A DNA stretch of 64,000 nucleotides. Origin: Alitta virens. Lineage: Eukaryota; Annelida; Polychaeta; Phyllodocida; Nereididae. This document shows, in pieces, positions 1-64,000 of the stretch. The stretch lies in the NCBI GenBank assembly GCA_932294295.1, contig OW028584.1:8750407-8814406 (forward strand), given 5' to 3'. Under the pieces are notes generated by a model. It saw only the letters and a program-made list of their open reading frames with translations. It was not told where the DNA came from and ran no database searches. The translations under genes and the position numbers were made by a program. Positions within the stretch are counted from its first letter, which is position 1, and every line of letters starts with the position of its first letter.

Positions 1-3000
1 CTAGTAGAACTAAGACCTATTGTCTTGCATTGACCACTAATTCCAAAATAAAATCCTGATGTTCAGGTCTTATGCTAACCTCAAGACGTCCTAATATTCG
101 TCACCATTAAATAAACACGATCTGTGTCCACAAATTATTACACGAACTACTTATTTCTCCAATTTCAAATTATCGAACTGATACAAAACATTTTATGCTT
201 GACTATTGTAAGATACAATTATGCCACCACTATGCGTTATATGAATTATAATCATCATAGCATCAATCATAAAACGGTATAGAATGAATGGGGATGCAAT
301 TTGGATTCGTTCATCAAATTTTTGAAATAATTAAGCTCCACACCAAAATTAATATGTGGTAATCTGTCAATAAAATGATCTATACTACCATTTTTACTTT
401 TTTTTAAAGAAACGACAACATATTTCTGTAAATCGTCTCCGTTCAACTCAAATCGCTCATCTTTAAAAATTAACAAAAATCCCAGTTACTTGTTTTAATA
501 TAAGAAATAAGTGAGAGCATAATATCATACAGAAGACAAAACAGCTCAAAACACTGCAACACAAATTGAGTAGCAAGGGAGCGGGGGGGGGGGGGGGTTA
601 AATATCGACCAATCAAGAAGCAGGGGGATGAGGGGGGGGGGGGTCCGAACCCTCTCTCATGCACCCCCAATCTGCTAGATCTTTGAGGCGTTTGCCAATC
701 TTCCCAGTGAGAATGATTTTGCGAGGTGCGGCTCCTAAACTAATTCCTTAAACAGGGAGGTCACTCTTCAATAAATATTTAAAGTTCAGACTTTCGTTTC
801 GCTTTATTGCGATCTATAGTAACAATAAACTGTATTAAATATATTGCTAACTGTGTAAGTCTATCAGTGATCTTTGGTATATAAATGTCATCCTTATGTT
901 TCTTTATCCTAGGATTACTTAACATCATATTATCATAATCTGATGTAAGTCAATAGAATGATCAAATAGAGAACGTAGATTTAACGCAATGTACTTCAAT
1001 TTCTCTTGAAAACAATACATAAGAAAAGCACTGAACATTTTCAACTAATAATAACACCCAATATCTTTTTAATTTTAGGATGGTCATTTCATGCATATTG
1101 AGCAAAAATACACACGATTGCATACGCAAATTTCGACTGCAGGATTTGGGGGCATAAAGTAATGCTGATTTGGATGGCCATAAATCTAATGTAATGCCAG
1201 CGTTACCCCCTCCCCGGAATCCTCCAATTAATAATTCCTAATATCATCAAATATGGGGGTCCCCCCCCCCGCCCTTTTTTTTTTTGTTTACGAAAATCGA
1301 CATTATCACAGCACCCCTCTCCTGCTAAATATCATTAATTACAAAGACGGCCGTAATTACCTGGGGGCGCTGTGCTAGTCTTATCGACTACGCAGTAAGA
1401 CGCTAGAGGTCTCTATTGTTCCTATTGTTCCATTGTCCTTTCCTTCCTCCCAGAGAAAAGAGTGCTGGAGTTTTAGTGATTACACTTTGATGTGGAGAAA
1501 TCAGTGTTCCGCTTGAATGCTCGAGATTTCTTTAAGATACAATATTATAGTAGGCCTAAAGAATAGGCAAAACTAGGCCCTACAGATGGTAGGCAGGCAT
1601 TGGAGAGGTCTTAAAAAGTCTTTTGTCAAATCCACACTCTCTAATTTATTATACAATTAGTAGATTCCAAGTCCCACTCATCAACTTTGATGTTTCGCAC
1701 AATCTCAAATTCACCCTTTTAACCAAACTAAACCATTTGTAAATTGACCTCGAACTTGTGTCTGGTCAATTAAAGATTTTTAAGTCATTCAAAGCTATCT
1801 AAAACGAAACAAGAACACAAAAGGTCAAATTAAATACATCAAAGAAGTAGAGATGTATTTCTGTTTACTTGACCTTGGAGAAATTAGGTCTAATTTCTCC
1901 AAGACTTGCCACACTTTTGCAACAATAACATTTGCATTTAAATGTGAAATTTCAGACTGACCACATAGCTCCATTAACACATCCAGTGTGAAATTCAAAC
2001 AAAAGGAAATTTTGCAAAGTATACATTTGAAATCCTCCAACCTCCCACGGCATGACTAATAATGCTTGAAAAAGAAAAATACAAATCATGTGAAAGTGCC
2101 AAGTCTGAAATGCAATTGACACAATGTGCACCAATCATTATCAGAAAAAGGCTACAGTTACTTATGTACGACCCAAGCCATATTTATGCAGTGGAAAGCA
2201 TTATAACACTTAATAAGTCGCATACATTATGTAATTATCAACCGTTTTTCAGATTAGATTTTGTGATCACTGACTATTAAAGACACTCTGCCGTGGCTAA
2301 TTCTACTTTTGATACGTTTTTGTGAAACCTAAAACCCTATTTTTTACCTATACATTTCTTGAACTTTATCATCTTTTACTTTATTAATACCTAGAATAGC
2401 CAATTTATAATTTATACTCACTATACTTTAGTTTCAATAACTGACTAATGAATTTTTTTCCCTTAAACACCGTGAATTACATTTTCTGTGAATTATTGAC
2501 TTTTTGACTGGAACCAATAACCCTTGTAATATGTTTATCCACCCCCTACTGCTAACAAGACTTAATCTGGCTTTTTTCACCCTATTACATTGTGCCACAT
2601 GACCTTGCAGCATTCATGCATTTGACCTTGCAGACTTTTGCAGTATTATTCCATGACCTTTCCGTGGGGTAGTTGACCTATGAAATGTTACCCGATTGTG
2701 CGTATTAACCCCTCAAGTGACAGGGCATTACCCCCTGTGTGGTAACAACTGCGAGCCCCTAATGCCAGCTGACCTCTGACCCCAGCAACAGCACCCCATT
2801 TGCTCTCCTGAGGGGTGGGGTCTTTGAGCATGTGCCTACCTACTCCGGTTTCCCCATCACAGTGTGCATGATGCTGGGACCGTCGAATTGTCAAATGACA
2901 CTTATTGACGTGAATCCACACTTTCCTAAAACCCTAAAATATTACAAACATAGGCCTAATAATAATTAAAGTCAGAAAGAACTTTTTTCTAGTAAAACAC

Positions 3001-6000
3001 AAAATACTTAAAAGTAGTTTTCTTCCTAGGACATAGGTACAGTTAAGCAGGTCTCTGTAACTTCCCCCAATGCAAAGACAAGCATTTGGAAAACTTTTCA
3101 CCCTATGAAAAGGAAGTACAATCAAAACAACTTTCAATATCAAGATTTTAAAATATCACATACTATTAAACTGAAGTATGTATGGCCACACAATCGCAGT
3201 TAAATCTTGAAGCTGATAAATTCATTATTGGGACCAAAGTTGTCTTTGAACCTACAAATCTTAGCGGGGAAGTTTAAATGTAATTCTGTGGAAACCTGTG
3301 GAAATGTGATGAAATATTTGCTAAATTTCAAACGCTGACGTTTCTGGGCAGGTGTCAGAGTGGCCAGCAGCGTCCAGCAGTGGTCAGTGGATAGCCAGGG
3401 GGTTTTTTAAGCAAACGAAGGGCATAATAAGTTGGGGGGTAGGGTGAAACCCTGGGTGCCTGTTTTGTGGGTATAGAAAATGAAAATTCACCCCCGATTA
3501 CCCGACCATTATGCAGACGCCCGCCAAGCATGGATGGATGACCAATGCACACTTCCAATCGAAACAAAAAATACCCCCCCCCTTTAAAAACACCCCCCAA
3601 AGATGGACACAATCTCCCCTACAGGGGGCCAACGGACCTCTAACCCCTTAAACCATAAATTTTCTTCCCTACTCAGTGCCTGCCCCCAACTAACACCTTC
3701 TCTGTGCTGGGTTGTGCACACTTGTGCATTTCAAACGACTTTCTGATAACGTTAGGTTTTAGTTCTCTAAGTAGCCACTAGGGGCGCCTGTCACAATCTC
3801 CGCAAGGGGGCGTTGCAGCAACCGCCTTTAATTGACATTTTTTAAACGGTCCTCAGCCAAATAACAAAATGCTTTAAAATGATCACATACTTGATTCACT
3901 AAAATAACTTTTAATTTGCATTATTTCGATAAAATTGCTTTTCAAATTCCTATAGCCATCATTATCCATATTCAAATGGATAAAGCTGCTCTCGTCGGAG
4001 GCTTATTATAACACCAATATTGACAACATTGCAGGTGAAATACTGCAGTTGTCCAATGAGTCTAAGAAAGTGCACAATTCACATTAAATACGTTGCAAAA
4101 AAAATCGAAATTTTCACTTAATATAATCAAGAAACTATGAAATAATCATAAGTTTTCACACTTGTCAGGCAAACCCATAACTTGACCAATTTTCACCGTT
4201 CTTCCAGTCTTTTGAGTCAGAACACCAACGTCATATTTAGGCCGGCATTTTCATTATCATTTTGACCCATCACTTATGGCGTCTTTAAAATAAAACCTTA
4301 CAATGCCATGCCGTGCAAGGAATGGTCAAACACCCTAACTGACCAATAGATAGCCAATGGTCACTTTTGACCCCTGTTATACAAAGAATAAAAAAGATTC
4401 TTGGCCTTTCATCTTCATTGAGGCCAGGGTGACAGGATGGCATTTTGAGATGCACCCCAGATACGCACGCCATCTAGCGTACAAGCAACAAAGCATTGCC
4501 ATGACAACAACGCCATGCGTGACAGGAGAGGAATCTTCAAAAACACGCATGCCTCAATAATAATGTATTCGAGTATTGAATTTATTCGCGTTTATTATTT
4601 TCTAATTAATTAGGCCTACTTGTTCAGGAGTAAAACGACGTCCCATTTAATCAAATGTCAAAATTACTCTACTTAAAAAATAAAGGTACACTTCACCGTT
4701 AGTTCCATTTTAGCTCATATTTCATACAATTTTACCCTAATTTGCAATATCCTATCTGGGAGTATCTGTGAGACCTAAAAAATTTACAGCACCCGTTTTA
4801 CAGAACCTTATATAATTTAGAATGTCATAGGTGCTTATTCGGGCACCAAGTCTCTTGGGGCACCAAAGCCGGACGAAAAATTATGAATAAATGGATAAAT
4901 AAAAGAATAAAATAGTGACTGCTTTGAAGTTTGACTGCATGATTCAGGGCCACCATTTTACAAAGTAAAGGCTTCTTAGGGAGTTAGCAGAAAGTGGGGC
5001 ACCTTGAGCCCCCTTTACAATTCGTATGCCCAGACTATTTAAGATACCATACTTTGTAGTATTATATTCCTGCAATACCCACGGTGCTTTACAATGAAGT
5101 CCCACATTATGATACCATTATTTGCAATATATATTTCTTACTTATTTGTACTCCATTCATAACACGTATATCATACTTCACGGTATCCTTTTCTACAGCA
5201 CCCCATTCTACAGCACCCTACTCCATCCTACACCTCACAGTACTTTAAATGTAAAACGATGGCATTAGCAATGAATTCATTCAAGGCCAGGGAACTACAT
5301 TGTAAGGCAAGAGCAATTGCAAATGACTAAGCCTCGATCCCAGGCCAGCCTTATTGCAGCTTGTGTTGGGCGATTTGCAGCTCAATGAGACCTCGTTGCC
5401 ATGACAATTTGTAACCTGACAACCCCCTTTCATCTATTTTGTCAAATTATCACAACAATTGAGCAAAAGAGAATGCAAATCCATTCAAAATCATAAAAGA
5501 CGAAAAGATTTATTTTTGTACCATATTGCTATAATGTCTTATTAACAACTCCATGGATTATGATCTTTGCTGAAAGAAAACTGATCTTTGTTGAAAAGAA
5601 AACAATTCTACACATGGCATCACGAGGCATTTCCGTATTATAGGAGACCAATAAAGACATTTTGCTCATTCTAACATCTTAATAAATATACTTAGCAGAA
5701 TATAAATAGGCTATAATTAACACATATTAGGTGTAATTTGGTTTCAAGATAGAAATGCAAAGCCATCAAAATATAACAGTACATCGAAACCCTATAATTA
5801 GATCCACCTCGATTTGCAAGCAGAAATTCAGAAAAAAAATAAAAACAATTGTCTCAATGTATAATAATGTAACCCATATTACACATTTACCTTTAAGTTG
5901 GGTATTTTCCTAGCCCCAACCTCGTTAATACGACCAGGTCTTAATTAATCCACTAACTGTATCTAAACATGCTCTTCCTAATCTACATCGAAGAAAGATG

Positions 6001-6950
6001 AATAGTCGTGACATCTGTGAGTAAGATCTCATTTGACATGGCTTCCAACAACGTCATGCAAGTTGCATGAGCTAGGATCCTCTGGTTGTCAATGAAACGT
6101 CATCACCAATTGCCATGACAACGCATCAAGTACTAAAGCAAGGAGGCTTGAAGCAGCATAGGTGATTAGGTATATTTTATTATTTAGTATCAGACACATT
6201 AAGCAACTCATTGCAGTTTTCTTGTTCACAAAAAAAAAGCATAAAAAAAAGAGAGATCGAGTGTAATATATAAGCTCAACATAATTTAATCAATGCTAAC
6301 TTGAGCCTGAAACAAAAATATTCAATTGAGCAAGGAGGTTATGTTTAACAAACACTATTTTCAATACACTGTAAAAAAATAAATAATAAATTTGACATAG
6401 ATATAACATTGTTCAATTCATTTACTCAACAGAGGTCGCCACTTTATGGTTCTAGAGCACATCCGTTAGATGTCGCCACTTGATAGAGTTGTTGTCAGGA
6501 GCGGACACCAGGGTCGCCCCAGTGCCAATACGCCCATTTGGCTGGGACCTGCCTAAGTGGTAAACAGCTAGACGCAGTGGCCAGCGAATACGACCATACA
6601 TACAGACAACTAAGTTAGAACTCTGACACTTTATGTTGAGCTGCACAACTTTACAACTGGTTTGACTTATACGAATACAGTGGGTATTTCTTTCTATTGT
6701 ATTCTTATAAGTTGAGATCAAACCATTTGCTTAAATGTGAAATATTTAACCAATCTTACATAGGCTTAGATACTAACATATTCATGCCACTGAAATAAAG
6801 TGCAATAGGTACTTAAATTAAAATTGAGCAATTTCAAAACTATATGCTCACATTGCAACATCATCGTTGATACCGTACCAAACCACTGTCAAGCAAATAA
6901 ATTAATGCCATGCATAAATTAGCAATTGATATCTTTGGCCCAATTTAAAA
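1..6950. other. gene-free flank / likely intron, no supported gene
   Basis: I see no supportable gene here. All ORFs are under 100 codons, lack family resemblance, and their frames are not preserved. The stretch is AT-rich and holds poly-G and poly-C runs near 583-640 and 1260-1290, plus scattered A/T tracts. Because the host gene exon at 6,960-7,241 ends with a splice donor pointing left on the minus strand, at least part of this stretch is probably an intron of that gene. Its next exon lies further left or was not recognised. Confidence 0.5.
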
Positions 6951-6959
6951 GTCTCTTAC

Positions 6960-7241
6960 CCGGATGTCCAAGAACATTGCGATGTTCGTGTTTGATTGCA
7001 GATGCCATCAGAGGAAATGATGACGCTGCATCGTACAAGTGGCCATGGGCCGAGAGAGCATGAATGCCAGCATATTCGCCAGAGACCGGTATACCCGTGA
7101 TGGGGTCTATCGTAGGCATGGAGGCATGGGCCGGTTGCGTGTTGACTAATGGCACTCCTTCGCTTGTACCTCCAATGATATGGGGCGGGTATCCCTCCGG
7201 GTAATATCCAGAAGAGCTCTTCTCTGTCGAGGCAGATCCAT
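6960..7241 (-). CDS. internal coding exon (exon 2) of an unrecognised host gene
   Basis: This is a minus-strand exon of about 94 codons bounded by a good acceptor (TTTATAG at 7,242-7,248) and a good donor (GTAAGA starting at 6,959). It enters in phase 1, which matches the exon at 12,614-12,713, so the two join in frame and give about 127 residues so far. The product is rich in Gly, Ser, Pro, His and Tyr, with short motifs such as YYPEGYPPH and IDPITGIPV and a basic IKHEHR stretch. This composition is typical of the disordered N-terminus of a transcription regulator, but I see no folded domain and cannot name the family. It ends in phase 1, so at least one more exon must follow to the left. 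Confidence 0.7.
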
Positions 7242-10200
7242 CTATAAACAAAGAAAACAATGCCATGAATTAAAACTTGTCATCCACCACACAGTGAGAC
7301 AGATGAGTGAAGTAGAGGTTACCCAGCTGTGGCTCAATCGATCTTATTTAAGGTTTTATTTGGAACTCTTAATTTGCAGATGAAAACGTTTATTTTCAAA
7401 ATAATGGGAAATCTGAAAAAGAAAATCTTGCTATAAATATGTTGTTTCCTTTGAATCCCATAAACTTTGCTATAAATACTCTTGTGAAGTTTACCCCCAG
7501 CTGGTTTGGTGTCATCGATTCACCTGCCAACCCCAGGCCTTCTATAATAGAGTCTTTTCACTGAACAGCCCTGAATTAAGCTGGACATAAGTCTTTCCTC
7601 TCCTCTTCTTAATCATTTTGCTTTTCAGACACAGTAGGTAATAACTAACTGATTCCATAAATATAACTTTCTCAGAAAAATAACAAACATCAACTAAATG
7701 ATGAAGTGTCAAATATACATTAAAATGCACTAAAAAATACTGCTGCTAGGATGCACTTTGCTTCAGCCAATCACAGCCAAGGGCGGGAACGTTTTTAGCC
7801 AATAGAATTGCAGTATTCTGTTTTAGCCACCTGGTGGAAATACAGAGAACCTTCCATGAAAATCACAAAAGTTATATAAGGAAACTGGATATGTCTATGA
7901 AGTCATGAGAACATTCGTAAAATACATAAATACACTTCTTACACAGTACAAATCAAAGCAACGATAAATATATACAACAGGTTATATTTATAATGGCTGA
8001 TTTGGTATTTTCTAGCAATAAAAAGGTATGTTTTGTATACATGGTTTAGGATTATCCCATAAGTCAAGTATATAGGAAATGTTGCAACATTTATATATAA
8101 ATACTAAATACCAGTAAATACACAAAGACTAAGAAAGCCTCCTAGCTGAGCAGAGAGTCTCTGCTTGGATGAATTTGGTCCCTGGAATATGGCCAAGAAA
8201 GCTGAAGGGTGTTCGCTGAGGGTTTTTTACTTACAAGATTAAAAAAAGAGGGCATCACAATCTAGGATCACATCATCCACCAGGGGGCATGCAGAGCAGC
8301 AATATCCAAATATGCTATATCCAAAAATGCATCACCTGTTGTGACGTCTAATGATTTATCAATAATCCCAGTTGTTTAAGTGGATTATTTTTATGGCAGA
8401 TGCAAGCTACACGAAATTTTACTTAGACCAAGGTCAATTAACTAATCGATTATATCCGCATTAGTACTTAATATAACAGGGATGTATAGTGTTAATTATC
8501 CATGAAGTTCATTAAATATTAACATTGACTCATTGATAAGCACCAGACTATAGTTGCATTCAAAATAAATGGCCAGCCGTTTTTCAGTCATATTTTGCAT
8601 GGAGCAGCACAAAATAGATTGAGATTGTTTGCAACAATTCAAATCCCAACTTTCTAGCTGATAAAAAACACTTCTGGGAAAGAAATGACTTGAAGATTTC
8701 TATATTCTCCATTGTACTTTCTGCTGCTTCTTTGTGACCACAACAAATAGCTATAATGACGACAAAATGGCAAAAAAATGATCATTGCAAAGATAGGAAA
8801 CTTGAAGTTAATATGTACAGAGAGGGGCGTTTAATAAGGGCGAGAAAGTAGGCACTTGACTTTTTGGTAACTTTTATATCTGAAAATAAGACCAATAAAC
8901 AAGTGGACATTTATTGAGAATTATAGTACAGTTCTTACATTTACCAAAAGGTCAATTAGCACTAGTAAGCCAAGTCGAATCTTTTGATTGCAATAACTTT
9001 AGCAATGAGGAGTAGTAAGTAATTAAATTTAAAGGTTTTTATCATTTAAAAAAAAGCTCCATCGTTTTTTTTTAACGTAAACACAATCACGTGCATTTGT
9101 AAATTCAATATGGCGCCCGTTGCCTACCCACCAACAAAGTAGAGGGGGTCAAAAATATCTGGAGAGCCACCCTCCCCCTCTCTCTCTCTCTCTCAGCAAG
9201 ACGCCTTAATCATCCCAGTCAAAGAGCGGTCAATTACGTAAGGTCCAGCCATCCAGTGGACACTGGTCAATATCAGATAATTCAGACTGTATAATAGACA
9301 GTGTTAGCATGCCAAGCTGCAGCTGTTTGCAGTCAATGCATATTGTGAAGAGTCCACTCATATATTGGTGTAAAACTTGTACATAGCTAATTTGGGGATA
9401 CAATTTACTTCATTTAATATAATCATGATAATGCCAGTACACATTAATTAGCTACATGCAATGCAGTTCTATACTATCTAATTAAATTTCAAACGTTTAT
9501 CATAAAAATATATATTCTAAAAAGCATTTACAGTAATGTTTAACTACTAAAATACTCTTATTTAGAATACTTATTAAACCAGTTGATAATTGCAAATTTA
9601 TGATAACTCAAAAATTACATTATTTCAGTGAAGCTCATATCCCCACCCCAAGCTAAATCTGTTCCATGCCTCAATAATTCAAAACGCAAATTAAGATTAA
9701 ACGACTGTGAGACACCGATCTTTCTTGATTGACTTCTAGACCACCTCAATTGTCCCCACAAGGTTGGCCACATAACACTTAGATTTGTTATGACACTCTT
9801 ACGACGATTTATTTCTAGAGTTGTAATTGTGACACAACCATTATTAACAGTGATATAAGAATGCTGTGCAATTCAATGAAATCCTCACTCACAACAGGTA
9901 CAGTACAACACAATGTGCAATGTTATGAAAGCGCCAAGTCTCTTACTGGAACCTTTGTAATTCATGCTATCAACTTGTCATATGTTATACAGGGCTGGAT
10001 AACTGTCTAAACTGCCAAGGACAAAATATCACAACCTCTTGATTAGAAGCCGGGTCTAAAAAAAAAGGCCTGTCTTATTTAGATGCCGTGACAAGAATGA
10101 GATTTATTTAGGCCTATAAAACTAGTAACGTAATTTCTAAGCACAACTTTAATATACTGCTATTCATCAACTTTTGCTGGAGGGAAAAGTCATGACAAAA

Positions 10201-12613
10201 TGGCCAGCAGCCCACCACCATTATATACCCAAATTTCTCCAAGAAATATCCAAGTGTAGCACCCTTTAAAATATGTCAATTCCACTTGGAAGGAAGTGCA
10301 GGAGTGAAAGCAAAACGGGTAAATACCAAGAGCCACGCGACGGTGGGGTGTTACAATGACCTTATTATATCACAAAGACCCTATTGAAGGGGTCGGCTAA
10401 TGAGGGTCTTTGTAAGAGGTAATTACTCTGCAGGTGAAAGTCATTGCTAAAGAAACTGAGCCAATCGGTTAAGACCAATCTAACATAATTTTTATGACTC
10501 AGGTAGTTTTTTTTTTTCTATTTCCATCAATTGAATCAATGCGCACAAGACGTTTTTCGTTTCGGCTGCTATCATTTTGTTTGCATAAATTCATTCAATT
10601 AATCTTAATAGATATTTTCAAACGGGATATATCGCATAAAACGATTTAACCTTTAAACATATATTACATAATACCAGCATAATGAACCTACATCAGACCT
10701 ATAGAGAAAGTTAACAAGTTTCTGTTTGATATATATTTTAATGATAGTCACTTCATAAAGCTGTCTTCTTTGACATTCAAACCATTGAATCAAAGAAAAT
10801 GGGTTTAAAAGAAAATTCATCAGATTACTTTTTATCCATTCCAAATTTACCCCACTTCTCTTTTTAGAATACAGCCCTTTGGGGGGTGGGGGTGCTTCAT
10901 TGTTACGTAATTTTCTGTATGAATGAAGTCACTTCTTTCAAAATCTTCAAAGTTGAAGTCAACACCTTTTGAAAATGGACTCTTCCAATTGGTAAAATAA
11001 GTTTGTCCGAAATTTATTTTTTTAGCAAGTGCATGTGTTCATCTGAATATCGCTAAAATCATTGGTTTTTTTAAATTATTAACTAAAAAAAATTCAGATC
11101 ATTCAAGTTTTACTATTTTTTGGAATAACTAATTACTTGTTACTTGTACATTGAGAAGTGGATTACAATAGTTCAGTCAAATTTTTAATTTTTACATTGT
11201 CAACAGAATGTTATACTTGAAAGAAAAAAGTACTTACAATAACCTAAAAGTACTTCCAAATTAGTAAAACATACAATTCTTTTAGTTTGTACATTGTGTA
11301 TTTTTCACCTAAACTCTATCTCTATATAGACTAATTTTAGGGTTAGGGGGTCAGCGAAGACAGAAGAGCGTCATATTACGTAATATCTTTTATGCACCCC
11401 TCAAGGGCCACACCCTGCTAAACCTTACAAAAAGTAAGACATAGCAACCCCCCCCCCCCCCCCACCCCCTCTTTACAGAGAGATTCGACATAAGAAATTC
11501 ACATTGACTGGCTCCAGCTCCATTCAAATATAGATTTCAGATTTCAGAAATTGATAATGTGCAATATAACTTGGACTAGCATATGAAGTCAATGACTGAC
11601 CCTGAACTGAATTAAAATAACTACTCAATAAATTAATTTTAATATGCGGCAATAGTTAATATAGTTTACCCTATATTCTGAGTGTTTTACGAATGACTAC
11701 ACATTTTCCTTTATTCATTTATAACTGTTTTCTCAATTAATGAATTAATATATTTTATACCAAATTTCATGAAGACTAATTCGTTTTATTGCAATGGAAA
11801 ATAATTAACAACAAAATATATTTTAAATTAGTAATATTATCTTTTGGCAAGAAAGTAAAATCTTCTTTAAATAATATATAAATATAATTTTATTGACAAG
11901 ATATTATTATTATTGATACATTTGTCAATAATATAAAATGTATGATCCAACAGGCCTATTATTACATGTATATAAAGTCAGATTATGCCTAATTAAGGTC
12001 AAATGATGATCAAATAAATAACTGCCTGTATTCTCTTTATCTATGAATATGTCATTTTTTTCTTTTTTTCTCTTCTCACCACCCTAAATAGCCAATGGTC
12101 AGCTAGAGCACCGAATGGTCGTTGTATAATCTATTACTAACATTACGTAACATTAGACTATACGCTCCGCCGCCTACTTTGTTTTGTCAACACTGGACTA
12201 ACTCTAATTGCAATTCAGAGAGTATAAGCACGGTTTATCAAAACAAACTGTCATTTTCACTTGTCTTAGTGCACTTTCGCTGTCTGTTTGTATTTTCGTT
12301 AATAAATTGTCCAAAAAATAACAAGGCAGTGAGGGAACATTGTGTATAAGAGACGCGTAACTTTTAATGAGCTATAAATAGATAGCAATTTAATCGTCTG
12401 CCTTGTTAAAGTACTGTCTTTGGAAGACATTGAGTAAATTGGGAATGAATGGTTGATATTTCGTTAGCACAATGTGTCTAAGAACCGAAAAGGATTTTTA
12501 ACATTAAATCTATCTACATTGTAGCAAGGCTTATAAGTCATTACGTAAGAAACTAGCAGCCAACATGGCGGATTGTCCATGTCAGGAACTAAGTAGCAGA
12601 TAAAATCACTCAC
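7242..12613 (-). other. 5.4 kb intron of the host gene
   Basis: This is the intron between the two coding exons (donor GTGAGT at 12,613-12,608, acceptor AG at 7,243-7,242). It contains simple sequence, such as the CT run near 9,178-9,194 and C-runs near 11,449-11,462, and many AT-rich stretches. No ORF in it looks coding. I see no transposon with recognisable ends, in contrast to the region right of 13 kb. Confidence 0.6.
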
Positions 12614-12713
12614 CAAAATTATTGTGATGTCTGTAGTTCGAAACTGGCGACGTAAATTGCCCAGAAGCATCAACGTTAGAAGAATACGACTCGAAGTATC
12701 CAGTTTCAGCCAT
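12614..12713 (-). CDS. first coding exon of the unrecognised host gene
   Basis: The ATG at 12,713-12,711 opens 33 codons plus one base, followed by a consensus donor G|GTGAGT. The encoded start (MAETGYFESYSS...) is Ser, Tyr and Asn rich. The phase-1 end joins the exon at 7,241 by completing a GAT codon, so exon pairing is supported by frame and by splice signals at both ends. I chose this ATG because no other in-frame ATG lies closer to the donor. Cellular role is unknown; the composition resembles the disordered start of a nuclear regulatory protein. Confidence 0.7.
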
Positions 12714-13130
12714 TTTTTGGCTTAGATCAAGAACTTTTTCTCATACAACGATCTCCGCTGACTCAAGCAGTGCACACAATGCGCAACAGGGAAAGTCCAT
12801 TTGACATGTAGGGGGGGAGGGAGGCATTATTACACGCTCTTATTTGTCACTCAACCACCCCCCCCCCCCCTCAAATGACTGTACCGCCCCCCTCAACTGG
12901 AGTGCAAAACACCTTTTATAAAAAACGCTAAAATATTTGTGTAGGAGAAAACATGCTCATAGTTTGTGACTCCTCTAGTAGTGAGAAACGTACAAAAGTT
13001 TGTAAGCTTCCAAAGGCGGACGGACGTGGATATTGTCAGGGATAGCAATGACCATCTTATGATATCTATGATGTGCTGAGATTATTTTTAATGTTTTGAC
13101 ATAGCAAGTTGTTATTATTTTTAGACATAT
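12714..13130. promoter_or_regulatory. presumed 5' region of the host gene
   Basis: This is sequence just upstream of the first coding exon on the minus strand. It contains a G-run (12,811-12,820) and a C-run (12,857-12,870). No TATA box is obvious at a fixed distance. Assignment as promoter or 5' UTR rests on position only. Confidence 0.3.
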
Positions 13131-13700
13131 AGCCATTTTTTTAAAGTATGTACACAGATGACACTAAGCTTTACAGGATAGTAAAAACGATGATGAATGT
13201 TATTTTTTACAGACTGACCTTGATAGAGCATATAACTGGGCTTGTCTTTGGCAACTAAAACTGATACATCTGAGAATATAAACGTGCAGATACAATTTCA
13301 ATTCCTCCCTAGATGGAACTAATATTAACAGGGTCGAATCTATCTGTGATATTGGTGTACAAAATTACTACAAACGAGTCTTATCTGAAATTTACAAATC
13401 AATGTAATTCGCTGGTAAAGAAGGTACATCACAACGTTTGAAACATTTTTAATACTTTTAAAGTTCATTCTGCGGACTTCTATGTAAATATGTACACAAC
13501 ATATGCAAGACTAATTTTGGAATCTTCTAATCAACTGTGGTCACCCTACCTTAAGGAAAATATACTTCACTAGAAAGTTGCCTGGCCTATGTGATTTTTC
13601 AAACACGGTTGTCAAAGTTATTGTAGATAACAATAGTGTTAAAGACTTTAAACATAAACTGAAAGATTTCTTGTTAAATTTATTTTAGGGGGAGTAGCAC
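13130..13700 (+). pseudogene. LINE reverse transcriptase remnant (CR1/L2-like)
   Basis: Translated in shifting frames, the start gives a tyrosine/aspartate box-like string (MYTDDTKLYRIV, 13,147-13,183), followed by peptides in the order expected of the thumb and C-terminal part of a non-LTR retrotransposon reverse transcriptase. There are many stops and frameshifts. No 5' part or poly-A tail is visible, so this is an old 5'-truncated copy. The family call is by motif order only. Confidence 0.5.
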
Positions 13701-14132
13701 ACAACACCCTTGCTGTTTTTATTGTATATATTTTATCTGAACAGTAAATTTAAATTCTAATGAGTTAAAAGTTGGGACTGAAGGTGAAATTTACCCCCAG
13801 TATATCGATCCCCTCTTGGATATGCCTCCGGCCAAATTATTGCCATGACCTTAACCTCTTGACACCAAGTTGACCAAACTATAGCATGATAGACACAGAC
13901 ATTATTTATATTAGGATTTTGTTACAAAAACTTCAGCCATAAGGCTAGTGTCAGCTTATTGTAGAACAAATAGCTACATTTAAAAAAATAACAATGAAAC
14001 AACCACAAGGATTGAACAAAGCTACTGTGGTATCAGAAAATACTTCATCGGTGGTTACATGTCTGTTATAAATGGTTATTGACCTTCATTATTTTTATAT
14101 AAGTCAGATTTAATTCTGTAATTTTTTTTTTT

Positions 14133-14240
14133 TACTACTACTACCACCACTACTACTACTTCTATTACTAACTACCATTACTACTACTACTACTAATACT
14201 ACCACTACTACTACTACTTCCACACTACTAATACTTCTCC
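14133..14240. repeat. ACT trinucleotide microsatellite
   Basis: Imperfect runs of ACT/ACC triplets follow a T-run. The Val-rich and Ser-rich reading frames across it are low-complexity artefacts. Confidence 0.9.
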
Positions 14241-14336
14241 AACTATAGCACCGCCCTTTAGGTTCACATGATATGTTGAATTTGTACCCAGTTTCTGTGC
14301 CATGCCAACTTAGTGTCCCAACTATAAGGTATATGT

Positions 14337-14800
14337 GTAACAATGTGTGGACTTCAGGCTTACCATCTCATCATTGCATCTGCTCTGCTGGTAAAATAAC
14401 CTGCTAAGCACTGAAACAATACAAGGGAACTTAGCTGCCCACCATTGGGGAACAGTGAGACAAATGACTGAGGAAAAAGAAACAACATTGCACACAGGTA
14501 TCATTAAAACTGTTCAGTGTTCATCCAACAAGTTCATCCAACAAGCAGAAGGGCGGGTATTACACTTTCATTTCCAGACACATTCATTTCCAGGATGGAA
14601 TTACATACAGTAGCACTCTATATGGCTTCGTGCTTTGTAATAGCGACATATCTCGGCTATGTTTTAAATTTGGAAAAATATTATTTCTTGAGTGTTTATA
14701 TGGTTTGCCACTTGGCCTACATCGCCTGTTACGCAATGCTAATTAGAGTTCAAGATGTCCTAGTTTTTCATATATGGGCTATGGCAATGCTTCCTAAGGA
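14337..14800 (+). repeat. dispersed repeat, copy 1
   Basis: Two blocks recur at 30.4-31.3 kb. One block includes 'gtgtggacttcaggcttacc' and the other 'tgccacttggcctacat', each with the same neighbouring words and moderate divergence. The order of the two blocks differs between copies, so this is a composite of at least two old dispersed repeats. The 97-codon ORF at 14,517-14,810 lies inside the repeat and is not conserved in the second copy. Confidence 0.6.
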
Positions 14801-14878
14801 ATATATATGAAATTCAGCAACAATGTTATGCCACATAAAGATGTTGGGTATAATTTCATACAAAATAAACCCTGAAGG

Positions 14879-14931
14879 TTTGTATTTATTTGTATTTAAA
14901 TAAATAAAGTCTAAATACAAATAAATACAAA
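14879..14931. repeat. short perfect hairpin
   Basis: Arms of 20 bases (14,879-14,898 and 14,912-14,931) are exact reverse complements around a 13-base loop. They are built from TTTGTATTTA words. This may be the terminal hairpin of a small foldback repeat. Confidence 0.7.
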
Positions 14932-14939
14932 TCTTAAAG

Positions 14940-15140
14940 GTTTATTTTGTATGGAATGATACTCAACACACCCATCTTCTTCATAAGTCAAAATATATTT
15001 TGCACACTAATTACTTTTAGCTGGCAACTGCAGGAGCACTATACATTATCTATTGCAATATTCCCTTCAACAGTGATCTGCATTAAATCTATGACGTTTA
15101 ATTTAGTTATATATATTACCAAACACTTTACAGGTACCAA
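14940..15140 (+). repeat. dispersed repeat, inverted copy present at 56.65-56.88 kb
   Basis: This block appears in reverse complement at about 56,655-56,880. Shared words include 'ctttacaggtgta', the run around 'cccttcaacagt' and the stretch 'atactcaacacacccat'. A third, partial copy lies at about 56,060-56,160. No target duplication or coding content is seen. Confidence 0.6.
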
Positions 15141-16664
15141 ATACTTTACAGGTGTATGCACTGTATTAAGATTTTAAGAAAACAATAAAAAGTATTGGAG
15201 TCTAGTGAAAGTAATATGGGTCGTCATGCAACTAATTATTATTATATTGCTAATTATAAACATACTGTTGGTTGAATATGGCAATACTATGGTCAAATAT
15301 TTAACAATTTTATGCGCATGAATTCTACAACATTTATGACTGTAATTGCAAAGTATGGGATGCTAAGTAATATGAAGGAAGCAACACAATTTTACGCATA
15401 TTTTCCAGATTTTCCATTATTATGAAAAAAAAGAAAAGAATATGAAACAAATGTCAGAATGAAGCTTAAAAAGTGAAATTACTATAACCTAGATATATCA
15501 ATGGCAAAATTTTCCTGACAAAAGGATCATATAGTCATTCATATGAGGCTTTGAAAGAGTAACAAATTTTCATATTTTCCTTATTATATAAAATTATATG
15601 TCATTATTGGTCATGAAACCCCAATAATACATCTCTACACTATGTTAGACATATTCTTACAAAGTTTTGAATGCATGTATGATGTAGGTGCAGCAGTGTG
15701 CAAGTTCTGGTCTTGAAACGGGAATTTTTTTTTTTTTTTTCATTTTTCTCTAAATGATATAGAATACAGCTGAGGTATGTCAATGTGACTATCAAAATGC
15801 ACAACTAAGCTATATAGAGTAATACCTTATTAAATGCTATATACTTAAAATTAAGTAGGTGCAGTCGTGTCCGATTTCTGCTCTGGAAACTAAATCTTTT
15901 GTTAAACATAGCCAACATTGAACTATGTCAATGTGACTATCAAATGGCACCACTCTGCCATATAGAGTATTACTGTACAAAATTTGTTAAGGGGGGTTCT
16001 CACATAGCCGATTTTTCCTGGTGAAGCCATATTGCTCTCGTAAAATTATGTAATATTACGCAAAATTGGGCATCCGTACTGCAACTATGGTTATCGGGGG
16101 GCTGTCATAGAAGACGGCGAACACACTAACTCGATTCCTCGCTGTTGTCTCCGAACCAAGAACAACCGCCAAAATCAATGGAGATTTTGCTCATGTTCAA
16201 GACTTCCGTAGAAAACTCGCGGGTGATTGTTTATAGTTAGCAACCGTAGTGAAGTTGTCGTTGCCGTAGAGGGACTTGTGGCATATGCCAAGTCACACGA
16301 GAGACAGTCGTAGATCGCACACGTGGGTGTCAAGAACCTGGCGGGAGAGGTAGGTGTGCACTCACGTGTACCACGGATAAGTCACCAGTTTCTACGAATA
16401 GAAAAATAATACCTACGTACGTGTGACTCATGTGTGCCACGAGTAAGTCACCGGCTGCTAGGTGAACAACGGGTGAACGACGGATGGAGAACGGTTGCAG
16501 GGCCGGTTGGCTCGTCACGTGACCTCGGCAAGCAGTATATAATCATTGCAGTGAGACAAACTTCATTCACACCTGTGCCTTTGATAGAAACTGATCGACC
16601 TCGCCATATTCTTCTCTGCTGCTGTTGCTGTTCCTGTTTGCTGTTTCAACTTTACCATTTCACC

Positions 16665-18332
16665 ATGAGAGCCAAGAAGAGACACACAATCTTGGAAAGG
16701 AAAAAGTCACAGAAAAAGTCTTCTTCACTTGCCTCTGGGAAGAATTGTTTGAGTCTGAAGAATCCAGTGTTCCTGCAGCTCCTGCTAGTCCTGCCAGTGC
16801 TACTTATCACACTCCTGCCACATCTCCTGCCAGGTCTCCTGCCAAGTCTCCTGCCAGGTCTTCTGCCAAGTCTTCTGCCAAGTCTTCTGCCAAGTATGCT
16901 GCCAAGTCTTCTGCCAAGTCTTCGCCAAATCTTCTGATGTTGACATGGATGACAGCGACAGAGATCCAGACTTTGATGTAGACAAGGAGAAGAGAGACAC
17001 CCAAGAAGAAGATGATGATAGTGATGCCAGTAAATTCCCTGCCACCTAGGCCTCCTCTGCCACTGCTCCTGCTGCATCTAAGAAGAAGCCAAGAAGAAAG
17101 ACTGAGAAGCTTTTTCTACCTCCCAATGATGAGCGAGACATCACTGATTGGTACCAGGAGAATGACATATTCTATGACAGGACCAGACCAAAGATCATCA
17201 GAGGAAGATAAGGCTCATCGATGACAAGGCACAGACCCTCAGTGTCCCCTGTACTGGGCTACAGTTGAAGACCTGGCTTGAGTCTATCAGAACCAGTGCT
17301 GGGAAGCTCATCAAGCAGGGCCCTTCAGGTACAGCCAAGAGAAATCCGACAGAGAAGGAGAAGTGGATTATCGCCAACTTTGGGTTCCTTGAGCAACACA
17401 TCTCCAGGGTGCTGTCTCATCAAGCTGTCAACCAAAAGAATAAGATTGCGAAGAGCAAGAAGCAACTGCCCAACATGGATGACAGTTCCAGTGCAGGGCA
17501 GGCAGATTCTTGGCCTGAAGAACTGGAAGAAGTTGAAGAAGTTGATGTCGAGCCAAGTCCAGTCTTCCCAGCGACAACCAAGGGTGGTCCTTTCAAGAAG
17601 AGGATGAATACTGGTGATCTTTCTTCTGCATCAAGCTCCAAATTAGCTAACATAGTCTAGACTGCTCGGCAGACAGCTGCAAAGATTGACCAGCACATGA
17701 AAGCCATCGCACAGCCTCCTCCTCCTCCTCCTGCAGATCTGAAGACCCAGAGAGTCCGCTCGATGACTGACTACATATATTCTGAGTGTCTTCAGTTGGA
17801 CTGAGACACGTATGACGACGTTGAAGTCCAGCTGATGTCGTTCTTCCTGCAGCTGAAGGCACAAGTCAGGAGGCACAAGCAGCAGCAACAGCAGCAACAG
17901 CAGCAGCAGCTGCAGCAATGGCAGCAGTTGATTATTCAGCAGCAGCTCCATCAGCGGCTCCATCAGCAGATGTTTCAGCCAAAGTTCACCCAGTTCCAGC
18001 AGGCTACTCCTGAGAAACAATGTACTACCTTGCAGACGATGTCTACACAGCCTTCTGCTTTAGCTTTTTTACAGCTTGCAGGAGCTTCTTCAGTTGCCAC
18101 GTTCAAGCCTGCAGGTACATACCAGTCTTCTGGACCTGGGACTTCAACTTCATTGGCTGTCTTCTCTGCTGTACCTTCTCCAGTGGTGCCTGGTTCTTCT
18201 TCCTTGAACCCTCCTTCAGTGGGATCCTTGCTGTCTGCCAGTGACAACCTTCCTGCCAGTTCGACTCCTCTCAACATGAGCCAGCTGATGAACTCGCCCT
18301 TCCTTATGACTCAGATGTCTCCGAAGAAGTAA
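16665..18332 (+). pseudogene. Harbinger-associated MADF/Myb-like DNA-binding protein
   Basis: The ATG at 16,665 opens a basic start (MRAKKRH), followed in a shifted frame by SPAKSSAK repeats and an acidic stretch. Next come a MADF-like segment around TDWYQENDIFYDR (17,137-17,180) and a segment LKTWLESIRTSAGKLI (17,265-17,315) with WIIANFGFL. After these come a Gln-rich tract (17,877-17,990) and a Ser/Pro tail ending at the stop at 18,330. In the PIF/Harbinger family such proteins carry the transposase to DNA. Stops at 17,047, 17,658 and about 17,802, with frameshifts in several places, make it inactive. The family is inferred from context and the W-rich MADF-like pattern. Confidence 0.65.
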
Positions 18333-18559
18333 TCATCTTTTTCTGTTCCTGTTCCTGTTCAGGTAGATGTTCCAGTAGAAAAAACAAGAAAACTCCAAAA
18401 AAAATTATGGCCTTTTTCAAGGCCACCAAATCCTCCCAAGAGAGCACACCATGTACACATCTTTGTGTGACAAATAAATAAAAAATCATAGTCCACCAAG
18501 TACAGTTGTTGTAACTTGACACTCTGGGTAGCATAGTTCCCTCCGATCGTATGTGGTGG

Positions 18560-19670
18560 TATTTCAGCAACTTTCCAGCTTCCCGCCAAGTCCCAGGATT
18601 GACCTCATGGGTAACTGGATCTTCGTGGTCAAGCATGTTGTTCTGGGTTGTCGGCTATCTGATTCTCACGAGGTTGTGGAGGCAGCAGCATTCAAGGACT
18701 AAAGATTCCACAATCTTGGTTTTCTGGGGCACAGTGGTTAGCAGACACCTAAACCTTGATGCCAGGATACCAAAGGCATTCTCCACAATTTTTCTGCCAG
18801 GTTCTCAAAGGGAAGGCATCATCCAACGATGAAGTATGGTACAGGTCTGTCACCACCAGCAATAGGTTCAGGTGGAGCTAATCCAATGGTCCCATCTTCT
18901 AGAGCTTCCCTCAGGGCTGTAGCAACTCCTCCATCAGATCCAGAACCATTTGCTCAACAATCCACGTAGATGAACTTGTAGTCTGCATCCACAAGAGCCA
19001 TAAGTACAATGAAATGGAAGCCCTTGTAGTTATAGCAGAGTGAACCACCTTTGGGAGGACACCTGATGGCCACATACAATGGGGAAAGTTCCATCTTGTC
19101 TCAAACAGCTGTGCAACTTCTCTCCACTCTTCTGGTGTTGGACAGGAGATGACATCTTCTGCATACTCAGCTATGATGGCTTCACACACTTCAGAAATGA
19201 TGTTGCTGATGGTGTTTGTTGGCCACTCTGAAGCCATACATCAATGACTTATAGCTGTTGCCAGTTGCCAAATACCTCAGGGTGATGGCAATCCTGAGTC
19301 CTGGCTCCAAAGCTTTCCTCCAGAAGGTGTCTTGCTTGGTAATCCTAGGCCCAACTTTGGCAAGCAGCTCTTGGAACATGGCTGGCTGCATTCTCACAAA
19401 GTTCTTGTTGTGGGTTCCATCCTCCATCAATAGTTCATTCATCAAGCGTTCATATTGGCCCATCTGAGTCTTTGCAAGAGCCATGGCCTCACCCAAAATC
19501 TCTTCCTTCTCCTTCTCTTGATGACTGCTTGTCTTCTTTCTGCTGCTCTTCTGGACTGTTCTTCATTGTGCATAATAGCCTATGCAAGAATTGCTAGTTG
19601 CATATTTAATTCCAATCTGGCCTGAGCCAATTCTAAAATGGCTGTTGGCTGGTCTACTGCATGTGCCATG
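18560..19670 (-). pseudogene. Harbinger DDE transposase (HARBI1-like)
   Basis: Minus-strand fragments in several frames follow the order of a DDE_Tnp_4 transposase. From the N-terminal side they are GQYERLMNELLMED, a segment with GLRIAITLRYLATGNSYKSL (about 19,245-19,300), VANNTISNIISEV, and CPTPEEWREVAQLF. These are followed by KGFHFIVLMALVDADYKF carrying the first Asp (about 18,985), the YFIVGDDAF-like motif carrying the second (about 18,820), and VENAFGILAS carrying the Glu (about 18,770-18,795). All three catalytic residues can be read, but frameshifts and stops separate them, so it cannot be active. It lies tail to tail with the MADF-like gene. Confidence 0.85.
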
Positions 19671-19847
19671 GTCCAGGAGTAACTCGCCGAGTTGTAGGAG
19701 TGACTCGCAGGGTTGTACGATAGACTCGCCGGGGTTCTTTTTTTTAGAAGAAGTAAAGCAAGGTAGCTACGACAGCGCCGGGAAAGTCGGCGAGTCACCC
19801 GTAGAACCCAGCGAGTCACTTGTCGAATGATATTTTGTACATGCAGC

Positions 19848-19955
19848 AGTGGAGGGGGGTTGTATATACTTTAAAAGACTGCTGCTCCCCTAATATTAGT
19901 CCGATTTTCGTCAAATAAAGCAGCCTTTTAAAGTATATACAACCCCCCTCCTTGC
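19848..19955. repeat. 108 bp palindrome inside the Harbinger right end
   Basis: The left arm starts GGAGGGGGGTTGTATATACTT, and the right arm is its reverse complement (AAGTATATACAACCCCCCTCC). The core contains CCCCTAATATTAGTCCGATT. The same core and arms recur, much enlarged, at 46.83 kb plus 50.52-51.49 kb. So this is a short version of an inverted-repeat element seen again in this window. Confidence 0.8.
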
Positions 19956-20137
19956 CTACGCTGATGCTGACGCTGGTAGTAGTCGGCGAGTCACCCGTGG
20001 AAGTCGGCGGATTACTCCTGGAAGCCGTCGAGTCACTCCTACTACCCGTCAGCTTACTCCTAGTAAACCGCTGGCTTTACTACGGGTAAAATTAGGGACG
20101 ACTAACTCGCCAACTTCGACGGGTAATCTGCCGACTT

Positions 20138-20407
20138 CTACGGGTTTATGATGGTTTTTGGACACCCGGGAGTTTGCCATGGGTATTCCTCCGGATTCTC
20201 CTCCGAATTATCCTCCTCTGACTCGTGCAAAAATTTGCTTAATTCTTCAAAAAGCCACTCTTTACGACAGTGTGGACATTTCAAAGCACCATAAATGATG
20301 AAATCGAAATTATTAATGTATGCTGAACAACATGAGTGGTGAATTATGGCTTTACAGCAGAACAATTGCTTACCACCATCTACCAAACATATTACACACA
20401 CATCCAT
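20138..20407 (-). CDS. small RING-finger protein
   Basis: An 89-residue ORF starts MDVCVICLVDGG. Its Cys/His spacing fits a RING-type zinc site: CVIC at residues 4-7, CC at 17-18, HH at 23-24, CC at 26-27, and CPHC at about 44-47 followed by RKEW. A Glu/Asp/Asn-rich tail follows. RING domains bind E2 enzymes and act in ubiquitin transfer, and viral RING proteins often redirect host proteins for degradation. Here the role is inferred from the domain alone. The ORF is intact. Its 3' end touches the Harbinger right-end array, so the C-terminal residues may be repeat-derived. Confidence 0.7.
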   Translation of the reverse strand: MDVCVICLVDGGKQLFCCKAIIHHSCCSAYINNFDFIIYGALKCPHCRKEWLFEELSKFLHESEEDNSEENPEEYPWQTPGCPKTIINP

Positions 20408-20409
20408 GT

Positions 20410-21170
20410 TAGTGATCTCTTTCCTGTAGTGGACTAATCACAACTGAAGTGAAATTTGAAAAAATTCCTTCAAAGCTAGTTTGCATAATTTAAAAAAATG
20501 CAGTGATGTGTGCATGTGTGCAATGGGATATGGATCAATAAATTTAACCAAAACCCTTTCATTTCCTAAAATATAGTCCTTGTGGGTGCATTACATTCAT
20601 TAAGTGCATTCAAAAAAATTGCTGAGGTGAGGAGATAGAGCTATTATCGTTTAAACAGCAAACTTTGAAAGAGTTTCTCAAACTTTCAGATTAAAAGTTT
20701 GATAGGCACCCAATGAGGTTATAAACCTATTAACCAACTTGTTTACTCCACATCACAGTTTGGTCTAGGTTTGGTATGCCTCCATAGCATAATTGACCTT
20801 ATCCCAGATTAGATGTAGGGCTGATAGGACTGACAGCTGTTTGGTGTCTGTAGGTTCAAACTCATTAAGGATTAAGGTATCTTGTCTTATCATTTCATAT
20901 CGGGTACAGTAAGCTCCAATCCCACCTAATCAACTTCTCCAGTTCCACCTACTGTGTAATCACTCCAATGATCAAGGATGTATTGATCCTAGAAGGAGGT
21001 CTTTGTTGTGTTCATTAATCAGAAGCATAATATGCTTTGATGTAGAGTTAATTTATCTTTATCACTATTAATTAGTGATATGACTGAAGAATTCACTGCT
21101 TCAGTCAACAACTCCTCAGTGACTCAATCCAAGTTCCACCCCATTCTCTAGTTTTCATTGGAGAGGAGCA
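20410..21170. other. intergenic, between divergent RING and membrane-protein genes
   Basis: There is no ORF of note. The region lies between the starts of two divergently transcribed genes, so promoters are expected. AT-rich stretches are present but no TATA box stands out. Confidence 0.5.
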
Positions 21171-21171
21171 C

Positions 21172-22622
21172 ATGATTTTTTTCACTATGTTTGGATTGAT
21201 TGAATTGTTATTGTTTTTTGGATCATTTGAGTTTGTGCAAACTCAGGTTTTGTGTTTGGAGGGAAATTACTGTATCTGTGAAGATGCAGTAATGAAGTGT
21301 GGCAATGTTGTGCCCTTTCTACCTCTGGAAGGAAGGACTGAGACTGTGTTGGTTGTGCACTTTAGTGATGAGCAAGATGGATATGGAGTTAAGACCTCTG
21401 ATTTAGAAGGCTATCTTCATGTTGAACTTTATGGTGTGTGTGGTATCTCTCGGTTGAGGAAGTGGAGCTATGGATGTAATGATGAATCCAGTGTGGATGA
21501 TACGGTTGTCATGGATGATGTGGATGATGTGGATGATGTGGATGAAGACAAGACGGATGATGAAGACCAGACGGATGATGAAATGTTTGATGTGGAGGTT
21601 GAAGGGTGGTTCAGCTTTTTCTCCGTGTCTTTGGCTGGCTTGTTGGGATTGAACGTAAGCGTTATGTGTGGTTTGCTAAAGACATGGAGAAGAATCAACC
21701 AGTTTAGAAGACAAGCCCCACCACCACCCTGTTCTGTTTCCATGATATTGGGGCTACAACGTTTCATACATGCAGTGATAATGTTCATGTGTCGTTGTGA
21801 AGCTTGTCAGAAAAGGGCACCCCCTTCTCTACAAAGTAAGTCTTTTTTAATTTAAATTGCAATTTTTATTGTACCATTAACCAAGCGTTTATGCGACTTA
21901 CTTCATATCACTACCCACGTGTTAATGTTTACATTATTAGATCTAAAAAAAAGCATCGCTTCGCGCATGCGCGATGCGGTATCTTGAAGCTTCTATTTTC
22001 CTCCGTATTAAAAAGGGTGGCGCTGCGTTAGGAGATCCTAAAAATGACGTCATACCATCAGGGAATAGCCTTGACGCTGCGCGCTACAACACATGCGCGA
22101 TATGCTATCTTGCATCTTCTATTATCCTCCGCAACGTAAAGAGTGGCGCTGCGCTAGGAGATCCTAAAAATGACGTCACCCGGGAGGGAATACCCTTGAC
22201 GCTGCGCGCTACAACGCATTTGCGCGATGCGGTATCTTGAAGCTTCTATTTTCCTCCACAACGTAAAGAGTGGCGCTGCGCTAGGAGATCCTAAAAATGA
22301 CGTCATACCAGCAGGGAATATCCCAGCGGGGAAGCCTCACATAATTGTAAAAGAGTAAATTAGTTTTAATAGTAGAACGTAGTGGGATATTAAGTTTATT
22401 ATTTTTTTTATTTCAGTTCCACACGGATTGAGACTACCCAGAACCCTTCAGGACTTGGTGGGTGCGCCATCCCCTTCACCTACGATGAGAGGCCCGATGA
22501 CAAGATCCAAGACAGCTGCTGCTGCTGCCGCTACCGCTGCCGCTGCCGCCACCGCTGCCGCTGCCGCTGCCGAGACGCCTCGTGGACGCCACCACGCGAG
22601 AGATGTAGAGAGCGGTCTTTAA
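21172..22622 (+). CDS. spliced type I membrane glycoprotein-like protein (2 exons: 21172-21835, 22417-22622)
   Basis: Exon 1 starts at an ATG and encodes a hydrophobic signal peptide (about residues 1-24), then a Cys-rich leader (CLEGNYCICEDAVMKC). A V/L-rich ectodomain, an Asp-rich run (VDDVDDVDEDKTDDEDQTDD), a transmembrane segment (FFSVSLAGLLGLNVSVMCGL) and a basic, Pro- and Cys-containing cytoplasmic part follow. The donor A|GTAAGT at 21,836 and acceptor TTTCAG at 22,411-22,416 join in frame (a phase-1 Ile codon). Exon 2 adds LRLPRTLQDLVGAP and an Ala-rich tail, for about 289 residues. AATAAA follows the stop by 11 bases. The layout matches the protein at 60,326-61,033. The leader pattern resembles an LRR N-cap, which is only suggestive. 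Role unknown; a virion or infected-cell surface protein is plausible. Confidence 0.75.
21964..22335 (+). repeat. three tandem 126 bp repeats with CRE and NRF1-like sites, inside the intron
   Basis: Three copies with a period of 126-127 bases each hold TGACGTCA (22,045, 22,171 and 22,298) and the words GGCGCTGCG and AGGAGATCCTAAAAATGACGT. A GCGCATGCGCG or related word sits at the start of each unit. TGACGTCA is the classic CREB/ATF site and GCGCATGCGC the NRF1 core. The intron placement and repeat structure resemble an enhancer. The 88-codon ORF over it is an artefact of the near-triplet period. Confidence 0.8.
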
Positions 22623-22632
22623 TGTATACTTA

Positions 22633-22638
22633 AATAAA
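22633..22638 (+). terminator. polyadenylation signal AATAAA
   Basis: A canonical hexamer lies 11 bases after the stop codon of the spliced membrane protein, followed by an AT- and GT-containing stretch. The very short 3' UTR is typical of compact viral genomes. Confidence 0.7.
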
Positions 22639-22639
22639 G

Positions 22640-23147
22640 ATATTAAATTGATATTATGCGTTTGTTATTCGTATGAAATATCTGAAAAATGCTCTGACAG
22701 TTTGTCATGAAAAAAATGTTGGTTACAGATGAACCATTAAACACTTTTCTCAAGTTCGTCCGGTACCGCGGGAAGGTCTCAGAGCTCGACTGGACATAAT
22801 TTTGAATACGGACAGTTGAAATCTGTCCCTTTTTTTAAATTTTTTTTTTTTTAAATATTTTTAAATTTTTTTTTTTTGGTGTGACTCGTTTTCTCTCCCT
22901 CTTTATGATGGGAATGGTTAAATCTAACCTGGATCGGATTTTTCCCTTCCACAGTGGGTGAATATGAAATGAAGCATATTGTACACAATTAAGCGACTCA
23001 GCCATTTATGAGTGGTGCTATCACACCGAAATGGCGGAGATTTAGATCCTTCAACCACCTCCTTATGAAAGGAAGTTGACACCGAGTCACATTTTTAATA
23101 CAAATCAAGCCAAATATATATATATATATATATTAGTAAACATTACT
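22640..23147. other. no supported gene
   Basis: This stretch contains a 28-codon ORF near 22,712, T-runs near 22,830-22,880 and a TA microsatellite near 23,118. I see no evidence that any of it is coding. Confidence 0.5.
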
Positions 23148-23272
23148 TCTAGCTACAAGCTGCTAGCTACAAGCTGCTAGCTACTAGCTGCTAACTACAA
23201 GCTGCTAACTACTAGCTGCTAACTACTAGCTAACTAGCTGCTAACTAGCTGCTAACTAGCTGCTAACTGCTG
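23148..23272. repeat. short-period minisatellite (CTAGCTACAAGCTG / TAACTAGCTGC)
   Basis: About ten degenerate units of 11-14 bases lie directly after the stop codon of the minus-strand ORF at 23,273. Units vary between CTACAAGCTG and TAACTAGCTG forms. Confidence 0.85.
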
Positions 23273-23605
23273 CTAGCCTATCCTTAAATACATCTGTTTC
23301 AAGAGTCTGTATTTATCAGACATTTGCATAATCCAAATAGAATTTGGATTAGTTTGAATAGTAGTGGAAGCATAATTTTGAATGTTACGCTCCAAAATAT
23401 TGAGTCTATGGGTTTGGATGAAATTATGACATTGGCAGAGATTGGTTTGGTGGCTATTGGATTCGGTATGACTTAATACCGAGTTCAGAATGCAAACAAA
23501 AAGATTCACAAGGATTTTTGGATTAGGTTTTGCCTCAAATAATTCTTCATTTAACAAAGCGATGTTCCAATCCAAATCATCACTCGTAGTACTCATAGTA
23601 CTCAT
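23273..23605 (-). CDS. unrecognised 110-residue protein overlapping the CARD gene
   Basis: The ORF starts MSTMSTTSDDLDW, and its ATG overlaps the TGA of the CARD ORF (ATGA, 23,602-23,605). That overlap suggests one transcript and reinitiation. The protein is helical-looking, rich in Leu, Asn and His, and contains one CxC pair. No transmembrane segment or known domain is seen. It is intact and ends at the edge of a minisatellite. Function unknown; linkage suggests it works with the CARD protein or is a C-terminal part reached by coupled translation. Confidence 0.55.
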   Translation of the reverse strand: MSTMSTTSDDLDWNIALLNEELFEAKPNPKILVNLFVCILNSVLSHTESNSHQTNLCQCHNFIQTHRLNILERNIQNYASTTIQTNPNSIWIMQMSDKYRLLKQMYLRIG

Positions 23606-23898
23606 ATTGACACTTTTGTGAATTCGTCTTCGAGATTGGTTAAGAGATTAGCTAGATCGGTTCTTTTTGTTTCCTTCAATGCATTAAGGAAGGATGCGAA
23701 TGCAGCGGGTCCTCGCATCTGTAGCAGAAATAAAAGTGAGTAATTTCGTTTCGATGGTGGTACTTCTAATATTTCAGTTACCATTTGCTGATTGAGAATT
23801 CCGTCTTGATAAAGAAATGAAAGCACTTCTGTACAAGGTACTTCTCTAACCAAAACTACAAAGTTCCTACGCAAAGCATCACGATCGCATCTGAGCAT
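23602..23898 (-). CDS. CARD-domain protein (death-fold)
   Basis: This 98-residue ORF is almost entirely one caspase recruitment domain. The pattern runs RDALRRNFVVLVREV (helix 1), EVLSFLYQDGILNQQMVTEIL (helices 2-3), SLLFLLQMRGPAAFASFLNAL (helices 4-5 with the signature RGPxAF) and KETKRTDLANLL (helix 6). The closest resemblance by eye is to CARDs of caspase-2 and CRADD type. CARDs pair with other CARDs to build caspase-activating platforms. A free-standing CARD can block such assembly, a known logic for CARD-only proteins. It sits in a virus-like gene cluster, so a role in steering host cell death is the natural inference. The ORF is intact with a clean ATG. Confidence 0.82.
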   Translation of the reverse strand: MLRCDRDALRRNFVVLVREVPCTEVLSFLYQDGILNQQMVTEILEVPPSKRNYSLLFLLQMRGPAAFASFLNALKETKRTDLANLLTNLEDEFTKVSI

Positions 23899-23934
23899 TT
23901 TGAGGAAATGTTTCGAACTAAAAATATTTTATTT

Positions 23935-24175
23935 AGATAGAGCGCGTGGGGGTCGCGCTTGAGCAGGTTTGGGCACGCGCTCGCGTGTGGTCACGCTTGA
24001 GCACGCTTAGGCACGCTTTTGGCTGCGCGCGCACGCTTGGACACGTGCGCGCCCGTGCGTCAAATGTGGACACTAAAATTCCTGCTAAATAATACCAAAA
24101 ATGAGTCTTTTCAACCGTGCGTCGAATGCGGGCACTAAAATTCCTGCTAAATAATACCAAAAATGAGTAATTGTC
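23935..24175. promoter_or_regulatory. GC-rich region between divergent genes, with a duplicated 60 bp unit
   Basis: Positions 23,935-24,060 form a local GC island with repeated GCACGCTT and GCGCGC words in otherwise AT-rich DNA. Next to it are two copies of a unit of about 60 bases (24,055-24,107 and 24,117-24,166) that both contain CACTAAAATTCCTGCTAAAT. The site is directly upstream of the CARD gene and 0.4 kb upstream of the plus-strand gene at 24,583, so a bidirectional promoter or origin-like element is plausible. Confidence 0.45.
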
Positions 24176-24582
24176 TTTTTCAACCGTATGTTCAACTCTG
24201 TATTCAACCATCCAGGTAAACCAACCATGCAGTAAACCAACCATAAATTGTTTTATGCTCCTCTTTAAAATCGTAGCTTCTGGGGATTTCCCCCTGATAG
24301 GGTTTCTGTTAACCCTCCTAGTCGTGGTTTCATTGCAATTTACTCTAAGTCAACTTTCGTAGCTTCTGAAATATATGGATGGAGTTTAATTGGGTGTGAA
24401 ACAATCGTGGTATCATTGCATTAAGATGAACTCGCGTATAGTTAACGTACTTTAAACAATAAACTTTGAAGTTGAGTAGTGTCACCTGGAAATGGAATAT
24501 AAGGTCCAGAATTTTTTCTAAATAGCATCACAATCTTCATAGACAGCAATACGCATTTACATAGCCACACTCTGAGATCAAG

Positions 24583-25343
24583 ATGAATTGTACTTGCAAC
24601 TGCCCAGGAAATGATGCTAAACTTTTATACTTGGTCTATACGATGCTTGCAGGGATCATGCTAATATTAAGCATTCAACTATTCGTAAGTGGAATTTAAA
24701 CAATAATTCACCTCTCTCTAGTTCTATGAATTTATATATAAATAGTTATGTTATAATGAATTAGTGGAATTTAACAGTGATATAAATTTATAGATAACTC
24801 GAATATCATTGCAGTAATTAATTTACGGTTTTATAATGATATTTTTTCCTAACTTTTAGGGTGCAGCCAGAACGAAGAAAATAGTCCACTTTTGTGCTGA
24901 GAGGTTGTCAGCGTTTACACGAAATGCGGAGACGGAAACGGAGCAGTAAGTTTATTTTCACAAGTATTCTGGTTAATTCTGATTACTTTTATAACTATCA
25001 CTCAATTATATAGAGAAATATCTCAAAAATAATCCTTTCCCTTTCCAGAAACCAGGACTTGGAAGTTGGTTCAGACGAGACTGTGAGAACCAATAACCCC
25101 ATATTCACAGTCCCAACCCTCCCAGTATCACCATCCTTCCCACATCAATGGAGTATCCCAACTCTTCTTACTCCCGCTCCTAGAACCCCGGCTCGCTCCC
25201 CATCGGCTCACTCCCCATCGGCTCACTCCCCATTGGCTCACTCCCCATCTCGACGCTCCTCTACCCCACCCTCTATTGCCTACGTCCACGCTACCCAGAC
25301 CCAATCGACTAGATCCAAACGTTATGCCGAATCGTCCTTATAA
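24583..25343 (+). CDS. spliced small membrane protein, 3 exons (24583-24684, 24860-24945, 25049-25343)
   Basis: Exon 1 encodes MNCTCNCPGNDAK and a single transmembrane segment (LLYLVYTMLAGIMLILSIQLF). It ends at C|GTAAGT in phase 0. Exon 2 begins after TTTTAG and ends CA|GTAAGT in phase 2. Exon 3 begins after TTTCCAG and stays open for 98 codons. All three frames agree, which is strong support for the model, giving about 160 residues. The C-terminal tail is Pro/Ser-rich with four SPSAH-type repeats (25,193-25,250). A TATA-like word (GAATATAAGG) lies about 85 bases upstream of the ATG. Predicted as a membrane-anchored protein with a disordered tail; function unknown. Introns of 175 and 103 bases are short, like others in this module. 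Confidence 0.65.
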
Positions 25344-25411
25344 ATATTGTTAATTTTTTTATTTGTATTGTGATAATTGTGGTTTTTTATTATTTTTATA
25401 ATACATTTTTT

Positions 25412-27990
25412 TTACCTGAAATACTTCGTTCGTATCGGTTCTAATATTATATCTAAGGGTTTGGTTGAGACACCATCAGCTAATACTTCCCTTTTAGGAT
25501 AAAAATAAGCGAATCCGGCTCTATTCTGTTGGTATGTGAAAATAGTATTACTTTAACTGATAAATCCTACATTGGTAGAGCTACGGCTTTCCTTAGTTTC
25601 CAAAACGCTTTTAAATATTTCTAGAGGGTTTTTGACTCTGTTTTTGGATATACCTTTAGAACTAAACTTACAATGGTCTTTGTTGGCTACGATATAGGTT
25701 TTAGAACAGAGTCCATAGAATATCTCAACTTCGTATTCACGTTTAAATAACCCAGGGCAACGATTGTCATATTTAGTGTGTTCTGGGCAACAAGTTCTTG
25801 GAAACCAATGAGTTTCAGCATCAACGTCTCTAACTGAACAATATCCATTTAACTTATGCTTATATTCATCTAAGAGTTCTGGTTTAATCACATCTTGCAA
25901 TGTTTCCCCTGCTATTGAAAAGTAATTGCTATCGGTATCCATCTGAAGCATTTGAAACTTATCTCTCGGAACGTATTTACAGAGAAAATCGTAATAGAAT
26001 TCTAACATTCTTAACTTGGCATTTTGCAGAATGAAAAAACCTATTTGAATTGGTAAATCTAACTTAATCTTGTTTTTTTGAGATTCGATTTCATAAAATT
26101 CGTAATCATCAGAAAGTTGGGTCATGGATTTGAATCCTTTCTCGTTAGCTTTGAGGCAAGCCTCATTCTCACCTTCTACATATCTAACATCGTCTGCTTC
26201 AGTTTATTAAGGATAGTTGATCCATAGGCAGAATTTCCTATAAGTTTTGATAAGTCAGCAATTATTGAGAGATCAGGATCTCTATCTCCTGCTCTCCTGG
26301 CCTCTGTCACATTGCTAACAAATTCCTGAAAGCACTTCATTCTGTTATATTCTATGACTTGGTGAATTTTGGATACAACTAAACCGTGCTCTAAATACCA
26401 TTTCAACAAAGGTGTAGCAAATAGCATTTTCCTAGCTTTCATTCCTCCTACCAACAGTCTTCTAGGTTTTGTACTCACTCCTGATTCTCGAGCAAAGTTT
26501 TGCATATGCTCACCAATTGCTTCAAATGGTATGTCTGTTGTGCAAAATATTGGTGCCATCTCACTAAAATAATCGTATGGTGTCAAGTTATCCTGTTGTT
26601 TGAACCCTGGTTCCCATTCTTCAGGGACTGCAATGTATACTGCTACCATACCGAATAGTTCATCCCGTTTCACTGCTTCTAAAATTTCCTTTTCTGTCAG
26701 AGTTTTCTTATGTTTTTTGAAAAACTTTGGTCTCTTGTTTTCGATGAATTGTTGTAAGTCAGGAGTATCTTTAATCATTTTCAGAAATTCGCACTCCCAT
26801 ATCTCTTAAAGTTTGTATCCTAGACTCCTGTAGTAGTTATTCCTATCCTGTCTAATTTTCTGAGTGAGTAACCCTTTCTTCTTTTCTTTCTCAGATACAT
26901 TTTTATTCATTAGTGGACAATGTCCTCTGTGGTGGTGGAAATAGCAACCATCGTACTGATATATTTTTGTCATATTATTTGAACAAGATACTCCATCAGC
27001 AAAGAAACGACCATCTCTCTTTTCCTTATTTCCATTTCGTTTATGCCAAATCTTTAGATTTCTTTTATGACTTAAATAATCCATCCAATAGAACATGTTA
27101 TCATATCTATCCCTCACCACAGGTTTAAATTCATCTTTCGCGTGTCTTCTAATGAATGAACCCACTGGAAATTCTTTACTGAAGGCATATAGATATAACG
27201 CATTAGCGTCATACCCTATTATTTTCTTCACCCGATTATTACCACACCGAATAAATGTCTTATCTCGCTGAGCTTGTCTGTGGAAAATAATAGAAGCTCC
27301 TCCAATTATATTCTGTAAATAGGAGAAGTAAATATCCGAATTTTTTTGGTCAATCAGAGAGAAATAGGCACCATTTTTCTCTGCACTCTGAAAAACTAAC
27401 TGTCTTGCTATTCCTGGAACACTAATGGAGCTTTTGAAAATATCTATTTGCTTAACCTTATAAAAGTCCTGCAGCTTCATAACTGCTTTAACGAATGGTG
27501 CGACATCTAAATTATTATACCATATAAGAAAATCTTTAAAACAACTCATATTTTCGCTCATCCAAACTGTTTTCAACCATTCGTAATTTTCAAATGTCTC
27601 CAGGACATTACATTGCTTTAGATTAGAGTAGAATACTTCGTATGAAGGTAATTCTGGATAATCTAACTTGGAGGGATCATCAAAAAATTTGTATGGAAAA
27701 TATCCTTTCTGTTCTTGAATTTTAAAAGCTTTTAAAAAGCTAGAATAACTCGTTCCAGGTGCCAGGTAATTGATGATATCTAAGAATTTAAACCTCTCAT
27801 TTGCTAGACAGGAGTATGAATTGTTTTTCTTCACAACAAACTTATGTTCTATGTTATGCATCTCTAAACAACGAGCTATTTCCCTTTTGATTAAATTCAT
27901 ATCATATTTTGCTGAATTAAATCCTAAAACTGGAATCAGGGTGCAATAATGTTCAAATGTTTCAATCATGTTTTGAATTTTTTTGCGCAT
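25412..27990 (-). pseudogene. protein-primed family B DNA polymerase, broken, N-terminus missing
   Basis: Motifs occur in the family order. The Exo II-like FNSAKYD is near 27,920-27,900 and the Exo III-like YNNLDV near 27,520. Pol A DANALYLYA is near 27,210-27,184, Pol B KLIGNSAYGS near 26,215-26,245 and Pol C DTDS near 25,935. A C-terminal FTYQQNRAGFAYFYP block also belongs to this family. Such polymerases replicate Polintons and adintoviruses from a terminal protein primer. Breaks seen are an in-frame TAA at 26,806-26,808, a frameshift near 26,190, and an in-frame TAA at 25,553-25,555. The Exo I region is absent because the 22 bp repeat array begins at about 27,993. Reading remains clear between breaks, so decay is fairly recent. 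Confidence 0.88.
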
Positions 27991-27992
27991 TA

Positions 27993-28411
27993 TACAAAGC
28001 TCCGCTGCGAAGTCTACATAGCTCCGCTGCAAAGTCTACAAAGCGCCGCTGCGAAGTCTACAAAGCTCCGCTGCGAAGTCTACATAGCTCCGCTGCAAAG
28101 TTTACAAAGCGCTGCTGCGAAGTCTACAAAGCTCCGCTGCAAAGTCTACAAAGCTCCGCTGCGAAGTCTACAAAGCTCCGCTGTGAAGTCTACATAGCTC
28201 CGCTGCAAAGTCTACATAGCTCCGCTGCAAAGTCTACAAAGCTCCGCTGCGAAGTCTACTAAGCTCCGCTGCGAAGTCTACAAAGCTCCGCTGCAAAGTC
28301 TACAAAGCTCCGCTGCGAAGTCTACATAGCTCCGCTGCGAAGTCTACAAAGCTCCCCTGCGAAGTCTACAAAGCTCCGCTGCGAAGTCTACAAAGCTCCG
28401 CTGCGAAGTCT
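27993..28411 (+). repeat. 22 bp tandem array, about 19 units
   Basis: The unit is CAAAGCTCCGCTGCGAAGTCTA with few variants (CTGCAAAG and TACATAGC forms). Units abut without unique spacers, so this is not a CRISPR-like array. ORFs across it are repeat artefacts. The first codons of the neighbouring polymerase ORF track run into it. Confidence 0.95.
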
Positions 28412-29610
28412 ACACAGTACGGTGGCCCATATCTTTAATTTAGACAGTCAGTCAGGGATAGATATATTTTATAGACATTTTACGTAACAAGAATTAGTGT
28501 TAATTGTTGACCATGAAGGATTTAAGGATCTTGGTGTAATAAAAAACTGAGTTGAAAACAAGTGTGAATCAATGTCAATAAAAGCCATATATTAAATCCT
28601 TCAGTAGATAGGAGATAAGATAAAGGAAGGATAAGATATAGGATAGATAGATAGATAAAGGATAGATAGATAGATATGAAATTTATAAAAACACCCATTT
28701 AATATTTATTTAAACTGTTATAAAAGAAACACATTTAGAGGAAAGGTCTAAATATAAAAAACATAAGAAGACAATACAGTCATCAATATAAACAAATGTT
28801 TAAAATGGATTATTCAATTATACTACAGATCTGAGGCTCTTTTATTGCAAATTGCACTTGACTATAGATATTGATGACACCTTACAACAAAGCATTAAAA
28901 GTAAATGGCAATTAACCGATAGCAGCAGAGTTGTTTTGACTTCGCAGCAGAGCTGATTTGACTTCGCAGCGGAGCTGATTTGACTTCGCAGCGGAGCTGT
29001 TTTGACTTCGCAGCAACTTCGCAGCAGACTCAATTGCATCAAGAATTCCTGTTGCGTCGAAATTGTACTTATGGGCCACGGTAGTCTGTCTACTTATGTT
29101 TCATATTTAAAAAAAAGACTTCAAAGCAGAACTTAAATTGTCAACTCATCAGTTTTTATATTTAGACCTTTCCGCTTAATGTTTTTCTTTTATAACAGTT
29201 TAAATAAATATTAAATGGGTGTTTTTAAAAATTTATCTATCCTTTATCTATCTATCTATCCTTTATCTTATCCTTCCTTTATCTTATCTTATCTCCTATC
29301 AACTGAAGGATTTAATTCACACTTGTTTTCAACTCAGTTTTTTATTACACCAAGATCCTTAAATCCTTCATTGTCAATTAACACTAATTCTTGTTACGTA
29401 AAATGTCTGTAAAATCGATCTATCCCTGACTGACTGTCTAAATTAAAGATATGGGCCACCGCAGTGGTGTAGACTTCACGGCGGAGCTGTGTAGAATTCG
29501 CAGCGGTGTAGACTTAGCAGCGGAGCTGTGTAGAATTCATTCCGCAGCGTCGAAATTTCCTAGTGGCATCTAGAAACCCTGTTGCGTCAAAATTGTACTT
29601 ATGGGCCACG
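27993..29610. mobile_element. foldback-type element with long inverted repeats
   Basis: Arms of about 350 bases (28,414-28,780 and 29,150-29,465) are reverse complements with moderate divergence; for example GGTGGCCCATATC at 28,423 pairs with GATATGGGCCACC at 29,448. Arrays of a 22 bp unit lie in opposite orientations on the left (27,993-28,411), in the middle (28,925-29,030) and on the right (29,463-29,540). A direct repeat around TTGTACTTATGGGCCACGGTA occurs at 29,063 and 29,592. It lies where the polymerase N-terminus should be, so it most likely inserted into the polymerase gene. No target duplication was identified. Confidence 0.7.
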
Positions 29611-29929
29611 GTAACTTTACAGGATCTGCTCATTTCAACCGCTCGATGAGAAATTTGGCACTCCTTAAACATTGGCATCATTAGACATGTAAGTATATGG
29701 TGCATTGTTATCCTAAAACCAATTAACCTAGGATTCAGGGAACAATTGTAGATGTGAATCTATTTTGTATCTTCCAATAAATATACATTGCTCAGGATTA
29801 AAAGCCACCCTCACACTGCAAAGCAAAACCTTGTTTTTACAATACACCACAGTGATTATGCATTTGTGTTATTTTTTTTCTTAAACACGTTCAATATTTC
29901 AGCCATGAGAGGCCGAGTTTAGACTATCT

Positions 29930-30150
29930 CACTATTAAGATCACCTCACTGTTAAGACTACCTCACCATTAAGACTACCTCACCATTAAGGACTGCTTCA
30001 CTTTGTAAGACTGCCTGAAGACCAACTCACTATTAAGACCACATACTTATAAGATCACCTCACTAATAAGACCACATCACCTCCCTATAAAGCCACCTGC
30101 CTCACTATCAAGATCACTCACTTTTTAAGACCACACTGTTAAGCCACTAA
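29930..30150. repeat. degenerate minisatellite, unit about 20 bp (AAGACTACCTCACCATT)
   Basis: About ten degenerate units share ACCTCAC-TTAAGA words, with drift in spacing and sequence towards the right. Confidence 0.75.
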
Positions 30151-30439
30151 ACTCTTGAACCAATAAACTTGACCACATAAATTGTATATACAGCAATAAA
30201 CTAGCAGTTGGCAATAGACTTTCTATTAATCTTTTGTTTAGTTTTTAGATGTTATCCAAATAGTTAAATTGGATCTTAGTCGTAAGACACCATTCAAAGG
30301 ATTAAGAGCCTAAATATTTTATATATTAAATTCATCATTACGAATTCATATCATATTTTAATGTATTACTGAGATAGAATAAACTCTGGTATTATCTGTC
30401 AATGGTAAAATTGCACGCACAAAACCCTCAGCAAATCCC

Positions 30440-31340
30440 ACATAGCACACAGGCATCATTAAAACTGTTCGATATTCATCCGACAAGTAGGAGGGTGGGT
30501 GTTAAACTTTTGTTTCCAGAGCTAAACTCTAACACTAATGCACTTGCCCTAATGAAATTTCAGTAACACTCTATATGACCTAGTGGTGCCTTTTGATAGG
30601 CACACTGACATATCTCAGCTAAAATATTATTCTTGAGTGTTTATATAGTGTGTGGATGAACCAAAATGATTGCCACTTGGCCTACATAGCCTGTTACGCA
30701 ATGCTAATTAGAGTCCAAGATGTCTTATTTTTTTAACTCTTAAATTTCTTGTTCAAAATATTCTGACAAGTGTGAAAATATTACAGGGTTCCCCGCAGGT
30801 TATTACAAAGTCTGATAAAGTCTTACTATATTTTTGTAAAAAAAAAGGCCCTTAATTAGTCTTACTTTTGTCCACTATGTCTTGTATTGTCTTATTTTGA
30901 TGCAAATGTACTTGGATATTAACATCCACATTGTAATATTCAGATGAGTCGTGGTGGAGGCGCTGGGGCAGAGTGTGACGATGTTTATTCAGTGCATCAG
31001 TTGAATGTCAGTTCCGTGACCTGTTGAATTGGTGATACCATGTACTCAGTGTTTAGGCCTGGCCAAGAGAACGACCCAAACTATGGGGTATATGTGTAAC
31101 ATTGTGTGGACTTCAAGCCTTACCATCTCATAATTACATCTGCCATCGGCTGCTGGTAAAATAACATGGAAAGCTTTAGACCAGTAACACTGAAACAATA
31201 CAAGGAAATGGGTGCCTATAGTATATAAAATAAGGGTATTCAGAGACTTTTTGCATTTTTGTTGTACAGTAGGCTACCAACAGGCCATGTCTCACTCTAC
31301 CTGTCAGCTTGTCTCACAATACCCCACCAGTGGGGATCAA
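30440..31340 (+). repeat. dispersed repeat, copy 2
   Basis: It shares two blocks with 14.34-14.80 kb. One runs from ACACAGGCATCATTAAAACTG to AATTAGAGTCCAAGATGTC, and the other lies around GTGTGGACTTCAAGCCTTACC. A related fragment is at 34,500-34,610. Confidence 0.6.
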
Positions 31341-34300
31341 TGAGGCAAATGACTTGCATTGACACTGTGTTGAATTACAACTCCTGGCTTTCCTAAAACT
31401 GCTGGAAAGTATGCCCAATAACATAACCTACATCTGAGTAGGAAGCCAGTTATGTCCTGAGTTTAGAATTTTTGTTACAATTGAAAACGAAAAATTGTCT
31501 CATTGTTCCCCACTCGCCCCTATATAGCTTTAACTTTAAAACTTCATTATGTCATTAACTGCACACTTTTTCCATAATATGGAAAAATATGAACAAAATG
31601 GTTGACAATTGTGTTGTTTGCTACATTGCCCCAAACCCTGGTACACTATTTTTAACGTGTTTCTTTTTTCAGAGCTTAGATGCAACCAAAATTGTGACAT
31701 GTCACTAAATCCATTGATACTTTGTGAAATTTATGTACTTGGTAAAGTAACTTCACTGATTTAATTTTAGATCACTAGTCCTTATGGTTGCCATGGAAAC
31801 GATTTATTTATGGAATTAGTGTACTTGGTAAAGCAACTTCACTGATTTAATTTTAGATCACTAGTCCTTATGGTTGCCATGAAAACGATTTATCATATTT
31901 GCCCCCCCCCCCCCCACCCTCTCCACAAACTACTAAGAAAAACTTAACAATTTGTGCTTTTTAACTATTTAGATGCTATGAAAAAATAACCAGCCATAGT
32001 TTTCATATGAATCTTCATCTTGCCATGGAGCATCTATTTCCATCTCTAGTGAGCTATGCCAGAGGCAGGAAGCAGACACCATGTGCACAGTATACGTTTA
32101 CCTGTTGCACTATACCTTGAAAAATCAATTTTCATAATAAAATCATGATGCTCTCATAAAATTAAGTAACTAGCATCATTGGCGATGGAGATGTTTTGTA
32201 ATTTTTTTTATTTAGTTTGCAACGCATTTAAACATGCTTAATTAATATTACCACTCTATAATCGCGTACACATGAAATACAATTTGGCTGGCTTCTTTTG
32301 GTACTTAAATAAATGCTTATATTAACATACATATCTGACCCTGCCCCTGTCATCAATCAATCAATCAATCAATCCGATTCATGTGAAAAGTTTTTTTACA
32401 ATTTCCGCTAGGGGCGCTGGTGGTCAGTGATGGATATATGTACCATGTCGTTCTCTTGTGTTAAGATATACCGTAGGCAGAATTTCTACCTTAAGTTGGT
32501 CATTAAATGTAGGATTTCACTCAGACAGCCTTTACACATTGTAACAAACTTATAATGATGATTTCGATCATTGTCATTTTCACGTAATTTTGGCAATTAA
32601 CATGCTCACAGCAATTTTGGGGATTTTTCCTTTTTCCGCAGCCTGCAGTTTTTTCTAGCGCTATCTTCTTGTATTCCTCCTGTGTACTCCAGACAGCAAA
32701 ACTTTGCTTTGTTTTTACAAAAGCCTGCCCAAAACTTAAATTTAAAAGACATTTTACCTGAGAATTCAGCATGAAATCAACGAAAAACTGGGAAATTTTG
32801 CCGTAGATTTAATGCAACCTATCATTTGATGTGCAGCTAAATATTCTAGAGTAAATGACTCAAAAATGATCAAATTGAGTATTTTTTTATTTTTTTAACC
32901 TGATAAAACAGAAAGATGCTATATTTGTTTGATTATATTAATGATCTGAGTGGCTGCTTTGCATACAATAGAACCCCTCGGCAGCTTAAAAAATAGAATT
33001 TGAATTGAATAAATATATATGGACTGATGCAGCAGCATTCCCTCATTAAATTTGAGAAAATTTAACAATGAATTCTGGCCTAAGTGTAAAATTATTACAA
33101 TAGACCTCTGAATTTATTAATACGTGGGCAAAATAGTGAAGTACCTAGCTGTAGATGCAGCGCAAACCCTTTTGAGTAAAGAAGAATCAGCCATAACTTT
33201 TCCTTTCTTTCTAAAATGAAATGGTGATATTAGTTTATTTGCCATAAGCACCATTGGATGCAGCAGGCAGTTGAGATAGGGAGGTTTGGGAAAATAAAAT
33301 TATTTCACATTTTCTCCTCATTACTATTCGAGTTCTGCTCCGGAAACGAAAAATATATATCTTTAATATTTTCCTGATTTCATAAAACATAGCTCAGACA
33401 TGTTATATAACGCCAAATTATGTTAATGTACATGCAAAAGTGTTAGAGTTCTGCTCCGGAAACGAAAGTAAGATGCCCGGCCACCCAGCACACGGACAAC
33501 TTTTTACCAAAGTAACTGCAATACATTCGGCAAACGTTTTTGTCGAGGGTAATATCTGGTATTTTGTCATGATTTCTAACTGTATGCGAGACGCTAGCCA
33601 AGCACAATTCATGCAGCAGTCTTTATATTTTTTTCATGGGATTATTTGTGCACGTAGTTTCACAGCCTTCCTACCATCTGAATCTATTTTATACTGAAAA
33701 ATAATAACACTATTACTAATCTTGACATGCTGTTATTTTTCCAAAAGCATCATTTCCATGCAGTAAATCAGCAATTTTAACTTCTGTTTCTTAAAATGTT
33801 TTTTTAGATATTTTTATCACTGAATGACTTAGTCAGCCAATAAAACCTAATTACTCATATTTAATGATTTGAAATGTTGATAGTCGGCACAGATGCGTTT
33901 ATACTGTCCAGACAATATTTATTCATCCTGTTGCAAATACCGCGAGAAGTGCAGGACTGCTGCCAGGCTAGCGAGACACTGTGTCACTGTGATGTTAAAA
34001 AAATTCTGTTATATAAACGTAGCACAATAGCACAGTCATGAATATTCATGAGGTTTAATATGCGTTGCTGATGGAGCATTTCATGAATATCTATGACTGG
34101 CTGTTTGGAATATTAATTGTCATTAGACTTTCAGTAGATTTTTATTACATTTATCACGTGATCGTTGCATAGCACGTAACAGACAGCATTTGAACATTCC
34201 TGTTTAGGTTGTTTGGGTGTCATTGATACTATGAAAATCAAGACTAAAAATAGCATACATTACATATCCTGATATCAGTTACTAATGCCAGGCAATAAGT

Positions 34301-36060
34301 GTATCCGCATCAAAAATGTTCATGACTCTATTTCACAGTGGAGATTCAGGAGAGCCAATGTGATGTAAATACAACATGACTTGTTCAACTCTCGTGGATT
34401 CATCTGTTTAATAGGTAAGAAATGATTTTAAATATTCTACCTAAGGCACTCTTCATGAGCTACTCGATGTCTATGCTGAGGCAAAGTAATACCTCACACG
34501 TGAGGTAAATGTGTAACGTGGTGTCAATCCAACCTTATCATCTCATCATTAAGTCTGTCTCCGGCAGCTGGTCATATGAGCTGACTAAACTTCAGACCAA
34601 GTACCATTGAGACATAGACATAATAAGTTTTATTGCCAAAGTCCTAATTTACACGAAAACCATGAAATATTTATTGACTGTACTGATACCAGTTTCATCT
34701 AATGTACAGATTTTGTGTACAAATGTATATGGGACTGTCATGGTTGCTGTTGCTTTGTTCGAGCCATCTAAATAATCTGTGAAATTGAAAATTGAAGTTG
34801 CCTCACAGTTTATCAATGAGTGTTTTCCGTACACAGTTCAAATAAAATTATTTGATTTTTTAGCTAATATTTCTTTGAAACGGTCAGAGAATAGTATATT
34901 ATATATGAGATCACTTCCTAGTATTTTATGATTCGTGTTATTGGTGAGGTCATATATGCCATGTACTGCTTGAATCCGCCATGTACAGCTTTAAAGTTTA
35001 ATATGGTAGAATTTAATTCTGTGTAATGGGCTGTATCATCATCAGGGAGTAGAAAGAGGCTCATGCTTGAACAGGCCTGCCAAGGGTGCAATTGTACAGT
35101 CGGCAGAGTATGTGTCTCACTAAATGAAGACTCTAAGCTTAATAAATACAGTTAGTTTAATAATATGGTCGACTCTAGACAGCTGTAGAAACCTATTCCT
35201 GGTTGTATGGCTGTAGCCAAGGGTGAATAAAATGTTTTTATGCCTGGTGGGAACCCCAGGCATACTTTGAAATGTGCCTGGCAAATTCGCGTAAAATTTT
35301 ATCTTTCCAGAAACTTAAGGTTTTGGTAAAATATTTGTGAGCGCAGTGTTATACACCTATTACCATGAATCTAGGCATCAACATGGTATGCAATAATACA
35401 ATAGATACAGGATATGACTATATGTACATTGTACATGCACACATGTACGCAGTCTGTCTGTTACATATGGTGGTCAAAAATTCAAGTTAAATTGTATTCA
35501 AGTACAGAATATCAATTTCCGATATTACAGAGTATGGTCAGGATATGACTAAATGATAATATCACACACGTCTAGTGATCTACACTAGATCCAGATGATG
35601 GACTTCGTCATCAACACATGAGATCACATAGAAGTAAAGTAAGATATTTTTTAATATCAAATTTAAATATGAAGCATTCATAATTCATAAGTGTGTGTTA
35701 TAAATATGCAATATGCAGAGGCTGTGACAAATCACCTTAGTTCACTCAAGCTATTCAAACTGGTCTTATGTAGTTATACACAAAGTAAGAGTGTATTTTC
35801 CAAACAAATACAACTTTCCTTTGTATAATTAAGTAGTTAAGAATTCTCAAGATTAAACTTTTTAAATAGCTAAAGTAAGTAACTATTAATTTATTTTGAA
35901 TACAGTAATAGCAATTAAAATCATTGTGGCTTGAACGAAATATGATTATGGTGTGAAAAAATGTTTCCAACTGTGTTCTTGACCTGATACATTAAATATC
36001 CATCATTCATTATTATAAAACCATTTAACAATTTTGAACTTAATGCTGTGATGTGTATAA

Positions 36061-36850
36061 ATGGTTAAAGCCAGCCAGCCGCTTCTGTCTACTGTGAGGG
36101 GTGTAAGGGGTGTGGCCTTTGAATGGTTCCGGAGCTACCTAACAAACAGAAAACAATACACAGAGTGTAGAAAACAATACACAGAGTGTAGAAAACAATA
36201 CACAGAGTGTAGGTCAGCCACCTCCCCTAAACTTCCAATTAAATATTGTGTGGCTCAGGATTCGACCTTGGGTTTCTTTTATACATCAATGACATTGTTA
36301 ACACGCCCTCTAATGCAAAATTTGCTGATGACACCAATTTATTATTAGAAAATGAAATTTTTTATGTTGTAGTCAATTTAGCCAACACTGAATTAAATCA
36401 AAATGATTTGTGTCAAATAAGCTTTCACTTAATGTCGACAAAATTAAATTATTCATATTTCGGATTGCTAATAAAACTATCCCTACTATCCCTGCAATTA
36501 CAATCAATAGCAAAGAAATACAAAATATTTCAGAATAAAATTCCTTGGGGTCTTCATGTATGAGCTTCTCAACTGGAAATTTCACATCAATGATAAAAAT
36601 AAACATTTATCGAAGAATCTTGCCATAATACATCGCATCAAAAACTTCATCTCATTAAGTACTAGAAAATATATTATGGGCTGATACATCCACAACTCAG
36701 TTATGGAGTTTTGCCGGGCACCACCTATTCTAAAGAGATTTCACACTTAAAAACTTTACAAAAAAGAGTTGTAAGATTAATTGTACAAACGAGATACAAC
36801 TCCCGCAGTAAGCCAATATTCCGTTCCTTAAGTATCCCTGCAAACACAAG
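36061..36850 (+). pseudogene. non-LTR retrotransposon reverse transcriptase fragment
   Basis: The order of peptides is that of a CR1/L2-like reverse transcriptase: FEWFRSYLTNRKQYTE, then LYINDIVN, then the catalytic-box variant FADDTNLL (36,320-36,345), then LLNWKFHIN, and a C-terminal LQKRVVRLIVQTRYNSRSKP string. Frameshifts separate them. A 16-18 bp unit (AAACAATACACAGAGTGTAG) is repeated three times at 36,152-36,212, an expansion inside the coding region. It is 5' truncated; the 3' end merges into a different repeat at about 36,840. Confidence 0.7.
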
Positions 36851-37230
36851 CATATTGTGACAATCTTGTCACAACATTGTATAATATTGTCACAATATTG
36901 TAGATCATATTGTCGCAGTATGAAAGTGCGGATCCTAGAAAAGTGTTCGGCAACATTTCTGATAATATTCCCAAAAACATTATGAATATATTATTTTTAT
37001 AAGTAATCCTTCCAACACAATATTGTGAGAATATTTTCAAAGCATTGACATGTTTAACTAACATTTTGAGAGTGTTGCAGATCATATTGTCACCACATTA
37101 AAGTGTCCACAGTAGAAACATTATTGCACATGTTTCCATGAAATATAGCCAGAAGATACTCATGATATTGATATTATTGTATTGAACAAATACTGTGACT
37201 ACTTGCAGAACATATTGTCACAAGATTGAA
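36850..37230. repeat. repeat built on ACAATATTGT palindromes
   Basis: The words TTGTCACAAYATTGT and CACAATATTGT recur several times with intervening homologous blocks such as GATCATATTGTC (36,903 and 37,079). It interrupts the end of the LINE fragment and is probably a small non-autonomous insertion. Confidence 0.5.
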
Positions 37231-37756
37231 GTGTGGACCCTGAAACCTTTTTGAGCAATATTATAAAACAATTTGACAACTTAAGACCTCCAACTATATC
37301 TCACAATCTACAAAATCTACAAAATCAACTCATCAGTGTCAAAGTAGCTGAAGTTTGGGATCATTTGTCTCACTCTCTTAAACTGTACTCTGTAAATTCA
37401 AATCACACTTTTTGCAATAGATACCATGATCATCTAGTTAAACAATGTCCAACTAATTGTGAACACAGAAACTGCTGTATTTGTCAGTCATAAAACTCAA
37501 CTCATCCCATCACTTTCATGTCATTACATTATCATTATTATATGTCTGTAATTTTTTTTTTATCCATGTTATACAACTAATAATAGCATTATTATTTTTG
37601 TTTAATCTTAATTAAATTTTCTTTCTTTTTATTGAAGGGGCCACCATTACAGCAAATGCTCAGGTGGTTTCCTGATGGACTCAGATTTACAATAGTTTAC
37701 AATGCATAGTTAATGTCATGTAAATGTCTTTCTGTAAAATAACTTTTGTACCATTT

Positions 37757-37757
37757 C

Positions 37758-37808
<51 letters not shown>
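37757..37808. repeat. TCTA microsatellite
   Basis: About 13 perfect TCTA units. Confidence 0.95.
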
Positions 37809-38189
37809 CTTTCAGCTAATAGTCAGCTTATACCTACCACTACTGAAAAATAAAAAAATCTTAGTAAATGTTAGATATTTATCTAATATATCATATATAT
37901 GTACTTTTAGATTCGGCTATAAGCAGCCAGCTATAGCCAGATAGTTCCGTTTAGTTGCAGGTAGCATCATAAAGCAAAATTTGTCTCGTTTTAAAAACTA
38001 ACTATACATTTGCATAATTATTTTATTGATATAGTTAGCATCAAATGATTCAACCGAGATTAACATCAAATTATATTCTTTCCAGGTCGGTCTGTATGAT
38101 TCACAAATGATAAGGATAAAATGAATGAGTTTAACTGAAATAGCGTACATTATACATTTAAATGACTGCCAAAAAGACTCAGTTGCAGT

Positions 38190-38432
38190 TGTAAGGTCCC
38201 TCTGTCATTGACTCAGACCAAGAGCAAGAATTTAAGTTTCACATATTTATTCCTCCTGCCCCAATGTCACATGTCCTCTCTGCCCAATAGCCTAGACTTT
38301 ACTGACAGCTCTATTCCCTGCAGAACACCAGCAGCCCCTATCACGTGATACCCACGCCATGGCAGTGGAAATATCCCACATTCTAGGTCAACGGCTACTG
38401 GCATTCAAACACACAGGATGCAGGTCACCACA
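38190..38432 (-). repeat. LTR (3' end in element orientation)
   Basis: 243 bp, TG...CA bounded, paired with 40,436-40,674. Confidence 0.9.
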
Positions 38433-39169
38433 TCACATCCTCCCGATGAGGAGGCATGTCCTCATGCCTTTGGACGAGCGATGGAGACCTTTAGTGCACC
38501 AAATACCTGGAGTTAATACAACTTTAACCTTAAAAATCTAACAGTATGGAGGACATCTGACTGGCGATCAGGAACACATAATAAACAAACAGTCAAATTA
38601 CAATGACAAAAACAATCCATGAACATTGACAACCCAAGGCAAACACGGTGTTCACACTGAACAAAGTAAAGTTCCATTTTAAAAGTTTCTGTAACATTGA
38701 CCCCGTGACCTGGGCCAGCTGTCCTTGACCAATGTTGCAGATTGGGGGCTATTTGGGTTTTCATCATGTGTTCCGGGGAGGAGACTGGGGAGGCCCCAGG
38801 TTCAGCCAGCTGGAGAACCTAGTTCAGGGGGCCTCTCCCCTTGCACAACTCCTCCCAGAGGCGGACTCGCTCCGTGGTCAGCCTCTGGACCTCCTGGGAA
38901 GGGCATCCACCTGGCACTTTGCTCCAGCCCTTACGTCTGCCGGCTCCACAAACGGGGTTGCTGATGCCCCAATCTCTTACGCAATGTTTTCACTTAACAA
39001 CTTCACATTACAAAGAACCAAAGTTATTTAACAACCACATGTTTCCAGCAATAAAAATTGCCTGTCCCAATAGTTTAACACAACTATTATCCTCGGGGCG
39101 AGTGAACAAGCACCTACAAAATGATCTAAGGTCACTGGTAGCATCATTTTTAAGTCACACAAATAGGTA

Positions 39170-40117
39170 CCAGTCACCTGGGGAAGGGGGAAAGGCTTGG
39201 GCTCATCTGCTTGCACCATGGCCACAGCCCCTCGGGGCCCCATGTCGGGCATGTGGGGCTTGGCAGCTTGGTAAGCAGATTCATACTGAGTGGCTAGGTC
39301 AATGGCATCCTGAAGTGTGGCTGGTTTATGGGCCCCCAACCAAAACCTCAGATCTGTGGACCCAGAGGTATCCATGAACCTCTCTTTTGCAAATCTCTCT
39401 TGTTCCTCCCCAGTGGACACAGGATTGGCCTTACGGGACAGTTCTAACAGGTACAATCCATAGGACTCCAAATCCATGTCCGGGCCCCTTTTAGCATTAA
39501 ACCACTTATTTCTATAAGCATCTAGGGCCCTAGTGGAACAGAACAGAGACCTTAATTGGTCTACCATCCGGCTCCACGATTTTTCGTAGGACAAGGACAC
39601 AATTATCAAACAGGCTGGACCATCTATGCTGGTCCACATATGAAAGCAACGTTCCTCATCAGTCCACCCATTAAAGTCAGCCACCCTCCCAAACTCCAGC
39701 AAATAATCAGTAAAAGCAACTCCCTGACCATCATACGAAGGAGGAAGGGCCTCTCGACGTCTCCTATGCCTTCTGGGATGGGCACGAGCTTGCCCCTGTT
39801 GGCTCTCTCCCAATTCTAGTCCTATATTCAGGGGAGGATGGGGGAGTGGACGCTGAGGAGTCATCAGATGACTCCTTATCAGAAAAATCTAAAACTCTTC
39901 TTTCACTGCTAGCCCGGGGCCTAACCTGGGACTTCGTTTTCTTACCAGGGCCCTTGTTATGGGAGGGCCCTGGCAGAGGTGAGTCCCTATTATGGTCAGC
40001 CCCTATATCAGGTACTCTGTGAGTGGCTTCCCGAGCCACCATGCTGGCTGACTGGGAGCTACGTGGGGTGTCAGTCAGCTGGGCAGCCACGAGGCTGTCA
40101 ACTGGCTGATGCAACAC
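39170..40117 (-). pseudogene. gag: gag polyprotein remnant, frameshifted
   Basis: Two frames cover one protein. The N-terminal part (from about 40,117) includes SSDDSSASTPPSSPEYRTR. After a frameshift near 39,800, the capsid-like part reads YLLEFGRVADFNGW, WSRMVDQLRSLF and LDAYRNKWF, ending PLPQVTG at about 39,170. There the sequence leaps to 3' non-coding sequence: a deletion junction. The same protein at 48,873-50,009 is in a single frame. Gag proteins form the retrotransposon particle. Confidence 0.85.
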
Positions 40118-40435
40118 CCTATTAGGCCTTGGTCGTTATCTCGAATTTTTGGCATCTTTCCAAACTAGACAAATTTCAAACAAGACAAACAAGAAATTGT
40201 CAAAAAGACCAACAATGTGAGTGGGGCAGAGCCACTGTAATCAACTAACACCAAAGAAAGTGAAACCGCTTATCGGCCTCCACTGCAGTGAGTAATGCAG
40301 GAGGAATTCCTTTGTGTATTCCTATGTGCCAAAGATAATCCTTATGTCAAAGATAATCTTTCCTCAATGCGAGGTTAATCCTTGCAGTACAGAAGCTCTC
40401 CTTGGAATGAGTCAAGTCCCACATCGGGCGCCATT

Positions 40436-40674
40436 TGTAAGGTCCCTCTGTCATTGACTCAGACCAAGAGCAAGAATTTAAGTTTCACATATTTATTCCT
40501 CCTGCCCCAATGTCACACTCCTATCAGAAACCAAGCTCAGACCTTACTGATAGTACAACACCCTGCTTAACACCAGCAGCCCCTATCACGTGATACCCAC
40601 GCCATGGCAGGAATACCCCACATTCTAGGTCAATGGCTACTAGCATTCAAACACACAGGATGCAGGTCACCACA
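40436..40674 (-). repeat. LTR (5' end in element orientation)
   Basis: 239 bp, TG...CA bounded. It is followed on the minus strand by the lysine-tRNA-type primer-binding site at about 40,417-40,434. Confidence 0.9.
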
Positions 40675-40678
40675 CAGT

Positions 40679-43600
40679 ATTGTGTGAGTGCTGTTATCAG
40701 CTTTGCTTTTCTATAAACATTTTGCTATTTTCAGACATCATTGATTCAGTGTAACACACTATTCCCACAAATGAACCCTACCACTGAGACCACGCTATGC
40801 TTTACAATGTATACATCACTTAGTTCCCTTTATTTTATTACACTGTAGGTGCTTCAAGCGGGGATGTCTGTAGTGAAAGATGATACTTGTACTGATCTAC
40901 AAAAGAAAAGTGACTTAAGAGACATAGCCGCGGTGGTCTAATTATAACTCAGTCTCTCCATGCAGTGCAATGTGGAGCAAGTACATTGTACTTCTTGTTT
41001 GTGTTGGGCAAATTTCGAAATTGAATTACATTTGGATTTTCCACTTCACATGCATCTTCTGTTATTGTGAGTATAATTAAGTGTGTAAATGATCAATGCT
41101 GTATCATTATTTATTAACAAATCTATATATTTCCTAAGTTACAGCATGGCTTTTACGTCCATGGTTACAGACACACCTAGGTGGTCTAATGGTAAGGTCT
41201 GGCTCAGAATGCATCTCCTGCAATCTAAAAACCCCCGCCCCCCTGCCGCAATGGCCTTCGGCCTTTTGGGCCTTGCCGTAGAGGTGGGGGAGCACATGAT
41301 TGATCTAGGGTGTCAACCAGGCTGGCACCGGCCCTGGGTTAGGACTTTTATAAACCAGTTTCTTTAAAAAAAAAAACACAACACACCCCCACTTACCCAT
41401 TTTATATAACGTATATAACTAGATGGGGAGGCTGGGCCTTGTTATCTCTTCACTATGTCTGCCTCTGACAGCTGGTGATGCGTGAGGCTTTAGGATTATT
41501 TTGCTGCATCAGATTTGAAATATCAATTCTATTTAACCCGAAAGTAAATTTTTGACAGTGCAGTGCAATACTCTTAAGCCTATTTCCAGGATTATACTCC
41601 AATCAAAAATTTGCTTTGTATTTTTATTGAGTTTATTGTGCATCATACATCATATGGACTTGACGCAGCTGCATGCTATTGGATTGCATGAGGCCACGTG
41701 ACAGTGATTGTTGCGCACAAACAATATACATATATGCTGGATAAGGATAAATAACCAGTATAGTTGGACAAGTCCAGGTAAGAATAGTTATGTGACATAT
41801 ACAGACGCCACAGTTTTAGTGAAGAAGAACGTATTTAGTCGAAATTTACCTAGTGGTAGGTCCTAAAAACCTTATTTTTGGTTTTTTAACTCAGCAAGGA
41901 TAATTTACAGATATGGACATTTTTACTGAGTCTACAATGACTGACCTAAGTGTGTCCTTACCGGAGGGAGAACTGGGCCACTTTTTTCTGAAATACAATA
42001 TTCTCTTTATACAAGAAATGGTTGAGAATTCTTTCAAAAAAGCACCTGACAATATTATAGGAATACTTATGGTATAATTTAGAAAGGGAAAAATTACTTT
42101 GCTTTGTTATTTAAATTGGCAAAAAATAGAAATGTGATAACAGCCCAGTTCTCCTTACTTCCCCTACTACGTATGACCCTTCTAGGAACTTTCCAGGAAT
42201 TATCTAGGAACTATTGGTGCTTACTGCATAGGAACTGTCTCGGAACAAAACATGCAGGAACTATCTAGGAACTGGACCCTAGGGACTCAGTTCAGACATC
42301 TCCTCTAAGAGCTGTAAATTATTAACTGATGTGTTTTTCTTTTACTGAAAGCCAGTTGTTGCACCAGGAAGTGTCACGTGCTCTCAAACTGTTACAAAAA
42401 GCCTGATGATAACTCAGTTATGATTAGTGCATTATAATCTATTGTTGCCCTTAATTGTATTGTCAACAGTGTATTTTACCTCTCCACCTTAAGAGCACCT
42501 AGCCAATTAGACCAATAAATTTGCACCCAAGGTGGTTGTATGTTCAGTTGCGAATTTACACGATTTTAATACATTACTAAATTTTAAACTTAAGGTTCTG
42601 ACTGAACAAGATCATCTTTGATGATGAAAGGGCCAATAAAAGTTTTCTGGTCATTTCAATAATGATATTGAATTTATGCCATGTTTTATATTGAACTTAC
42701 TTATTATATTGTGAAAGAAAACGTTTACACAATATAAAACTTGACACAGATGATTTTATAGTTATTAGATTCACATCTATTGAAATAGCGCCAACAATTA
42801 CAACTCTTGAATGCCGATGCCTGAGGCAAGTGAATAATTCATCGAATTACGAGCCTGTAAAACATACATCAGAGTTTATCTCTGTGACGGAGATTTCTGA
42901 TAGAATGGAAACATTTTTTTGCACAGTATCTTGCACCAAAAATTACAGTTGCAAGTTGGTCTACCATAAAGGAGGTCAAACGGATGTTTGCCGTAAAATT
43001 ACGGCACATGCACCTATTAAGTTGTGATGATTGCTCACGGTGAAATCTTAAAAACAACACTTAACAAAATAATAAGCCAATCATGGGTCATCCAACAGTA
43101 AATTTTATGGTATCATACTATAGATGAGATTTACTGTATCTTACCGTAAAATGCTTTACCTCAGCTGTAAATTTCATAATATTATGCCATGGGATAGATT
43201 TACGGTATACTGCTTTAGAAATTTAACGGTAAAATGATGCATACCAAATTTACTGTATTTTGCTGCAAAAACTGCGGTAAAATTGCAAGATAACTACAGA
43301 AACTTGTTACAGTGTAGGCTTAAACTTGTCCCATGGCTAGGATACAGTCGCGTCTCTATATAATGAAAGAAATGAACTAACATTCAAATTAACAATTGTG
43401 CATAGAGCCTTCCAATAATTCCATTGACCTTATCTAATGTAAAAAAATTGATAGATGTATTAAGTCATCTCTCATTTTCATGGCATTAAGTAATAACAAA
43501 TGAAGACTAGGCCTTGGTCTTGGTACTAGATTATTTATATATACACTTGGAATTTGAGAGGTTTGAAATTCTCGTGGGAACTCCCTGTAGTCATCGGTTT

Positions 43601-43856
43601 CATACAGCATATATTAAGCAGGTAGTCAAGCATATCAAGATTCTTTCATGGGTGTTTGAATAATATGTCAAAAATTTTTAAAAAAAACCAAAAAAAAACA
43701 ATGTTCACCATTTGAATGAGTTTACACTGCTCAAAGTAGTCTTGCATTTCATCCAGACTGCCACGAACTTATTTCTTCACAAACCCTTTTGTGCCTTTAT
43801 ATACGGTATTTTTAGTAAGTACTGAAACATGATTGATTGATTGATTTACTTGTTGG

Positions 43857-43890
<34 letters not shown>

Positions 43891-44477
43891 AATTGATTGG
43901 AAACGCAAATTTGTCTCTTGCATGAATATTTCAATTACAACGTGATATTAAAGCAAAAATAGGACATTTATTAAGTGTTAATAAGTTGATATCAAATTTT
44001 CACTTTGTTCAGTCTCAAGTGCTGTTTAAATGGTTTCAAAGATACTATACTAATTTCTATGGTTGAACATTGTGGAACTTAGATGGCCATGGAATTAATA
44101 AACTCAATGTAGCAATGGAATAAGGCAATTATGTGGACAACCATATATGCTTGAACACATTTTTTTGTAGATTTTAAAAATTTTCTGAACGTCTTGCCAA
44201 TTGCAACAATTTATTTGTAAATTTTATGGCAAGAATTGTTGAATTAATAATTACAGTTACTTTGAAGAGAAATCTCAAGTTCATTGGATTCAAATATGGT
44301 GCTTTAACATGTGATATAGGTGCAATGTGCAGTATTGCTGTAATTAGAATTGACCAAGCTGTGGTATTGAAAATACTTTTATTATGATAAAGAATTGATA
44401 GATGCCAGAGATGGTTTTAATATTATAAACCATTTGAACTCGGATTAGATTTTAAGCCTGATCGAGTCAAGTTGTAG
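40679..44477. other. gene-free region
   Basis: No supportable gene. It includes a GATT microsatellite (43,848-43,902) and A-runs. A pseudo-tRNA-like A-box word (GGTGGTCTAATGGTAAGG, 41,180) has no convincing B box. It also has short AGGAACT repeats near 42,185-42,270 and repeated TTACGGTAAAAT-like words around 42,990-43,280 that may be an old foldback repeat. Confidence 0.5.
43848..43902. repeat. GATT microsatellite
   Basis: More than ten GATT units, mostly perfect. Confidence 0.9.
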
Positions 44478-44486
44478 ATTTTATAC

Positions 44487-45756
44487 GGGTTAGTGTATAA
44501 TGCGGACCAGGCGGACCATGCAGACCATGCGGACCAGTGCTAAAACAAACAAGTGTTTGTTTGTTTAGACAAATACAAGTTACAACACACCCCTATTTCG
44601 GCCGTATATTGAAGAATGCAGACCATGCAGATCATGCAGACCAAAAAGAAGTTTTAGCAATCACCAGCTTAATTTAAAACATAATAATAAAAAATAAAAC
44701 AATATAAAGAATAAAGGAAAGAGAACATTAAAGAAGAACAAATTAAAAAATAAAAGGACAGGAAAGCTGCCATATGATTGGCCAGAAGCTATTGAAAATT
44801 TTCACCTTCTGATTGGGCATTTTTTTTCCTCAATCCTGATTGGCTTTCTCCAAGGGTATGTTGGTATATATAATACAATTAATTATTTCTGCAGACCAAT
44901 CTAAAAAATAATGCCATTATTATAAATAATGCAGACCAAGTTGTAGATTAATGCAGACCAAGTGCAGACCAGATCTCTGAAAGTGCAGACCAGATCTACA
45001 AACTGCAGACCAAGTTTAGGAAAATGCAGACTAGGTCGATCTGAGACAAGATTTTTGAGAATACAGACCAAGTTTGATGTTAGCAATAGAAAGTTATAGA
45101 AAATGCATACCAGATTATATTAGTTATAGAAAATGCAGACCAGATCTGATAAAATGCAGACCATATGTCTGACAGAGTGCAGACCAGATTTGAGAAAGTG
45201 CAGAAAAGTTTTATGTTAACTAGTATTAGATAGTGCAGACCAGGTTTAGAAAAATGCAGACCAGGTATGAGAAAATGCAGACCAATTGAGTCTATGTCAG
45301 TATAATGGAAAGTGCAGACCAAGTACAGGTCAAATTTATTCCCCATTAAATATCATTTGGAATTCAAAACAATTTTAGTCTGCATTATACACTCACCCAA
45401 ATCTTTTTTATTTTTTTATTTTGTGGGGTGCAAACTATAAGATGGATTGCTTTCCACATGGATAACGAATTAAGTGCAATTACACTCCCTAACTGGCCAC
45501 ATAATCACAGCAACAGTACTATAAGATGGATTGCTTTCCACATGGATTACGAATTAAGTGCAATTACACTCCCTAACTGGCCACATAATCACAGCAACAG
45601 TCTACCTATGAAGAAATAGTTCTTTTGGTCTGCATTGTCCGCATTTTCAATCAATGGCGAAATAGGGGTGTTATGTAATAGTCTAAACAAACAAACGGAC
45701 GATAGGCGCTTGTTGGTTTTAGCGTGGTCCGCATGATCCGCATTATACACTCACCC
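44487..45756. mobile_element. 1,270 bp TIR element with 9 bp target duplication (MULE-type, non-autonomous)
   Basis: The left end reads GGGTTAGTGTATAATGCGGA and the right end is its near-perfect inverse (GGGTGAGTGTATAATGCGGA on the minus strand). Homology extends about 110 bases inward and includes the ACCCCTATTTCG word. Flanks carry a perfect direct repeat ATTTTATAC at 44,478-44,486 and 45,757-45,765. A 9 bp duplication with long inverted repeats points to Mutator-like transposases acting in trans. It has no coding gene. The interior carries about twenty GCAGACCA words, and a third end-like sequence (TGCATTATACACTCACCC, 45,383-45,400) shows a nested or fused copy. Confidence 0.85.
45434..45601. 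repeat. 84 bp tandem duplication
   Basis: Two nearly identical copies of a unit beginning ACTATAAGATGGATTG (a one-base difference near 45,464 versus 45,548) inside the TIR element. Confidence 0.9.
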
Positions 45757-46420
45757 ATTTTATACATTTTTCGAGATTTGTTGTTTTAATATATGTACTG
45801 TTATAAACTGAATAAAGATAATATATATACATAAGTTGTGGTAGGGTGTCAATCCCAAATATATGACTTTGTCCTGCGGTGATGAACTGAATTTGTGAAG
45901 TGAGGTGATATTAACATATAATATCATGTTGATAGTGAGGACATCATACAGGCCTGCGCTAAATTGTGCACCTGAATTAAATTCGGCTGTCTACTGAAGC
46001 GGAACCAGACGTGTACTCAGGTGCAACTAAAGTGATAAACGGAATTTGCCCCATTTCCCACATCGAAACATGACATACCAAACTGAATTATTAACCTGTG
46101 TGTAGGTTTATGTATACAAATGTATAAATGCAACTGAAATACCTGAATTGTGTCTCTAATTGCTGGGAACCAATTTTAATATATGGAAATACCATTTATT
46201 TATCATAATCTAACCAGTTTAAATGGTAGGTGTGACGGGGTCTCAATATTGAGGTAGTCATCGTGGGCTAAATGTGTGCTGCCATTGAATATTATATCTG
46301 TGGAAACTTGGCTCTTGTAGTGCTTGCTAATATTAGCGTTAGAATCGATGACAGATCCCTTTTATTGTTATATTCAGTTCATTAGGCCACACTTATTTGG
46401 GCCCACCCCTGATCAGAGAG

Positions 46421-46570
46421 GCTGAAGGCTAGCTCAGTGGTAGCACGCTGGGCCACAGGGTGTGGGGTTCAATTCTCGGTCGAGCCTATGTTGGCTGGCT
46501 GTTTCATCTCATTGCCATGGTCCTTGTCTGTCCTAATTAACCCCAAAAGGTGAAACCAGCTGCTAAAGCC
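46421..46570 (+). repeat. tRNA-derived SINE-like sequence
   Basis: A pol III A box (TAGCTCAGTGGTAGCACG, from 46,430) and B box (GGTTCAATTC, from 46,466) are spaced as in tRNA genes, and the head ends CGAGCC. The sequence then runs on for about 80 bases with no CCA or terminator-like stop, as in tRNA-headed SINEs. The arms do not fold into a full tRNA, so it is not called a tRNA gene. Confidence 0.6.
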
Positions 46571-46838
46571 CCCCTCTCACATAGCCGGTTTTGCCGTAGT
46601 GAAGCCGTAGTATGACGTAACGGTTATGCAACAGCTTTTTTCGACGGGTTGGCGACGCATTCTGGCGGCAAAAAGGGTTCTCGGGTCACTCGGCGGGTTC
46701 TACGGGTCACTCGGAGGGTTCTACGGTAAGCCGACGGGTAGTAGGAGTAACTCGACGGCTTCCAGGAGTAATTCGCTGAGTTCTAGGAGTAACTCGCCGA
46801 CTGCTACCAGCGTCAGCATCAGCGTAGGGGTTGTATAT

Positions 46839-47082
46839 TGTAAGGTCCCTCTGATTGACTCAGACCAAGAGCAAGAGTTTAAGTTTCACATATTTATTCC
46901 TCCTGTCCCAATGTCACATACGTCCTATTTGCCCAATAGGCTAGACCTTACTCAGAGCACAACGCCCTGCTTAACACCAGCAGCCCCTATCACGTGATAC
47001 CCACGCCATGGCAGTGGAAATACCCCACATTCTAGGTCAACGGCTACTAGCATTCAAACATGGCAGGATGCAGGTCATCACA
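46839..47082 (-). repeat. LTR (3' in element orientation)
   Basis: 244 bp, identical by eye to 50,277-50,520. Confidence 0.93.
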
Positions 47083-48703
47083 TCACATCCTCCCGATGAG
47101 AAGGCATGTCCTCATGCCTTCGGACAAGCGATGGAGACCTTAAGTGCACCCAATACCTGGAGTTAATACAACTTCAACTTTAAAGTATTCATAAAACTCC
47201 TATACCTTAAAAATCTATCAAATCTAACAGTATGGAGGACGTGTGACTGGCGATCAGGAACACATATAATAAACAAACATTCAAATTACAATGACAAAAA
47301 CAATCCATGAACATTGACAACCAAATGTCATAACCCCAATAATGCAAACATTCAAACAGACAACATTAAACTGACGGACAGACATTATTCATTCATTTTC
47401 ACAACAAACAACTGTAACAGAGTCACTTTGCAGTTCTTTTGCACAAGGCAAGCACGGTGTTCACACTGAACAAAGTTAAGTTCCATTTTAAAAGTTTCTG
47501 TCACATTGACCCCATGACCTGGGCCAGCTGTCACCTGTCAAACTGACAGCTACACTTTTAAATGTTAAAATCCATGATTTTGGGCTCTTTTTTCTGGAGT
47601 CCAACGTTCACTAAATGGTGTATAAGCCCCTCCAGGGGCGTATTCCAATTGATAGTTCCATGGTAAGTGAAAAGAACACCCAAGTGTCTATTTGTCACAT
47701 CCGTCCTTGACCAATGTTGCAGATGGGGGGCTATCTGGGTTGTCATCATGTTTTCCGGGGCAGGAGACTGGGGAGGCCCCTGGTTCAGCCAGCTGGCGAA
47801 CCTAGTTCAGGGGGCCTCTCTACTTGCACATCTCTTCCGTGGGCACAGCCTCTGGACCTCCTGGAGAAAAGGGCATCCACCTGGCACTCTGCTCCAGCAC
47901 TTCCTGGCGGCCTTGAGGTCGCAATCAATGATGCCAGCACTTAATAACTTCACATATTTTCAGATAACTTCATTCCTCTATGAATCAAAGTTACACACCA
48001 ACCACATGTTTTAGCAATTACTTTTGCATTTCCCCAATAGTTGGACATACTATTATTCTCGGGCGAGTGAACCTAAACCTACAAAATGACCTATGGTCAC
48101 AATAGCATCATTTTTAGTATTTCCCCACAATAGGTACATGCTTGGCCACTTCTATATATGTTCACATACAAATATAAGAGACCAGTTCACTCCTTTCTAT
48201 TACTTCGCGAATTACACAGCCTTTAAAGGAAACAACTTTACTGCAATAAATTAATATGACAGCAAAGAGAGGGCGCCCTGTTTCCTAAAAATACTGCTGT
48301 CCTATATTTTACTCAAAGTACCATCTTATTTTAATTAAAAAATAGACGAATTGGGGTTATAATCGCACCCCACATTGTGACCATATCGCTCTGGAGGCTG
48401 CCTATGCCTGGTTGGGACAAAAGAAACAGCCTCAGGATCCAATGATAAGTGCTTGAACTTTGGATCCTGTCCCCTCTAGCTTTCCATTGCTAGCAGGGGT
48501 TCCATCCTCTCACACCACGTGGCCTGGGGACTCCTCAACCCCTTCCAGCTCCACGTGGCCTGTGGGGACCACATTTGGCTCCCCAGCATCAGGAGGCATG
48601 GCCTGTGGCATTCCGCACCTCAGCGTCAGATGCGGATTCTTCACAGCCAGGCGAGGGGGCTGCCTGGTCACCACCACTATACAGTGAAGGGTCAGTGTAA
48701 GGG

Positions 48704-48913
48704 TCACTTTCCAGAGGCTGGGGACTCAATTTCGTAATTGACCTCCCCTATCCTACGCACCACCCTATAAGGACCCCAAAAATATGTCATCCTTCTCATC
48801 CCTATTGCCCTCTGAGGTCCCAGTGTCAAGGGACTCATCAGAAGTGGGAAAAAGGTGTGGTCACAGCAACGATCATTGCTGTACTCCATCCCCACCTCGG
48901 CCTGCCAAGACAT
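48704..48913 (-). pseudogene. integrase C-terminal remnant of the LTR element
   Basis: The frame contains MRRMTYFWGPYRVVRRIGEVNY, which has the GPY/F-type motif found after the integrase core in gypsy-like elements. It directly follows and partly overlaps the end of gag, so protease, reverse transcriptase, RNase H and the integrase core have been deleted between them. Confidence 0.65.
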
Positions 48914-50009
48914 CCTGCATAAGGGAATAGAAAATTTCTCTCACCTGGGCTTCGGTGACTGGGGCCCCAGATGGGGGTCCAGTCACCTGGGGAAGGGGGA
49001 ATGGCTTGGGCTCATCTGCTTGCACCATGGCCACAGCCCATGGGGGCCTAATGTCGGGCTTATAGGGCTTGGCAGCTTGGTAAGCAGATTCATACTGAGT
49101 GGCCAGGTCAATCGCATCCTGAAGTGTGGCTGGTTTAAGGACCCCCAACCAAAACCTCAGATCTGTGGACCCAGAGGTATCCATGAACCTCTCTTTTGCA
49201 AACCTCTCTTGTTCCTCCCCAGTGGACACAGGATTGGCCTTACGAGACAGGTCTAACAGGAACAGGCCATATGACTCCAAATCCATATCTGGGCCCCTCC
49301 TAGCATTCAACCACTTATTTCTATAAGCATCAAGGGCCCTAGTGGAACAGAACAGGGACCTTAATTGGTCTACCATCCGGCTCCACGATTTTTCGTAGGG
49401 CAAGGACACCATTTTCAAACGGGCTGGACCATCTATGCTGGTCCACATATGAAAGCAACGTTCCTCATCAGTCCACCCATTAAAGTCAGCCACCCTCCCA
49501 AACTCCAACATATAATCAGGAAAAGCAACTCCCTGACCATCATACAAAGGAGGAAGGGCCTCTCGACGTCTCCTACGTCTTCTGGGGTGGGCACGAGCAC
49601 TTGGGGCAGCATTGCCAGCCATTACAGCTCCAGCAGCTCCGCTTGCACCTATTGGCTCTCTCCCAATTCTAGTCCTATATTCAGGGGAGGATGGGGGAGT
49701 GGATGCTGAGGAGTCATCAGATGACTCCTTGTCAGTTAAATCTAACACTCTTCGTTCACTACTAGCCCGGGGCCTAACCTGGGACTTCGTTTTCTTACCA
49801 GGGCCCTTGTTATGGAAAGGCCCTGGCAGAGGTGAGTCCCTATTACGGTCAGCCCCATTATCAGATATTCTGGGAGTGGCCTCCCCAGCCACCATCCTGC
49901 TTGACTGGGAGCCACGTGGGGTGTCAGTCAGCTGGCCAGCCATGAGGCTGTCAACCGGCTGATGCAACACCCTATTAGGCCTGGGTCTTAAACTCGAAGT
50001 ACCTGGCAT
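48873..50009 (-). CDS. gag: gag polyprotein, intact frame
   Basis: The ATG at 50,009 (MPGTSSLRPRPNR) opens about 378 codons. It has a disordered Ser/Pro/Arg-rich N-terminal half (SSDDSSASTPPSS, then an RRRRRR run) and a retrotransposon gag-type capsid domain (YMLEFGRVADFNGW, KSWSRMVDQLRSLF, LDAYRNKWL, ATLQDAIDLATQYESAY). It ends in a short helical tail with no CCHC knuckle. It would self-assemble into particles. With pol gone, the element would need enzymes in trans. The downstream stop at 48,873 is probably created by the deletion. Confidence 0.85.
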   Translation of the reverse strand: MPGTSSLRPRPNRVLHQPVDSLMAGQLTDTPRGSQSSRMVAGEATPRISDNGADRNRDSPLPGPFHNKGPGKKTKSQVRPRASSERRVLDLTDKESSDDSSASTPPSSPEYRTRIGREPIGASGAAGAVMAGNAAPSARAHPRRRRRRREALPPLYDGQGVAFPDYMLEFGRVADFNGWTDEERCFHMWTSIDGPARLKMVSLPYEKSWSRMVDQLRSLFCSTRALDAYRNKWLNARRGPDMDLESYGLFLLDLSRKANPVSTGEEQERFAKERFMDTSGSTDLRFWLGVLKPATLQDAIDLATQYESAYQAAKPYKPDIRPPWAVAMVQADEPKPFPLPQVTGPPSGAPVTEAQVREIFYSLMQDVLAGRGGDGVQQ

Positions 50010-50276
50010 CTTTTCAAACCAGACAAATTTCAAACAAGACAAACAAGAAATTGTCAAAAAGATCAACAATGTGACTGGGCAACAACTAACACCAAAGAAA
50101 GTGAAACCACTTATCGGCCTCCACTGCAGTGAGTAATGCAGGAGGAATTCCTATGTGCCAAAGTCAGTGTCAAAGATAATCCTTATGTCAAAGATAATCC
50201 TTTCTCAATGCGAGGTTAATCCTTGTAGCACAGAAGCTCTCCTTGGAATAAGTCAAGTCCCATATCGGGCGCCAAT

Positions 50277-50520
50277 TGTAAGGTCCCTCTGATTGACTCA
50301 GACCAAGAGCAAGAGTTTAAGTTTCACATATTTATTCCTCCTGTCCCAATGTCACATACGTCCTATTTGCCCAATAGGCTAGACCTTACTCAGAGCACAA
50401 CGCCCTGCTTAACACCAGCAGCCCCTATCACGTGATACCCACGCCATGGCAGTGGAAATACCCCACATTCTAGGTCAACGGCTACTAGCATTCAAACATG
50501 GCAGGATGCAGGTCATCACA
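50277..50520 (-). repeat. LTR (5' in element orientation)
   Basis: 244 bp, identical by eye to the other LTR. The primer-binding site abuts it. Confidence 0.93.
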
Positions 50521-51490
50521 ATATACTTTAAAAGGCTGCTGCTCCCCTAATATTAGTCTGATTCTCGTCAAATAAGACTGAATTGTAGTATAGTTCATAT
50601 TGATTCCATACGTGTTTTCGGATCGAAACTATACCAAATATTAAGCGAGATATTTGTCTGAGAAGGCAGTTGTCTGGCAGCGGTAAGGTGCTCTGTGTAT
50701 GTTCATGACTTGAATGGTGTGGTCAATGTTTTTGACCATGATATATACATTGTTTGGATGAGCTTTATTGCAATTAATTTCTACTCATTCTGCCAACTGG
50801 CAAATGGGAAGGACTTTTCCTTTGGTTTTGTAAAGTCAATTAACCTATATATGTAATAGCAATCTGCCTTGACCATTATGTCAATTGCTATTAGCATTTT
50901 GAATAATACAAAGAATGGGGTAAGTCATGTTTTTTCATCATTGATCACAAGCATTAATTGAAATTCTGAATTTCAACTGATTCCTGTTTATTATGCATAT
51001 TAAAGAGGGAGATTGTTTTGATCATGGATGGAACATGCAATATCAATTTTAATTCCAGTTGGATTATTTTACCCGTAGAAAAAATCGGATTAATATTGAT
51101 GAAGCAGCAGCCGCCGCCAGACAACTGCCTTCTCAGACGAATATCTCGCTTAATATTTGGTTTATTTTCGATCCGAAAACTCTTGGAATTAGTATAAACT
51201 ATGCTACAATTCAATCTTTATTTAACGAAAATCGGCCTAATATTAGGGGAGCAGCAGCCTTTTAAAGAAGCGCTCAGCTCTGCCTGCATTGATACTCTCC
51301 GGGCGCGGACGCTTGAGGGAGCACCAGTGTTTGCCGCCTGCCTGCCTTCTCAGACGAATATCTCGCTTAATATTTGGTCTATTTTCGATCCGAAAACATG
51401 TATGGAAATCAGTATGAACTATACTACAATTCAGTCTTGACAAAAATCGGACTAATATTAGGGGAGTAGCAGCCTTTTAAAGTATATACA
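50521..51490. repeat. inverted and duplicated core of the foldback element
   Basis: The left arm (50,521-50,690) is the reverse complement of two tandem right-arm copies (51,110-51,264 and 51,340-51,490). Shared words are CAGACGAATATCTCGCTTAA and CTAATATTAGGGGAG. The middle (50,690-51,100) is unique AT-rich sequence. ORFs of 60-90 codons across it come from the repeat. Confidence 0.8.
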
Positions 51491-52053
51491 ACCCTTCTCC
51501 CTGCCTACGCTGGTAGCAGTCGGCGAGTTACTCCTACAACTCGGCGGGTTACTCCTGGAAGCCGTCAAGTTACTCCTACTACTCGTCGAAGTACTCGTAC
51601 TAGCCCTGAACAAGCCGTCGTGTTCACTACGCCTAAAATTAGCGACGGGAAACCAGTCCAAGTCGGCGAGTGACTCGACGGCCTCCAGGAGTGACTCGAC
51701 GAGTTCGAGGGGTAATCCGATGGGTTAGGCAGGTTTATTGTTTACTTTTGCACACATTGAGTTTCCGGCTACCAGGCCCGAGAATCCCGGTTTGGGCCCG
51801 AGTCCCAGGAGAGACTCGACGAGTATTTTGAAACGTTGCTGTACTCTTATCAATGGCAATGAAATGGTTGCTTGGAGACCATAAACAATTATTTTCTTTG
51901 TTGAATTAACCAATTGGTGGATGTCATGATACTTTTTATGACTAGTATGAATGCTCTGAAATAAAACGAACTGAATTCCATGGTAATCATCAATCTATTC
52001 ATTGCATATGTGGAGTTAACTAACTTTCTTTTCTATTCCAAACAGGTGCAGAT

Positions 52054-53346
52054 ATGGCGACTGGTAACAACGACAAGAATTCCTCACCACCAAGCTTGAA
52101 GTGCAACACAGTCAGCTGCTTTCTTCCGTACAAGGCCTTGTTGGCAGTTGGACTCCTGTTCCTCATCCACTTTTCAGTTTATATTCATTTTAATGGCTGT
52201 GGAGTGGTGTTGAACTATTTCCCCAAATATAAAGCGACTAAAAATACTTCACAAATAAGCATCTTCAATGATGCATCAATCGAATGGACAAATGGGATGA
52301 CGGATCATACGGATTCATTCAATACTACAACCAATGTTCCTGCACTGACAGAGTCAAAGAAAAAGGATAAAATCATATTCTACTGGAATAGTTACTTTGA
52401 TGTCGCAGACTGGGGAGCGGGGTTTGGACACAAACCTTTTGAATCTTGTGAAATAAAAAATTGTATCGCAACAAATGATCGGCAGAAATACAAGTATAGC
52501 GATGCCATGTTATGTCACATGCGATCTGGTGGTTGTGGTATAAAAGAATTACCAGAGTACAGAAATCCAAACCAGTACTGGATATACTTTCTCATGGAAT
52601 CTCCCTTAAACTCAGCGAGTGATGGGAGCTTGACCCCCTATAATGGAATTTTCAATCTGACACTCACTTACAAGCAGACCTCAAACATAACCCATTCATA
52701 CAGTGAAAAAAATAAAGTCTTAAGAGAACTCAAAGATAATTCCTACAAATTTTATAAAGGGAAAATGACCAGTGTTGCATGGATAGCAAGTAATTGTTGG
52801 TCTTCAAGTGCCATTCAAGGAAGAATGACTTATTTATCGAAACTGAGCAAGCATATCCATGTGAAACGTTATGGCAGATGCCCAGGACATACTAGGTGCG
52901 GTAACACTTGCCATGTAGATGCTGCCAAGACACACAAATTTTACTTTGCAGCTGAAAATTCGATTTGCAAAGACTATGTTACAGAAAAACCATGGAGAGC
53001 AATAGAAGTTGGAATGATCCCCATCGTGTATGGTTACGGAAATTACTCACAAGTTCTTCCTCCAAATTCTTACATCAACGTTCAGAACTTTACATCTCCT
53101 CGCTTATTAGCAGACTATTTGAAAAAAGTTGCAGGAAACGAGACACTATACAATGAATACTTTGATTGGAAAAAGACTTATGTTAAATCAGAGCCAAGAA
53201 AATCACATTATTGCAAACTCTGTGCATTCCTCAACCAGGAAAACCCGCCCAAAAGTATAATTTATAATTTGGATAAATTCTGGTCAAAAGCAAATGATTG
53301 TGTCAATCCTCACACATTTCACGAGTCAGTTATTAAAGAACCATAG
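52054..53346 (+). CDS. alpha-(1,3)-fucosyltransferase, GT10 family
   Basis: A 430-residue intact ORF. It has a short cytosolic start, a signal-anchor (about residues 28-48, KALLAVGLLFLIHFSVYIHF) and a Ser/Thr-rich stem, followed by a GT10 catalytic domain to the end. The family signature FYFAAENSICKDYVTEKPW is at residues of about 300-320, followed by GMIPIVYG. Several Asn-X-Ser/Thr sites and paired Cys residues are present. Enzymes of this family move fucose from GDP-fucose onto N-acetylglucosamine or related sugars in the Golgi. A splice acceptor (TTCCAAACAG) ends 9 bases before the ATG, so an upstream non-coding exon exists. The coding part is one exon. AATAAA lies at 53,934. It is the only clearly intact host enzyme gene here. 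Confidence 0.93.
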   Translation: MATGNNDKNSSPPSLKCNTVSCFLPYKALLAVGLLFLIHFSVYIHFNGCGVVLNYFPKYKATKNTSQISIFNDASIEWTNGMTDHTDSFNTTTNVPALTESKKKDKIIFYWNSYFDVADWGAGFGHKPFESCEIKNCIATNDRQKYKYSDAMLCHMRSGGCGIKELPEYRNPNQYWIYFLMESPLNSASDGSLTPYNGIFNLTLTYKQTSNITHSYSEKNKVLRELKDNSYKFYKGKMTSVAWIASNCWSSSAIQGRMTYLSKLSKHIHVKRYGRCPGHTRCGNTCHVDAAKTHKFYFAAENSICKDYVTEKPWRAIEVGMIPIVYGYGNYSQVLPPNSYINVQNFTSPRLLADYLKKVAGNETLYNEYFDWKKTYVKSEPRKSHYCKLCAFLNQENPPKSIIYNLDKFWSKANDCVNPHTFHESVIKEP

Positions 53347-53945
53347 GAATTAGTCATCGCTTATGTTACACATCTTTTTCCGTACTGCATGACGTGACTG
53401 TCGGTGATTTTAAAAACTAATCATCAACTAGCAGTGATGGTTGTTTCTGTATTGTCATTGCCTGATTGTTGTCTGTATCATTAGCCATAACGGGGATGCA
53501 GTGTATAGTGGAGGATTGGCTTTTATCATTACAGTCTGAATAGCTTAATGAAGGATAAAGTTTATCATCCTGGTAAATCGTATATACTTGAGTAACCACG
53601 AACACCCCTTTCCCACCTTGAGCAGGTAGTCATGTGTCATAGAGGTCAGCTGACATTGTATTACCATTACTACCCTGTGAGCTGCCCTCAAATCTAAGAC
53701 AAATACTTTTCCATTTTATTTATTTATTTTCATATTTTATATTATTTTTTTTTATAATAGAAACCCACCTCCAGTAAATAGCAAAACTGAGACTTCCTAA
53801 AAAAACATAGACACGCAGATTGACATTGTCAAAGTTTATTGTTTCATAATATTTATAAATATTGTTTATTGGGATTAAAAACATTTTCGTTATTTTTATG
53901 TATTTCTTTCTTTTTATGAGAAAAAAAACCCAAAATAAACTCCGT
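53347..53945 (+). other. 3' UTR of the fucosyltransferase gene with polyadenylation signal
   Basis: Non-coding AT-rich sequence after the stop. AATAAA at 53,934-53,939 is the best signal. Confidence 0.5.
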
Positions 53946-56900
53946 TCAGTTATGGATGTCTGATTTACTAAATCTCATCGGTTTCTCTAAAACCAGTGAT
54001 AATATTCACCACAACCTCTAAACGTTTGCAGATATGCATGAATAGGGGGACATTGAGAGCCCTTCAGTAATGAGATAGCCTAATTTTCGTGGAACAGTTC
54101 TGCGACCAAAAATATTACCATTTCTCTGCAGAAGCCAACTGTGGTAGAGATCTCTGTTTTTTGAAGTATGAAGTATGAAATTTGCATTCATACTTGCACA
54201 GCTGAAGTGCATATCCATGTTTTGATATGTGCCTTTTGTGGAGATTTGATTAAGTTTTGGGTTTATGTCATATGGCATGGAAAGTCGATATGTCAGTGTG
54301 CCATAGAGCTTAATATATGAGTCATGCACATGTATCCACATGGCCATTTTTACCAGAGGACCACTAGATGTGTCTGATATTGGGAAAAAAATATGGAAGT
54401 GATGTTGAACTCAAAATAACATTAAAATAAAGGGCTTTTTTCACAATTGTATATTATTTGTCTTTTTTAAACTACTCTGGCTTCCATCTTTTTGCAAATA
54501 AGGTGGTTTTGGCCATTCATATATGTGCAGGTGGACCATAAGAAGCAAGAAAAAAAATATTAGTTCTTATGCTGGCATACATTCCACACAGCCCTGCAAA
54601 AAATAAAGTCTTGTTTTGCAACGTTTCCCATTTTTCCCCTTTTTCAGAGCATTATCACCAATAGCCCTGATATAACAGCAAACATGGTTTCAATACAACT
54701 TCTTTATTCTAGGTACAACATTTCATGCCTACATTATGAAAAATAAGAGAGATATGGACGTCTTAACTTGGAAATTCATGCCTTTTTGCTTTTCCGCCAA
54801 AAATTTATAAAATTTCAAATTGCTTTATCTTCTAAACCATTGACACTGGAGACCTGAAATTTTGGAATTTTCCATTAGTTATATAGTCCTACAACTGGTA
54901 TTTTTTGCAGATTTTTTTGCGATGGTGACCTGGGAAGTTTGTCTGAATTTCGGTGAATTCATATGGATTGACCCTGCTTCAGTTATGTGCCAGCCTTGGA
55001 TTTCTCAACATCTTTGTTAGCCAAATGTGGCAGGTGTCCAAATGTGTCCCATGTGTCAATGGGTTATCTTTCGTCTGTCATGACTCGAAAAGGGAATACC
55101 AAAGTTGAACCTGAAGCGTTTATGACATTAAGCTAATGAAGGTTATTCCTTTTATGGCAATATGCAAATTACTATCATTTGCATAACCCAGTGGTTTCAA
55201 AATTAGGTCAAAATAGGGAAAATTCTTACTTTTACATACCTCCATTTAAAGACACTGTTTACCCTACATGAGTAAAATGTTGTTAATAACATATCTAAAT
55301 TATAGTTTTTCACTTTTTCAACTTTATTTTGATATTCGTTTCATGCTGTTTTTATACTAATGGTAAATCTGAAAAGATTTTTGCTTAATTGTGTTTCTGG
55401 AGCAAAACTCTGGCACTAATGCACTTACCCAACAAAATTTCATATGGTATTACTCTATATAGACTAGTTGTGTCTTTTGATGGTCACATTGACATATCTC
55501 GGCTTTGTTTTACAAAATGTAGAAAAAAAAATTATTTTTCCATTTCCAGACCAGAATCACTCACTGCTGTGCATAAATAAATACAAAAACATAATTTGTC
55601 TCACATAGTGTAGAGATATATTTTTTTGGGGATTCATAACCATTAATGATATATAATTTTGTAATAAGGGGAAAATATGAAGATTTGGTACTCATGCTAA
55701 CTCCCATATCAATGATGATCCCTACATCAGTGAAATTTTGCCTATCATATCTTAATTGTAGTACTTTTACTTGTCAAGCTATATTTTGAAATGTGTTTCA
55801 TCCTTTTTGTGTCTTTATAATGGAAATCTGGATAAAAATGCTAAAAATGGTGTTGTTTCCAACATAGTGATATCATCCCATAATTTGCAATGACAGTCAT
55901 AAAATGTTTCTCTGCAAGACTGATCTCTCTCACCCAGTCTCTTATTTCACTGTTAGAAACCCAGTTGAACGCTTTGGTAAATTATTACCAATTTCATTAG
56001 TTGCATAATAATCTATATACTATGCAAATTCGAAACCAAACAATTAACTATTCAAAAGTGGCAGGGAATTGCAATTGATAATGTATAGTTCCTTCAATTG
56101 CCAGCTAAAAGTAATCTGTGTGCGAAAAATATGCATATGAAGGTATGAATATTGGTGTGTTAAGACATAGCCAACATAATGTCAATGTAAGGCACCACTA
56201 AGCCATATAGAGCATTACTCCATGAAATTTCATTAGGGTAAGTGCATTAGTATTGGAAGTTCTGCTTTTGAAATGAAAGTGTTACAACTTCCAAAGTTTA
56301 TAAATTAAAGATTTAGGCATAATTGAACTTGTAACTATGGAGTATTACTGCAGTAAAAAAAGTAAACACATTGCCTACACTGCTCAGACAAGCTATTTAT
56401 AGAACACAGAGCCTACACTTAAAAAACAAAACTTAGAATCACAACCAGTATTGGTGGTGCAGTGGATAAAGGCGCTGGCAATGCTGAGTGAGGTGACACT
56501 GTGCTGACACTGGTTCAAATCCAGCTCAGTGAATTTTTTTTTCATCAAATTTTCAGTCACATAATATTATATGACTGTTAATTAATTTGTAAAGACAAGC
56601 TTTCCAAATGACAGTCTACTGCTAATATTGTGCATGTTGCCAGATATATTCTTCATATACACCTGTAAAGTGCTTGGTTATAAATACTAATTTCAATGCC
56701 ACAGATTTAATGCAAAATCAGCAACCCAACAATTCAGTGACTGTTGAAGGGAATATGGCAATTGATAATATATAGTTCCTTCATTTGCCAGCTAAATAAA
56801 AACAGTGAGAAAAATATTTTGACTTATAAAGGCATTAAAATGGGTGTGTTGAGTATCATTCCATACACAATAAACCTTTGAGAAAAGCTCATGCATGAAT

Positions 56901-57590
56901 AGGCCTGCCAAGGGATACTTGTAATGTTGGTTGAGATTGCCTGTGCGGTGTAACAGACTATAAAAACAATACATTTACATTTACAAGTGAATGCAGCATG
57001 AAACATGCATAATTACTCATTTACATATATTTACAAACTATAAACATTATACATGAATGTAACTAGAACAATTGGCTATATTGATGCAATTGACATGATT
57101 AGAATAAAGATTTAGCAAATAAACACTCACAACAATGTGCAGCATCCTACTCAATAAACAATGCTATGGACACTAACTTCAGGTGACAATATTTGATCTA
57201 GACAAATAATAAATACATTTGCATAAATAATATAGGCAGAAAGACTGTAAACATACCTCATGTAGATTGACTATTTAGTGACATTTGTAGAGCTCTGACC
57301 GCTTTATTGTCCAGATTTGAAATGCGGACAGTTACAGAAATGCATTGTTTGATGCAGATTCATTGAGGTATGACGTTTTAGTCAGCTGATGGACTTACAG
57401 ACTATAGTGACCAACAAAGATAGACAACTTAGGAGCACACCACGACCTGTTATTCACTTTTATCTGTTATTCATCAAAGCACCAGCTGGCTGGAACTTCC
57501 CAGCTGGAGGTAACTCGGAGACCTGTCTCCCAGATGGATCATTCCCAGCTGGTATATAAGCCAGCTGACAAGGACTTGAGCTGGATCCAT
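53946..57590. other. gene-free region with dispersed repeats
   Basis: Relatives of the 14-15 kb repeats occur at about 55,420-55,580, 56,060-56,250 and 56,655-56,880. The common theme is a block around ACTCTATATRG and GTCACATTGACATA. No coding gene is supported. Confidence 0.55.
56440..56540 (+). repeat. tRNA-like SINE fragment
   Basis: An A-box-like TGGTGCAGTGGATAAAGG and a B box GGTTCAAATCC lie in the spacing of a tRNA-derived SINE. It does not fold as a full tRNA. No poly-A or tail repeat is clear. Confidence 0.5.
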
Positions 57591-57595
57591 CCTAG

Positions 57596-57975
57596 CTGGC
57601 AAATTCTCAAATTATTGAGGCTCCATCTAGTGACCTCTAGCTAGCTGGCAGTCTCCCAGCTGCAGTGGCGATGCTTGTTATTTTTCAACTTATTGAGGCT
57701 CCAGCTAGTGACCTTCAGCTAGCTGGCAGTCTCCCAGCTGCAGTGGCGATGCTTGCTATTTTTCAACTTATTGAGGCTCCAGCTAGTGACCTCAAGCTAG
57801 CTGGCAGTCTCCCAGCTGCAGTGGCGATGCTTGCTATTTTTCAACTTATTGAGTCTCCAGCTAGTGACCTCCAGCTAGCTGGCAATCTCCCAGCTGCAGT
57901 GGCGATGCTTGCTATTTTTCAACTTATTGAGGCTCCAGCTAGTGACCTCCTGCTAGCTTGCAGTCTCCCAGCTGC
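57596..57975 (+). repeat. 78 bp minisatellite, about five units
   Basis: The unit contains CAGTGGCGATGCTTG, TTGAGGCTCCAGCTAGTGACC and CAGCTAGCTGGCAGTCTCC. Units differ by a few substitutions. Because 78 is a multiple of three, all units keep the same frame, which creates a 132-codon ORF from 57,665. GCTGG-rich flanking words continue to 58,460. Confidence 0.93.
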
Positions 57976-59700
57976 ACTGGAAATTCTTGTGATACAGCTG
58001 TTCTTTTATATACTCCCTCATATCTGGCTTTATTATCTAGCATTTATTGACATTCAAAAGTAGAGATACATAAGAAAAAAATGCAGTGTTTTTACAAAAT
58101 AATTTCTAGATCTATGTATATATTTTACCAAATTCGCTCATAAACAGACTTCAGTAGAAATTTTGACAAAATATACAGACAATCATTATCCTGAATCATC
58201 CTGCCTCCATTTTTGCTATTATTAGGCCTCTCTGGCCTAACATAACAACACCAGCTGGAAAAGTTAGGGGAAAATTCACAGCTGGGTGGTAGGCTTAGTT
58301 GGAACTCAGCTGGCTGGGAAGAAATGCTAAGAAATGTCAGCTGGCTAAGAAAGTGGCTAGCTGGGTAAATTGAATTGGCTGGCTGGCTAAGACGGTTGCT
58401 AGCTGGGTGAATTTAATTGGCTGGCTGGCTTAGAATATCTTCAATGGGCTGGCTGGCACCAGTGCTTATGCAGTAGCTGGTAAGTCAGAAAAAATGAATA
58501 ACAGATGAATGTTTCCTAGACTGACAACACTACAGACAGGCCGATATGATATCACGATAAGCTAGTTATTTGCCCTCAGGGCCTGATATCATATCGAGCT
58601 GTGGCCATGGATCCCTGCCCCTCCAAATTCGCCCCCAGGCTACGCTCATCATTATGCTAATTAGTACACAACTCTTCTTTGAAGGCACACCCCCCTGGGG
58701 CTATCCATTTATCTAGCAGGAATAAATTAGATTAATTTTATTGATCAATGCATTTGTTTTTTTTATCAGTTAAAACAGTTAAAACTTTTGTTCAACTATT
58801 AGAAATACTTTAACCCATTTTGTTAATATGAGTACTAGGATTCAATAGACATTTCAACAACTAAATTTCTAATTTCGGTGACACTTTTATTTTTAAATGA
58901 GATATTAAGCCCTTGTGTATTAATAATTTTTGAATGTTTGAAAGATAGGTAAAATAATTCTATATTAACTATTTAAAATGAACTCCATTTCCTCGGAAGT
59001 ATGTTTCTGATCATTGAACTCTGGTATTTGGTTGAAAATGCATTTATTTACTATTCTTTTAAATCTATATTTTATTTTATTTTTATAATGCTCTTTTAGA
59101 TAGCAATTGAACTATAACTATGTCATGAAACTAACCAGTTTAGATCATAGTTTCAAAATTATGAGTTACAAATTACACTGTTACAAATTACACTACTTAA
59201 GAAAAAAAAGTCAGTGTATACACATTAATTCAGTCAGTCAGAAATGAAAGTACAATCTCTCAACACTCCCCACTGCGATTGGCATTATACTGTTAAGAGT
59301 ATTTTGCTGACACTTTGTGCCTGCTGTCTCCATAAGTGACACTAGAGCAAACCCCTTTGCCCCCTAGGCCTGTTACATCCATACTCAATTTGCTACCCCA
59401 TGTAAATGGAACCCCAAATTAGAAGGCTGCATTGACAATGTTAGCAGATAAGGGTCTTCAAGCTGTGAGCAATATGACAACCAGTCAACAGCATCAGTCA
59501 ACAAGCCGGTCTCTTAAATGGCACGCTTGACTATTGTATACACCCTCGGGGCTAATTCACACCAAGTGCGCCCCTTTTTGTTTTGTTTGCCGTTTTTACC
59601 CTAAATGTACTGAAAAGGACTGTTAATGACGAACATAGCTTGTGTATTATCTTTCTTTTTGATCTGTAAATTCTCAACTTCTCCTCATACAAAATATTGT
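57976..59700. other. no supported gene
   Basis: AGCTGGCTGGC-rich sequence (58,245-58,480), then AT-rich DNA. No terminal repeats or coding region seen. Confidence 0.5.
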
Positions 59701-59729
59701 TTTAAAAATGAAGAAAAAACAAAAAGACA

Positions 59730-60170
59730 TCACATTCGAGGATGAGCGCCTCTGGCATATCTCAACCGGTGATTAAGAACATTGGCTTGATCAAGCCATT
59801 GGTTACCCCTCCCCCTCATAAAATTGTCAGGGATCACATGATCCTCCTCAACATTGTCATTAGCACGAAGATGCGGGTCGTCAGCCACAGCATCTTCCTC
59901 CTCCTCCTCCTCCTCCTCCTGCTCCTCCTCCTCCTCCTCCTCCTCCTCCTCCTCCTCCTCCTTCTCAACAAGTCGTCTATCTTCATGGTTGACAAGTACC
60001 TCATGAAGTTCTATTCTTCGCATCAAGTCGTCATCCCTATAAGCCAGCCATGCCGCAAACAAAATCCCCATCAGTCTTGACAGGCCTCTGAAAATGCAGA
60101 AGACTCCATCTCGCCTCTGAAAAAATAAGTGGACATTGACTATGTCGTTTTTTTTTTCAATTTTGACCAT
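59730..60170 (-). CDS. unrecognised acid-rich ORF
   Basis: A 146-codon ORF with a long glutamate run (about 59,893-59,962, GAG/GAA codons) between a hydrophobic segment (LMGILFAAWLAY) and a DNVEEDHVIPDNF-type tail. An acceptor-like TTTTTTCAG (about 60,116-60,124) or GCATTTTCAG (about 60,088-60,097) lies near its start, so it may be a later exon of the upstream membrane protein, whose stop at 60,326 is followed at once by a donor-like GTGGGT. No domain is recognised. The run of E may inflate the ORF. Confidence 0.4.
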   Translation of the reverse strand: MVKIEKKNDIVNVHLFFQRRDGVFCIFRGLSRLMGILFAAWLAYRDDDLMRRIELHEVLVNHEDRRLVEKEEEEEEEEEEEEEQEEEEEEEEDAVADDPHLRANDNVEEDHVIPDNFMRGRGNQWLDQANVLNHRLRYARGAHPRM

Positions 60171-60325
60171 TCTTACTTGGTGCTGTCAATAACAGTACCA
60201 AACACAAACATCATTACTGTTTTACTGTATTACAACTATAGTATTTAGCATTTTCAATTTTGACCATTCTTACACTGTGGTGTCAATAACAGTATTTAAG
60301 CATTTTCAAAAAAAAAAAAACCCAC

Positions 60326-61033
60326 CTAAACAGTGAACGCAGTTGAAGGAGGGGTGTCTCCTCTTTCCAGCGTATGTAGATTGCCCCAAGTACAATTACA
60401 GCATTTTGCAGCCAGATGAGCAGGGAGGAGCATTATTGCCATACATTTCAAGCAGCAATCAATTGCGCACATTGCTGGATCGTCGGCCCTGGCGTGACTA
60501 TTGATGCGGGCATGTAAGTTCACAAGACTCACCAGAATGGCGCATGTTACAACTCCTCCCAAAATGCTGCTCACTGTCGTCCACATGATCATCCCTGTGC
60601 CATAACTCCTTAAAGCCTTTCTGGATGCAAAGAGAGGTTCATGCGCTTCATGTGAATGGTCGTAATCCATCTCGACTGTGGTCTTTATCAATGAAGTCAC
60701 TGTCACTCCAGCTACATCGGATGACAAACACTGAGCCCAGGGAAAGGTTGAAGTAATTTCCAGGCAGAGTTCACCTGAAAGGCCAATAACTATAACTCTA
60801 GCGAATCCGATTGTGCGTTTGAGACTCGCTACGTCAAAGTTCTCCATTCCAGGTCTTATCGTCAGTACTTTGCCGGTCCTGTGTTCAGAAGCAAAGAATG
60901 GAGCAGCGGCCACCTCTTTACAAAGTACGGCCCCCGAAAAGCCACAACTGCACTGTCCCTCATTTCCGCAGGACCAAGCCGCAGCATGACTCAGGCTAAT
61001 CACTAGCAACAAAAAGGCAGCAATTCAATCCAT
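60326..61033 (-). pseudogene. type I membrane protein, relative in layout of the protein at 21,172
   Basis: The ATG at 61,033 is followed by a TGA at codon 3 (61,025-61,027). The same frame then continues open through a signal peptide (AAFLLLVISLSHAAAW), a Cys leader with spacing C-x5-C-x-C-x7-C, and a V/I/L-rich ectodomain. A transmembrane segment (SSILGGVVTCAILVSLVNL) and a Cys-rich tail complete it. The layout and the Cys leader match the spliced protein at 21,172-22,622. The stop at codon 3 makes this copy likely non-functional unless a downstream non-ATG start is used. About 235 codons in all. Role unknown; perhaps a surface protein of the virion or infected cell. Confidence 0.65.
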
Positions 61034-61670
61034 GGCACTCAATAAATGATCCGCTTGCAATTTCCACTTGCTTTCTCTCCCAACAAAAAGCCTGTAATGA
61101 CCACTTAACACCCCTATCCAAGTCAAGAATCACCCTCAGTCTGACCTCAATACAAGATGTTACATAATGAAAACAAAAGAAGGCTAGGGGGTGACCACGG
61201 CATGTCAAATGGAGGGGTATATTAGACACAATGGGCTGAGTTATATTCACACTTATTACAACCCCATATCATTATTCATCACATATATTAATTAGTTCTG
61301 ATTGTAATGGCACTAATTTTGATAGGAAGTCTCTCCAAATTTCACTCATGCCACTGTGACTATATTATAAGACACTCATGAGTAAAAAAATAAATAGATT
61401 ATAAACTGATATTTATATATAATAAAAATTAAAAAAATTATTTGTACCTACTTGAGATGCTACAGGTATTAAATGAGCATTCAGAAAACGTTTATTTGAT
61501 CATGAGATAAGCGTGTCAGGGGCCACCCACCTGGGGATGCTCAGATGCCACTTGAGCAGAAAAGACCTATCACCTGAAGCATGTCACCTGCATGATCTGA
61601 GGGGGAGATGACCACGAGGGCTGAGTTCTGGAGACCCCCCATAGCAGCCCTTTCTGCCCTCCAGCTAATT
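61034..61670. other. intergenic, no supported gene
   Basis: AT-rich with poly-A tracts; a minus-strand ORF of 84 codons (60,996-61,250) overlaps the membrane-protein start in another frame and is not supported. Confidence 0.5.
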
Positions 61671-61795
61671 ATTTAGTATAAAAAGTACAATGCTCAATGA
61701 CAGAGGACACCATTCACGGCCAGGACTAGTGAGCATTAGGACATCATCAGCCGCCAAAACATCACCAGCAGTAACACTCTGCTTGAAAACCGGTA
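61670..61795 (+). promoter_or_regulatory. candidate plus-strand TATA promoter with first exon and donor
   Basis: TATAAAAAG at 61,677-61,685 is followed about 30 bases on by a likely start zone. About 80 bases later a strong splice donor (ACCG|GTAAGT, 61,792) appears with no intervening ATG-led ORF. The set looks like the leader exon of a plus-strand gene. No downstream coding exon was found inside the window, so the target is unknown. Confidence 0.45.
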
Positions 61796-61799
61796 AGTC

Positions 61800-62240
61800 A
61801 CCTTTTTTTCCTCTTGTTTTAATGTACATTCATTTCCTAACAGTCAGTCATGGAAACTCGTAACTCTTCAATGTTTTTTTTGTTGTACTTCATTTTATTT
61901 ACCATATTTTTTTTAATAGACTACAATACATAAATGCATAAAATAACCACAGTCTATACAGTAAATAGCTATATTCCCCCTCCATGCAGTACTATACAGT
62001 AAATACCTATATTCTCCCTCGGATAATAATAATAATAATAATTACCAATGATATATATATATATATATATATAATAATAGTACAATACATTACAATATAA
62101 TACAATGCAATACAATACAATACAATACAGTAAAAAAGACTATATCAAGTGTCTGAAACAATATTTTTTATACATAAATAATGCTTTATCTCGATTCTAG
62201 TCCTGACTTTGAATGAAAATTTATTTTAATTTTAACTGTG
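61800..62240. repeat. simple-repeat and AT-rich spacer
   Basis: It holds AATAAT and TA microsatellites near 62,022-62,075 and repeated ACAATACA words near 62,080-62,130. A short direct repeat around CAGTAAATA lies near 61,958 and 61,996. Confidence 0.7.
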
Positions 62241-62242
62241 CA

Positions 62243-62737
62243 TCAAATAAATTTACCCTCGCCATACAGCATTAAACAGTGACTTTTAACATCTGTTATT
62301 TCCTTAAATATTTTTAAAAGACAAGAGGGTTCATATTGTCTGCTTCTATAGTAAGCATAGGTCAGTGCATAGAAACCGCAGTGAGTAGAAGCTAAATAGC
62401 CCGAACAAGTAATGTGACTTTTAAATTTTAACATAAAAGCAGTTATTTCTTCATTGTAGGTTCGCTCGCCCAGTGAATCGAATACTTCTAAAAGACTCGA
62501 ATCTTCGCTCTTCCACTTCAACTTCAACTTCACCCTCGAATCAGCATGAATGGGCAGGATCATCCAGTGGCCCACCTCGCCGCGTAAGTACGAGTTTTCA
62601 TTACAATTAACGATGTAACAGCGCTCACGGCCGTCAGCTTTAACATAGCTCAGGGCTCTCGAGGGTATGATTGCCATGACGTACGAAGAGGCTGTCTTGT
62701 CATTCCAAAGTATCTCATATAGCTCGTTTGTGTTCAT
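62243..62737 (-). CDS. adenain/Ulp1-like cysteine protease
   Basis: A 164-residue ORF whose ATG overlaps the TGA of the capsid gene (ATGA, 62,734-62,737). Catalytic-type motifs appear in family order: GHWMILP with His57, EVFDSLG with Asp87, and STHCGFYAL with Cys120. Polintons and adenoviruses use such proteases to mature capsid precursors. The Gln that usually sits about seven residues before the Cys is not evident (YLASTHC); the equivalent position holds Gly or Tyr. The ORF is otherwise intact. Length is short but typical for this family. Confidence 0.75.
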   Translation of the reverse strand: MNTNELYEILWNDKTASSYVMAIIPSRALSYVKADGRERCYIVNCNENSYLRGEVGHWMILPIHADSRVKLKLKWKSEDSSLLEVFDSLGERTYNEEITAFMLKFKSHITCSGYLASTHCGFYALTYAYYRSRQYEPSCLLKIFKEITDVKSHCLMLYGEGKFI

Positions 62738-64000
62738 GTCAAATAGAGGTTACGTGCGTAATCGAATGAGAATAGACCTGGATATGTCACTTTTGTGAGC
62801 ATAACAGCTGACTCTGCCAGTGGTGACTTGAATCTCAACTCTATTCTCACACAGCCCTCTCGAGTCACGGGGTAGAATTCTGAGTGATTTTGGGGTGCCA
62901 AGTCAATCACAAACAATGTTTACCCGTCTTTGTATTCCTCACGAGTTATTCGTCCCTGACTGGAGCAATTCTGTTTCCCCTTGTAGAGGTCTGAGTAACA
63001 ATGTAGATACTTATCTGCTGAAAAGTCAACACTCAGAGGCCCCCCTGGTGTAGGAGTACCTGACAGACTCACGTTAATGAAAGTGATGTCGTAGTGTCGA
63101 AAGTTGTAGGGGTTCTTGACTAGGCTGCCACTCATTGATTCCCCTGACACAAAGCCTATGACAATTTTACTCGGCACTCGTCCATTGAATGCGTCCTCTA
63201 TGTAATATGATGATGTATCGCATGACAGATTGAATTTTCTGAGCTCTTCTTTAGTGTAGAAGTATTTGGCCAGTGAAATCTCTTTCACCAGGACATCTTG
63301 GTGACCTAGTAGAATGAGACTCGTGGGGGTCATGTGTTTCAGAATTAAAGTAATATCCACAATTTCCAGCTTGTAATCAGTTGAATCGGAGTTAGAGCTT
63401 AGCAGTCTGAACCTATTGGAAGTTGGTGTGAGAGTGATGTCAATAGTGACACCGTTTAGGAAGTATTTGTTGACTTTGAATACATCAACATCCACTTTGG
63501 CCAGAAGCTCAACAGTGTGGCTCCCACTCATTGCCTCGGCTCTCTTTTTAAGACCCTCGTTGCACCCAATCATAAGGCTGACGTCGTCCATGAAGCCAGC
63601 AGAGTCCTTATGAAACATTGCGCATTCTAGTTCAGAGTCATTAAGTTCCGTTTCGCCTAATAGAGTGTTCATTAGGCCTTGTAGCTGTAGCCAGTTTGTC
63701 CACCTGTCACAATACGGTCATTGAGGCGTACTTCCACCTGATCCCATAGACCTTGAGCCAGGTTATTAACAGGTCCAACACTCCATACCCCCTCATCTTC
63801 AGGAACACTCTCCGCCCCTGCAGCAGCAGCAGTAGCAGCAGCAGCCGCAGCAGCAGCATCTGACTCAGTTCCTCGCTCTGGCACTAGCGAGCCGTCACCC
63901 CTGACAATTCGCACTCTCGTAGCTAGGTATACATTTAATAGGTCAATGTAAGAAGTACCTACACCCGGTACATGGAACTTTGCTTCACTCTCAGTTGAAA
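62734..64000 (-). pseudogene. Polinton/adintovirus-like major capsid protein (F54H12.2-like), broken and cut by the window edge
   Basis: The frame is open from the window edge: FHVPGVGTSYIDLLNVYLATR, then an Ala-rich run (63,812-63,860), GPVNNLAQGLWDQVEVRLND, and a long central part. YNFRHYDITFINVSLSG follows, then a C-terminal VIDLAP segment and the end at 62,734. Order and motifs match double-jelly-roll major capsid proteins that form hexons of icosahedral shells. Breaks are a frameshift near 63,672 (after GYSYKA) and an in-frame TAA at about 62,920. About 420 residues are visible, so little of the N-terminus is missing. The gene overlaps the protease by ATGA. Confidence 0.85.

What the first reader, a model, noticed from the sequence alone, without database searches (positions are those of the whole stretch)
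20138..27990. A virus-like replication module that carries a CARD protein and a RING protein next to its own polymerase
The sequence shows a free-standing CARD with the RGPxAF signature, a RING protein, two spliced membrane proteins and a protein-primed polymerase in 8 kb. Polinton and adintovirus elements are known to carry extra genes, and CARD and RING domains are known parts of apoptosis and ubiquitin systems. That they act together to control host death or immunity during infection is inference. I do not recall this exact set as a described cassette.
Basis: partly seen in the sequence, partly recalled or inferred. Interest (0 to 1): 0.9.

Follow-up and report, generated by a model that had tools for sequence, protein, structure and literature searches.

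The report
CARD gene carried by Polinton viruses
The window holds a damaged piece of a virus-like jumping element (a Polinton) that carries a small cell-death-signalling domain and a RING-like zinc-finger gene beside its DNA polymerase, and the same host genome holds many further copies in four element families, one of which is only distantly related to the others.

Summary
Window 20.14-27.99 kb is a truncated copy of an endogenous Polinton with a broken polymerase: RING(-), two-exon membrane gene(+), small ORF(-), free-standing CARD(-), three-exon membrane gene(+), PolB(-). The window's PolB matches within 20 kb of 123 of 150, always upstream on the same strand; a RING match lies within 20 kb downstream on the same strand of 119 of 150. 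Other copies add integrase, adenovirus-type protease, capsid-like protein, ATPase and ~100-bp terminal inverted repeats. The CARD passes Pfam's cut-off, is modelled as six helices and matches RAIDD, Dronc and caspase-9 best. Family 3 has another type of polymerase and a capsid-like protein only 24-29% identical to the others, yet its CARD is 56-59% identical: the CARD was exchanged between Polinton lineages or captured more than once. Most likely role, inferred: a decoy blocking CARD-driven caspase activation, as a ranavirus CARD-only protein does. RING-like genes also lie near 44 of 72 other Polinton polymerases with no listed CARD nearby, and a subfamily keeps CARD without a RING match, so the two are not an obligatory pair.

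The parts
20138..20407 (-). RING-like protein gene (89 aa); similarity to other copies ends at about 20.2 kb, where the element breaks off
21172..22622 (+). two-exon gene of a membrane or secreted protein (exons about 21172-21835 and 22417-22622, read from GT-AG junctions); the intron holds a 127-bp tandem repeat
   Evidence: no Pfam match; splice sites not tested with RNA
23273..23605 (-). 110-aa ORF whose start overlaps the CARD stop (ATGA); function unknown; counterpart present in the family-1 and family-2 neighbourhoods
23602..23898 (-). free-standing CARD protein gene (98 aa)
24583..25343 (+). three-exon gene of a small membrane protein (exons about 24583-24684, 24860-24945, 25049-25343, read from GT-AG junctions)
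   Evidence: not tested with RNA
25412..28035 (-). carboxy-terminal part of a type-B DNA polymerase gene, broken into four frame pieces; its amino-terminal part is missing
27993..29540 (.). fold-back element with 22-bp tandem repeats that cuts the polymerase gene off (its right end is approximate)

Best explanation
The locus is a decayed internal fragment (about 7.8 kb) of an endogenous Polinton/adintovirus-like DNA virus. Shown: in this genome four such element families carry a free-standing CARD gene. In families 1, 2 and 4 it lies directly downstream of PolB on the same strand; in families 1 and 4, and in most family-2 copies, a RING gene follows a few kb further on, before the protease and capsid genes. 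Inferred: the CARD protein is a CARD-only decoy. Made during replication or transposition, it would bind the CARD of a host adaptor or initiator caspase (Apaf-1, CRADD, caspase-9 or Dronc type) through ordinary CARD-CARD contacts and stop the host from assembling a caspase-activating platform, so that the cell stays alive. The RING protein is probably an E3-type accessory acting on other host proteins, and the membrane proteins act at cell membranes; no joint action need be assumed. Likelihoods: identity as Polinton cargo about 0.97; anti-death decoy about 0.6.
For: Co-location: PolB near 123 of 150 CARD copies, all same strand and upstream; RING near 119 of 150, all same strand and downstream. 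Hallmark genes in pieces of other copies: rve integrase 36.3, 42.9 and 58.3 bits in families 1, 4 and 3, chromodomain above cut-off in families 1 and 3, Peptidase_C5 above cut-off in families 1 and 2, PC4 above cut-off in family 3; inverted repeats of about 100 bp at opposite ends. CARD profile finds RAIDD (1e-9), Dronc, caspase-9, CED-3, Apaf-1 and the model folds as a CARD. Constraint: 20 of 24 between-family CARD pairs give dN/dS 0.147-0.271, the other 4 are saturated at silent sites. The CARD is shared by very different Polintons. Precedent: grouper iridovirus CARD inhibits apoptosis and lowers caspase-8 and -9 activity (PMC4457926, abstract and introduction); [quoted passage not shown]
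Against: No expression, binding or cell-death data. A lone CARD can also activate by nucleating filaments. Only five host CARD pieces could be compared, so the host partner is unknown. RING is below Pfam's cut-off in every protein tested. In the window copy the CARD is hardly better conserved than the non-coding stretch beside it (98.3% against 97.2%), so that copy alone shows no selection; one within-family pair gives dN/dS 0.81 (on 4 changes).
Confidence: 0.66

Rival explanations
1. The CARD is an activator: it nucleates CARD filaments or recruits initiator caspase so that the host cell dies at a chosen time, for release of particles or as a suicide response against another invader.
For: Best sequence matches are adaptor and caspase-prodomain CARDs (RAIDD, Dronc, caspase-9), and such a CARD could recruit caspases.
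Against: No protease or oligomerisation domain is attached: 13 of 13 database relatives are 73-155 aa. The viral CARD-only protein tested in print blocks death (PMC4457926, abstract). An element copied through the germ line gains little from killing its cell (inference).
Confidence: 0.17
2. CARD and RING act together as a split counterpart of cIAP (which holds CARD and RING in one chain): the CARD brings host CARD proteins to the RING for ubiquitination.
For: Both genes are on one strand about 3.4-5.6 kb apart in most copies of all four families; cIAP CARD is among the weak sequence matches.
Against: RING-like genes lie near 44 of 72 other Polinton polymerases without a listed CARD; 6 of the 7 family-2 copies that lack a RING match belong to one closely similar group and keep the CARD.
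Confidence: 0.1
3. The CARD and RING are ordinary host genes next to which the element fell, or that it picked up by chance with no function.
For: Host genomes are rich in CARD and RING genes; about two dozen host-like CARD sites appear.
Against: Polymerase linkage in 123 of 150 copies with fixed side and strand; open frames kept across families that differ at 34-47% of residues; dN/dS well under 1 between families.
Confidence: 0.02

Closest known systems
Polinton/Maverick elements and adintoviruses
   Same: PolB, rve integrase with chromodomain, adenovirus-type protease, packaging-type ATPase, capsid-like protein, inverted repeats of about 100 bp
   Different: carry a CARD gene; none of the papers found in my searches was seen to describe one in a Polinton, but the founding adintovirus paper is not held
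Ranavirus (iridovirus) CARD-only proteins, e.g. GIV-CARD (PMC4457926)
   Same: short free-standing viral CARD of about 90-98 aa
   Different: GIV-CARD is described as similar to human ICEBERG (abstract), while this CARD matches RAIDD, Dronc and caspase-9 best; other virus realm and replication module (recalled); no direct sequence comparison was made
Cellular CARD-only proteins (ICEBERG, INCA, COP)
   Same: CARD with nothing attached, decoys of caspase-1 (PMC4457926 introduction); ICEBERG is rank 33 in the fold search
   Different: carried by mobile elements in at least 150 matches; closer to RAIDD and initiator-caspase CARDs than to caspase-1 type
Burro retroelements of planarians (PMC6431247, passages)
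   Same: large element carrying apoptosis and RING-type domains (BIR, BCL2-like, RING)
   Different: Gypsy-like retrotransposon with the domains in a polyprotein; no CARD mentioned in the passages seen

Membership tests
Polinton/Maverick | type-B DNA polymerase | tested here: met
   three motifs and 97.8% hhalign probability to PF03175-detected polymerases; broken in the window; Pfam itself gives 19.2 bits, below cut-off, in the window and no PF03175 match in the relatives
Polinton/Maverick | retroviral-type (rve) integrase | tested here: met
   families 1, 3, 4 at 36.3, 58.3, 42.9 bits, cut-off 32.6, in pieces of other copies; absent from the window fragment
Polinton/Maverick | adenovirus-type protease | tested here: met
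   Peptidase_C5 27.3 bits (family 2) and 24.4 (family 1), cut-off 21.3; 20.0 in family 4, just below; not searched out in family 3
Polinton/Maverick | A32-like packaging ATPase | tested here: inconclusive
   family 1 Pox_A32 18.5 bits, cut-off 22.8; no match in family 3; conserved between families
Polinton/Maverick | double jelly-roll major capsid protein | tested here: inconclusive
   a conserved 440-480-aa protein lies beside the protease, but neither Pfam nor PDB by sequence identifies it; named by recall
Polinton/Maverick | terminal inverted repeats | tested here: met
   101 bp at 94% (family 1) and 107 bp at 88-93% (family 4) at opposite ends, in pieces of different copies; not found between the family-3 pieces compared; target-site duplication not tested
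Adintoviridae | place in polymerase and capsid trees with reference adintoviruses | not tested
   no reference adintovirus sequences were at hand
CARD domain | curated profile score and six-helix death fold | tested here: met
   37.9-44.0 bits in the four families' proteins tested, cut-off 23.9; model and fold search
RING E3 ligase | cross-braced Cys/His RING | tested here: inconclusive
   pattern and position conserved; Pfam below cut-off; model pLDDT 70.6, best fold match probability 0.95 at E 0.02; E3 activity not testable here
CARD-only apoptosis inhibitors | blocks caspase activation | not testable with these tools
   inference from fold and precedent (PMC4457926)

The most novel reading that the evidence does not exclude
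A free-standing CARD is a traded counter-defence gene of animal Polintons: it has crossed at least once between element lineages whose polymerases and capsid proteins are only remotely alike. This would mean that the host uses a CARD-caspase death pathway against endogenous DNA viruses in the cells where they replicate, and that the CARD, with the separately inherited RING and membrane proteins, forms a host-manipulation island kept beside PolB.
Probability: 0.35. Interest if true: 0.85.

Novelty: new variant of a known kind. Interest (0 to 1): 0.72.

Why it matters
Polintons are endogenous viruses whose infectious cycle is hardly known. A CARD gene kept under constraint in four families, and shared between distant lineages, suggests that these elements meet a death response in their host and evade it. 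It offers a small, testable protein (98 aa) with which to ask which CARD pathway this animal uses against DNA viruses.

Tried and rejected
Host-gene reading rejected by co-location. Search for the same set in IMG/VR viral contigs: no relative with the polymerase piece, the CARD alignment or the PolB alignment; metagenome and genome contig collections were not scanned. PolB and capsid profiles against PDB sequences: none. One search compared a wrongly framed polymerase stretch and is void; one search replaced it. A tree of CARDs with host pieces did not resolve (1 starred inner branch of 17). One of six supposed host CARD pieces (L057) proved to be a family-3-like copy, so only five host pieces of about two dozen sites were compared; their best identity to an element or metagenome CARD over more than 50 aa was 37%. 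The idea that the CARD in the window is better conserved than its surroundings was dropped. Bcl-2 search as a contrast: 8 matches only. The host species was not identified.
Full report
What is in the window. The window lies on the 36.8-Mb contig C12 of a 671-Mb, 23-contig genome. The host is presumably an animal (inference); the species was not established. Between 20.14 and 27.99 kb lie, in order, a RING-like gene(-), a two-exon membrane gene(+), a 110-aa ORF(-), a 98-aa CARD gene(-), a three-exon small membrane gene(+) and the carboxy-terminal part of a PolB gene(-). The polymerase is open only in four pieces (28035-26806, 26805-26176, 26203-25553, 25552-25412), and its amino-terminal part is absent behind a fold-back element with 22-bp repeats that begins at 27993. 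On the other side, similarity to other family-1 copies ends at about 20.2 kb. No integrase, ATPase or PC4-place relative of family 1 is found in the window, and the family-1 protease gives only a 33-residue match (E 0.008) at 16.1 kb; the capsid-like matches belong to another element at 62.7-63.95 kb. So the reported module is a truncated, broken fragment.

Is the CARD a CARD? Pfam CARD scores 37.9 bits against a cut-off of 23.9. In the PDB by sequence the single protein finds RAIDD first (2.8e-6); the profile of six relatives finds RAIDD (1e-9), Dronc, caspase-9, CED-3, a designed protein and Apaf-1. AlphaFold2 gives six helices, mean pLDDT 87.6, pTM 0.75. In the fold search the first 20 rows are CARDs (CARMA1, caspase-9, Apaf-1, NLRC4) or designed proteins, TM-score by query 0.56-0.74; no E-value is under 0.001. 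All 13 database relatives found are short, 73-155 aa, so the protein is free-standing as a family; two of the 13 carry the source's name 'caspase 2'.

The RING. Sequence evidence alone is weak: zf-RING_2 12.0 bits for the window protein and 20.1 for the family-4 protein, cut-off 27.3. The Cys/His pattern is invariant in the four aligned proteins; the modest model (pLDDT 70.6) finds mostly RING and U-box ligases at the top, with no E-value under 0.001.

Copies in the genome. The CARD protein has 150 scored matches, the limit of that search. By my sorting: 73 of family 1 (the window's) with 6 further fragments, 27 of family 2 (62-65% identical), 25 of family 3 (57-60%) and 19 of family 4 (50-53%). 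The window's polymerase piece has a match within 20 kb of 73/73, 5/6, 27/27, 0/25 and 18/19 of these: 123 of 150, all on the same strand and upstream. Of 150 listed polymerase matches, 21 have no listed CARD within 20 kb. The window's RING has 108 matches; it lies within 20 kb of 67/73, 5/6, 20/27, 0/25 and 7/19 CARD copies: 99 of 150, all on the same strand and downstream; chance is about 0.006 per copy. With the family-3 RING-like protein as query, 20 of 25 family-3 CARD copies have a match 4.9-7.0 kb downstream on the same strand. Together 119 of 150.

Anatomy of the elements. I read 13 neighbourhoods (L039-L051) and five further pieces (L052-L056). In families 1, 2 and 4 PolB and CARD are neighbours on one strand in 10 of 10 neighbourhoods; in family 1 the small three-exon gene lies between them on the other strand. 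Family 1 beyond the RING gene (another copy, L054): protease, capsid-like protein, a 147-aa protein, integrase with chromodomain, ATPase, and a protein at the PC4 place. Family 4 (L055) has the same order with its own RING between membrane gene and protease. Family 2 is mixed: one of three neighbourhoods (L045) has the membrane gene, while L043 and L044 show no membrane-gene match, and in L043 the protease (Peptidase_C5 27.3 bits) and a capsid-like protein lie about 1.75 kb beyond the CARD. Seven of 27 family-2 copies have no RING match, among them the copies of L043 and L044. Family 3 has CARD near one end of the shared unit, a membrane protein, a RING-like gene (no Pfam RING match above cut-off), PC4 (39.9 bits), ATPase, capsid-like protein and integrase (58.3 bits) with chromodomain, and, in another copy, a polymerase of the other, canonical type (L056). 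Inverted repeats of 101 bp (94%) and 107 bp (88-93%) lie at opposite ends of family-1 and family-4 pieces; none was found between the family-3 pieces. The names capsid and penton are mine by recall; Pfam and PDB sequence searches do not identify them. PolB of families 1, 2 and 4 carries DANALY, NSAYG and DTDS and aligns to PF03175-detected polymerases at 97.8% probability, although Pfam itself does not recognise it.

Constraint and exchange. Between families, 20 of 24 CARD pairs give dN/dS 0.147-0.271 and 4 pairs are saturated at silent sites; dS is high, so the ratios are rough. Within families the four pairs give 0.07, 0.33, 0.81 and one identical pair. Discordance: families 1 and 4 share 58% in the capsid-like protein, 55% integrase, 63% ATPase, 53% CARD. 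Families 1 and 3 share 24%, 30%, 37%, but 59% CARD. So the family-3 CARD did not diverge with its element: it was exchanged, or captured separately from one source. The five host CARD pieces that I could compare are at most 37% identical to element or metagenome CARDs, which favours exchange, but most host CARDs were out of reach. The CARD stop overlaps the next ORF's start (ATGA) in the family-1 and family-4 sequences examined and not in family 2, a hint of coupled translation.

Against a tight CARD-RING partnership. Matches of 25-35% identity to the family-3 RING-like protein lie within 20 kb of 44 of 72 polymerase loci taken from the PF03175 listing. None of those 72 has one of the 150 listed CARD matches within 20 kb. 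RING is therefore the more widespread accessory, and the CARD-PolB link is tighter than the CARD-RING link.

Window copy. Against one family-1 copy the window is 98.3% identical in the CARD, 97.2% in the stretch upstream of it, 97.9% in the 110-aa ORF, 93.6% in the PolB part, 86.5% in the RING and 88.5-90.8% in the membrane-gene exons. This uneven pattern suggests a mosaic and is no evidence of selection on that copy.

Mechanism. Shown: anatomy, linkage, fold (by model), constraint between families. Inferred: the CARD competes for CARD-CARD contacts in a caspase-activating platform. The precedent is the grouper iridovirus CARD (91 aa), which inhibits apoptosis in HeLa cells and lowers caspase-8 and -9 activity (PMC4457926; abstract and introduction seen). 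[quoted passage not shown] Burro retroelements carry BIR, BCL2-like and RING motifs (PMC6431247, passages).

In print? The search 'polinton' with 'caspase recruitment domain' found 0 papers, and 'polinton', 'coral' and 'card' found 0. The listings (20 of 3,008, 9 of 9, 15 of 51 and 1 of 1 papers shown) include none whose title or start of abstract reports a CARD in a Polinton; these were not read in full. A word search in PMC11071308 found no 'card'. The founding adintovirus paper is not held, so this is not proof of absence.

Noticed in passing
window 58-64 kb; ORFs 62243-62749(-), 62920-63998(-), 60326-61024(-): A second Polinton-like fragment: capsid-like frames 26-27% identical to those of families 1, 3 and 4, an ORF resembling the family-1 protease (29% over 75 aa), and a membrane protein that looks like the one at 21.2 kb (by eye).
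   Followed up: partly
G000:C1:36760227-36761201(-): A host open frame of 372 aa seems to hold both a Bcl-2 domain (80 bits) and the best-scoring host CARD (62 bits): a Bcl-2/CARD fusion.
   Followed up: no
whole genome G000: RING-like genes lie 8.8-14.4 kb from 44 of 72 PF03175-type polymerases: RING seems a common accessory of Polintons in this genome.
   Followed up: partly
G000, family-2 copies such as L043 and L044: A closely similar group of family-2 copies keeps the CARD beside PolB but has no RING match and puts the protease next to the CARD.
   Followed up: partly
window 23602-23605; L050:6292-6295: ATGA overlap of the CARD stop and the next ORF's start, kept in families 1 and 4.
   Followed up: partly
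window 27993-29540: Fold-back element with 22-bp tandem repeats and inverted arms of 60-95 bp, apparently inserted in the polymerase.
   Followed up: partly
window 19675-20040, 46674-46802, 51520-51600: Similar 21-bp tandem repeats at several places.
   Followed up: no
window 39028-39888(-) and 48873-50150(-): Two similar gag-like open frames, probably one retroelement family (no Pfam match).
   Followed up: no
window 52024-53346(+): Single-exon fucosyltransferase gene (Glyco_transf_10, 175 bits), probably a host gene.
   Followed up: no
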